A program made the position numbers and the translations under genes. A stretch of DNA of 40,850 nt from Synergistes sp. (GTDB lineage Bacteria > Synergistota > Synergistia > Synergistales > Synergistaceae). Position 1 is the stretch's first letter, and each line of letters opens with the position of its first letter. The notes under the pieces were generated by a model, which ran no database searches, was not told the origin of the DNA, and worked only from the letters and a program-made list of their open reading frames with translations. The stretch lies in assembly GCA_017537925.1 (NCBI GenBank), contig JAFYJW010000071.1:1-40850 (forward strand), read 5' to 3'. Below, piece after piece: positions 1 to 40,850 of this stretch.

Positions 1-1092
1 GCTTAAGAACCATCTTGTTTTACACTACTCTCAAACTCGCCAACGGATTGCCGCCAAAAGTACGACGCTTAAGAACCATCTTGTTTTACACTACTCTCAA
101 ACGTATAACGAAGCCACAATGCTGCAGGAGCGGCTTAAGAACCATCTTGTTTTACACTACTCTCAAACGCTGCAGGCGTATGAGGAGAAGGCAGAGGAGC
201 TTAAGAACCATCTTGTTTTACACTACTCTCAAACATATTCATATCGGCATAATATTCGGCTGCAGCTTAAGAACCATCTTGTTTTACACTACTCTCAAAC
301 CTTGCCGTGAGATTATCGCCGACTGGCTGAGCTTAAGAACCATCTTGTTTTACACTACTCTCAAACCAGAAGGGGAATGCGCTTTCACGCAAGCGAGCTT
401 AAGAACCATCTTGTTTTACACTACTCTCAAACGATCTTTGGATGCAGCCAGTTCACTCATCCGCTTAAGAACCATCTTGTTTTACACTACTCTCAAACGC
501 ACCCAGCGCCCTGTATACATCGCAACGTGCTTAAGAACCATCTTGTTTTACACTACTCTCAAACAACGCCGGCTATCACGCTGTCGATGAGCGTGCTTAA
601 GAACCATCTTGTTTTACACTACTCTCAAACGCACGTCGGATACGCTGCGCAGGACGCATTGCTTAAGAACCATCTTGTTTTACACTACTCTCAAACGAAG
701 GACGGGGCGCGCTACGGCTACGAGGGGCTTAAGAACCATCTTGTTTTACACTACTCTCAAACTTCGCACGCAAACTCCGCGTCGACCGTACCGCTTAAGA
801 ACCATCTTGTTTTACACTACTCTCAAACACTGGCACAAGCTGCAGCGGCGGCCGGCAAGCTTAAGAACCATCTTGTTTTACACTACTCTCAAACGCGTCA
901 GCTGAGAGTTGCGACAAACACCGTGCTTAAGAACCATCTTGTTTTACACTACTCTCAAACTCCCTGACGGCGAGAACTTCAAAAAATCCAGCTTAAGAAC
1001 CATCTTGTTTTACACTACTCTCAAACTCACGCGATCTCCAACCCCTCAAAGGATGAGCTTAAGAACCATCTTGTTTTACACTACTCTCAAAC
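1..1092 (-). CRISPR. Type II-A CRISPR array, 17 repeats and 16 spacers, truncated by left window edge
   Basis: A 36-bp repeat recurs at 1, 67, 133 and then every 66 bp up to 1057-1092. All 17 copies read as identical and every spacer is exactly 30 bp and unique. Read on the minus strand the repeat begins GTTTGAGAGTAGTGTAA and ends GGTTCTTAAGC, the style of type II-A repeats that start with GTTT. Orientation is set by three things: the cas genes and the leader lie on the right, the minus-strand promoter points into the array, and the tracrRNA anti-repeat is complementary to the minus-strand repeat. The newest spacer should be 1027-1056. The window opens exactly on a repeat, so the old end of the array is not seen and no degenerate terminal repeat is visible. 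Spacer sources cannot be named without a search. Confidence 0.99.
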
Positions 1093-1198
1093 CTCAAAAT
1101 CGAGGTTTGAGCTTCCGCCGACTACAGGCAGCGGGCAAAACAAGATATCGTTATTATAGCATTCCACATTCAAAATGCCTGCCACCCCCTTCGCTCTA
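1093..1198 (-). promoter_or_regulatory. CRISPR leader with extended -10 promoter
   Basis: This 106-bp stretch lies between the csn2 stop and the first repeat. On the minus strand it holds TGCTATAAT (plus coordinates 1153-1161), a consensus extended -10 element with no good -35. It would start transcription near 1146, about 54 nt before the first repeat. The leader ends in CGATTTTGAG directly against the repeat start GTTTGAG, so its last six bases (TTTGAG) match bases 2-7 of the repeat. In studied type II-A systems the leader end beside repeat 1 (ATTTGAG in streptococci) directs Cas1-Cas2 to insert new spacers there. Promoter use is inferred. Confidence 0.75.
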
Positions 1199-1870
1199 TC
1201 ATATCTCGCATAGGTCGCTGTCTATGATATATACACGTTCACAAGAACATGATTTTTCCCTTTGAACACCTTCGATCAGCAAGATGTCAAACTTCTCGTA
1301 CATTACAGTTCCATAAAAAAGCTCAAGTTCCCTATCTGAAAGAAAACTCTTAAGGTTCAAAAATACAAAGAGTTTTTTCCCAAAAAACCGGCGGCAGAGC
1401 TTCATATATTCAATCAGGCGCTCAGGCAGTGTCATAGACTCACTGTCAATATGAAGATCAAGCAGTTTCAGGAATGCGGATACATCTGACGGCGCTGTGT
1501 AATCAGCGCTGAAGTCCAGCGACACTGTAAGCGCTGCGCCAAGTCTGCTCGCACTGGTAAGCAGGCATGCAGTTTCTTCTTCCAGCTCAGCACAGCAAAG
1601 CTTAACAGCCTCCTGGTTGATCTTTGTCTGGAAACGCTTGTCCGACATACTTATGCAAAAAGGATCTGTAATAAATTCCGCCGTCTTCCCCAGCTCAACT
1701 ATCGAATGCTCATCAGAAAGCACAAACTCTCCTCCGTCACCGCAGGTAATCTGAGATAAAAGACCTGTTACAACACGGCGCAGCATCGGCTGGTTTTCTA
1801 CTACAAGCACGTTCACGGTATTTTCAGCAAATTCAATGCATCTGGAAAACTCAGGATGAGCAAGCGTCAT
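1199..1870 (-). CDS. csn2: Csn2, type II-A spacer-acquisition protein
   Basis: Csn2 forms a tetrameric ring around DNA ends and works with Cas1, Cas2 and Cas9 in spacer acquisition; it defines subtype II-A. The 223-aa product ends with the typical family block: KKLFVFLNLKSFLSD, then a predicted strand containing ILLIEG, then ERVYIIDSDLCEI at the C-terminus. Its length fits the Csn2 family. The upstream in-frame codon is TTG at 1873, but the ATG at 1868-1870 shares its A with the cas2 stop codon (TGATG), which favours translational coupling, so I start there. It is the last cas gene before the leader and array. Confidence 0.95.
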   Translation of the reverse strand: MTLAHPEFSRCIEFAENTVNVLVVENQPMLRRVVTGLLSQITCGDGGEFVLSDEHSIVELGKTAEFITDPFCISMSDKRFQTKINQEAVKLCCAELEEETACLLTSASRLGAALTVSLDFSADYTAPSDVSAFLKLLDLHIDSESMTLPERLIEYMKLCRRFFGKKLFVFLNLKSFLSDRELELFYGTVMYEKFDILLIEGVQREKSCSCERVYIIDSDLCEI

Positions 1871-2190
1871 CAAAGCTCTACAAACCTTTCGTCGGAGTTT
1901 ATTATGTCGCTGCTGCCGCTGCCGAGCACAAACTCAATTTTTGAATACTGCTTTTCCGTTATCAGAAGGATCTGTATCAGCCCTTTTCCCGGTTTATTGT
2001 TTCTTATCTTTTCGGCTGCGGCGTCCGCTGCCGTCTGGTTAAGCAGCAGCTTGCAGTAAACGGATTCCTGCATCATCATGAAACCGTTCTTGATCAGGAA
2101 CTTTCTGAATTTAGCGTAATCCCTGCGCTCAGCAGCAGTTTCAACCGGCAGGTCAAAGAAGACTATCATTCTCATGAATCTGTAGCTCAT
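1870..2190 (-). CDS. cas2: Cas2, spacer-integration subunit
   Basis: This 106-aa Cas2 is the small dimer that bridges two Cas1 dimers in the integration complex. It shows the Cas2 N-terminal strand MIVFFDLP with the conserved aspartate at about residue 13, followed by the RRDYAKFRKFLIKNGF helix and MMQESVYCK, the usual layout in type II-A. The start MSYRFMRM matches the common family N-terminus, although it has no strong Shine-Dalgarno. The gene overlaps the end of cas1 by 38 bp and abuts csn2, so the order cas9-cas1-cas2-csn2 is one tightly packed unit. Confidence 0.97.
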   Translation of the reverse strand: MSYRFMRMIVFFDLPVETAAERRDYAKFRKFLIKNGFMMMQESVYCKLLLNQTAADAAAEKIRNNKPGKGLIQILLITEKQYSKIEFVLGSGSSDIINSDERFVEL

Positions 2191-3055
2191 AGCATGGGAA
2201 ACTTATAAGCGATATGTCACGTTCATCGAGCGCGTTAAAAACGCTCCTTGCATATATGTTCATTGCGTTTGTCATATATTGCAAGCGTCCGTCAATTTCC
2301 ACCTTGCGGTTCAGCAGACGGACAAGCTCCATCTTTTCGTCATGTTCGAATTTTTCAGGCGCCATAAGTTTGACCTCATAGTCGACAAAAGGCCTGAAAG
2401 GCTCCATGAGATCACAGGCAAGGTTAAACTGGTTGAACATATTGTCATGAAATATTCCCAGCTGCGTTGCATAACCGCAGACAGCCGTCTCGCGGGCAAA
2501 AGCAGACAGGATAATGCTGTAGCCGTAGTTGAGCGCAGCGTTGACAATACTGTCAACGCTGCGGGAAAAGGACATGCCGAAAAGCGCATTGAAGTAGACC
2601 TTGGCGGCATGCCCTTCTCTGTTTGTGGAATCGGCTTCCTGTATCTGCTGAATATATGATTCAAGCAGTTCCGCCTCAGGGCGTCCAAAGGCTTTCAATA
2701 CTGCCATCTGTCCGCTTATTTTCGCCCTGACTATCTCTGTCCATACAGCCGTTTTTGACGTATCGCTCCACTTTATCTGGCTTCGGAATTTCATGCTTGT
2801 GTCGTGGCTGCCGTAAAAGGGCGAAACAGCAGCATAAGGATTACGCTTTTCGTCGCAGAATACAACGTTTATATTCCTGCGTGACAGCTCGCAGAGCAGA
2901 TAGGCTGTAAGGGATACGGCAGTGGACTCAATCAGAAGAACAGATATCTCGCTCAGATGGATCCTTTTAGTGTTATCTTCTGACCTGACTACAAGATAAT
3001 CCATCTTATAATCAAGCTTCGCCCTGTTTGATACAGCCACTACCCTCCAGCTCAC
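2153..3055 (-). CDS. cas1: Cas1, spacer integrase
   Basis: Cas1 catalyses insertion of new spacers at the leader end of the array. The 300-aa length and the C-terminal alpha-helical domain fit type II Cas1. The metal-binding triad is visible as E147 (in NREGHAAKVYF), H203 (in GIFHDNMFNQF) and E218 (in DLMEPFRPFVD), within two residues of the positions in S. pyogenes Cas1. The start is a GTG at 3053-3055, just after the cas9 stop, with GAGGT about 8 nt upstream overlapping the end of cas9. No disruption is seen, so acquisition should be possible. Confidence 0.97.
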   Translation of the reverse strand: MSWRVVAVSNRAKLDYKMDYLVVRSEDNTKRIHLSEISVLLIESTAVSLTAYLLCELSRRNINVVFCDEKRNPYAAVSPFYGSHDTSMKFRSQIKWSDTSKTAVWTEIVRAKISGQMAVLKAFGRPEAELLESYIQQIQEADSTNREGHAAKVYFNALFGMSFSRSVDSIVNAALNYGYSIILSAFARETAVCGYATQLGIFHDNMFNQFNLACDLMEPFRPFVDYEVKLMAPEKFEHDEKMELVRLLNRKVEIDGRLQYMTNAMNIYARSVFNALDERDISLISFPCYELQIHENDSLL

Positions 3056-3059
3056 TGCA

Positions 3060-6000
3060 TTACCTCAAAAGATCTACTTTTGTTTCGTATAATCCTGTAG
3101 GTGATTGATTAATTATGTACGCCGAGCGGCAATCAGTTATATTACAGCTACGTTTCAGTGAACCAACACAATCACCTCGTCCAAGTTTTTTCAAGTTTGT
3201 CCACTGGCTGTTGCAACGGAAGGTTTTAAGTATCTCAACCAGTAACTTGCTTTGTTCTTCTGCTGAAAGCGCAATGAATTTTTCCCTATCTTCAACAAGA
3301 TAATTCCTTACGTTACAGAGCGGTCCATAGCCATATGCATTCGCGGCAAGCTTGGCGCTGAACCAGTCATAAAGATCCTCGTTTTCTTTTTTAGCTATTC
3401 CGTCATGGACAGTAAGGGGCGCCTCATGTCCTTTTGCCTCGGCGCAGCGTTTTACATATTTACTGAGCTTTTTTACATAACTTTCGCGGGTGCTGTCTAT
3501 TGCAAGCTGGGTTGCATGTTTGTACAAAAAACGTTCTTCTGTTCTTCCTGTTATATTTAGGCGCAGACCATCTATCTCAAGTAAAGAATCGAACCGTATC
3601 TTAGTCACTTTTATTTCGGGATGCTCAAGGTTTAGTATCTCACGGCAGTATGCCTCTGGGTCACGCTCGTAAAGCTCTTTTTTATAAAGCAGCACAGGCT
3701 TTATTGAACGCACTCTTTTGTTTCTCACTGTATGTTCAACGACAAAGAAATATGCGCCCGAGAGATTATTGTAACCTCCGTATTTTGCAATATCCTTACT
3801 TTTCTTGACAGACAGCTGGCCATTCCCTGCCGGCAGCAACTGAAGATCAAAGAGCGCACCCTTTGCCTCATGCGGCAGACATACTACCTTTATATTGTTT
3901 TTCCGCATATATTTATCAACGGTTGCCATTGTGCCGCCGTCGCCGGTTTCCCATGCGCCGGGAGTATCGAAATCAAAAACGCGGCTGACGCTGTATTTTT
4001 CATTGCGGATATTCATAAAGAAATTGGCTGTAAACTTAGTGTCGTATACGTTTCCGACAACTATGTTCAGATATGCGTCCTTTGCGTGGTGCAGATCATT
4101 GACCTCTCTGCACTTTACAAGTTTTCTCTGCTGCCTGAAGTCGGACACGTTGCCGGCCTTTGAGTAAACTATCTTGGTCTCTGGATAGAGTTCCTTCATT
4201 ACCGCTGCTATAGCCTTTGTAGACTGCTGAGTCTCGGTCAGCTGTCGGTTAACAAAGGCCGCTAATTCCTCGTCTGTAAGCGAATAATGCCTGATAAGGC
4301 GATCATATTTTTTTTCGGATATAAGCTTCTTGTCTTTCAGCAAATACCAGAAATTTTTCATTTTATCGCGCACTTCAGCGGAAAGAGGATAAGCGTTCGT
4401 TTTTTCCCTGTTCAAAGTGCTCTTCACCAGAACCCTGTTATCCAAACTGTCGTCCTTTATCCTCGAACGGGGGAAGATGTGGTCTATGTCGTACAGATTA
4501 TCGTCGCCGAGGCTCTCTATTTCTATCGTTTCACCTGAATACATGCACTTGCCGAACTGCGTGTAGTAAAGGTACAGTTTGTCGCGGCGCAGACGTTCAT
4601 CCGGTTCGTCTTTCAGCCTCTCGAAAAGCTCTTCGTTGTCCTTCCCGCAGTCTTTGTACAACTTTAGAAGCGAGTCCTTGCGGGAAACAGTGCGTTTTTT
4701 AGCCTCCTCGCCGCGTGCTACTTCAATGAACAGTTTTTCCGGGGCGGATTTCTTTATATCAACTATCTCGTCCACTATCCTGAGCGCCTGCAGCACTCCG
4801 CGCTTCACCGCCGGCGACAGATACATATCGTTGACTATTGAAGCAAAACTGTCTTCGCCAAATGCAAAGTGTATCCTCCTGTACTCATCCGCAGCCACAG
4901 CAAAGCTATAACGATCGGACAGCATCTGCATCAGATTGTCGTTGGTGTTCCTCAGCGCTTCGATTACAGAATACTCACTGCCCTTACTGTCCCTGCCGGT
5001 TATACCGCTGAGAAACTCTCTTGAGAGCCTGCCCCATTTTTTGTAGTTGAGACGGCATATGCGCTTTATGTCCTCGCTGCTCAGCTTACTATAATTTGAC
5101 TTCAGACGTTTTCTTAGCATTATTTTGTCTCCGCCGAAAACGCATACATCCGTAATTATCTCCTCAACTTTATCTCTGCCGTATGTGCTGTCGAGGATCG
5201 TTTTAAAGTCGTGATAAGATCTCAGTTTTGTTTTTATCTCGTCGTCGATCCCGCTGAGTTCGTCATCATCCTTTATCAGGCCTTTTGACATCAGGTATTC
5301 CTTGATCTTCTTTTTTGTCACTTTCTTAAAGGATTTTATAAACAGGTCGTCTATCAGCGTCTGCTTTATATCAACAGGAAGCGGATATCCGTTGACCTTA
5401 AGCGGATTTATCTCATTCAGCAGCATGAATTCGCTGTAAAGCAGAGAGTCCTGCGGAATGACTTTCTCACCGGTATAGCTGCATCGGCCTATGAGATTCA
5501 ATATAAAGTTTTCGGCGCTCTTTCCGGTATCCACAACCTCCTCAAAATTCCATGGGTAGATCTTTCCTTCTTTGCGCTCTACCCATGATTTTTCAGATTT
5601 TTTGTTCAACGGGCCCACATAGTACGGAATCCTGTAATCAAATATCTTTATTATCTTATCTTTTACGGTCAGGCTTCCGTCGTCGGACACATTGAGAAAT
5701 TCAAGATATGCAGCGGCTTTTTCCAGTATTGCGGTAAGCTCCCTGCGGTGCAGCTGGTTGGGTATGACGCCGTTGTCAGTACCCTTTAGTTTGGTAAAGA
5801 AGGTTTTCTCCTTGATTTCTTCCCATATTTCTCTCATATCATCAACATGTTCCATACCAGGAAGCTCTTTTTTGAGGAAAGCGCAGAATTCTTCCTGCGT
5901 GCAGGAGTACTCCCCTGAACGGTCTTTGTAGCGGCAGTAAGCCTGGAAGTTATTTATTTTGCCAGATCGTTCCGAAAATATCAGCTTATATTTGTCCGGC

Positions 6001-7043
6001 GCTGCCTTTCGCACATACTTCTTGAGCGCCATCAGTTCTTTTTTGTTTTTATCGTACAGTGCGATCTTTGCGTCACAGATATAGCGGCAGTCCCCGAGAA
6101 TCTGAGCCAGTCTGGCTGTGTCAAAAACTTTTTTTAATTCAAACAGCAGGTTTATTCTTTCTCCGAGTGCACTGTCAAGATCGTTAATCTTCTCCTCTAT
6201 GTCTTCTTTTAGGCTTATGCTTTTTGGCTCGGCATCCTTGAGTTCTTCGTCGCAATAAAGGTCTGCCAGTTTTACAGTAGCCCCGGCAAGTATATCCGAC
6301 AGAGCGCTTAAGCTCACAGACGCAGCTTCAGAACCTTCCTGTGCCTTAATACATCCTGCAAGACGCCTTTTCTTTTCCGTAATTTTATAGTCTTTATTTA
6401 CGAGTACCTCTTCAAATTCTCTCCTGTTGCTGAATTCAAGCGTTGTATCAAACTCATCTGACAGGTAAGATATTAACTCGTCTATCTGTTCCGTCAGGGT
6501 TCCAAAATCGTCACTTCCGGCATTATCTATTTCGTAAAGGAAATGGCCCCGGCTTTTGATAATATGGTGAAGCGCAAGAAAAACAAGTCTGACATCAAAC
6601 TTCTCTTGAGAATTTATCAGATCATGGCGCAGATGGTATATCGTAGGCCAGCGCTTAGAGTATTCTTTATCAGTAAACGTATCGTCATTGAAAAGCAGGT
6701 ATCTGCCCGACGCGGCCAGTTTTTTATCTTCCGTTCTAAGGTCACTTTCATGCAGTCTGTGGAAAAATGTTGGATCGATCTTGTTTATTGCTTCGGAAAA
6801 CAGCATCTCAAGCAGCAAGAGCCTCTGCTTTCTGCGAGCCAGACGACGGCGGTTGGTGCGGGCCATTCGCCTTCCTTCGGCAGTCTGCGCCTCATCAAAA
6901 AGGCTGACACCCCACATTGCGTTTCCTTTAAAACGGAGTATGTTATATTCTTTATCCGTAACCGCCCAACCGACAGAATTAGTGCCAACGTCAAGCCCCG
7001 CATAATAGCTTCCGATACGTTCATTGTTGCCGTTATTCTTCAA
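3060..7043 (-). CDS. cas9: Cas9, type II-A RNA-guided DNA endonuclease
   Basis: This 1327-aa multidomain nuclease uses crRNA:tracrRNA to cut double-stranded DNA. RuvC-I is at YAGLDVGTNSVGWAV with D18. The arginine-rich bridge helix is around residues 58-74 (RRMARTNRRRLARRKQR). RuvC-II is at LFIEVARGEE with E774. HNH is at YDIDHIFPRS with D854, H855, N869 and N878. RuvC-III is at HHAKDAYLN with H986 and D989. A long helical recognition lobe lies between the bridge helix and RuvC-II, and a PAM-interacting domain fills the last 250 or so residues. All catalytic residues are present. The start is TTG at 7041-7043, chosen because GGGGGGAG lies 4 nt upstream and the next in-frame ATG is past RuvC-I. 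The PAM cannot be read from sequence. Confidence 0.98.
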   Translation of the reverse strand: MKNNGNNERIGSYYAGLDVGTNSVGWAVTDKEYNILRFKGNAMWGVSLFDEAQTAEGRRMARTNRRRLARRKQRLLLLEMLFSEAINKIDPTFFHRLHESDLRTEDKKLAASGRYLLFNDDTFTDKEYSKRWPTIYHLRHDLINSQEKFDVRLVFLALHHIIKSRGHFLYEIDNAGSDDFGTLTEQIDELISYLSDEFDTTLEFSNRREFEEVLVNKDYKITEKKRRLAGCIKAQEGSEAASVSLSALSDILAGATVKLADLYCDEELKDAEPKSISLKEDIEEKINDLDSALGERINLLFELKKVFDTARLAQILGDCRYICDAKIALYDKNKKELMALKKYVRKAAPDKYKLIFSERSGKINNFQAYCRYKDRSGEYSCTQEEFCAFLKKELPGMEHVDDMREIWEEIKEKTFFTKLKGTDNGVIPNQLHRRELTAILEKAAAYLEFLNVSDDGSLTVKDKIIKIFDYRIPYYVGPLNKKSEKSWVERKEGKIYPWNFEEVVDTGKSAENFILNLIGRCSYTGEKVIPQDSLLYSEFMLLNEINPLKVNGYPLPVDIKQTLIDDLFIKSFKKVTKKKIKEYLMSKGLIKDDDELSGIDDEIKTKLRSYHDFKTILDSTYGRDKVEEIITDVCVFGGDKIMLRKRLKSNYSKLSSEDIKRICRLNYKKWGRLSREFLSGITGRDSKGSEYSVIEALRNTNDNLMQMLSDRYSFAVAADEYRRIHFAFGEDSFASIVNDMYLSPAVKRGVLQALRIVDEIVDIKKSAPEKLFIEVARGEEAKKRTVSRKDSLLKLYKDCGKDNEELFERLKDEPDERLRRDKLYLYYTQFGKCMYSGETIEIESLGDDNLYDIDHIFPRSRIKDDSLDNRVLVKSTLNREKTNAYPLSAEVRDKMKNFWYLLKDKKLISEKKYDRLIRHYSLTDEELAAFVNRQLTETQQSTKAIAAVMKELYPETKIVYSKAGNVSDFRQQRKLVKCREVNDLHHAKDAYLNIVVGNVYDTKFTANFFMNIRNEKYSVSRVFDFDTPGAWETGDGGTMATVDKYMRKNNIKVVCLPHEAKGALFDLQLLPAGNGQLSVKKSKDIAKYGGYNNLSGAYFFVVEHTVRNKRVRSIKPVLLYKKELYERDPEAYCREILNLEHPEIKVTKIRFDSLLEIDGLRLNITGRTEERFLYKHATQLAIDSTRESYVKKLSKYVKRCAEAKGHEAPLTVHDGIAKKENEDLYDWFSAKLAANAYGYGPLCNVRNYLVEDREKFIALSAEEQSKLLVEILKTFRCNSQWTNLKKLGRGDCVGSLKRSCNITDCRSAYIINQSPTGLYETKVDLLR

Positions 7044-7066
7044 TTTGCTCCCCCCTGATCATCAGA

Positions 7067-7095
7067 TTGACAAACCTTTTCAGTCAATATACAAT
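7067..7095 (+). promoter_or_regulatory. tracrRNA promoter (TTGACA-N17-TACAAT)
   Basis: A perfect -35 TTGACA at 7067-7072 and -10 TACAAT at 7090-7095 are 17 bp apart. They predict a start near 7101-7103, immediately before the anti-repeat. The element sits in the short cas9 upstream region and points away from cas9. Confidence 0.85.
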
Positions 7096-7100
7096 GAGGG

Positions 7101-7221
7101 TAATCTAAGAAACCATCTTGGATTACACTACAAGTTCAAATAAGCTTTTAGCGACATTACGTCTTTGACGACTCACAGTGTGTGAGAAAGAAGTCCCGTA
7201 TACGGGGCTTCTGTTTTTTTC
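7101..7221 (+). ncRNA. tracrRNA
   Basis: The anti-repeat at 7105-7141 matches the complement of the crRNA repeat closely: CCATCTTG, TTACACTAC and TCAAA are shared, with small internal mismatches and a bulge. A short nexus-like hairpin CGTC-TTT-GACG follows at 7160-7170. A six-pair hairpin CTCACA-GTG-TGTGAG comes next at 7172-7186, and then a terminator hairpin with a T-tract. The roughly 120-nt RNA would pair with pre-crRNA for RNase III processing and load Cas9. It is divergent from cas9, at the opposite end of the cas operon from the array. Confidence 0.93.
7189..7220 (+). terminator. Intrinsic terminator of tracrRNA
   Basis: AGAAGTCCCG (7189-7198) pairs with CGGGGCTTCT (7203-7212) across a TATA loop, with one G-T wobble. 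TGTTTTTTT follows. This hairpin probably also forms the 3' stem-loop of the mature tracrRNA. Confidence 0.9.
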
Positions 7222-7483
7222 TCCACATTTACTTTTTGCCCCCACCATAAGTATTCTGACCGCATATATTGCTGCAACAGCATAACAAGCTCAGTTTTTA
7301 GGTTCGCTGCCACCGGCTGTTATAAAAAGTTTGAACTCCAAAACAGAATAACACAAAGCACAAATAATGACTATACAAATATATTCTATTCTAAAATTGT
7401 AATAACGTGTAATAATTATCATAATTTGTCATTGCAGTTTTAAATTTCAGACAAAACAGCGGCAGGATGCTGTTAAAGGAATT
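7222..7483. other. AT-rich intergenic stretch between tracrRNA and the ATPase operon
   Basis: About 260 bp with no open reading frame that I can support. It is AT-rich between 7330 and 7460. No second anti-repeat, convincing promoter or repeat was found. It separates the CRISPR locus from the housekeeping operon and may mark the insertion boundary of the CRISPR locus. Confidence 0.5.
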
Positions 7484-7515
7484 AAAAAAAAACCGCAGCG
7501 AAATGTCTGCCGCGG
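7484..7515 (-). terminator. Terminator of the V-type ATPase operon
   Basis: On the minus strand CCGCGGC (7509-7515) pairs with GCTGCGG (7493-7499), with one wobble, across a 9-nt loop. A run of nine T follows (7484-7492). It lies 35 bp downstream of the stop codon of the last ATPase gene. Confidence 0.88.
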
Positions 7516-7549
7516 CCTTTCTCTTTTGTTTAGTCTGTATTTCCGTTCG

Positions 7550-8176
7550 TCAGTGGTTTCTGACAATCTCTTTTATCACCATCAGGCGGGAGAGCGTCGA
7601 GCGTTCCATCTCTTCAAGCTTCATGGATATCGAGCGGATAGCTTCGCCGTACGAAGGTATCATGACGTGCTCGAGCGCATTGACGCGCCTGCGCGTGCGC
7701 TCTATCTCCAGCGCCATAGAGGAGACGGCTTTTTCCTCGGCCGCGAGCTTTACAAGGTCCGGCAGCAGCTTGAGGAATTTGTCAAGGGCCACGTCAAGGC
7801 TTCCGGGGGATGTGGCAAAGCCGTATGACAGCTCGGAGCTCTGCTCCGGGAAGTCATATTCCGGCACGCGCACGCTCATGACATTCCTGTAGCTTACGCC
7901 TACTTTCATGTCGCCGCCTGCGCTCATCAGCGTCTGCTCGAGCATCTGCGGGAGCGTCTGGGCACGCGCCATCAGGAAGCCTCCGTAGCATTCGCCGAGT
8001 TCGCTTTCGACTTCACGGCGCAGGTTGTACAGCTCCCTCGCCCGGACGAGGAATTCCTTGACGAGCGCATCCTGCTTGTCTTTAAGAAGCTTATGTCCCC
8101 TCTTCGCGACGACTAAAAGCCTTTTCAGCCGCGACAGCTCCATCCTGTTGGGGTTGACATTAAGCGCCTTTGCCAT
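7550..8176 (-). CDS. atpD: V-type ATP synthase subunit D (central stalk)
   Basis: Subunit D forms the rotating central shaft inside the A3B3 head. The 208-aa product begins with VNPNRMELSRLKRLLVVAKRGHKLLKDKQD, divided here between residues 6 and 36, which is the characteristic family N-terminus. It ends in a second long helix ending in IERTRRRVNALEHVMIP followed by a further helical tail. Such long antiparallel helices fit the shaft. It is the last gene of the operon, 16 bp after atpB, and is followed by the operon terminator. Confidence 0.97.
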   Translation of the reverse strand: MAKALNVNPNRMELSRLKRLLVVAKRGHKLLKDKQDALVKEFLVRARELYNLRREVESELGECYGGFLMARAQTLPQMLEQTLMSAGGDMKVGVSYRNVMSVRVPEYDFPEQSSELSYGFATSPGSLDVALDKFLKLLPDLVKLAAEEKAVSSMALEIERTRRRVNALEHVMIPSYGEAIRSISMKLEEMERSTLSRLMVIKEIVRNH

Positions 8177-8192
8177 TGGAGGTCACCACTCT

Positions 8193-9611
8193 CTAATTCT
8201 CGCTCTGACGCTCAAGATCTTCTTTTGCCGCCATGAGCGGTCTCAGATACTTTTCAATGTACTCGTCTCTGATACGCTTCAGTTCGCGGACAGGTGTTAT
8301 CGTGAGAAGCTCCCAGCCGAGCTGCAGGGTGTCTTCTATGCTGCGGTTCTCGTACTCTCCCTGGCGGACATAGCGGTTTTCAAATTCGTCCGAGAATTTC
8401 GCGAAAGCCTTATCTTCGTCTGAAAGCGCGCCTTCGCCAAGTATGACGGCGAGTTCCTTGGCTTCTTTTCCGCGCGAATAAGCGGCAAAGAGCTGGTTCA
8501 TAAGGTCTGCGTGATCTTCTCTCGTTTTGCCTTTGCCTATGCCTTTATCTTTGAGGCGGGAGAGCGACGGCATGACGTCGACAGGCGGATAGATGCCCCT
8601 GCGGTGCAGACCGCGGGCAAGCATTATCTGACCCTCTGTGATATATCCGGTAAGGTCGGGGATCGGGTGCGTCTTGTCGTCTTCGGGCATCGTAAGTATA
8701 GGTATCTGGGTGATCGAGCCCTTTCTGCCGCGAAGACGTCCCGCCCTCTCGTACATCGTCGCAAGGTCCGTATACAGGTAGCCGGGATAGCCGCGGCGCC
8801 CGGGGACTTCCTTACGTGCCGCAGATATCTCGCGGAGAGCCTCGCAGTAGTTGGTAAGGTCGGTGAGTATGACGAGCACGTGCATATCTTTTTCAAACGC
8901 AAGATATTCAGCTGCCGTCAGAGCAAGGCGCGGCGTTGAGATACGCTCTATCGCGGGGTCGTCCGCAAGGTTCACGTACATGACGGTGCGTTCGATGGCG
9001 CCCGTTTTACGGAAGTCTTCCATGAAGAACGAAGCTTCTTCAAATGTGATGCCCATCGCAGCGAATACGACGGCAAAGTCGGAATGTCCGCTTATAACAG
9101 TCGCCTGACGGGCTATCTGCGCGGCCATTTTATTGTGCGGCATACCGCTTCCGGAGAAGATAGGCAGTTTCTGCCCGCGGACAAGCGGGTTCATGCCGTC
9201 TATCGTAGATATACCGGTCTGGATGAATTCCGACGGGAAGTCGCGCGAATAGGGGTTCATCGGGTTGCCGTTCACGTCGAGCGTAGTCTCCGGTATTATA
9301 TCCGCGCCTCCGTCTATCGGAGCTCCGCGGCCGTTGAAGATGCGCCCCAGCATGCTCTTGGCAACGGGAAGACGCAGGACGTCGCCGAGGAAGCGCACTT
9401 CGGTGGAATCCACGTCTATGCCGCTGCTGCCTTCATAGACCTGAACAAGAGCACGGTCTTTGTCTATTTCGAGGACGCGTCCGCGGCGGTGTTCGCCGTT
9501 CGCGAGCGTGATCTCGGCAAGCTCGTCATAGCTTACTTCTTCGATCCTGTTAACGACCATAAGCGGGCCCGAAAGGTTGGTTATGGTCCTGTATTTCTCA
9601 GGCAACCTCAT
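8193..9611 (-). CDS. atpB: V-type ATP synthase subunit B (non-catalytic head subunit)
   Basis: Subunit B alternates with A in the soluble A3B3 head. Recognisable family blocks include the stretch with [11 protein letters not shown]-type wording (residues from [19 protein letters not shown]), then [21 protein letters not shown], here near residues 150-170, and [16 protein letters not shown]. It lacks a full Walker A GKT, as B subunits do. The longest frame would start at 9632, but GGGAGGTGA lies 6 nt before the ATG at 9609-9611, so I start there; this gives 472 aa beginning [10 protein letters not shown] and a 14-bp overlap with atpA. Confidence 0.97.
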
Positions 9612-11397
9612 CGTGCTCACCTCCCGTTGCAAGCAGTTTGCCGAATACGGCCTTTATTTCGTCTTCAAGTTCGTCAAGATTTTCAAGATCTTTCTCTTCG
9701 GTGTAGCGCATGCGCGATATCTTCTCGCGTATCGGCAGGTCTATAACGGTGCGCAGCGCGGCTCCCCGCGCCAGCGCCTGCATGCCGAGGCTGTGGAATG
9801 TAAGGATGTTGCGGAGCATCTTGAACTGCTTGTCCATCGACGCATATGTATCTATCTCGTGGAAGGAGTTCTGATGCAGGAAGTCTTCACGTATGGACTT
9901 CGAAGTTTCCAGCACCATGCGTTCCTCTTTCGAAAGAGCGTCGACGCCGACAAGGCGGACTATCTCTTTGAGCTTGTCCTCATCCTCGAGCAGCGACATC
10001 GCTTCGGTGCGGAATACGCTCCATTCTCCGTCATAGGAGGTGTCCCAGTATTCGCCGAGCTTCTGAGCGTAGAGCGAATAGCTGTTGAGCCAGTTGATGG
10101 CGGGGAAATGCCTCTGATACGCCAGCTGCGCGTCAAGGCCCCAGAAGACCTTCGTAACGCGGAGCGTGTTCTGCGTGACGGGTTCGGAAAGGTCGCCGCC
10201 CGGAGGAGATACGGCGCCTATGACCGAAACGGCGCCTTCGCGCTTATCCTTGCCGAAGCAGACCGCACGCCCTGCTCTTTCGTAGAAGGAGGCAAGTCGT
10301 GTTCCGAGGTACGCCGGGTAACCTTCTTCACCGGGCATTTCCTCGAGTCGTCCGGACATTTCGCGCAGAGCCTCGGCCCAGCGTGAAGTGGAGTCTGCCA
10401 TAAGAGCGACGGAATAGCCCATGTCGCGGAAGTATTCCGCTATCGTGATGCCTGTGTAGATAGACGCTTCGCGCGCGGCGACCGGCATGTTCGACGTGTT
10501 CGCGATAAGAAGCGTTCTCTTCATAAGGGGCTGTCCCGAACGCGGGTCTTCAAGTTCCGGGAATTCGAGAAGAACGTCGGTCATCTCGTTGCCGCGCTCG
10601 CCGCAGCCGATATAGACGACGATCTCTGCGTCTGCCCACTTGGCCAGCTGGTGCTGTATGACGGTCTTGCCGGAGCCGAAAGGTCCGGGAACGCATGCCG
10701 TCCCGCCGCGCGCTATCGGGAAGAATGTGTCGACGACGCGCTGACCGGTGGTAAGGGGGACTTCAGGCGGCAGGCGCTTGATGACAGGGCGCGGTCTGCG
10801 GACCGGCCAGCGCTGCAGCAGCTTCAGTTCGTGTTCATTGCCTGCGGCGTCTTCGACTGTCGCAACTGTTTCTTCAACCGTGAACTCGCCGCTCTTTATC
10901 TCCTTTATCTTACCGCTCACTCCGTGCGGGACCATTATTTTGTGATCGACAAGCACGGTCTCTTTTACGGAACCTATAAAATCTCCGGGGCCCACTTCGT
11001 CGCCCGCGCTCACGCAGGGTTCGAACTTCCACTTGTGGGTGCGGCTGACTGCCGGAACGCTTATGCCGCGGAGGATATAGGGGCTGTCGGCCTTTTCTTC
11101 TATCGATTCGAGCGGGCGCTGTATACCGTCGTAAAACTCTTCTATAAGCCCGGGGGCAAGTTCGACCGAGAGCGGTTCTCCGGTGCTTATTACCGGTTCG
11201 TTCGGTGCGAGGCCGGATGTTTCCTCGTATACCTGAACAGACGCCTTGTCGTCTTTCAGTTCTATTATCTCACCCACGAGCCCCGCTTTGCCGACTTTAA
11301 CGACGTCGAACATACAGGCGCCCGCCATGCCGCCTGCTATGACAAGCGGGCCGGATATCTTTTCAATGTACCCGGTAACGGCGTTCGGTGTGGTCAA
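9598..11397 (-). CDS. atpA: V-type ATP synthase subunit A (catalytic)
   Basis: The catalytic A subunit has 599 aa. The Walker A P-loop GPFGSGKT contains K244 and is followed by [17 protein letters not shown], with [20 protein letters not shown]-type sequence further on. Its length includes the extra 'non-homologous' insertion that separates A subunits from F-type beta. The first codon is TTG at 11395-11397; GGAGG lies 9 nt upstream and no earlier ATG fits. It hydrolyses or makes ATP in the cytoplasm, coupled to ion flow through I and K. Confidence 0.98.
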
Positions 11398-11418
11398 TTT
11401 ATATCGCCTCCATCATAA

Positions 11419-11757
11419 TCATTTCTCGCCAAATATATCCATGCCTACCGCGCGCTCAACGCTCCTGCGGACAGCCTCGATGCCCGCCCCCATGGATCCT
11501 TTCTGGTTGGGAACAGGTATCACGCTTATGTCGTTGTGTTCATTGACGTCATCCACTTCGGCACGGTATTTTACAAAAAGCTCCTCCTCAAGGAAGATGA
11601 CAGCGCAGCCGGAGCGGGCGTATCTGTTGAGTATCTGTCCGATATTTTCTCCGTTTCCGTCTTCGATCACAACGACGTCAAGGCCTATCGCCTTGAATGG
11701 CAGTATGCTCTCGTAGCTTCCTACGGCCGCCATCGACGCTCTTTCTTTATCAGACAT
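11419..11757 (-). CDS. atpF: V-type ATP synthase subunit F
   Basis: This 112-aa subunit F of the central stalk binds D. It shows the small Rossmann-like pattern of the family: AAVGSYESILPFKAIGLDV at the start, CAVIFLEEELF in the middle and SVIPVPNQKGSMGAGIEAVR near the end. The order C-F-A is typical of V-type operons. It overlaps atpC by 8 bp and lies 21 bp before atpA, so it is surely cotranscribed with both. Confidence 0.95.
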   Translation of the reverse strand: MSDKERASMAAVGSYESILPFKAIGLDVVVIEDGNGENIGQILNRYARSGCAVIFLEEELFVKYRAEVDDVNEHNDISVIPVPNQKGSMGAGIEAVRRSVERAVGMDIFGEK

Positions 11758-12757
11758 GGCGCAGGAGCCTCCTTACGCTTTCCCTGTCTCCGCTTCCGGA
11801 TTTTGAAACAAGGATCATGCGGATATTTTTTACCTCAAGCTCTTTCGACCATAAATAAGCTATGACGTTGCACGGAGAATCCGGGCTGTATCTGCTCGCT
11901 GCGGCAAGGTCCAGCAGATATTCGTCAAGTTTCTTTTCAAAATCCATTATTATCTGCGAAAAACCTGCCGTGACGTCCGCTTCCGAAAGCAGGCGCGACA
12001 GATCCGAGAATGACACGAGCCTGCCCCACGTTTCAAACGGTTCCGCTATCATGGAAGCAAGAAGGTCTCTGTCTATCCTGCCGCCTTCGTGCAGGAAGGA
12101 AGCGGCCCCCGAGGCGTCAAAGCCGAATCTCTTAAGACGCAGCAGCGTCCTCAGGTTCTCTCCGTCTATCCTTGCCTTCACCCATTCCGTAACTTCGCTG
12201 AAACCGAGCTCTTCCGCCATGCGGCGCATCTCGCCGAACATCTGCAGGTCCAGCAGGCGTTCCGTCTCAAGCGTATTTTTGCTCTGTTCCCATACCGCGA
12301 TGCATTTCGGCAGGACGGATGAAAGTCCGAAAGGCAGCAGCCTGTACTCCTCCGCCTCGATATTGGATACGAGATCGTCGACAGGGTATGAAGCAAGGGA
12401 CGTAAGCAGATCCCATCTTTTCTTTCCGCCGCTTCTTGCTGCAAACATGCTTTTCAGCATGACCTTGACGTTGCTGAAATCATACTGCATGCGCATCATG
12501 AGCGGCAGTTCCCTGTCCGGGACGAAAGACGCCAGCTCTTCGTAGGTCTCAAGCAGAGAAGCCTCCAGGATCTTGTCAAAAGAGCCGCCGGAAAGCGATG
12601 TCAGCAGAGGGGCATAAGACGTTTCGCCGAGGATTTTAAGCACGGAAGCAGAGTCTTCCGCTTCCAGCAGTCTGGTAAAAACCGCAGCATCAAGAAGGCG
12701 GTGCTCCATAGCGCGTATACGCGCCACGGCATACCCGTAAGCCTCCTTACGTGACAT
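11750..12757 (-). CDS. atpC: V-type ATP synthase subunit C (stalk-to-rotor adaptor)
   Basis: Subunit C (the d subunit of other nomenclature) links the central stalk to the K ring. The 335-aa all-helical protein has the family N-terminus YGYAVARIRAMEHRLLD and the C-terminal ELEVKNIRMILVSKSG block, which is diagnostic. A Shine-Dalgarno GGAGGGGGT lies just before the ATG at 12757. Context between E and F supports the call. Confidence 0.93.
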   Translation of the reverse strand: MSRKEAYGYAVARIRAMEHRLLDAAVFTRLLEAEDSASVLKILGETSYAPLLTSLSGGSFDKILEASLLETYEELASFVPDRELPLMMRMQYDFSNVKVMLKSMFAARSGGKKRWDLLTSLASYPVDDLVSNIEAEEYRLLPFGLSSVLPKCIAVWEQSKNTLETERLLDLQMFGEMRRMAEELGFSEVTEWVKARIDGENLRTLLRLKRFGFDASGAASFLHEGGRIDRDLLASMIAEPFETWGRLVSFSDLSRLLSEADVTAGFSQIIMDFEKKLDEYLLDLAAASRYSPDSPCNVIAYLWSKELEVKNIRMILVSKSGSGDRESVRRLLRHV

Positions 12758-12773
12758 CGAACCACCCCCTCCG

Positions 12774-13358
12774 CTATTCCTGCGGGAACAAACGCTTTAC
12801 GACGCCGGCTTCCTGTTTTTCCTGCATGACCTTTACAAGCATATCCCATGAACAGTCGATGCTTGTGCGGTCGCGCATCAGGATGAAGCCTCCGCTTATA
12901 TCCGGCTTGTTCCCGGACATGGCAAGCTTTGTGCCGTGCGCCGCGTTGTACTCTCCAAGCCAGGCTTCGTCGAGATATTTTTCATTTTTGCCCACCGCGA
13001 TCTTTTCATCCCCGGTCTTTACCGCTTCTTTGAGCAGAGAAACGCAGAATGAAAGATAGTCTTCTTTTCCGAGAGAGGCGAGTTTGCCCAGCGCAGAACG
13101 GTAAACATCTTCGATGAGGTCTCTCTTTGCCTTAAGTTCCATCCTGGCCGTGTCAAGGTTGGCAACTATCTCTCTGCGGCTGAATATTTCGGGACGCTCC
13201 GTGTTGAAGCGGGCGTCAAAGCCTGCCTGTATGTCGTCGCACTCATCCGCGGCCTTGCGGGCAATGGTCTCCGCCTGAGTCCTGGCCTTCAGGAGAATCT
13301 CATCGGCCTCTTTCTGGGCGTCATTTTTTATTTTTTCAGTGATCTGGGCTAAAGACAT
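12774..13358 (-). CDS. atpE: V-type ATP synthase subunit E (peripheral stalk)
   Basis: The 194-aa subunit E pairs with the H/G coiled coil to form the peripheral stalk. The N-terminal half is a charged, alanine-rich helix (EKIKNDAQKEADEILLKAR and onward to about residue 110). The C-terminal half is a mixed domain with the GGFILMRDRTSIDCSWD motif near residue 160, typical of E. It sits 19 bp after atpK and 16 bp before atpC. The Shine-Dalgarno is weak. Confidence 0.92.
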   Translation of the reverse strand: MSLAQITEKIKNDAQKEADEILLKARTQAETIARKAADECDDIQAGFDARFNTERPEIFSRREIVANLDTARMELKAKRDLIEDVYRSALGKLASLGKEDYLSFCVSLLKEAVKTGDEKIAVGKNEKYLDEAWLGEYNAAHGTKLAMSGNKPDISGGFILMRDRTSIDCSWDMLVKVMQEKQEAGVVKRLFPQE

Positions 13359-13377
13359 GGCGATTCGCTCTTCTTTG

Positions 13378-13878
13378 TCAGATCTTTATGCCGTTGAGCA
13401 TAAGGATGCTTACAAGGAGTCCGAAAACGGCATAGGTTTCGCACATCGCGGGAAGGATGACCGCTTTGCCTATCTGCTCCGGGCGTTTCGCTATCATAAG
13501 TATCGTGGCTGCCGAAGACTTGCCCTGCCAGATCGCCGAGTAGAAACCGGCTATCGCTATCGGAAGGCATGCGCAGCAGATGCCCAGTCCCTGCCATACG
13601 GTGAGGGCGACAGCGCTTCCGCCGAGGAGTCCGGCCTTCTGCATCGCAAGGACCGCGACAAGAAGTCCGTAGATGCCCTGGGTGCCGGGGAGCGCAAGCA
13701 GAACCAGCGCGTAGCCGAATTTCTTGGGATCTTCGGTCATGATCCCCGCCGCAGCCTCGTTTGCAAGGCCTATGCCCCAAGCCGAGCCTGAACCGGCAAA
13801 GCCTACGGCAAGAGCGCCGCCGAGAACTACGAGCATCTGTCCGAGCTGATCAGCCATTGTTGCGAGAATTGATTCCAT
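13378..13878 (-). CDS. atpK: V-type ATP synthase proteolipid subunit K (ion-binding ring)
   Basis: The 166-aa duplicated proteolipid has four predicted membrane helices in two related hairpins (about residues 12-38, 55-80, 90-112 and 138-162). The second half carries the essential carboxylate E147 in CETYAVFG. The first half has L63, T66 and Q67 in LPGTQG, and helix three ends with Q118 in SAIWQGK. These five match in spacing L61, T64, Q65, Q110 and E139, the sodium ligands of E. hirae NtpK. I infer that the enzyme transports sodium. AAGGAGG lies 11 nt before the ATG. Confidence 0.97.
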   Translation of the reverse strand: MESILATMADQLGQMLVVLGGALAVGFAGSGSAWGIGLANEAAAGIMTEDPKKFGYALVLLALPGTQGIYGLLVAVLAMQKAGLLGGSAVALTVWQGLGICCACLPIAIAGFYSAIWQGKSSAATILMIAKRPEQIGKAVILPAMCETYAVFGLLVSILMLNGIKI

Positions 13879-13927
13879 AATGGATCCTACCTCCTTGAAA
13901 AAATATACATAATTTCAAATAAAAATC

Positions 13928-15943
13928 TTAATTAGCAGACGTTTCTTCCTGTATTATCGAATACTGCGCCGAATTGCGCAGCGGTGCAAAATCATGCCCT
14001 GTCGCGTTGTAGAATTTGCCGAAGAACTCAACGTACTGAAGCCTCAGCGAATGTATGAACGCGCCGAGCAGATTTACCACGATGCTGAAAGAATGCCCAA
14101 GAACAAATATCAGTACGGCAAGGACGATTCCCACATATGGGGTCCCCGAGACCAGTCTGGCCAGCAGGTTTATGACCATGCCTACCGCCGCCGAGCCAAG
14201 CCCGAGCGCAAGCAGACGGCTGTAGCTCAGGACGTCTCCGAGATAGCCTGTGACGTTGTAAAGGCTCAGCACTCCGGAGAAAAGCTTTGCCGCGATATTT
14301 TTCTTTTCCCTGCCCTGAGTCGCCACAAGTATCAGAGCGCCGGCGCAGGCAACAAGCTTTGACACAAACGCCATCTGCTGCGGAAGGTAACCGGTCATAG
14401 AACAGCCAGTGAGGACCAGACCGAGCAGGAAGACCATCCAGCCGCCCTGGTCGGATATCGCGGCGACCTTATCGCCGTTTTTCCAGTTGTCGCAGAACGC
14501 TATCGCAAGCCCGAACATGACCTGTATGAAACCGAGTCCGAGCGAGATCATAAGCAGCGTCATGGGATCGTTCATCGGGTCAAGCAGCTGGATCTTTTTG
14601 GCCGCAGGCACAAGCTTGCTCAGGAACGGGAACGCGGTCACTGCGTCGCCGAACCATGAACCCGTCACGGCTCCGAAAATAACCGTAACGACCATGCCTA
14701 CAGTCATCAGCACAAAGAATTTGCGCAGAGTGGGCGACAGCCTGTGCTTGACAAGCATATATCCGAGGATGCCGGTAAGAATCAGTCCGTAGCCGGCGTC
14801 TCCGAAGCACATGCCGAGGAAAAGGAAGAAGAACGGCGCCATCAGCGAAGTGGGGTCCACTCCGCCGTATGTCGGCGTGCCGTACATGATCGTAAGCGGT
14901 TCTATCGAGGACGACCATGCAGGGTTCTTGAGCAGCGTCGGAGGCACTTCATCCTCCCCTGGTTTGATAACAGCGAACTCGGTGAATTCCGAATACTCGT
15001 TTACCGTATATTCGACCTTTTTCAGCTGGGAAGCCGGCGTCCAGAAATCCCAGATAAGAGTGTCGCTGGTCGGTTCCCCTGTCTCCATCGCTTCAAGCCT
15101 GTCGCGCAGGATCGCCCAGTAATCGCCGCAGGTACGCGTCATCGGAAGCCCTTCGTCGGCCAGCGATGCAAAAGACTTCAGCAGTTCATCTTCTTTTGCT
15201 TTAAGCTCGGAGATCTTAGAAGAAAGAGTATTTATCTCCTCCGAAGCCGTAAGCCTGAGGTCCTTCGGCACATCGGTGCGTGACGCCGATAATTCATCCG
15301 CCGCCTGCTGCAGCTTGTCAAAATCTTCCGAACGGCAGAGCACGGCAAAGAGCTCCGAGCCGTCCTTCCCCTGCGGAGGTACGCGCTGGAACTCGGATAT
15401 CTCGCCCAGATCCTTTTCGATCCGCGCGGCAAAATCCCCGGCGGCAGATGAGGGCAGCTGGTAGACCGCGCCCGTTATCATATCTGTGCCGGCAGTGAAA
15501 AATTCAAGAGGGTATTTGATTTGCGCAAGCTGTTCCGCCTGGGCGGCAAGCCCCTTCAGCCTCGACAGCTCTGCGCGTGTTTCAGTGAGCTGGCGTTCTT
15601 TTTCCCTGAGCCCCGAAACAAAAGAAGTAAATTTCCCTTCGTCGACGGAAGCCGCAAGACGCTTGAGCGAAAGCGCCGGCATATCTCCGAGCGCTCTGGC
15701 AAAAGAGCTTTCTTTTTTTGTTTCATACGGTTCAAGGAGACGCTGGACAAATCTGGCGTCGCTTATAAGCCCTTCGATGCTGCGGCGTTTCTCGCTCAAA
15801 GAAGATGCAGCGCCGCCGTCTCCTGCCTCAGCGCCGTTTTTTACAAACTCACAGCAGCCGAGCGACTGAAGTTTTGCCGCAAGTTCGTCCGCTGCGGTCC
15901 TGTGTACAGCTATACGCACCTTACACATTTCAGCGAGAGCCAT
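13928..15943 (-). CDS. atpI: V-type ATP synthase subunit I (membrane stator)
   Basis: Subunit I is the a-subunit homologue that anchors the stator and provides the ion half-channels. The 671-aa protein has a soluble coiled-coil N-terminal half up to about residue 350. Seven or eight membrane segments follow, with MFGLAIAF and the GYLGDVLSYSRLLALGLGS motif near residue 575. The C-terminal FIHSLRLQYVEFFGKFY block is highly typical. The ATG at 15943 lies inside the end of the preceding gene (14-bp overlap) with AGAGGTGATG before it. Confidence 0.97.
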   Translation of the reverse strand: MALAEMCKVRIAVHRTAADELAAKLQSLGCCEFVKNGAEAGDGGAASSLSEKRRSIEGLISDARFVQRLLEPYETKKESSFARALGDMPALSLKRLAASVDEGKFTSFVSGLREKERQLTETRAELSRLKGLAAQAEQLAQIKYPLEFFTAGTDMITGAVYQLPSSAAGDFAARIEKDLGEISEFQRVPPQGKDGSELFAVLCRSEDFDKLQQAADELSASRTDVPKDLRLTASEEINTLSSKISELKAKEDELLKSFASLADEGLPMTRTCGDYWAILRDRLEAMETGEPTSDTLIWDFWTPASQLKKVEYTVNEYSEFTEFAVIKPGEDEVPPTLLKNPAWSSSIEPLTIMYGTPTYGGVDPTSLMAPFFFLFLGMCFGDAGYGLILTGILGYMLVKHRLSPTLRKFFVLMTVGMVVTVIFGAVTGSWFGDAVTAFPFLSKLVPAAKKIQLLDPMNDPMTLLMISLGLGFIQVMFGLAIAFCDNWKNGDKVAAISDQGGWMVFLLGLVLTGCSMTGYLPQQMAFVSKLVACAGALILVATQGREKKNIAAKLFSGVLSLYNVTGYLGDVLSYSRLLALGLGSAAVGMVINLLARLVSGTPYVGIVLAVLIFVLGHSFSIVVNLLGAFIHSLRLQYVEFFGKFYNATGHDFAPLRNSAQYSIIQEETSAN

Positions 15944-16256
15944 ATGCAGCCATCACCTCTCCCACAAGCCAATCTGCAACTTTGTCTGTTTTATCTTTAT
16001 TATTCTCGTAGAACTTTTTTGCTTCAGCTTCGCCTCTGGCCGTTATCTCAGCAGCTTCCGCTTCGGCTTCGCGCTCGGCAGCCGCTACTCTTTCGCGCCA
16101 CTGTCTGTGGCACTGCTGCCTTGTATTCTTAACAGACTGTTCTGCCTCGATGCGTGCGGCCGCAACAAGTCTTGAGGCCTCTGCCTTCGCTTCCGAGATT
16201 ATATTCTTCGCGGCAGTTTCCTGGTCTCTGATTTCCTGTGCAAGATTATCTGCCAA
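15930..16256 (-). CDS. atpH: V-type ATP synthase subunit H/G (peripheral stalk coiled coil)
   Basis: This small, highly charged, alanine- and glutamate-rich protein is a single coiled coil over most of its length (AAKNIISEAKAEASRLVAAA and the following heptads). It pairs with E in the peripheral stalk. It is first in the operon, as is common. The frame opens with GTG at 16265, but AGGGGG runs directly into that codon. A TTG at 16254-16256 has GGGGG 8 nt upstream, so I start there (108 aa, sequence after the start ADNLAQEIRD). The start is less certain than the gene. Confidence 0.85.
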   Translation of the reverse strand: MADNLAQEIRDQETAAKNIISEAKAEASRLVAAARIEAEQSVKNTRQQCHRQWRERVAAAEREAEAEAAEITARGEAEAKKFYENNKDKTDKVADWLVGEVMAAYGSR

Positions 16257-16307
16257 TGAAATCACCCCCTGTCTATAATCAAAAATTAAGCCATCTTATA
16301 ACAAAGG

Positions 16308-16336
16308 ATTCTAACCGCAACTTTAAATTGCGTCAA
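16308..16336 (-). promoter_or_regulatory. Promoter of the V-type ATPase operon
   Basis: On the minus strand TTGACG (plus 16331-16336) and TAGAAT (16308-16313) are exactly 17 bp apart. The predicted start near 16301 gives a leader of about 45 nt before atpH. Confidence 0.8.
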
Positions 16337-16567
16337 TTTTCACACATTAACAAAAATAGCACAGAGTAAATAAGAACAGCTGTATTTTCTAAGCTTTTAT
16401 CATAATATCAGCTTTATTTACAGGCAAATAATAAGTTATTAAAGCAATTTATGGCTAAAAAGTTTTTATATATAAAAATTCAATTTTTTATATACTAAAT
16501 TTTATTAATACTTTTTCGATATCCGCTGCGACAGCCACCTGTTCTGCAATACCCTGCCTATAAAGAA
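16337..16567. other. AT-rich intergenic region upstream of the ATPase promoter
   Basis: About 230 bp between the addA stop and the ATPase promoter. It is strikingly AT-rich around 16380-16520 and has no supportable reading frame. An UP-element role for the A/T tracts upstream of the -35 is possible. No clear terminator for addA was found here. Confidence 0.4.
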
Positions 16568-19500
16568 TCAGCCCCTGCGGCAGGCAGACTCAAGGCAGTC
16601 CCTGCTCCACGGGCAGTCGGCGCACCGCTCGGGCACCCCCTGCAGATTCCGGGAAAGGGCCGTGACAGCGGCAGCCTCCACCGCGTCGCCAATAATGCGG
16701 AAATCATTTTCTTTATAGATGCGCATGGCCTTACCGCCACCCGCCGAGCGCAGATAGATAAGCGCGGAGTCGATCGTTTCGGATCTGTTGTGATCTTCGG
16801 AATTTCTGCGCAGGGCGTAGGCATAGAATTCCAGCTGGCGCTCGTAATACCACGACGGCGAATATTTTTCGTCCGAGGTCTTCCAGTCCCTGAGATGCAG
16901 CCCGGCGTCATCGCGCCAGAATATATCTATCGAACCCACAAGCAGTGTTCCCCGATCGGGCACACGGAAAAATATCTCGCGGCGCAGCGGGCGGGCAGCA
17001 TCCGCCGCCATTTTTGCAAACATGGCGCACTCTTCGCTTTCTGCATATCCGGCAAGCATTTCGCGCGCCTCGCGCCGCGCTGAGGCTATCGAAAACTCTC
17101 TGCGCAGTTCAGGGGGAAGACGCCGCGATATCTTTTCATAAACCGGACCGCCGCTCTTCACAGGCAGCCAGCCGGCAATGCTTTCCGCTCTGAAGTCCCA
17201 GCGCGCGAGCACCCAGTGGGCAAGGGAACCGAACTCCGAACCGCTCCCCTCTCCTCCCTTGACGAGCCAGTTGGCGGCGCGTCCCTGCCTGTAGACCATG
17301 CGGTATGCGGCCGGACACCATGACAGAAGCGCGTAGGCTGAAGCGGATATGCGGCCCAGCTTTGCGGGAACTTCTTCAGCAAGCTCCATAGTTTCCGCAC
17401 GGCAGGCAGCCGGACGCTCCTCCGGTCTCGACGGCGCGGGATCGTCCTCTGTAATAAGCGTTGCATCCTCTTCGCCGCTTTCAAGCAGCTGTACCATTAT
17501 TGAGTCGCTGCTGCCAAAGTCCCCGCCTTTTCTTCTTTTATAATAGCCGCACAGTATCAGTTCATCCGCGGCCCGCGTGAAGCCGACATACCACAGGCGC
17601 TGGCGCTCCGGAAGATCTGCTTTTGCTTCAAGGTCTTCTTCCCACAGCGCCGTCGTATATTTATCTTTTCCGTCCTCTCCGGCCGACGAGAAGCGCGGGG
17701 CGGATTTCGCCGTCACGCCGTATCTTTTCGAAACATATACGGGATCCTTCCGGCTGCTCTTTTTCTTATCCCTGTAGATGAGCACTGTCACCGGGAACTC
17801 AAGACCCTTTGACTCATGAACGGTCAGTATCCGCACTGCGTCTGTAGTGTCGTCCGCGATATCCGGCTCCTCTTTAGCTGCCTGCGACGACAGCTCCGAC
17901 AGGAGATACTCCGCACAGCCCTTCAGAGAGCGTCCTTCCGACGCCTCGTACTCTTCCGCTATACCGGCAAGGCGCGCCATGTTGGCGCATACGCGGCGCC
18001 TGCGCGAGCCGTCGTAGCTTTCCAAAAAGAGAGGGGCTTTCATAAGCTCGCGTATCGCGGCAGATACTCCCGAGAAACGCGCTGTCCTGCGCAGTCTGTC
18101 GATATGCTCTGCGAGAGCCGGATATTCTTCCCTCAGTATCCGCGCAAGCGGCAGCGGAGCGCGCGCTTCCCTCGCTTCAAGCGCGCTCTGCAGAAGCCGT
18201 TCCGCTTCCGAAAGCGGCAGCCCGGACAACGGAGAGGCGAGCCACCCTGCCAAAAACAGAGGTTCTTCCGGAGCGGAGAGAAGAGAAATAAAGTTTATGA
18301 GGTCGCCGATCTCGCCGCGCGCAAAATAATTCTTGGAAGTGGAAATAAAATAGGGTATATCAAGAGAATCAAAAGCCGTTTCGATCATGCTGTGTTCGGA
18401 GCGGGTCGGTACAAGTATGACAAAATCTTTCCAGCAGGCGTCGCGGAATGCGCCCTTTCCTCCGTCCGGGCTGTCGGCATCCTTATCCCATATCTGTTTT
18501 TTTTCGGTGTGGGCCTTTTTTATCTCGCGCCCGAGAGCGGTGTAAAGCCGCAGGCGCAGATCCGCGGTTCGGAGTCCCGTTTCTTCTTCGCCTGACAGCG
18601 CACAGATCAGCCGCAGATACGGGCCTTCGGCTTTTTCGTTCCTGCGTTTCGTGAAAGCTTCGTCGGCAGGCGGCAGTAAAGGTTCATATATGATCTCTGA
18701 GCTGCCGCCCCATATGCCGTTAAATACTTTGTTGAATTTTTCAAGCAGCCCGCTCGACGTTCTGAAGTTCCTGTCGAGGGAGACATATTTGCAGCGGTCG
18801 CCGAACTCTTCCCTTCTTGCGCGCGCTATATACCTGCGGAAAAGAGTCAGGTCCGCGTGGCGGAAACGGTAGATGGACTGTTTCTGGTCTCCTACGATAA
18901 AAAGCGTGTTGTGGAAATCGCTTTCCGCTTCGGGCGCCACCCACAGCGCCGTTATCAGCGCATCCTGCAGCGGGTCGGTATCCTGGAATTCGTCGACCAT
19001 GATATGTTTGAATTTGCGTCTGAAGGCCGGAGAGGCTTCAAGCACGGATCTGGCGCAGCGTATCAGGTCGGAGAGCGAGAGCATGCCCTCTCTGCGGCGG
19101 AACTCATCCCACGCTGCCCAGCTGATGGCGCAGATCCCGCACAGAGTCCTGTTCACCGTTTTTTCGCCTTCCGACGGCTCTTTTATCATCAAAAGCATCT
19201 TTTTTTTCTCATCGCGCCATTCCTTAAGGCCACAGCCGAGGACGGACTCGATCGCATATTTTACTTTATCTGATATCCTCAGATTTGCGAGCGGCCCTGA
19301 TATCAGCTCGCGCAGAAACTCCGCGGACTTGCCGCTCCCTTTATGATATTTCCAGCTTTCGATGAATGCTTCGAACTTTTCCTTCGTTTTTGAAGGTTTT
19401 TTGCAGTCTTCGGAGAATTCGGAGGTAGAAAGAATTGCAGGGAAAACTTCTTCTTTCCACAGCCGGAAGATTTCCGGACATTCTTTCTTCAAAGAGGCGA

Positions 19501-20182
19501 TATCATTCATCAGCGCCGTGTCATCATGCCGCCAGAGGCTTTCCGGTGTCTGCCCGGCGCAGTAAAGCTTTTCGGAGCAAACTTTGGCCGCCCCGGCTAT
19601 AACGTCCGCGCCGTATGAGTTCAGCAGTTCTGCAAGAGTATGCGTCGGGATAAGCGAATTCGCGCGTTCTTTCCAGCCCTCCGGCAGCATCGCGGCTATC
19701 TTTTCCGCGTTGAGGGCTGAAAGCGCGGCTTCATATTCCCTCCACCATATATCGCCCTTTGCCTCCGGCACGAGCGACGCGGCGGGGTCGGCGTCGAGCT
19801 CGAGCCCCGAATTCCTTATCACCCGCATCGCAAAGGAATGGATAGTGGATATATATGCGTCGTCCATCATATCTATGGCGGATCTGAGGTGCGCCAGTTC
19901 CTTCGGGAATTCCGCATGCCATTTGATCAGCGTGTTTTTTATTCGGTCGTGCATTTCGGCGGCCGCTTTTTTTGTAAAAGTCAGCACAAGAATCTCGTCG
20001 GCACGGCACTCCGGGTCAGAGGCAAGCAGCCATGCAAAACGCTGCGCGAGAGTCTGCGTCTTTCCCGTCCCCGCGCCTGCGCTCACTACGGTCAGATATT
20101 TGTCGCTCTTCAGCGCCTCTATCTGCGCCTCCGTGCCTTTTACCAGAGAATGCCACGCGGGCACGCTGTTTTCCTTACTCAT
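16568..20182 (-). CDS. addA: AddA-type helicase-nuclease (UvrD-like, double-strand break repair)
   Basis: AddA is the translocating helicase of the AddAB complex that resects DNA ends for recombination. The 1204-aa protein has Walker A SAGAGTGKT with K41, then EFQDTDPLQDALI (Walker B region), GDQKQSIYRFRHAD, LTVHESKGLEFPV and WYVGFTRAADEL, all UvrD-family helicase motifs. The C-terminal PD-(D/E)XK nuclease shows D1086 and D1099-W-K1101. Unusually for AddA, four cysteines frame that nuclease: C956, C1187, C1190 and C1196, with C1201 just after. I start at the ATG 20180-20182, which has GGGGAG 7 nt upstream and overlaps the addB end by 8 bp, not at the longer in-frame start 20218. Confidence 0.95.
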   Translation of the reverse strand: MSKENSVPAWHSLVKGTEAQIEALKSDKYLTVVSAGAGTGKTQTLAQRFAWLLASDPECRADEILVLTFTKKAAAEMHDRIKNTLIKWHAEFPKELAHLRSAIDMMDDAYISTIHSFAMRVIRNSGLELDADPAASLVPEAKGDIWWREYEAALSALNAEKIAAMLPEGWKERANSLIPTHTLAELLNSYGADVIAGAAKVCSEKLYCAGQTPESLWRHDDTALMNDIASLKKECPEIFRLWKEEVFPAILSTSEFSEDCKKPSKTKEKFEAFIESWKYHKGSGKSAEFLRELISGPLANLRISDKVKYAIESVLGCGLKEWRDEKKKMLLMIKEPSEGEKTVNRTLCGICAISWAAWDEFRRREGMLSLSDLIRCARSVLEASPAFRRKFKHIMVDEFQDTDPLQDALITALWVAPEAESDFHNTLFIVGDQKQSIYRFRHADLTLFRRYIARARREEFGDRCKYVSLDRNFRTSSGLLEKFNKVFNGIWGGSSEIIYEPLLPPADEAFTKRRNEKAEGPYLRLICALSGEEETGLRTADLRLRLYTALGREIKKAHTEKKQIWDKDADSPDGGKGAFRDACWKDFVILVPTRSEHSMIETAFDSLDIPYFISTSKNYFARGEIGDLINFISLLSAPEEPLFLAGWLASPLSGLPLSEAERLLQSALEAREARAPLPLARILREEYPALAEHIDRLRRTARFSGVSAAIRELMKAPLFLESYDGSRRRRVCANMARLAGIAEEYEASEGRSLKGCAEYLLSELSSQAAKEEPDIADDTTDAVRILTVHESKGLEFPVTVLIYRDKKKSSRKDPVYVSKRYGVTAKSAPRFSSAGEDGKDKYTTALWEEDLEAKADLPERQRLWYVGFTRAADELILCGYYKRRKGGDFGSSDSIMVQLLESGEEDATLITEDDPAPSRPEERPAACRAETMELAEEVPAKLGRISASAYALLSWCPAAYRMVYRQGRAANWLVKGGEGSGSEFGSLAHWVLARWDFRAESIAGWLPVKSGGPVYEKISRRLPPELRREFSIASARREAREMLAGYAESEECAMFAKMAADAARPLRREIFFRVPDRGTLLVGSIDIFWRDDAGLHLRDWKTSDEKYSPSWYYERQLEFYAYALRRNSEDHNRSETIDSALIYLRSAGGGKAMRIYKENDFRIIGDAVEAAAVTALSRNLQGVPERCADCPWSRDCLESACRRG

Positions 20183-23102
20183 CGCTGCTCTCCCCGTCGT
20201 CATCATCGTCGATCGCATATCCGGTCATATCGCGCTTGCGGCATAGTGTGAAATACTGGCAGTTTATGCACAAAGCGGACTCATGGCTGTACTTCGGCTC
20301 ATAGACGCCTTTTTTGACCGCTGCCGCCATAGCTGTCATAACGGTTTCGGCTTCTTCCATGCGCTGCTCCATCAGCTCGCCCGGTTCGTATTTGCTCCTG
20401 CCGGCAGGCTCTCTTTCATAAGCAAATCGGAGTTCTTCAGTTGAGAAATATCCCGAAAGGCTGCAGTCTCTCTGACCGATCCAGCCAAAACCAAGTATAT
20501 CCGTTCGGGAAGCTCTCAGAATGACGGCATAGGCAGGCACCTGCAGATCGCCGGTATGAGTGTCGCTTTTTCCGAGCTTGTAATCAAGTATGACGGCGCC
20601 CTCTTTGTAAATGTCTATCCTGTCTGCTTTTGCCCTGAAAATGACGCCGTCGACTTCATGATCGCAAAGCCTGTATTCCGTTTTCACTTCCTGCCTCTCC
20701 TGCAGCGGCGCCTGCGCTTCTATATCATCCTGAAAAGAGGCAAGGTCGAATATCTCACGCTTCAGCCCGCTTTCAAAGCGGGCAAGACGCCTGTCGGCGC
20801 CTATCTCCGGATAGACCTCGTCCTTTATCCGGTCCCAGTTGTTCATAACGTAAGGGAAAAGCTGCATATTGGGATTCTTCTTCTTTTCGCCGAAAGCCTG
20901 CTCCCACACTTTGTGCGACAGCACGCCGCCCGCGCGGCGGTCAAAGAGGTCCGCGGCGCCGGGCACTTCAAGGCGAAGGTGTCTTTCGCACCAGTAGCGG
21001 TAGGGGCAGACGCGCCATATGTCTATATCGCTTACGCTGACAACGGGCTTTTCCGCGCTCTGTCTCAGGAAACCGGCAGGCTTTACAAATTCCCTGCCGC
21101 GGGCAAAGCGCATGCCTGATACTTCGGCGCCGGCAAATACAGGCTCATTGCCGTCCGGGAGGGTGTTCTGCGCCCCGAAGCGCACCGCTGCTGCAAGACG
21201 CCATCTTCTGCGGGACTGAGGCTCGTCTTTCAGCATCGAGGTCACAAACTGCGAAGCCGGCACCTGCTTCTGCGATTCGTCGTAGAGGGAGCGGCAGAAA
21301 ACGATCCCCGACCTGCCTGTCGCAGCAAGACGGCGGAAGACAGCCTCGCGGCGTTCGCGTTCCTCGCGTATTTCAGGCAGATGCGGAGCGCTGCCGGAGC
21401 CGTCATCATCATTGAGCTGGGCAGCGTTGAACTTCTCCTTGTACTCGTTGCGCAGCAGCAAAGACTCGCGCATGACGCCCGGCCATGTATTACCGTCCGC
21501 CCCCATTATGAACCAGTACCTGTGCTCGGTCAGTGTAGGCGGCATCCCGGCGTAAAGAGACAGAGAGCGGCGCTGCGGCAGCTGTATCGGCAGCGTGGCT
21601 GTCGCCGCCCAGTCCTCGATGAACGCGGCCGCTTCTGCACCGTCAAGGGATATATCCGCGGCAGGCCCGACAGAATTCGCTGCGTTCTCAAGCACCATTA
21701 TCTTCTTTTCAAGTTCGTGGAGCGTATAGGAAACGTCTCTGACTTCTCCGTCAAGCCCGCACTCGCCTGCCGCGGCATATGCTGCGGCTTCGGCGACACG
21801 GCACTTTTTCAGGAAAGCAAGCCACATGGAAAGCGCCTCAAGCGGAGTATGCTTTTTCCCTTTGCCGTACAGCTCTCTGCAGAAATCGCAGATCTCCGCG
21901 AAACGTTTTCTGTCATCGCCTCTTAACGCACCGGCCCACTCTTTTGCTCCTTCGGGCGGCAAAGATGAATGGCAGCGCGTACCTTCGAGTCCGCCGTCAG
22001 CCTCCGGGAACAGCAGCGGGTTTTCAAGCAGCAGCGATGTGTTGTAGTTGTCAAAGCCGGATGAGAAGGCGCGCCTTACCATGCTGAAAAGTTCGCCTGC
22101 AAGCGTTTCGGCGACCGTGCCGCGCGCCCTTACGCTGTATGCTATCTTATAGCGCGACAGCGCATATTCGACCAGCTTAAGGCTGCTTTTAGGCACATAA
22201 ATACCTATCTCGCCGAAATTATCAAGCTTCCCCATCGCGGTGAGAACGCCTTTTCCTTTTGCCCACAGCGCTATCTCCCTTGCCGCCGATTCCCCTTCGA
22301 GGATATCGGAGACGGCTTCGAGCCTGACCGCGGGGACGTCCCATTCCGGACGCCCGGAATACTCAGCGTCAAGCTGCCTTATGCCGTCGTAAAAATCATC
22401 GAGCCCCGTCTCCGGCTGGAACATCAAAAGCTCCGCGGCCTCTGCAAGGGCTCTTACGAATTTGAGCTGAGCGCCGTTAAAAGAGAGAAATCCCGTGAAA
22501 ATGAATTTTTTATTTTTGACGAATTCGATCACGCGGGAATCATTCAGAGCCGCGCGCGCAAGAGTCGGAATCTGCGCCGCATCCGCAAGATCATACTCTT
22601 TAAGGTAATCCATATACCTTCTGTAAAGGCAGAGCAGTATCGCCTCGGGGCGCGACGGGTCAGGCTCCTCGCCGCCGAAGAGCGAAGAAGAAAATTTTTC
22701 CGGCGTTACCTCTTCCGAAAGGAGATCCTTGATATTGGAGCCGAGAAGCGATATAAAGCCGCGGTAACGCAGTCCCGGAGCTATCAAAGCGCCTTTTGCC
22801 TCGCGTTCTGCGATATATTCTTCAAGTAGATGTTCGAGAATCAGATGATGGTCCGGCGGGTCGATTATCCTGACGCGGGAACCCATGATACGGGAAAAGT
22901 CGCCGAGCAGGTCTCCTATCGTATATACTGCCGGGCGGACCCCGAAAAAGGACGTTTCCGCGCATATCAGGTCCGTAAGCGTTTCGCGGTCAAGGCCGGC
23001 CGGAACGATAAAGAGCGCGTCGGAGCCGTGCCGGTAGTAGATCGAGCGCAGCTCCTCCGCCTTTTCTGAGATATTAAAATAAGCGCTTACTCTCAAAGGC
23101 AT
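20175..23102 (-). CDS. addB: AddB-type subunit with Fe-S PD-(D/E)XK nuclease
   Basis: This 975-aa partner of AddA is shorter than the usual ~1150 aa of B. subtilis AddB. The C-terminal nuclease has AKADRID, then ILDYKLGK with D840 and K842, and QVPAYAVIL. Four cysteines in the Fe-S pattern surround it: C699, then C945-x2-C948-x5-C954; C705 is close by. I see no Walker A motif at the N-terminus, where B. subtilis AddB has one, so this subunit probably does not bind ATP. AAGGAGA lies 7 nt before the ATG. addB and addA are translationally coupled. Confidence 0.9.
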   Translation of the reverse strand: MPLRVSAYFNISEKAEELRSIYYRHGSDALFIVPAGLDRETLTDLICAETSFFGVRPAVYTIGDLLGDFSRIMGSRVRIIDPPDHHLILEHLLEEYIAEREAKGALIAPGLRYRGFISLLGSNIKDLLSEEVTPEKFSSSLFGGEEPDPSRPEAILLCLYRRYMDYLKEYDLADAAQIPTLARAALNDSRVIEFVKNKKFIFTGFLSFNGAQLKFVRALAEAAELLMFQPETGLDDFYDGIRQLDAEYSGRPEWDVPAVRLEAVSDILEGESAAREIALWAKGKGVLTAMGKLDNFGEIGIYVPKSSLKLVEYALSRYKIAYSVRARGTVAETLAGELFSMVRRAFSSGFDNYNTSLLLENPLLFPEADGGLEGTRCHSSLPPEGAKEWAGALRGDDRKRFAEICDFCRELYGKGKKHTPLEALSMWLAFLKKCRVAEAAAYAAAGECGLDGEVRDVSYTLHELEKKIMVLENAANSVGPAADISLDGAEAAAFIEDWAATATLPIQLPQRRSLSLYAGMPPTLTEHRYWFIMGADGNTWPGVMRESLLLRNEYKEKFNAAQLNDDDGSGSAPHLPEIREERERREAVFRRLAATGRSGIVFCRSLYDESQKQVPASQFVTSMLKDEPQSRRRWRLAAAVRFGAQNTLPDGNEPVFAGAEVSGMRFARGREFVKPAGFLRQSAEKPVVSVSDIDIWRVCPYRYWCERHLRLEVPGAADLFDRRAGGVLSHKVWEQAFGEKKKNPNMQLFPYVMNNWDRIKDEVYPEIGADRRLARFESGLKREIFDLASFQDDIEAQAPLQERQEVKTEYRLCDHEVDGVIFRAKADRIDIYKEGAVILDYKLGKSDTHTGDLQVPAYAVILRASRTDILGFGWIGQRDCSLSGYFSTEELRFAYEREPAGRSKYEPGELMEQRMEEAETVMTAMAAAVKKGVYEPKYSHESALCINCQYFTLCRKRDMTGYAIDDDDDGESSDE

Positions 23103-23238
23103 CGGCCAGTCTCCTTAAAAAAGTCATATTTGATTCGCCGGCACGCGGCCGTTCCATACTTCGGTACTTCTATATTTTGGGCACGTAAAGCGCTTTTCGT
23201 CAAGCGGTCAGGGCTCCGATGCGGCATACTGTTTTAGA

Positions 23239-23274
23239 CAAAAAAGCGGCGCTGCATAAAAGATGCGGCGCTGC
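23239..23274 (-). terminator. Possible stem-loop terminator upstream of addB
   Basis: Arms at 23246-23257 and 23263-23274 form a 12-position stem with a 5-nt loop. On the minus strand two A-C mismatches occur and a run of six T follows. On the plus strand the same positions pair as G-T wobbles but the T-tract is weak. It may stop transcription of the genes further upstream on the minus strand from reading into addB. Confidence 0.5.
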
Positions 23275-23307
23275 TCTGTTTTGCCGTCCGGCGTGCAGGC
23301 TGTTGCG

Positions 23308-23333
23308 TTTTAAGCGGCCGGCCTGGCTTAAAA
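23308..23333. terminator. Bidirectional hairpin terminator after the nuclease-like gene
   Basis: TTTTAAGC (23308-23315) and GCTTAAAA (23326-23333) are perfect 8-bp inverted arms around a GC-rich centre. The hairpin touches the stop codon of the minus-strand gene at 23334. Confidence 0.65.
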
Positions 23334-24347
23334 TTACCAATAACGCTCCAGATATTTTTTCTCTGAGTTTGTTTTTTCCATACAGTCGATAAATTCATGC
23401 GCGGTAATGAATACGATGTTAAAGTCGACACCGCATTTTTTTTCGAACCGTTCCTGTAAGCCTGATTCAAGCATCATTTCTCTAAAATATTTGAAACCTT
23501 CGGTTTCTTCTTTTTCCATCTCATTATATTTTTCTTGCAGGCTATCACTAAAATTGTTTGCGCCGGGCATATACACAACGTTGATCAGCGTTATTTTGTC
23601 ATATTTGTCTTTAAAAGTGACTTTCGGGATAGCCCTCTTTACATCACTATCATGATTTTCGTGACAAGTCGCATTGAAAATGGCAAGCGTATGCTTAAAC
23701 ATCTGCCACCTGTCGTAGCGTTTGTGCATGGGATCTTTTTTCATCTTTTTAATTAAATCCTCAAAAAACTTATAATTATTCTTATAAAAATATCTATTTT
23801 CTTCCAAATATGCAGAACTCAAATTTTTATCTGGTTTATTTAACCACTCAGTCATCTTCATTTCGCAGAAAATAGCCTTTCGTTCTTTATCATTGTATAA
23901 AAACGCATCAAAATTTGCTGGAGCTCCCCTACCTGTTAAAATCTGCAGTTGTTTTTCATATTTGATATCATATTCGATAGCATGTCCATCCGGGGTAAAA
24001 TATTGTTTCTTTGTAGAATCACTTATAAATGTAACTTTTTTATTCCCCAGCAGATTAAAGGCCATCGCCGAAGAGGAGTACACGCAGGCCATTTTTGGAG
24101 GTCTGGTTTCACCGCCGGAACCCCACCTGTACTCCCACCAGTGCTCTTTATCCATTTTCCCATTCAACAAATTATCTTTAATATCTGAAAAATAATATTC
24201 ATAATAGAAGTCATAGGGATCCTTTGCTCTTTCTTTAGTTCCTTCAGGATCACCGCTTGAAAATTTTAAAAAATTTTTCTGTCTTTCAGCAATTTCATCA
24301 CGAATTAAATCAATCTTCGACTTAGCAGTTTTCTCAATTGACCCCAT
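23334..24347 (-). CDS. PD-(D/E)XK superfamily nuclease-like protein
   Basis: I do not recognise this 337-aa protein by name. It has a candidate nuclease core at FDAFLYNDKERKAIFCEMK: D147, then E162-x-K164, with the right spacing (D-x14-E-x-K) and alternating hydrophobic strands. R140, G141 and the lysine-rich N-terminus (residues 5-45) could contact DNA. The composition is lysine-rich and AT-rich compared with addAB, suggesting transfer. It resembles uncharacterised restriction-endonuclease-like proteins of defence islands. The start at 24347 is set by AGGAGGA 6 nt before the ATG, not by the upstream in-frame ATG at 24371. It is the last gene of the minus-strand accessory block. Confidence 0.6.
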   Translation of the reverse strand: MGSIEKTAKSKIDLIRDEIAERQKNFLKFSSGDPEGTKERAKDPYDFYYEYYFSDIKDNLLNGKMDKEHWWEYRWGSGGETRPPKMACVYSSSAMAFNLLGNKKVTFISDSTKKQYFTPDGHAIEYDIKYEKQLQILTGRGAPANFDAFLYNDKERKAIFCEMKMTEWLNKPDKNLSSAYLEENRYFYKNNYKFFEDLIKKMKKDPMHKRYDRWQMFKHTLAIFNATCHENHDSDVKRAIPKVTFKDKYDKITLINVVYMPGANNFSDSLQEKYNEMEKEETEGFKYFREMMLESGLQERFEKKCGVDFNIVFITAHEFIDCMEKTNSEKKYLERYW

Positions 24348-24386
24348 CTTAGATCCTCCTGTCTGCCGCATAAGAACATCCTATTA

Positions 24387-24424
24387 TTCCATCGCGCCGC
24401 GTATGTCGTTTTTAAGCTGTTTCA
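24387..24424 (-). pseudogene. Relic of the 3' end of wyl (copy 3, degraded)
   Basis: On the minus strand this piece reads QLKNDIRGAME then stop, matching AEQLKNDIRGAAEKYGVL at the end of the intact WYL regulator (26325-27368). The core shared DNA is about 27-33 bp, including CGCGCCGCGTATGTCGTTTT. It lies just upstream of the nuclease-like gene and downstream of the 133-aa gene. Confidence 0.75.
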
Positions 24425-24511
24425 CATCAAAAGTAAACTTATTTACAGGAAATATCTGTGTTTACCAAGCCCGCATACGAGCTAACACCAAATTCATTGG
24501 TAATACCAAAC

Positions 24512-24913
24512 TCAATCACAAATGAAAAAACAAACCAAGACTGATACTTCAGCTAAAAACCAGCTGCCGCACATCCATCCGGACATAAAACAACCTAAAC
24601 CGGTTCTTTCTCCCCACCCATCACATCCAAAACAACCACCAAGACCTACTATACCACCAATATACATAAACCCGCCAACAAGGTATTCAACAACATCTTC
24701 CCGAGCTAAAAGCTTGTTGCCTATAACAATTAACGTTAAAACAACTGTAATGAATAAGCCTGTAAAAAACCCTTTTGAAAAGAGTCTCTCCTCATACTCA
24801 TTACGGGCTATCTCATATTCATATTCGGACAGATACTCTTCATCATCATGCCATGGTCTTTCTTTTGTTGAACGACGCATCATTTTTGGGAGGTCCGGCT
24901 CAAGTATACTCAT
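24512..24913 (-). CDS. Small three-helix membrane protein, cassette copy 1
   Basis: I do not recognise this 133-aa protein. Residues 1-45 are highly charged and tyrosine-rich (DDEEYLSEYEYEIARNEYEE). Three predicted membrane helices follow at roughly 47-66, 76-95 and 108-131. The last two are glycine- and cysteine-rich (GGCFGCDGWG, then GCFMSGWMCGSW). The ATG at 24913 has GGAGG 7 nt upstream. It shares only its first codons and general layout with the membrane protein at 25494-25889. Together with the 74-aa gene 78 bp upstream it forms one cassette. Function is unknown; a membrane-acting effector or its regulator would fit. Confidence 0.6.
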   Translation of the reverse strand: MSILEPDLPKMMRRSTKERPWHDDEEYLSEYEYEIARNEYEERLFSKGFFTGLFITVVLTLIVIGNKLLAREDVVEYLVGGFMYIGGIVGLGGCFGCDGWGERTGLGCFMSGWMCGSWFLAEVSVLVCFFICD

Positions 24914-24991
24914 CTAAAATCCTCCTTATCCGGATCACACAGGGACATACCGTCCTTACTAAAACACCCGCAGATGTCATGGCTTGCTCAT

Positions 24992-25216
24992 TCAATAACT
25001 CAAACCCGAAGCAATACCGTGCTTTATCTCAAAATCTGTAAAAGATACCAGCCATTTACCTTTCACCGATCTGAATAAATGATGATTTCCCTCTTTTCCG
25101 ATATACTCACAATGCGAATATCCCCAATTTCCAGTAATACCGTAAACTTTCCCCAACTCTATATTGACCATGTCATAAGCGTCATACCTGCCGTTTCTCA
25201 GACTCACATCTATCAT
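24992..25216 (-). CDS. 74-aa conserved small protein, cassette copy 1
   Basis: This unknown protein is 64/74 identical to the one at 26020-26244. The core VNIELGKVYGITG, EYIGKEG, HLFRSVKGKW and LVSFTDFEIKHGI alternates as in a small beta-barrel, SH3- or KOW-like fold. That fold is a guess. GGGGGAG lies just before the ATG. Retention of nearly identical copies beside divergent membrane proteins argues for real coding. Differences from the other copy are at residues 6, 13, 15, 22, 30, 35, 44, 45, 52 and 70. Confidence 0.7.
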   Translation of the reverse strand: MIDVSLRNGRYDAYDMVNIELGKVYGITGNWGYSHCEYIGKEGNHHLFRSVKGKWLVSFTDFEIKHGIASGLSY

Positions 25217-25305
25217 CTCCCCCTGCCTTAAAATACGATTTGATCCTTAACTTATAAAATGCATACATCTCTTGATATCGGTCATTACGACTTCCTTACA
25301 ATACC

Positions 25306-25352
25306 CCGTACTTTTCCGCCGCGCCGCGTATGTCGTTTTTAAGCTGCTCCGC
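25306..25352 (-). pseudogene. Relic of the 3' end of wyl (copy 2, well preserved)
   Basis: 47 bp match the last codons of the intact wyl gene with a single difference. On the minus strand they encode AEQLKNDIRGAAEKYGVL and the stop. Upstream in the same frame the similarity fades at about 25353. Between here and 25490 lies a further decayed stretch whose minus-strand reading AWYPQIFPVNRFTF recurs in altered form near 24430-24465, so it belongs to the duplicated unit. A 33-codon frame at 25389-25490 covers it but has no ribosome-binding site and is not called. Confidence 0.85.
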
Positions 25353-25493
25353 AGTTTCATCACAAGAAATAACCGTATTCTGAAGAGTTTAAGAGAAAGA
25401 AACATTCCTCTGATAATCTTTAAAAGTAAACCTGTTAACAGGGAAAATCTGAGGGTACCACGCTCTAAGTTTTACTAATAACAAATCCATAAC

Positions 25494-25889
25494 TTAACCA
25501 AAAAATATTCCAATAATTAAAAAAATAACCCCAAGAAACACAATTCCGCCAGCACACATCCCCTGAGCAAAAACAAAACAATCATAAAACAAAAACCCCA
25601 AAAAACTTACAAACATAGAAGATACTCCAGTTTCATAAATAAAGGATTCTATAGACGGATCACTTTCCCAAAATAGAGTTGCAAACCCTCCTAAAACTAA
25701 AGAAACTATCACGCTAAAAAGAACCCCTCTTAAACCCCATAAAGCTTCACGCTCTTCATAGGCTGCTTCAAGATCCTCATAAGACATATACTTGTCCTCA
25801 AAAGTTTCTTCGGGAGCAAGATCATAAGCGGGCTCGGTAACCTGCCCAGATTCCCGCTTCTTATATCTGCGTCTGCGCTTTCTGCTCAT
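25494..25889 (-). CDS. Small three-helix membrane protein, cassette copy 2
   Basis: Unknown 131-aa protein. A very basic start (SRKRRRRYKKRESG) is followed by an acidic stretch up to about residue 48 (EETFEDKYMSYEDLEAAYEE). Three predicted membrane helices lie at about 54-73, 86-106 and 110-130. The layout parallels the 133-aa protein of copy 1 but sequence identity is low. The ATG overlaps by 4 bp (ATGA) the stop of a 19-codon frame that keeps the original cassette start, so translation is probably coupled. Confidence 0.6.
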   Translation of the reverse strand: MSRKRRRRYKKRESGQVTEPAYDLAPEETFEDKYMSYEDLEAAYEEREALWGLRGVLFSVIVSLVLGGFATLFWESDPSIESFIYETGVSSMFVSFLGFLFYDCFVFAQGMCAGGIVFLGVIFLIIGIFFG

Positions 25890-25945
25890 CTTATTAAAGA
25901 ACGATGCCCTATTTTTGAAGGGTCATTCAGCGCAAGTATACTCAT
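25886..25945 (-). CDS. 19-aa upstream frame coupled to the copy-2 membrane gene
   Basis: The frame starts at the cassette's original ATG with AAGGAGG 7 nt upstream. It begins MSIL, as does the 133-aa protein of copy 1, and aligns with it for about 19 codons with one 3-nt indel, then stops at TGA. That TGA overlaps the ATG of the 131-aa gene. It is either a leader peptide or the broken N-terminus of the ancestral gene rescued by a new start. Confidence 0.5.
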   Translation of the reverse strand: MSILALNDPSKIGHRSLIR

Positions 25946-26019
25946 CTGAAATCCTCCTTATCTGTATTACGCCGGGATATACCGTCGCTGCGAAAACACA
26001 CCGGGATACACCGACTCAC

Positions 26020-26244
26020 TCAGTAACTCAAACCTTCAGCAATACCATGCTTTATCTCGAAATCTGTAAAAGATACCAGCCATTTACCTTCCACCGATCT
26101 AAATAAATGATACTTTCCTTCTTTTCCGATATACTCACATTTCGAATATCCCCAATCTCCGGTGATACCATAAACTTTCCTCAACTCTATATTGACCATA
26201 CCATAACCGTCATACCTGCCATTTCTCCGACTCACATCTATCAT
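26020..26244 (-). CDS. 74-aa conserved small protein, cassette copy 2
   Basis: Paralogue of the protein at 24992-25216, with the same length and 86% identity. Compared with copy 1 it is more basic at residues 6, 22, 35 and 44 and more acidic at 30, 52 and 70. A purine-rich GGGGGGAG precedes the ATG. It lies 80 bp downstream of the wyl stop, and 74 bp before the 19-aa frame. The function is not recognised; cotranscription with wyl and the membrane gene is likely. Confidence 0.7.
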   Translation of the reverse strand: MIDVSRRNGRYDGYGMVNIELRKVYGITGDWGYSKCEYIGKEGKYHLFRSVEGKWLVSFTDFEIKHGIAEGLSY

Positions 26245-26324
26245 CTCCCCCCTGCCTTAAAATACGATTTAATCCTCAATTTATAAACTGCATCTATCTC
26301 TTGATATCGGTCATAGCGACTTTC

Positions 26325-27368
26325 TTACAATACCCCATACTTTTCCGCCGCGCCGCGTATGTCGTTTTTAAGCTGCTCCGCGAGGCTGTCAGGGCTTAAT
26401 ATTCTGACGAAGCGAGCGTACTGCATGGCCCAGCAGCGCATCGCCTCCGGATTGACTGTCACGAAGGCCGTGATCTCGTCGTCAGACTCATTGGAAAAGC
26501 GAACGTTTTTGCCAAACCAGTCGATTATCTCGCTGATGATACATTTTTTCGCTCTGAAGGAGACCCTGGCGCATGATCCGGCATACATATAGATGTGCTC
26601 CGCCATGTGCTTCGGAAGGTCAAGGCCTTTTTTGAACTCCTGCAGCTCACGCATCGGCCGGGCCGGCGCGTCGAGCAATTCTATTCCTGTGATGCGGTCT
26701 ATGCGGTAATGTGCGGCGTTATCGTGCCCCTCGTAATTGCAGATAAGATAATAACGCCCGTTCGTCGCCGCCATCTGATAGGGATTTACGACATATTTAT
26801 GCGGTCTGCCGCTTTTATCGGCCCGCGGATGAAGTTTCCCGTCTATGCCGAAATCATTGTATATAAACCTGACCTTTCGCTTCTTTTCTATCGCCTCGTC
26901 GATGACCTCTATACTGCGGAAGAGCTCTTTGTTCTCCGGCATATCTTCCGGCAGACTGTGGATATGTTTCACTTTCGATTTAAAGTACTGATTGGAGAGG
27001 CACGTTATTCTTTCTATCAAAGATCTGCATTGCTTATACGGGATGTTTTTTGAGAAGAGCAGAGAGTCTATTATCATCCGCAGTTCCGCGTCCGAAAAAT
27101 CTCTTTTAAGATACCAGTCCGTGCAGATCGCTTCTTCCTCCCCTCTTTCGTTTACGCGGATGTTTTCTCTGAATTTGACGTCATATCCCAGGTCGATCAG
27201 ATTCATCAGGTTGCGCTTGACCGATTTTCTTTCAGCTTTTATTTCATAATCTTTTTCAAGTATCTCGACGATCTCTTTCTGGCTCAGACGATGCTCCGCG
27301 TCTGTGTAGTTTTTCAGGATGTCAAGAATATTTATTATCAGTGTTTTCTTTTGCGAACAAGCGTACAT
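26325..27368 (-). CDS. WYL-domain transcriptional regulator
   Basis: WYL proteins sense nucleic acids or nucleotides and often control defence genes. The 347-aa product has an N-terminal winged helix (residues about 8-68: EHRLSQKEIVEILEKDYEI, then RKSVKRNLMNLIDLGYDV). The WYL domain is at about 155-225 (VRFIYNDFG, then VVNPYQMAATNGRYYLICNY and AHYRIDRITGI). A WCX-like C-terminal domain ends at AEKYGVL. GGAGG touches the first ATG of the frame (27374) but lies 6 nt from the second, so I start at 27368. It follows the AAA ATPase gene by 88 bp. Confidence 0.92.
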   Translation of the reverse strand: MYACSQKKTLIINILDILKNYTDAEHRLSQKEIVEILEKDYEIKAERKSVKRNLMNLIDLGYDVKFRENIRVNERGEEEAICTDWYLKRDFSDAELRMIIDSLLFSKNIPYKQCRSLIERITCLSNQYFKSKVKHIHSLPEDMPENKELFRSIEVIDEAIEKKRKVRFIYNDFGIDGKLHPRADKSGRPHKYVVNPYQMAATNGRYYLICNYEGHDNAAHYRIDRITGIELLDAPARPMRELQEFKKGLDLPKHMAEHIYMYAGSCARVSFRAKKCIISEIIDWFGKNVRFSNESDDEITAFVTVNPEAMRCWAMQYARFVRILSPDSLAEQLKNDIRGAAEKYGVL

Positions 27369-27401
27369 TTTCATCCTCCGTTAAATAAAAATTCCCGCCG
27401 C

Positions 27402-27434
27402 ACGCGCCGGCGGCAAAGTATGCCGCCGCGCACA
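27402..27434 (-). terminator. Hairpin between the AAA and wyl genes
   Basis: On the minus strand GGCGGCA (27421-27427) and TGCCGCC (27409-27415) pair around a 5-nt loop, with further GC pairs possible outside. ATTTTTATTT follows about 10 nt later. It could be a weak terminator or attenuator that lowers wyl expression relative to the ATPase. Confidence 0.45.
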
Positions 27435-27456
27435 CATTTTTCATTGCATTACGACG

Positions 27457-29448
27457 CTACGTCGCCGAAAAACCCAGCTTACAAAGCGATCTTCCTGTCT
27501 GCGGCAGCGTCATGTCAAAATCTTCAGGCAAAAGGGTTTCAAGTTCGGCTCTCGTTACTTTCAGCGGATCCATTCCGGCGATACGGCACGCCTGTTTCAT
27601 CTTCGCCTTCTCAATGACGTTGCGTACATAACGTCCGTTGCCGAAATTTGGGACGAGACGCGCCTTTTCAAACATCGGCAGCAGAATGTCCTTGACCGGC
27701 GGAGCAAGTTTTGCCCCCTTGTCTTCGCAGATAAGCTCCGCTATCGAATACAGCTCCTCCGCGGAATAATCGGCAAACGGAACGTGAAAAGCGATACGCG
27801 ATCTAAGGCCAGGGTTCCTTTCAAGAAAAAGTTCCATTTCGTCAGTATAACCGGCAAAGATGACGACGATATCTTCCCGCATGTTTTCCATCTCCTGCAC
27901 GATCGTGTTTATCGCTTCATCACCGTACATACCGCTTTTATCATCGAGCAGGGAATAGGCTTCGTCGATGAAGAGTACGCCGCCCTTCGCCTGTTTGAAC
28001 TTTTTGCGGACCATAGGGGCGGTCCAGCCGACAAACTGACCGACAAGATCGGCCCGTCCGACCTCGTATAAGCTCCCTTCCGACAAAACATCATTGTCCT
28101 TCATTATCTGTGCGAAGAGTCGGGCGACTGTCGTCTTGGCCGTGCCGGGGTTTCCTGTAAAAACCATATGCATCGGGCTGACGTCACTTTTTATGCCTGC
28201 TCTTTTAAAGAGATTCCGCGCTTTATGGCAGTCGATGGCCTGAGCTATGATGGACTTAGCCTCCGAAAGCCCTGTCATCTTTTGCAGCCGCTCATAGGCA
28301 GAGCCTTTCGGCTTGGCTTCCATTACGCTTTTACCGGCCGTAAAGAGATGAGCGTACTGCGGAAAAACATCTGTCCTGAGGCGAACGTCGTACCATTTGG
28401 TAAAATGGTTCTCGAGTTCCGAGAAAATAAAACTCTCCCCTCCGTTTCTCAGGATTCCGTACAGCTCATCATCCGGGGACAGATCCCGTTCCTGAGCCTT
28501 CCGTTCAAGATATTCCCTGGCCTTTTCTTCATTAACGGACTCTTCCATGATCTCCACGAACGTAAAATCGCCAAGATGTTTATAAACCGTTTTTTTCATT
28601 TTCTCGCAGCTTCTTGGCAGGCTTAAGATAGTCAGCACTTCGTTCTTACGGCTCTTTATGGCATTTTCATTTTTCCATAATAAGTTTGATACGCTGCGGA
28701 CATACTCCCCGTCATCATCTTCAAAAGCCGACTCTAAACGCAGAACTATCGTGGAACAGCAGCCGCTGTCATAAAGCATTTTCAGACAGCGGACAGCTGA
28801 GTCATCGCCGTTGAAATAGAGTAGCTTGCCGTAACGCCGGCCCGAAAGCCTTTTGTTCTGATAGAGAGCAGACGTCAGAATAGAAACTATCCCGTTGCTG
28901 ATAGACGTATTATCCGTCTGAATGATGTAGTGCACCGGTATTCCCTTCGGCGAGGTTTTTGCCGGGCCTGCGTAGATGCGTTCGAGCTCCGGCGTCAGCG
29001 TTTCTTCACAGAGCAGTTTCCTGCTTCTCTCTATCAGGGAATCTTTGCATACGTTATCCTCGACAAAGTACTCGTCAAACTGCTCTTCATACCCCACCAA
29101 CACAGCAAGCTTAAAATATTTAAGCACTTCCGGCACGCGGCAGTATGAGCCGTGATACATAGACAACAGCGACCTGTAAGTGATCTCCTCACATTTCAGA
29201 TCCGACATGTTTATCTCTATTGCACCACAGAACCCGGACAGCGCATTATCGATATCAACGCCGTCTTTTGCGATACAACCTGCCGTTATCTTGTCATGGT
29301 CCATTCTCTCTACGAAGAAATAAAACTCTTTACCGCACTTCTGAAAATAAATATCGCACTTCGGTATCAGCGCCCGCTCCTCATCCCTCCTCATGCCGTC
29401 TTCGACACATCGGTCTTTCATTGTGGCTTCGATGCGGTAAAATAACAC
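27457..29448 (-). CDS. SpoVK/CbbX-type AAA ATPase with degenerate N-terminal AAA-like half
   Basis: The 663-aa protein ends in a complete AAA module: GNPGTAKTT (K438), Walker B VLFIDEAYSLL (D495, E496), and the CbbX/SpoVK signatures EVGRADLVGQFVGWTAP and FAGYTDEMELFLERNPGLRSR. Residues about 190-330 look like a second nucleotide-binding fold without intact Walker motifs. Residues 1-150 match nothing I recognise. CbbX-type ATPases remodel protein partners; the target here is unknown. The start is a GTG at 29446-29448 with GGAGG 8 nt upstream; the in-frame ATG at 29463 has no ribosome-binding site. It is first in the accessory block. Confidence 0.85.
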   Translation of the reverse strand: MLFYRIEATMKDRCVEDGMRRDEERALIPKCDIYFQKCGKEFYFFVERMDHDKITAGCIAKDGVDIDNALSGFCGAIEINMSDLKCEEITYRSLLSMYHGSYCRVPEVLKYFKLAVLVGYEEQFDEYFVEDNVCKDSLIERSRKLLCEETLTPELERIYAGPAKTSPKGIPVHYIIQTDNTSISNGIVSILTSALYQNKRLSGRRYGKLLYFNGDDSAVRCLKMLYDSGCCSTIVLRLESAFEDDDGEYVRSVSNLLWKNENAIKSRKNEVLTILSLPRSCEKMKKTVYKHLGDFTFVEIMEESVNEEKAREYLERKAQERDLSPDDELYGILRNGGESFIFSELENHFTKWYDVRLRTDVFPQYAHLFTAGKSVMEAKPKGSAYERLQKMTGLSEAKSIIAQAIDCHKARNLFKRAGIKSDVSPMHMVFTGNPGTAKTTVARLFAQIMKDNDVLSEGSLYEVGRADLVGQFVGWTAPMVRKKFKQAKGGVLFIDEAYSLLDDKSGMYGDEAINTIVQEMENMREDIVVIFAGYTDEMELFLERNPGLRSRIAFHVPFADYSAEELYSIAELICEDKGAKLAPPVKDILLPMFEKARLVPNFGNGRYVRNVIEKAKMKQACRIAGMDPLKVTRAELETLLPEDFDMTLPQTGRSLCKLGFSAT

Positions 29449-29471
29449 TTTCACCACCTCCATGCACGCTT

Positions 29472-29480
29472 AATATAGCA
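29472..29480 (-). promoter_or_regulatory. Extended -10 promoter of the AAA gene
   Basis: Minus-strand TGCTATATT at plus 29472-29480 is an extended -10 element lying about 20 nt before the GTG start. No good -35 is seen at 17 bp. The short leader makes it tentative. Confidence 0.45.
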
Positions 29481-29565
29481 TAACTAATGGGATATTTTTG
29501 TCGCATTAAACATATCTCTATGGATTTTGCTTCAATCGGAATAAACTGAAATCCATATTTCTTCC

Positions 29566-29594
29566 TTGACACCGACAGCTATCCGCAATATATT
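29566..29594 (+). promoter_or_regulatory. Promoter of the TPP-enzyme gene (TTGACA-N17-TATATT)
   Basis: Consensus -35 at 29566-29571 and -10 at 29589-29594, 17 bp apart. The start would be near 29601, leaving an untranslated leader of about 130 nt in which I recognise no riboswitch or leader peptide. Confidence 0.8.
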
Positions 29595-29732
29595 GCGTTG
29601 TAATATAAAGCCGGTATGACAGAGTTGTTTTAAACACAGAAAAAAATGCTGCAAAAACAGGACAGACCATGTCAGCGCGAAAAAAGAGACGCATAATACT
29701 CTGCACGGCGTCCGGATCTTTGGAGGAAAAAC

Positions 29733-31448
29733 ATGAAAATGACAGGAGCTCAGATATTCCTTGAAATGCTAAGGCTTTACGAGGTAAGGCATGTTTTCGG
29801 TCTGCCCGGAGAGACCACGCTTGCTTTATACAAATACTGGACGCAGTGCCCCGATATCCGGCATATCCTGACGCATGACGAGCGCAGCGCGGCATTTATG
29901 GCGGAGGCATACGCGAAAGTCACCGGCAGGGTCGGCGTAAGCGAAGCTCCAAGCCCCGGCGGCGCGCATCCCGCTCCCGGCGTGCTTGAATCGCAGACGA
30001 GCGCAGTGCCGACGGTCTGTTTTACCTCGGATGTGCCGTGGAACAATGACAAGCGCAACATGCTCTCAGCATTCGATCAGAACGGGCTGTACCGCGCCAT
30101 CACAAAGGAAAGCCTGATGGTCACAAAGGCAAAGGATCTTCCGTTCATAATCCGCCGCGCGTTCAGAACCGCAACGGCGGACAAGCCCGGCGCGGTGCAT
30201 GTAAAGATCCCGATGGATGTGTTCAAGGAAGATACCGAAGTAACAGATCTTTACGCGGATCCCTGCGGCTCAAGATGGCCCGCGTGGCGTCCAGTTGCGG
30301 ATTTTGGACAGATCGAAAAAGCGATAGACCTTCTTGCAGCGGCAAAAGCCCCTGTTATCGTCTGCGGCAAGGGCGCTCTTGATTCCGGCGCCGGAGAAGC
30401 GGTAACTAAGCTCGCAGAGATGCTTCAGATACCGATAGGCACCACGATGAGCGCAAAAGGCGCCATTTCGGAAGCTCATCCTCTTTCGATACGTGTAATC
30501 GGTTCAAGAGGCGGGACAAGCTTCTCAAATCAGTTCATAAAAGACGCAGACCTTGTCTTCTTTATCGGCTCAAACACAGATTCTGCCGGAACAGACGGAT
30601 GGCAGCTTCCCAGCAGGACAGATCCGCCGAAGATCATTCATCTTGACATATCCGGCGTTGAGGCGGGGAACAATTATCCGCTGCAGGCGGTACTGGTCGG
30701 CGACGCTAAGGCGACGGTCGAATTTATGAACGAAAGAATAGTACAGAGAGGCGTCAGGTCCAAAGCGGAAAACGCCTGTAAAGTTGTACCGGCAATGAAA
30801 GCCCTTGACGATTATGCCGCTGAGCAGGAAAAGCTTGCGATGCAGAAAATAAACCCGCTTCGCCTCGTAAGGACGATACACAGCCTTATAAACGACGACG
30901 CCTATATAGTGCTGGAACCCAGCATAGGAAGCGTAACGGCCCTGGCATTCATGAAACAGACAAAGCCGGGCAGGAAATACATCACCAACTACTCGCACGG
31001 CGCACTCGGATACGCTGCCCCTGCAAGCCTTGCGGTCGCAGTCGCGCACCCGGAGGCGACTGTCGTTGCTGTGGACGGCGACGGCAGCTTCCACTTTGCC
31101 TGCGGAGAATTGGAAACTATCTCCCGCTGCAACGCAAACATCAAGCTGATCCTTTTAAGGAACGACGTCTTCGGCTGGATAAAAGGCGAAACAAGGCACG
31201 TCTATCACGCGCCGTTCTTCGCGACTAACTTTGACAAGACAGATTACTGCAAAGTCGCTGAAGGCTTCGGCCTCAAGGCATTCCGGGTAACAAAAGAAGA
31301 AGAACTGGAGCCCGTGCTCAAAGAGGCTTTCTCAACCAGCGGCCCGGTGCTTGTCGAAGTCGCCGTACCCGACGAGAGCAACGTCGTTCCGCCTGTGCCC
31401 AGATGGATACCGAGCGCGAAGGAAAACGACTGCCCGTTCTTCTATTGA
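29733..31448 (+). CDS. Thiamine pyrophosphate enzyme, acetolactate-synthase-like
   Basis: The 571-aa protein has the three-domain layout of the acetolactate synthase family. The N-terminal PYR domain carries the catalytic glutamate E50 in HDERSAAFMAEAYAKVTG. The central domain covers about residues 190-330. The C-terminal PP domain has the GDGSF motif (residues 449-453) ending at about LLRND, which binds TPP-magnesium. The substrate cannot be told from sequence: acetolactate synthase, sulfoacetaldehyde or another 2-oxoacid lyase remain possible. No small ilvN-like subunit lies beside it, so a biosynthetic IlvB role is less likely. GGAGG precedes the ATG, and its own promoter and terminator make it monocistronic. 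Confidence 0.85.
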   Translation: MKMTGAQIFLEMLRLYEVRHVFGLPGETTLALYKYWTQCPDIRHILTHDERSAAFMAEAYAKVTGRVGVSEAPSPGGAHPAPGVLESQTSAVPTVCFTSDVPWNNDKRNMLSAFDQNGLYRAITKESLMVTKAKDLPFIIRRAFRTATADKPGAVHVKIPMDVFKEDTEVTDLYADPCGSRWPAWRPVADFGQIEKAIDLLAAAKAPVIVCGKGALDSGAGEAVTKLAEMLQIPIGTTMSAKGAISEAHPLSIRVIGSRGGTSFSNQFIKDADLVFFIGSNTDSAGTDGWQLPSRTDPPKIIHLDISGVEAGNNYPLQAVLVGDAKATVEFMNERIVQRGVRSKAENACKVVPAMKALDDYAAEQEKLAMQKINPLRLVRTIHSLINDDAYIVLEPSIGSVTALAFMKQTKPGRKYITNYSHGALGYAAPASLAVAVAHPEATVVAVDGDGSFHFACGELETISRCNANIKLILLRNDVFGWIKGETRHVYHAPFFATNFDKTDYCKVAEGFGLKAFRVTKEEELEPVLKEAFSTSGPVLVEVAVPDESNVVPPVPRWIPSAKENDCPFFY

Positions 31449-31539
31449 TCCCGTCAGACTATCGGTCACAGAAAAAGCCGCCGAAAGAGTGTGCGCCGGA
31501 GTGTTAAGGTGACATAACGTGAAGGACAGACTCGGACGG

Positions 31540-31597
31540 CAAACGAAACAGCGACCATGTGGAGAAATCCATGTGGTCGCTGTTTCGTTTGATTTTT
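31540..31597 (+). terminator. Long perfect-stem terminator after the TPP-enzyme gene
   Basis: Arms at 31540-31557 and 31574-31591 are perfectly complementary over 18 bp with a 16-nt loop that can fold further. ATTTTTC follows on the plus strand. It stands 91 bp after the stop codon and separates this gene from the Fic and restriction locus. Confidence 0.85.
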
Positions 31598-31632
31598 CAT
31601 GATGATTCAGGCCATCAAAAACGCATAACCAG

Positions 31633-31661
31633 TTGCTTTTATGAGTTTGATGTGCTATGCT
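31633..31661 (+). promoter_or_regulatory. Probable promoter of the fic-hsd operon
   Basis: TTGCTT at 31633-31638 and TATGCT at 31656-31661 are 17 bp apart and lie 32 bp before the fic start. Both hexamers deviate from consensus. An alternative -10, TATTAT, overlaps its end. Confidence 0.55.
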
Positions 31662-31693
31662 ATTATCGGAAAATTCAAATGGGAGGTTAAGGC

Positions 31694-32839
31694 ATGAAAA
31701 ATCGTGCAGGGAAAGCGGTGCAAAATCTCAGTGGGGAGTTTGCATACTCCTCGTTCTATCCGCAGCCGCTGCCTCCAAAACCAAATATTGAGATCGACGA
31801 AGAAATGCGCGAGCTCCTGATCGACGCGCACAAAAAGCTGGCGCTACTGGACGGCCTGTCTGACCGGATCCCGAACAAGGATCTGTTTATCTCCATGTAT
31901 GTCCGAAAGGAGGCGCTGGTTTCCTCTCAGATCGAAGGGACACAGTGCACGCTGGAAGATGTGCTGAACCCGGAGATCGACGAGAACGCCAACGCGGATG
32001 TGTCCGACGTCGTTAACTACGTCCGGGCGATCAACTACGCCATCGAGCGTCTGAATGATCTTCCGCTGTGCAACCGTCTGATCCGCGAAACGCACATGGT
32101 GCTTATGAACAGCGTGCGCGGTGGCGATAAGACGCCCGGTGAGTTCCGAACATCTCAAAACTGGATTGGCGGAGCTGGCAGCACTCTGAAAAATGCCAGA
32201 TACATCCCACCCAATCCGCAGGACATGATCGAGTGCATGTCGGATTTCGAGAAGTTCATGAACGAAGAAGACGGCATGGACCCGCTGATCAGGGCGGCGC
32301 TGCTGCATTACCAGTTCGAGACGATCCATCCCTTCCTTGATGGGAATGGGCGTGTCGGTCGGCTGCTGATCACGCTGTACCTGATCGGCGCAAACGTGAT
32401 CTCCTCGCCGGTTCTTTACCTCTCCTGCTATCTGAAATCAAACCGGATCGAGTATTATGACCGGATGAGCGAAGTCCGCAGATCAGGTAACTACGAACAG
32501 TGGATCAAATTTTTCCTGCGCGGTGTAGCAGAAACCGCTAAGGACGCCACGGAGACCATTGACCGCCTGAATGCGCTGCATCAAAAGAACGAGGCAAAGC
32601 TGGCCGATGTCCCTACCCGTTCGCGGGAGAATATTATGAAGCTGCTTTCATACATCGAGCAGAATCCCATCATCGAGCGGGTAAAGACCGCCGCCGCGCT
32701 GGGGCTATCCAGGAACGGCTTGGCAAATTATATAGCCATACTCTGCAATAAGGATATCCTGAAATACTCCGCGAAATCCGGCAAGGCGCTGATCTTCACA
32801 TATGAAGAGTATTTGTATATCCTGCGGAAGGATACGTAA
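31694..32839 (+). CDS. Fic-domain protein (AMPylase type) with inhibitory helix
   Basis: Fic enzymes transfer AMP or a related group to target proteins. The 381-aa protein has the full active-site motif HPFLDGNGRVGR with H212. The N-terminal S77-S-Q-I-E81-G fits the (S/T)xxxE(G/N) inhibitory helix of class II Fic proteins, so activity should be held back until relieved. A winged-helix domain follows from about residue 315 to the end (NIMKLLSYIEQNP, RVKTAAALGLSRNGLANYI), typical of the Fic-HTH group. GGGAGG precedes the ATG by 6 nt. It leads the restriction operon, 53 bp before hsdR. Confidence 0.93.
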   Translation: MKNRAGKAVQNLSGEFAYSSFYPQPLPPKPNIEIDEEMRELLIDAHKKLALLDGLSDRIPNKDLFISMYVRKEALVSSQIEGTQCTLEDVLNPEIDENANADVSDVVNYVRAINYAIERLNDLPLCNRLIRETHMVLMNSVRGGDKTPGEFRTSQNWIGGAGSTLKNARYIPPNPQDMIECMSDFEKFMNEEDGMDPLIRAALLHYQFETIHPFLDGNGRVGRLLITLYLIGANVISSPVLYLSCYLKSNRIEYYDRMSEVRRSGNYEQWIKFFLRGVAETAKDATETIDRLNALHQKNEAKLADVPTRSRENIMKLLSYIEQNPIIERVKTAAALGLSRNGLANYIAILCNKDILKYSAKSGKALIFTYEEYLYILRKDT

Positions 32840-32892
32840 TCAGCCACCTTTTCGATATCTGATAATTGTCAATGTGATGGGGAGGCAAGCAC

Positions 32893-35208
32893 ATGGATTT
32901 CAACAAGAAGGATTTGTCCGAAGCCGACATCCGCACAAAGTTCATTACCCCAGCTATCGTCAAAGCCGGCTGGAGTTCCTTTTCTCAAATGCGGGAGGAA
33001 TACCCCATCACAAAGGGACGCATTATTGCCCGTGGCAAAACATGCAGACGCGAGATGCCATTGAAGGCGGACTATGTCCTGTTCTACAAGCCCAATAAGC
33101 CCATCGCAATCGTTGAAGCGAAAGACAACAATCACACCGTTGGCGACGGCATGCAGCAGGCGTTGAATTATGCCAAGATGATGGACGTCCCGTTCGTGTT
33201 CTCATCCAACGGAGACGGTTTTGTCTTTCACAACAAATTCATTACCGAGGGCGATGTAGAGATCACACTGTCGCTGGATGAGTTCCCTTCGCCCGATACA
33301 CTGTGGCGGATGTATCACGAGCAGGCGCATGTCAGTCCTTCGCAGGATCAGATCATTGATGAGCCGTATTATTCTGACAATCCGGACAAGCAGCCGCGCT
33401 ATTACCAGATGAACGCCATTAACAAAACGGTGGAAGCGATTGCCAACGGTGAAAACCGTATTTTGCTCGTCATGGCAACTGGTACTGGCAAGACTTATAC
33501 CGCGTTTCAGATCATCTGGCGGCTGTGGAAAGCGGGCATAAAGAAGCGCATCCTGTTCCTTGCAGACCGCTCAGCGCTGATCTCGCAGACATTTACCAAC
33601 GATTTTGCACCGTTCAAGGATAAAATGACGTGGGTGACGAAGCAAAACTTTGATACTGCCCATGAAATTTACCTTGCCCTTTACCAAGGGTTGACCGGCG
33701 AAGACGATGATGCCAACAGCTTGTTCGAACAGTTCAGCCCCGGCTTTTTTGATCTCATTGTCGTGGACGAGTGCCACCGGGGCAGCGCGAAGGCGGACAA
33801 CCAATGGCGCGAGGTGCTGGAGTATTTTACATCCGCAACGCAGATCGGCCTGACAGCGACACCGAAAGAAACGAATACAGTTTCCAACATCGATTACTTC
33901 GGCGAACCGATTTATACCTATTCCCTCAAGCAGGGCATCGACGACGGTTTCCTTGCTCCCTATCGCGTGATTCGGGTGTTCTTTGATCGAGATATCGAGG
34001 GATTCGTCCCCTATGAAGGACAGCTCGACGACAACGGCGAAGTGATCGACAACCGCGTTTACAATACAACCGATTTTGATAAAAACCTTGTGCTCGAAAA
34101 ACGCACAAAGCTGGTGGCCAAAACCGTATCCGACTATCTGAAAAAGCATGACTGCCGGATGGACAAAGCCATCTTCTTTTGCGTGGATCAGGAGCACGCG
34201 GATCGGATGCGTCGGGCGCTGATCAATGAAAACGCAGATATGTGCGCAGTGGATGACCGCTACGTGATGCGGATCACGGCCAATGATGAAGAAGGCGTCA
34301 AGCAGCTCGACAATTTCCGCAATGTGGAGAGCCAGTATCCCGTGCTCGTTACGACATCAAAGCTGCTTTCCACCGGCGTAGACGTCCAGACGGTCAAATA
34401 CATCGTCCTGGACTCCAACATCCGCTCTATGACCGAATTCAAGCAGATCATCGGGCGTGGCACCCGTGTGCGCGAAGATCTGGGGAAGCTGTACTTCACG
34501 ATTTTCGATTTCCGCGATGTCACGCGACTGTTCCATGATCCCGACTTCGACGGGCCGATTGAGCAGCAGGATGATTACGAGCCGCATAAGCCCGGCCCCG
34601 GTCCGGAGGATCCGCCGAAGGTGTCGCCACAGGGTGGAGATAAGAAACCGAAATACGTTCTGGGCGATACGATGGTCACGGTGTCACAGAAGCATGTGCA
34701 GTATCTCGATAAGAACGGGAATCTGATCACTGAAAGCCTGATTGATTACACCAAGCGCAATGTCCGCAATCAGTATGCCTCTCTGGACGATTTCCTTTCC
34801 GCGTGGAACGATGCAGATCGGAAACAGGCAGTTTTAGACGAATTGGAGAAACGCGGTGTGTTCTTCGACGACCTTTGCGAAGAGACCGGAAAAGACCTTG
34901 ACCCGTTCGACATGATTCTGCACATCGTGTTTGACCAGCCCCCGCTGACGCGGAAAGAACGCGCAGAGCATGTCCGTAAGAGGAACTACTTTACCAAATA
35001 CGGCGAAAAGGCAGCAGAAATCCTCAATGAGCTACTGACGAAGTATGCCGACAGCGGACTGACCGATCTGGAAAACGTAGACGTGCTGAAGGTCGATCCC
35101 CTGAAAAAGTACGGCACCCAGGTTTATATCATCAATACCATCTTCGGCGGTATTGCAAAATACCGCAAGGCGATCAAAGAATTGGAGATGGCGATCTACG
35201 CTGCATAA
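32893..35208 (+). CDS. hsdR: Type I restriction enzyme subunit R
   Basis: HsdR is the motor and nuclease of the type I complex. The 771-aa protein has an N-terminal PD-(D/E)XK nuclease with D60 (LKADYVL) and E75-A-K77. The superfamily 2 helicase core follows with Walker A ATGTGKT (K200), the DECH box (D292-H295) and IIGRGTRVREDLGK (motif VI) near residue 520. The C-terminal EcoEI-type domain is from about 630. The length fits the compact EcoEI-like R class. GGGGAGG precedes the ATG. Confidence 0.96.
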   Translation: MDFNKKDLSEADIRTKFITPAIVKAGWSSFSQMREEYPITKGRIIARGKTCRREMPLKADYVLFYKPNKPIAIVEAKDNNHTVGDGMQQALNYAKMMDVPFVFSSNGDGFVFHNKFITEGDVEITLSLDEFPSPDTLWRMYHEQAHVSPSQDQIIDEPYYSDNPDKQPRYYQMNAINKTVEAIANGENRILLVMATGTGKTYTAFQIIWRLWKAGIKKRILFLADRSALISQTFTNDFAPFKDKMTWVTKQNFDTAHEIYLALYQGLTGEDDDANSLFEQFSPGFFDLIVVDECHRGSAKADNQWREVLEYFTSATQIGLTATPKETNTVSNIDYFGEPIYTYSLKQGIDDGFLAPYRVIRVFFDRDIEGFVPYEGQLDDNGEVIDNRVYNTTDFDKNLVLEKRTKLVAKTVSDYLKKHDCRMDKAIFFCVDQEHADRMRRALINENADMCAVDDRYVMRITANDEEGVKQLDNFRNVESQYPVLVTTSKLLSTGVDVQTVKYIVLDSNIRSMTEFKQIIGRGTRVREDLGKLYFTIFDFRDVTRLFHDPDFDGPIEQQDDYEPHKPGPGPEDPPKVSPQGGDKKPKYVLGDTMVTVSQKHVQYLDKNGNLITESLIDYTKRNVRNQYASLDDFLSAWNDADRKQAVLDELEKRGVFFDDLCEETGKDLDPFDMILHIVFDQPPLTRKERAEHVRKRNYFTKYGEKAAEILNELLTKYADSGLTDLENVDVLKVDPLKKYGTQVYIINTIFGGIAKYRKAIKELEMAIYAA

Positions 35209-35225
35209 AAGCAGGAGAATTACAA

Positions 35226-35891
35226 ATGACAAGTCAAGAATTAGTAGATTCTTTTTGGACGCACTATATCATGCTCGAAAAAGAGTTCATGGCAACAACA
35301 GGATTCGTGAGAATCGACAACGACAATTTTTCTACTTACTCAGACGCTTATGCCAAATTGCTTCTTCATATAGGGAGCGAAGTAGATGTTGTCGCGAAAG
35401 AAACCTGTAAGCTAATCGATCCCGCATTTAGTGAAGAAACAATGGACAAATACCGTCTTACATTGTCCTCAGCTCCAGAGTTTATAAATGCGTCTGTCGA
35501 GCTAATAAACTATGGGGTCACGTTAAGTCCATGGAACGACGCAGAAACAGTATCTGCAGGAAATCCAGCACTCATTTGGTGGAAAGCATATAACAAAGTG
35601 AAGCACGAGAGAATGAGTGTGGTGACGATTGATGGCATCACAAAGGAAAGCTTTAAGTTTGCTAACCTTAAAAACACATTAACTGCGTTAGGTGCTCTTT
35701 ACCATCTTATTCTTCATGCTTATTACTTAGCGTTGAAGAAAGAAGGTAAAAATACGGAAGTTCCGCTACCTGGGTCTCGGCTATATAAAATGAATGGTCT
35801 TGTCTGGAATAATGTTGTTTTTCCTTTTGATACCTGTTTCTACATTGACAACGGATGTTTGATAATGAAAACATCTACGATCCCATATTAA
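35226..35891 (+). CDS. HEPN-like protein inserted between hsdR and hsdM
   Basis: Not firmly recognised. The 221-aa protein is helical. WWKAYNKVKHERM at 118-130 resembles the W-x2-YN-x-hK-H motif of several HEPN-like families linked to defence. The classical R-x4-6-H ribonuclease motif is not evident, so catalysis is unproven. The C-terminal third is beta-rich (from about residue 175). Its AT content is higher than that of both neighbours, and it stands where R-M operons often gain cargo. AGGAG precedes the ATG and the spacings (17 and 12 bp) show cotranscription. Confidence 0.5.
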   Translation: MTSQELVDSFWTHYIMLEKEFMATTGFVRIDNDNFSTYSDAYAKLLLHIGSEVDVVAKETCKLIDPAFSEETMDKYRLTLSSAPEFINASVELINYGVTLSPWNDAETVSAGNPALIWWKAYNKVKHERMSVVTIDGITKESFKFANLKNTLTALGALYHLILHAYYLALKKEGKNTEVPLPGSRLYKMNGLVWNNVVFPFDTCFYIDNGCLIMKTSTIPY

Positions 35892-35903
35892 GGAGAAACT
35901 ACT

Positions 35904-37352
35904 ATGGCTATGTCCGCACTGATAAAATCGCTGGAAGACATCATGCGCAAGGATGCCGGTCTGAACGGCGACGCGCAGTATATTGAGCAGATCACGTGGT
36001 TACTGTTCCTGAAAGCCTTTGACGCAAAGGAAATGGAATGGGAGTTCCGCCCTGATTACCATGGCGTGATCCCGGAGGGGCTACGCTGGCGCGACTGGGC
36101 AGCGGATAAGGAAGGCATTACAGGTGACGCGCTTATCTCGTTTGTAGATATGCTTTTCTCCAAGCTCAAAAAGCTGGACACGTCTGATGGTGATATGCGC
36201 AAATACGTAGTGCGCAACGTGTTTGAAGACATTAACAACTACATGAAATCCGGTGTATATCTTCGCCAGCTCATTAACCGGATCAACGAAAAAGTTGATT
36301 TCATCGACGCAACGCAGAAGCACACTTTCAACGATCTGTATGAAGGCATGCTCAAAGACCTGCAAAGTGCCGGTCGCGCTGGGGAGTTTTATACCCCGCG
36401 CCCCGTCACAAACTTCATCGTAGAGAAGGTCGATCCGAAGCTCGGCGAAACCGTGCTCGATCCCGCCTGCGGTACGGGCGGTTTCCTTACCAGCACTATC
36501 GCGCACCTCGGCAGTGTGACGTCGATGGAGGAACTGGAAAAGCAGCAGACCACAATAAACGGGTGGGAAAAGAAGCCTCTGCCGTATCTGTTGGCTATGA
36601 CCAACCTCATTCTGCATGATATTGAAGTGCCGCGAATCCGACATCAGAATTCCCTCAACCGCCCGCTTTCCGACTATTCCGCCAAAGACCGCGTGGATGT
36701 GATCGTTACCAATCCACCCTTCGGTGGCGCGGAGGATGCGGCGATCAAGCAGAACTTCCCGTCGGACATGCAGACCAGCGAGACAGCGGATCTGTTCATG
36801 GCGCTGATTATGAATCTGCTGAAAGATCGTGGGCGCTGCGGCGTGGTACTGCCAGACGGATTTATGTTCGGCGACGGCGTGAAAGCGACGATCAAAGAAA
36901 AGCTGCTCAAAGAATACGGGCTGCACACGATTATCCGTCTGCCGCAGGTCTTCAAGCCTTACGCCAGCGTCAACACAAATCTGCTGTTCTTCCAGAAGGG
37001 TGTGACAAGTCGAGGCGTGTGGTTCTATCGGCTTGATTACCCGGAGGGTGTCAAAAGCTTTACCAAAACCAAGCCAATACAGGATAAACATTTTGATCCC
37101 GTGCGGGAATGGTGGGCGGATAAGCAGCCCGTCGTCGTGGACGGGTTTGATAAGGCACGCTTTTTTACTGTGGAAGAATTGCGCGATTTGAACTTTGATT
37201 TTGATAAGTGCTGCCCCTTCCCCCATGAGGAAGAGGAGATTCTCGAGCCTGGTGATTTGATCGCACGCTATCAAGCAGAACGTAGCGAACTGAACGCAAA
37301 TATTGACCGTATCCTGTCAACCATTACGGCAAAACTGGAGGGCAACGAATGA
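35904..37352 (+). CDS. hsdM: Type I modification methyltransferase subunit M
   Basis: HsdM makes N6-methyladenine at the sites recognised by HsdS and protects host DNA. The 482-aa protein has an N-terminal helical domain up to about residue 150. The AdoMet-binding loop is DPACGTGG (D186 to G193) and the catalytic motif IV is NPPF (N270-F273). The linker QSAGRAGEFYTPRPV is typical of the family. AAGGAG precedes the ATG by 8 nt. Its stop overlaps the hsdS start by 4 bp (ATGA). Confidence 0.97.
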   Translation: MAMSALIKSLEDIMRKDAGLNGDAQYIEQITWLLFLKAFDAKEMEWEFRPDYHGVIPEGLRWRDWAADKEGITGDALISFVDMLFSKLKKLDTSDGDMRKYVVRNVFEDINNYMKSGVYLRQLINRINEKVDFIDATQKHTFNDLYEGMLKDLQSAGRAGEFYTPRPVTNFIVEKVDPKLGETVLDPACGTGGFLTSTIAHLGSVTSMEELEKQQTTINGWEKKPLPYLLAMTNLILHDIEVPRIRHQNSLNRPLSDYSAKDRVDVIVTNPPFGGAEDAAIKQNFPSDMQTSETADLFMALIMNLLKDRGRCGVVLPDGFMFGDGVKATIKEKLLKEYGLHTIIRLPQVFKPYASVNTNLLFFQKGVTSRGVWFYRLDYPEGVKSFTKTKPIQDKHFDPVREWWADKQPVVVDGFDKARFFTVEELRDLNFDFDKCCPFPHEEEEILEPGDLIARYQAERSELNANIDRILSTITAKLEGNE

Positions 37353-38815
37353 CCGCTCAGGATTTAAAAAACGCCATACTTCAGCTTGCCGTTCAGGGAA
37401 AACTGGTGCCGCAAAATCCGAACGATGAACCAGCGTCGGAACTGCTGAAACGGATCAAAGCGGAAAAAGAACAGTTTACAAAAGAGGGCAAGATCAAAAA
37501 AGAAAAACCACTTTCTCCGATTACTGATGATGAAATACCTTTTGATATTCCTGAGAGTTGGGAGTGGGTTCGTGTTGCAGATATTTCTTCTATTACCGCA
37601 GGTGGGACACCTTCCAGAACTAATTCACTGTTTTGGAATGGGAGTATTCCATGGGTAAAAATAAGCGATATTTCATCGAAATATGTAACAGAAACAGAAG
37701 AAAGAATAACGGAAGCAGGATTGAACAGTTCTTCTGCCAAGATTTTTCCTAAAGGGACGCTACTATATACGATTTTTGCCACCATTGGAACTGTCGGAAT
37801 ACTAAGCATTGATGCGGCAACAAATCAAGCAATTGCAGGTATAACTTTTTTGGGCGAATACAATCTTGATTATCTGTATTATATTCTTATTGGTCTAAAA
37901 GACATTTTCGTTGCAAAAGGCAAGGGAATGGCGCAGATGAACATAAATCAAACGATACTCAAGAATACACCAATTCCACTTCCGCCGCTCGCCGAGCAGA
38001 AACGCATCGTTGCTAGGATCGAAGAGCTGATGCCGCTGGTGGAGGAATACGGCGAAGCGGAGGAAAGGCTGACCGAGCTGAATGCCACATTCCCGGACAA
38101 ACTCCGCAAATCCATTTTGCAACAGGCAATTCAGGGAAAACTCACCGAGCGCGATCCTGCCGACGAGCCCGCCTCAGAGCTTCTGAAACGCATCCGAACC
38201 GAAAAAGAGAGGCTTATCAAAGAAGGCAAGATCAGAAAAGAAAAAGCCCTACCACCTATCACGGAAGATGAGACGTCGTTTGAGATTCCGGATAATTGGA
38301 GCTGGGTTAGGTTAAGTGAAATATGTAATATTTCTGATGGAACACACCAAACACCGCATTACGTTGATCATGGTGTTCCATTTATCTCAGCCCAGAATAT
38401 AAAACCATATAGGTTTATCCCGGAAATACATCGAGATGTTTCTGAAAAGGATTATTTAGAGTACAATAAGGTTGTCGCGCCAGAAATGGGCGATATTCTA
38501 ATGACGCGAGTTGGTGCAGGCATTGGCGAAGCAGCTATCATAGATCAGGATTTCAAGTTTTCAATTTACGTTAGCTTAACTCTCATCAAGCGGTACGGAA
38601 ATGAACTCAATATGGAATACCTGTTGCATGTGCTGAATTCTCCGCAGGGAAGAAAGCTTGCTGAAAAGAAGACTCTTGGGAAAGGTGCCTCGCAGGGGAA
38701 TCTGAATCTTGTATTTATTAGAGAGTTCGTGCTTCCCGTTCCTCCACTCGCCGAGCAAAAGCGCATTGTTGACCGTGTAAACGAACTCCTCGCCGTTTGC
38801 GATGAATTGAAATGA
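37349..38815 (+). CDS. hsdS: Type I specificity subunit S
   Basis: The 488-aa HsdS has two target-recognition domains separated by two copies of a conserved helix. The first conserved block (residues about 1-62) and the second (about 245-318) share ILQ-A-QGKL, DEPASELLKRI and KEGKI-KEK. PLAEQKRIV occurs twice, ending each half. Both recognition domains (about 63-210 and 319-465) are AT-rich compared with the conserved blocks. The protein should read a bipartite site that cannot be predicted here. It overlaps the next gene by 4 bp. Confidence 0.96.
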   Translation: MTAQDLKNAILQLAVQGKLVPQNPNDEPASELLKRIKAEKEQFTKEGKIKKEKPLSPITDDEIPFDIPESWEWVRVADISSITAGGTPSRTNSLFWNGSIPWVKISDISSKYVTETEERITEAGLNSSSAKIFPKGTLLYTIFATIGTVGILSIDAATNQAIAGITFLGEYNLDYLYYILIGLKDIFVAKGKGMAQMNINQTILKNTPIPLPPLAEQKRIVARIEELMPLVEEYGEAEERLTELNATFPDKLRKSILQQAIQGKLTERDPADEPASELLKRIRTEKERLIKEGKIRKEKALPPITEDETSFEIPDNWSWVRLSEICNISDGTHQTPHYVDHGVPFISAQNIKPYRFIPEIHRDVSEKDYLEYNKVVAPEMGDILMTRVGAGIGEAAIIDQDFKFSIYVSLTLIKRYGNELNMEYLLHVLNSPQGRKLAEKKTLGKGASQGNLNLVFIREFVLPVPPLAEQKRIVDRVNELLAVCDELK

Positions 38816-39225
38816 GGCGCTCTATGGAATTGGGGTTTAGTGGGCTAAATCGCTCTTTTATAAATAGTGCATCCGCTTTGGCAGAGTTTAACCGCCATCA
38901 AGAGGAATCTCTGCGTGCTGTCGAGCAGGCAAATCAAGAGAGAATCGAGAGAGAAGAAAAAATGGTCGCTGGGGCAGAGGCGAGCATTGCGCAAAAAGAG
39001 CTTCTGGAACAACAAGTGGAGATAATCCAAAAGCAAAACGAGCTCCTGTCGGACAATTACTCAAAGCTAAAAGAAATGTATGATGCTCAAGTTGAAGCAA
39101 ATAAAGAAGCAAAAGAGGAATTGAAGCGGAGCAAGCGGTTTAACATCATTATGATGATAATTTCTATCATGGCAATGTTAGCTGCGGTTGCCGGCCCGAT
39201 TGTTACGATTTTAGTTAGTCGATAA
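38812..39225 (+). CDS. Coiled-coil protein with C-terminal membrane anchor
   Basis: Unknown 137-aa protein. Residues about 25-108 are charged heptad-like helix rich in glutamate and lysine (EEKMVAGAEASIAQKELLEQ and on). Residues about 110-134 form one membrane helix (FNIIMMIISIMAMLAAVAG). The soluble part is therefore probably cytoplasmic with a C-terminal anchor. The ATGA overlap with hsdS supports the start; a second ATG at 38824 is possible. It could tether or regulate the restriction complex or the peptidase, but this is speculation. Confidence 0.6.
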   Translation: MRRSMELGFSGLNRSFINSASALAEFNRHQEESLRAVEQANQERIEREEKMVAGAEASIAQKELLEQQVEIIQKQNELLSDNYSKLKEMYDAQVEANKEAKEELKRSKRFNIIMMIISIMAMLAAVAGPIVTILVSR

Positions 39226-39279
39226 TGGTTTTTTCCTGATGCGGCTAAGGTCATTGTCATCAAAAACTAACGAATTCAC

Positions 39280-39390
39280 TTGACTTCCACTATTAATCTC
39301 ATAGCACCGCTCCTGTCCATTGCCATGCAACTACACATCGTTGATCATGAAAACAAACTCTACGCCGAGTGCGATGAGCTAAAAAATTCA
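39280..39390 (+). pseudogene. Relic of a second hsdS 3' end
   Basis: The plus-strand reading HIVDHENKLYAECDELK aligns with RIVDRVNELLAVCDELK, the last residues of the intact hsdS at 38815, and the preceding APLLSIAMQ sits where PPLAEQK should be. The relic lies just before the peptidase start, in the same reading frame. It indicates that an hsdS copy once ended here and that the region between the two hsdS ends (coiled-coil gene) was inserted or duplicated. Confidence 0.75.
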
Positions 39391-39402
39391 AGGAGATTGC
39401 TA

Positions 39403-40083
39403 ATGAAAAAGAATGATATGTTTAAACACATTGTAGCAATAAGGACTGCTAAAAACAACAATGTGATCGGAGGAACGGGATTCTTCGTTAAAACAGAAGA
39501 TAAAAAGATCTTCTTGGTAACAGCAAATCATGTGGCAAGAGATACAACCATTAATACTGATATTTGGGTGAGAAATATGGCGACAGGGCTCCCGTTCGCA
39601 TTTAAGATTAATCAGCTAAACAAAATGGTGATGTGGCTGTATCACCCAATTGCCGATATTGCAATATTAGAGGTCGAGCCAAACGAAAAACTCGACTTAT
39701 CGCTATATGTTCTGTCGATCTCGTTATTTGAGAAAAGCTTTACGACTGTCCCAGAGCGAGAATCTATCGTTACTATGTATGGCATGCCTGATATCTATAC
39801 AGATTTAGAGTTTGCCCCATTCACATGTGATAGTTATCCCGCTTCAAATCTTTGGGTATCTTACTTTGATGTTACAGGTAGTCAATATAAATGCTTTATG
39901 TTGGACAAGCCCTCAACTCAAGGATTCAGCGGTGGACCAGTTATCAGTTTTGCAAAGGCTGACGCGCCAATATGCTATGGCATTATTCATGGTACTCGAC
40001 AGGACAATACCGGAGGGAAACTTGCTATTGTCGTACATAGCGCATATCTCTTTGAGTTGATTGAGTATGCAAAGAACACCTGA
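39403..40083 (+). CDS. Trypsin-like serine peptidase
   Basis: The 226-aa protein has the complete chymotrypsin-fold triad: H43 in VTANHVARD, D85 in HPIADIAIL and S176 in GFSGGPV, with an IGGTGFFV strand before it. No signal peptide is visible, so it should work in the cytoplasm. AAGGAG lies 7 nt before the ATG at 39403, which fixes the start; the open frame continues upstream through the hsdS relic to a TTG at 39280, without a ribosome-binding site. Trypsin-like peptidases accompany several defence systems. It is the last gene of the hsd locus that I can call intact. Confidence 0.85.
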   Translation: MKKNDMFKHIVAIRTAKNNNVIGGTGFFVKTEDKKIFLVTANHVARDTTINTDIWVRNMATGLPFAFKINQLNKMVMWLYHPIADIAILEVEPNEKLDLSLYVLSISLFEKSFTTVPERESIVTMYGMPDIYTDLEFAPFTCDSYPASNLWVSYFDVTGSQYKCFMLDKPSTQGFSGGPVISFAKADAPICYGIIHGTRQDNTGGKLAIVVHSAYLFELIEYAKNT

Positions 40084-40180
40084 ATGAGGGAATCGAGTAG
40101 TTTTTCTTGATTGGTTTTATCCATATCGTGTGCAAATATACAATTGCGGATGTAGAAAGCAGCGTGGCAGAGGTGTGTTG

Positions 40181-40446
40181 GTGAGCAACTATTTTGTTTT
40201 CACAGATGAAGCTGGTGCATACCAACGCCACCCTAGTGATGCTCATATCAAAAGCCATCCGTTTTACATACGTTCGAACGTTATAATGTCAATCGATGAT
40301 TATCGCCAGTATCAGATCGACATGCAGCGCATCAGCGGTGAATATGAAATCCCCTTTGATGAGGAAATCAAATGGTCGGATCTGTGGAGCAAAACGAAAG
40401 GCAACCCGCGAAATGATTTGATTGCACGGATGCCGTTGAATCGCCT
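40181..40446 (+). pseudogene. Truncated DUF3800-like gene
   Basis: From a GTG at 40181 with GAGGTG upstream, the frame reads NYFVFTDEAGAYQRHP, SHPFYIRSNV and EEIKWSDLW. These look like DUF3800, a probable RNase H-fold family with a conserved N-terminal aspartate (here in TDEAG). The family is usually 200 aa or more, but similarity stops after about 89 codons, where IS-like sequence begins at about 40447. The frame then runs to a stop at 40489 inside that sequence. Confidence 0.5.
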
Positions 40447-40560
40447 TGAATATTCCGGGGTGGCAGAGCCACCCAATCCGGTGAAATAGAGCCACCGATT
40501 CCGTTGTGTAGAGCCAGTGCTCCGACCTCGGGAGCCACCCGTATTTTGCAGGGTGGCTCC
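40447..40560. mobile_element. IS21-like terminus with repeated GAGCCAC motifs
   Basis: Beginning TGAATATTCCGG, this region has GAGCCAC-type motifs at 40466, 40489, 40511 (imperfect) and 40532, spaced 21-23 bp. A perfect 10-bp inverted repeat GGAGCCACCC / GGGTGGCTCC lies at 40531-40540 and 40551-40560. Multiple short terminal repeats starting with TG are typical of IS21-family ends. No istA or istB is present, so only an end remains. The family assignment is from memory of such ends, not from a search. Confidence 0.5.
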
Positions 40561-40665
40561 GTTGCCGCTGTTTCTAAAAAACTAAAACTTCCCACACCCA
40601 AAAGGTGTGCTGAACCTTGAAAACTCAATAATGCAGGCAATATAAAAGGCATAGACGCTATCCTT

Positions 40666-40674
40666 TGGTATAAT
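40666..40674 (+). promoter_or_regulatory. Extended -10 promoter before the partial transposase
   Basis: TGGTATAAT at 40666-40674 is a consensus extended -10 element 39 bp before the transposase ATG. It may drive the transposase. Confidence 0.5.
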
Positions 40675-40713
40675 TGAATTATCCACAAAACAAACATACA
40701 AAAGGAGCCTTCT

Positions 40714-40850
40714 ATGCCGAATTCAATTCTACCACAGGACAGGGACGGACAGAATCTTTTTAACGCAATTTCTTCTTTTTTCTCCACATTCAAAGTCGGA
40801 GATCTTCTTCGCAAATGCAACGCGCGGAAAGAAAAAGGCGTTCCGGTAAC
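40714..40850 (+). CDS. Transposase N-terminus, IS4-like DDE family (cut by window edge)
   Basis: The frame opens at an ATG with AAAAGGAG 6 nt upstream and stays open to the window edge (45 codons). Its sequence includes NLFNAISSFF and KVGDLLRKCNARKEKGVP. This is the typical start of a widespread group of IS4-related transposases (DDE_Tnp_1 type) in anaerobic bacteria. The DDE residues lie outside the window, so the assignment rests on the N-terminal pattern only. The left end of the element should lie between 40561 and 40666. Confidence 0.65.
   Translation, partial: MPNSILPQDRDGQNLFNAISSFFSTFKVGDLLRKCNARKEKGVPV

Follow-up and report, generated by a model that had tools for sequence, protein, structure and literature searches.

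Displaced hsdS 3' ends as a recurrent scar of gene exchange in type I restriction-modification loci

The 3' end of hsdS, the gene for the DNA-specificity subunit of type I restriction-modification (RM) systems, carries a genuine scar of gene exchange, and one that recurs between loci. Defence genes cluster, and their addition beside RM genes is seldom visible. In the DNA analysed here (the window; 40,850 nt, one whole contig of 77 from a Synergistes sp. genome of 1.98 Mb), the hsdS end occurs a second time downstream of the intact gene, in decayed form (the relic), between a small coiled-coil/transmembrane (TM) gene and a gene for a trypsin-like peptidase. The same order, namely an intact anchor gene, new cargo, a 3' fragment of the anchor and old cargo, all in one direction, was found in the window and in two further loci, L052 and L040, and relatives in which the anchor gene directly precedes the old cargo were identified for the window (L006) and for L052 (L053). 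We consider it probable, with some reserve, that an exchange slot for defence-type genes lies behind the hsdS stop, into which a new hsdS end is inserted with its cargo while the old end and its cargo are displaced downstream.

The type I RM operon stands at the end of the window and reads, on the plus strand, hsdR, a 221-aa gene, hsdM, hsdS, the coiled-coil/TM gene, the peptidase gene and a truncated DUF3800-like gene. hsdR (32893-35208) encodes an R subunit of the EcoEI/EcoAI type (Pfam ResIII, EcoEI_R_C and HSDR_N), hsdM (35904-37352) matched N6_Mtase and HsdM_N, and hsdS (37349-38815) is intact, with two specificity domains matched by Methylase_S in two stretches. All three subunits gave Pfam matches above cut-off in the R-M-S order of EcoAI/EcoEI-type systems, and annotated plasmid relatives of the operon carry EcoAI/FtnUII family names. 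The window holds one hsdS only, and the rest of the genome gave two weak matches, on another contig. The 3' end of the gene (38750-38815) is the C-terminal conserved segment, which finishes in IVDRVNELLAVCDELK before the stop, giving the C-terminus ELLAVCDELK, and is 90-93% identical at the nucleotide level to the ends in L006, L052 and L053. With the window's hsdR as reference, HsdR was 93-94% identical in amino acids to that of the same three loci (94% for L006), and HsdM was 94% identical in L006 and 96% in L052 and L053. The 221-aa gene (35226-35891), which is without known domain, was 86% identical in L006 and 62% in L052 (3361-4032) and was not found in the L053 locus; with flanking genes at 93-96%, the gap between hsdR and hsdM is a second variable position of the operon. 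The truncated DUF3800-like gene (40181-40489) is 89% identical over 90 aa to a gene in L053 and is broken off after RNDLIARMPLNRL; a short sequence with repeated GGTGGC/GCCACC motifs, possibly a transposon end, ends it near the contig end (40181-40850).

The initial annotation had noticed a second hsdS end downstream of the coiled-coil gene, and this was borne out. The relic (39306-39387, plus strand), which ends in IVDHENKLYAECDELK and has lost its stop codon, is a diverged copy, in direct orientation, of the last ~78 nt of hsdS (39306-39384/87), and is 71% identical to the intact end over 63 nt without gaps. Its gapped local nucleotide score was 29, where 5000 dinucleotide shuffles reached 14 at most, and its protein score was 66, where 5000 shuffles reached 50 at most; the next-best match to the hsdS end elsewhere in the window scored 14. 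The relic is derived from hsdS. The span first proposed, 39280-39390, was correct as to the existence of the relic and wrong as to its start, since hsdS similarity begins near 39306 and 39280 is merely where the first TTG falls in an open frame continuing into the peptidase gene. Within the relic the 'PPLAEQ' part is frame-shifted, and the changes fall evenly on the three codon positions (5/7/6), whereas four functional hsdS ends showed zero changes at position 2 (e.g. 1/0/5) and almost all of their variation at third positions. The relic is thus decayed sequence and not a functional end. Of the window ORFs of at least 150 aa that lie outside the repeat array at 1-1092, hsdS and wyl alone have their 3' end repeated further downstream. 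That array is made up of sixteen direct repeats, has a period of exactly 66 nt and is probably a CRISPR array.

A relic-free relative of the locus was recovered by searching with the peptidase, taking one genome per species. Two loci were obtained, L006 and L007, and in the latter the peptidase (70% identical) is remote from any hsd genes. In L006, from an uncultured Ruminococcus, the 92% identical peptidase gene begins 20 nt behind the hsdS stop, and neither the coiled-coil gene nor a relic was found in the hsd locus. As the initial annotation would have it, therefore, an hsd locus exists in which the peptidase follows hsdS directly, without the coiled-coil gene. The window's relic, spacer and peptidase gene align collinearly with the hsdS end, spacer and peptidase gene of L006, and the relic is, given this arrangement, best read as the remnant of an hsdS end that formerly preceded the peptidase. 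In the window an intact hsdS end and the coiled-coil gene now precede this old, peptidase-linked end. The segment between the new cargo and the relic (39226-39305, plus strand), which holds the right junction of the insertion, has no counterpart in L006. Divergence at fourfold sites between the window and L006 was 0.44 for hsdM and 0.61 for the peptidase, so that the 29% divergence of the relic requires no unusual rate. The hsdS genes of the window and L006 have their constant regions in common and differ in both target recognition domains (TRDs). The hsdS genes of L006 (4571-5980) and L052 (5490-6911) have near-identical first recognition domains and different second ones, which is, to judge from the alignment, TRD exchange between these loci.

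The same scar with other cargo was seen in L052, which was found together with L053 among 147 relatives of the L006 genome. In the relic-free L053, hsdS is followed after 7 nt by a gene whose 425-aa product has a TIR domain of the CAP12/Pycsar type (PF10137, E=1e-36), and the DUF3800-like gene related to the window's remnant lies behind it. L052 reads hsdS, a 314-aa DUF4145-like gene, a second hsdS end (7922-7986) and a truncated gene that corresponds to the N-terminal part of the TIR gene directly following hsdS in L053. Over its last 27 nt and across the boundary with the TIR gene, the L052 relic matches L053 without a difference (an unbroken 56 nt in the alignment), while the intact hsdS end of L052 has a 3' junction of its own, unlike that of L053. 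This points to an old end that remained with the resident gene and a different one that arrived with the new gene. The relic itself appears chimeric, with a perfect 3' part and a divergent 5' part of weak hsdS likeness (p 0.004-0.16 for protein, 0.016-0.58 for nucleotides). The displaced TIR gene (7995-8633) retains 212 of 425 aa and has lost its TIR domain, and displaced cargo may therefore decay as well.

The third scar came from 14 further hsdS loci scanned in genomes of L006's class, of which one, L040, had a relic. Here the hsd family is a different one, and a 208-aa gene whose match to HEPN is marginal leads into a relic of 79 nt (score 31, against 15 for the null), behind which a gene for a 606-aa AAA ATPase follows. 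Altogether a relic was present in the window, L052 and L040, that is in three of the 30 hsdS loci of a small and non-random survey, and in none of 12 plasmid hsdS loci; most cargo, it follows from its absence in the other 27, comes or persists without a scar. The candidate in L054, from the plasmid survey, scored 18 against 15 and lay 3.5 kb away, and was set aside as noise. A search of viral contigs for the hsdS end pattern, hsdM and the peptidase returned nothing.

The wider claim of the initial annotation, that cargo is gained recurrently at gene 3' ends, gained from these scars in other genomes and from the wyl array of the window (24382-26382, minus strand). Three wyl 3' ends, identical over 27 nt (CAGCTTAAAAACGACATACGCGGCGCG), flank two units of ~1 kb, each made of a common left part of ~430 nt and one ORF. 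The two ORFs, of 131 and 133 aa, are unrelated to each other, and both encode membrane segments. Since the units share the ~430 nt flank, tandem duplication was involved, and the array looks, from its sequence, as if a unit had been duplicated in tandem and one gene replaced. The parallel drawn with hsdS thus held for the presence of wyl ends around unrelated genes for small membrane proteins and found no support as to the identity of the process.

The new cargo of the window (38824-39225, plus strand) encodes a 133-aa coiled-coil protein with a C-terminal TM segment, counted from the ATG at 38824. GAGG at 38814-38817 lies over the hsdS stop, and an alternative start, ATG at 38812, overlaps it. 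The gene was not found in L006, L052 or L053, and in 183 genomes of the window's order, searched for both the coiled-coil gene and the peptidase, the window itself was the sole match, the other 182 being without; nor was the insert found in phages, plasmids or viral contigs. A search of 391 genomes of L006's class and of 217 relatives of the L030 genome yielded one credible remote relative, L030, with 41% identity over 70 residues that take in the last part of the coil together with the TM segment; the matches in L031, L032 and L033 resemble coiled-coil noise. In L030 (2876-8004) a 114-aa coiled-coil/TM gene sits between the mod and res genes of a Type III RM locus, overlapping the mod stop by ATGA and abutting res. 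This suggests that membrane-anchored coiled-coil proteins linked to RM systems form a small family, and makes the window's protein a candidate RM-linked defence gene. A role as an RM-linked accessory, possibly a guard or a membrane effector by analogy with PrrC, is put forward very tentatively.

The resident cargo (39403-40083, plus strand) is the trypsin-like peptidase, recognised by domain match and with His43/Asp85/Ser176 conserved; an AAGGAG ribosome-binding site (39390-39395) lies 7 nt before its ATG. The peptidase matched PADLOC LmuA with E=2e-15 over residues 1-210, and an LmuA-like N-terminal effector domain is present, with the match spanning just positions 2-186 of the 425 in the model. 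No gene of LmuB (SMC) size was found next to it, and with this neighbour and the C-terminal part of LmuA both absent the peptidase was not filed as Lamassu. No solved structure matched it by sequence. The genes found directly behind hsdS encode coiled-coil/TM, peptidase, TIR, DUF4145-like and HEPN-like proteins, and on plasmids DUF262 pairs, a nuclease and a DUF6414/ATPase pair. With matches to TIR (PF10137 and PADLOC PDC-S35), to HEPN and to the LmuA-like peptidase, the slot cargo would be classed by domain resemblance as defence-type genes. In three of the four close loci the hsdS stop region reads AAATGAGG and provides a Shine-Dalgarno-like GAGG for the next gene, from which cargo there is probably translated in step with HsdS.

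The exchange-slot reading draws on only four close loci, whose HsdR and HsdM are 93-96% identical and whose genes immediately behind hsdS differ. By analogy with polymorphic toxin loci, homology-facilitated illegitimate recombination would be the most likely mechanism. A donor segment consisting of the 3' part of hsdS and a downstream gene would recombine with the resident hsdS through homology, its other side being joined inside the resident hsdS 3' end or a short way upstream of it. hsdS would be rebuilt with the donor's end; the resident end, now noncoding, would be pushed downstream with its cargo and decay, and the new cargo would be read from the hsdS mRNA via the Shine-Dalgarno and stop region of hsdS. 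A relic-free donor locus with hsdS and the coiled-coil gene was not found, and we therefore infer the direction and the breakpoints, the fine position of which has been lost with the 29% divergence of the relic. The suggestion that the hsdS ends serve as a dedicated shared recombination site found no support, as neither the three slots nor the window between 31.6 and 40.8 kb held a recognisable recombinase, and no conserved site was found beyond the hsdS coding sequence.

Excision and reintegration, in which the hsdS 3' end serves as a repeat, small circles of hsdS end and cargo enter by one crossover and the relic is the second repeat, would have the support of circular intermediates formed via direct repeats, as demonstrated at the pneumococcal tvr locus (PMC6265443). 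The 29 nt that the two ends of L052 share with one mismatch, and the chimeric look of its relic, favour it weakly, as does the fact that all three relics begin close to where the C-terminal conserved segment starts. Where a relic starts is hard to judge, however, because the TRD upstream is hypervariable and relics could reach further into it unrecognised. The repeats of the window and L040, at ~70% identity, could hardly recombine now, and a recombinase gene was recognised in none of the three slots, so that we hold this route to be rather unlikely.

Less likely still, and distinctly improbable, is that each relic is the last remnant of a complete second hsdS, a tandem or silent copy deleted down to its 3' end. 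Genuine second hsdS genes do occur behind hsdS, being present in two surveyed loci, L044 and L058 (the latter on a plasmid), and are reported, in the part of the source available, to be numerous in REBASE (PMC7394358). The relics, however, lack TRD sequence, an inverted copy and a recombinase, and three deletions stopping at one short segment are not expected. In two independent pairs, moreover, the gene adjoining the relic is precisely the one behind the single hsdS of a relic-free relative, and L006 and L053 approach single-hsdS relatives with matching relic-free order on both sides.

Islands insert at tRNA or gene ends, and the duplication of a gene end is the footprint expected of an integrase-driven insertion at the hsdS 3' end in which the end of the gene was restored and the integrase later lost. 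A direct repeat is indeed present, but in the window it is 29% diverged; the inserts are of ~0.5-1 kb with one gene each and hold no recognisable integrase ORF, and no plasmid or phage record contained the insert. This origin is also less likely than the exchange slot, and very improbable. Chance similarity or an assembly artefact, for which only the shortness of the sequence speaks, is refuted by scores far above those of shuffles, by the recurrence of the pattern in three genomes and by the divergence of the copies, which are not an assembly duplicate.

A bolder extension of the exchange slot, which we think improbable, would make the hsdS 3' end a general docking address: small cassettes of an hsdS end and a gene would circulate between distantly related gut bacteria, insert behind hsdS by recombination through its end, be expressed through coupling with that gene, and accumulate or vanish like integron cassettes. 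Type I RM loci would, if this were true, be self-extending defence arrays.

Scars of this kind are known from polymorphic toxin loci, and no report of one behind hsdS was found in a literature search that had most subscription papers outside its scope. In the type VI secretion effector-immunity modules of Vibrio cholerae the 3' end of the effector gene is displaced, and homology-facilitated illegitimate recombination with a conserved upstream region as anchor has been proposed (PMC5361080). As in those modules, the new unit here stands behind a conserved upstream region, and the old 3' end and its partner gene are pushed downstream; in contrast to their effector and immunity genes, the anchor here is a DNA-specificity subunit and the cargo unrelated defence-type genes. 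The orphan modules of CDI and Rhs systems are downstream 3' fragments of the main gene, each with its own partner gene (PMC3150448), and some keep stretches homologous to the main gene, as here. Those orphans, however, retain functional toxin domains, whereas here a constant region of ~80 nt is decaying. Orphan modules carry cognate immunity genes, while HsdS has no toxin tip and the cargo consists of peptidase, TIR, HEPN/DUF4145 and coiled-coil proteins. With prrC, an accessory defence gene embedded in the EcoprrI type IC operon (PMC3874165, PMC12707154), the slot shares, as far as the available parts of these sources describe it, the carriage of an accessory defence gene in a type I RM operon; the same parts mention no duplicated hsdS end, and the slot differs in holding several alternative genes in one place. 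At the tvr (SpnIV) locus of pneumococcus, as may be the case here, direct repeats mediate the movement of DNA within a type I RM locus (PMC6265443). Unlike the slot, where the cargo changes and no recombinase was recognised, tvr shuffles TRDs inside a single locus with a dedicated recombinase, and the window, with one hsdS and a relic without recognisable TRD, is not of the phase-variable multi-hsdS (ivr/tvr) kind. Duplicated hsdS ends offer a simple sequence footprint for counting, dating and ordering the gains of cargo behind hsdS across any collection of genomes. They also predict which of the genes nearby are RM accessories that can replace one another.
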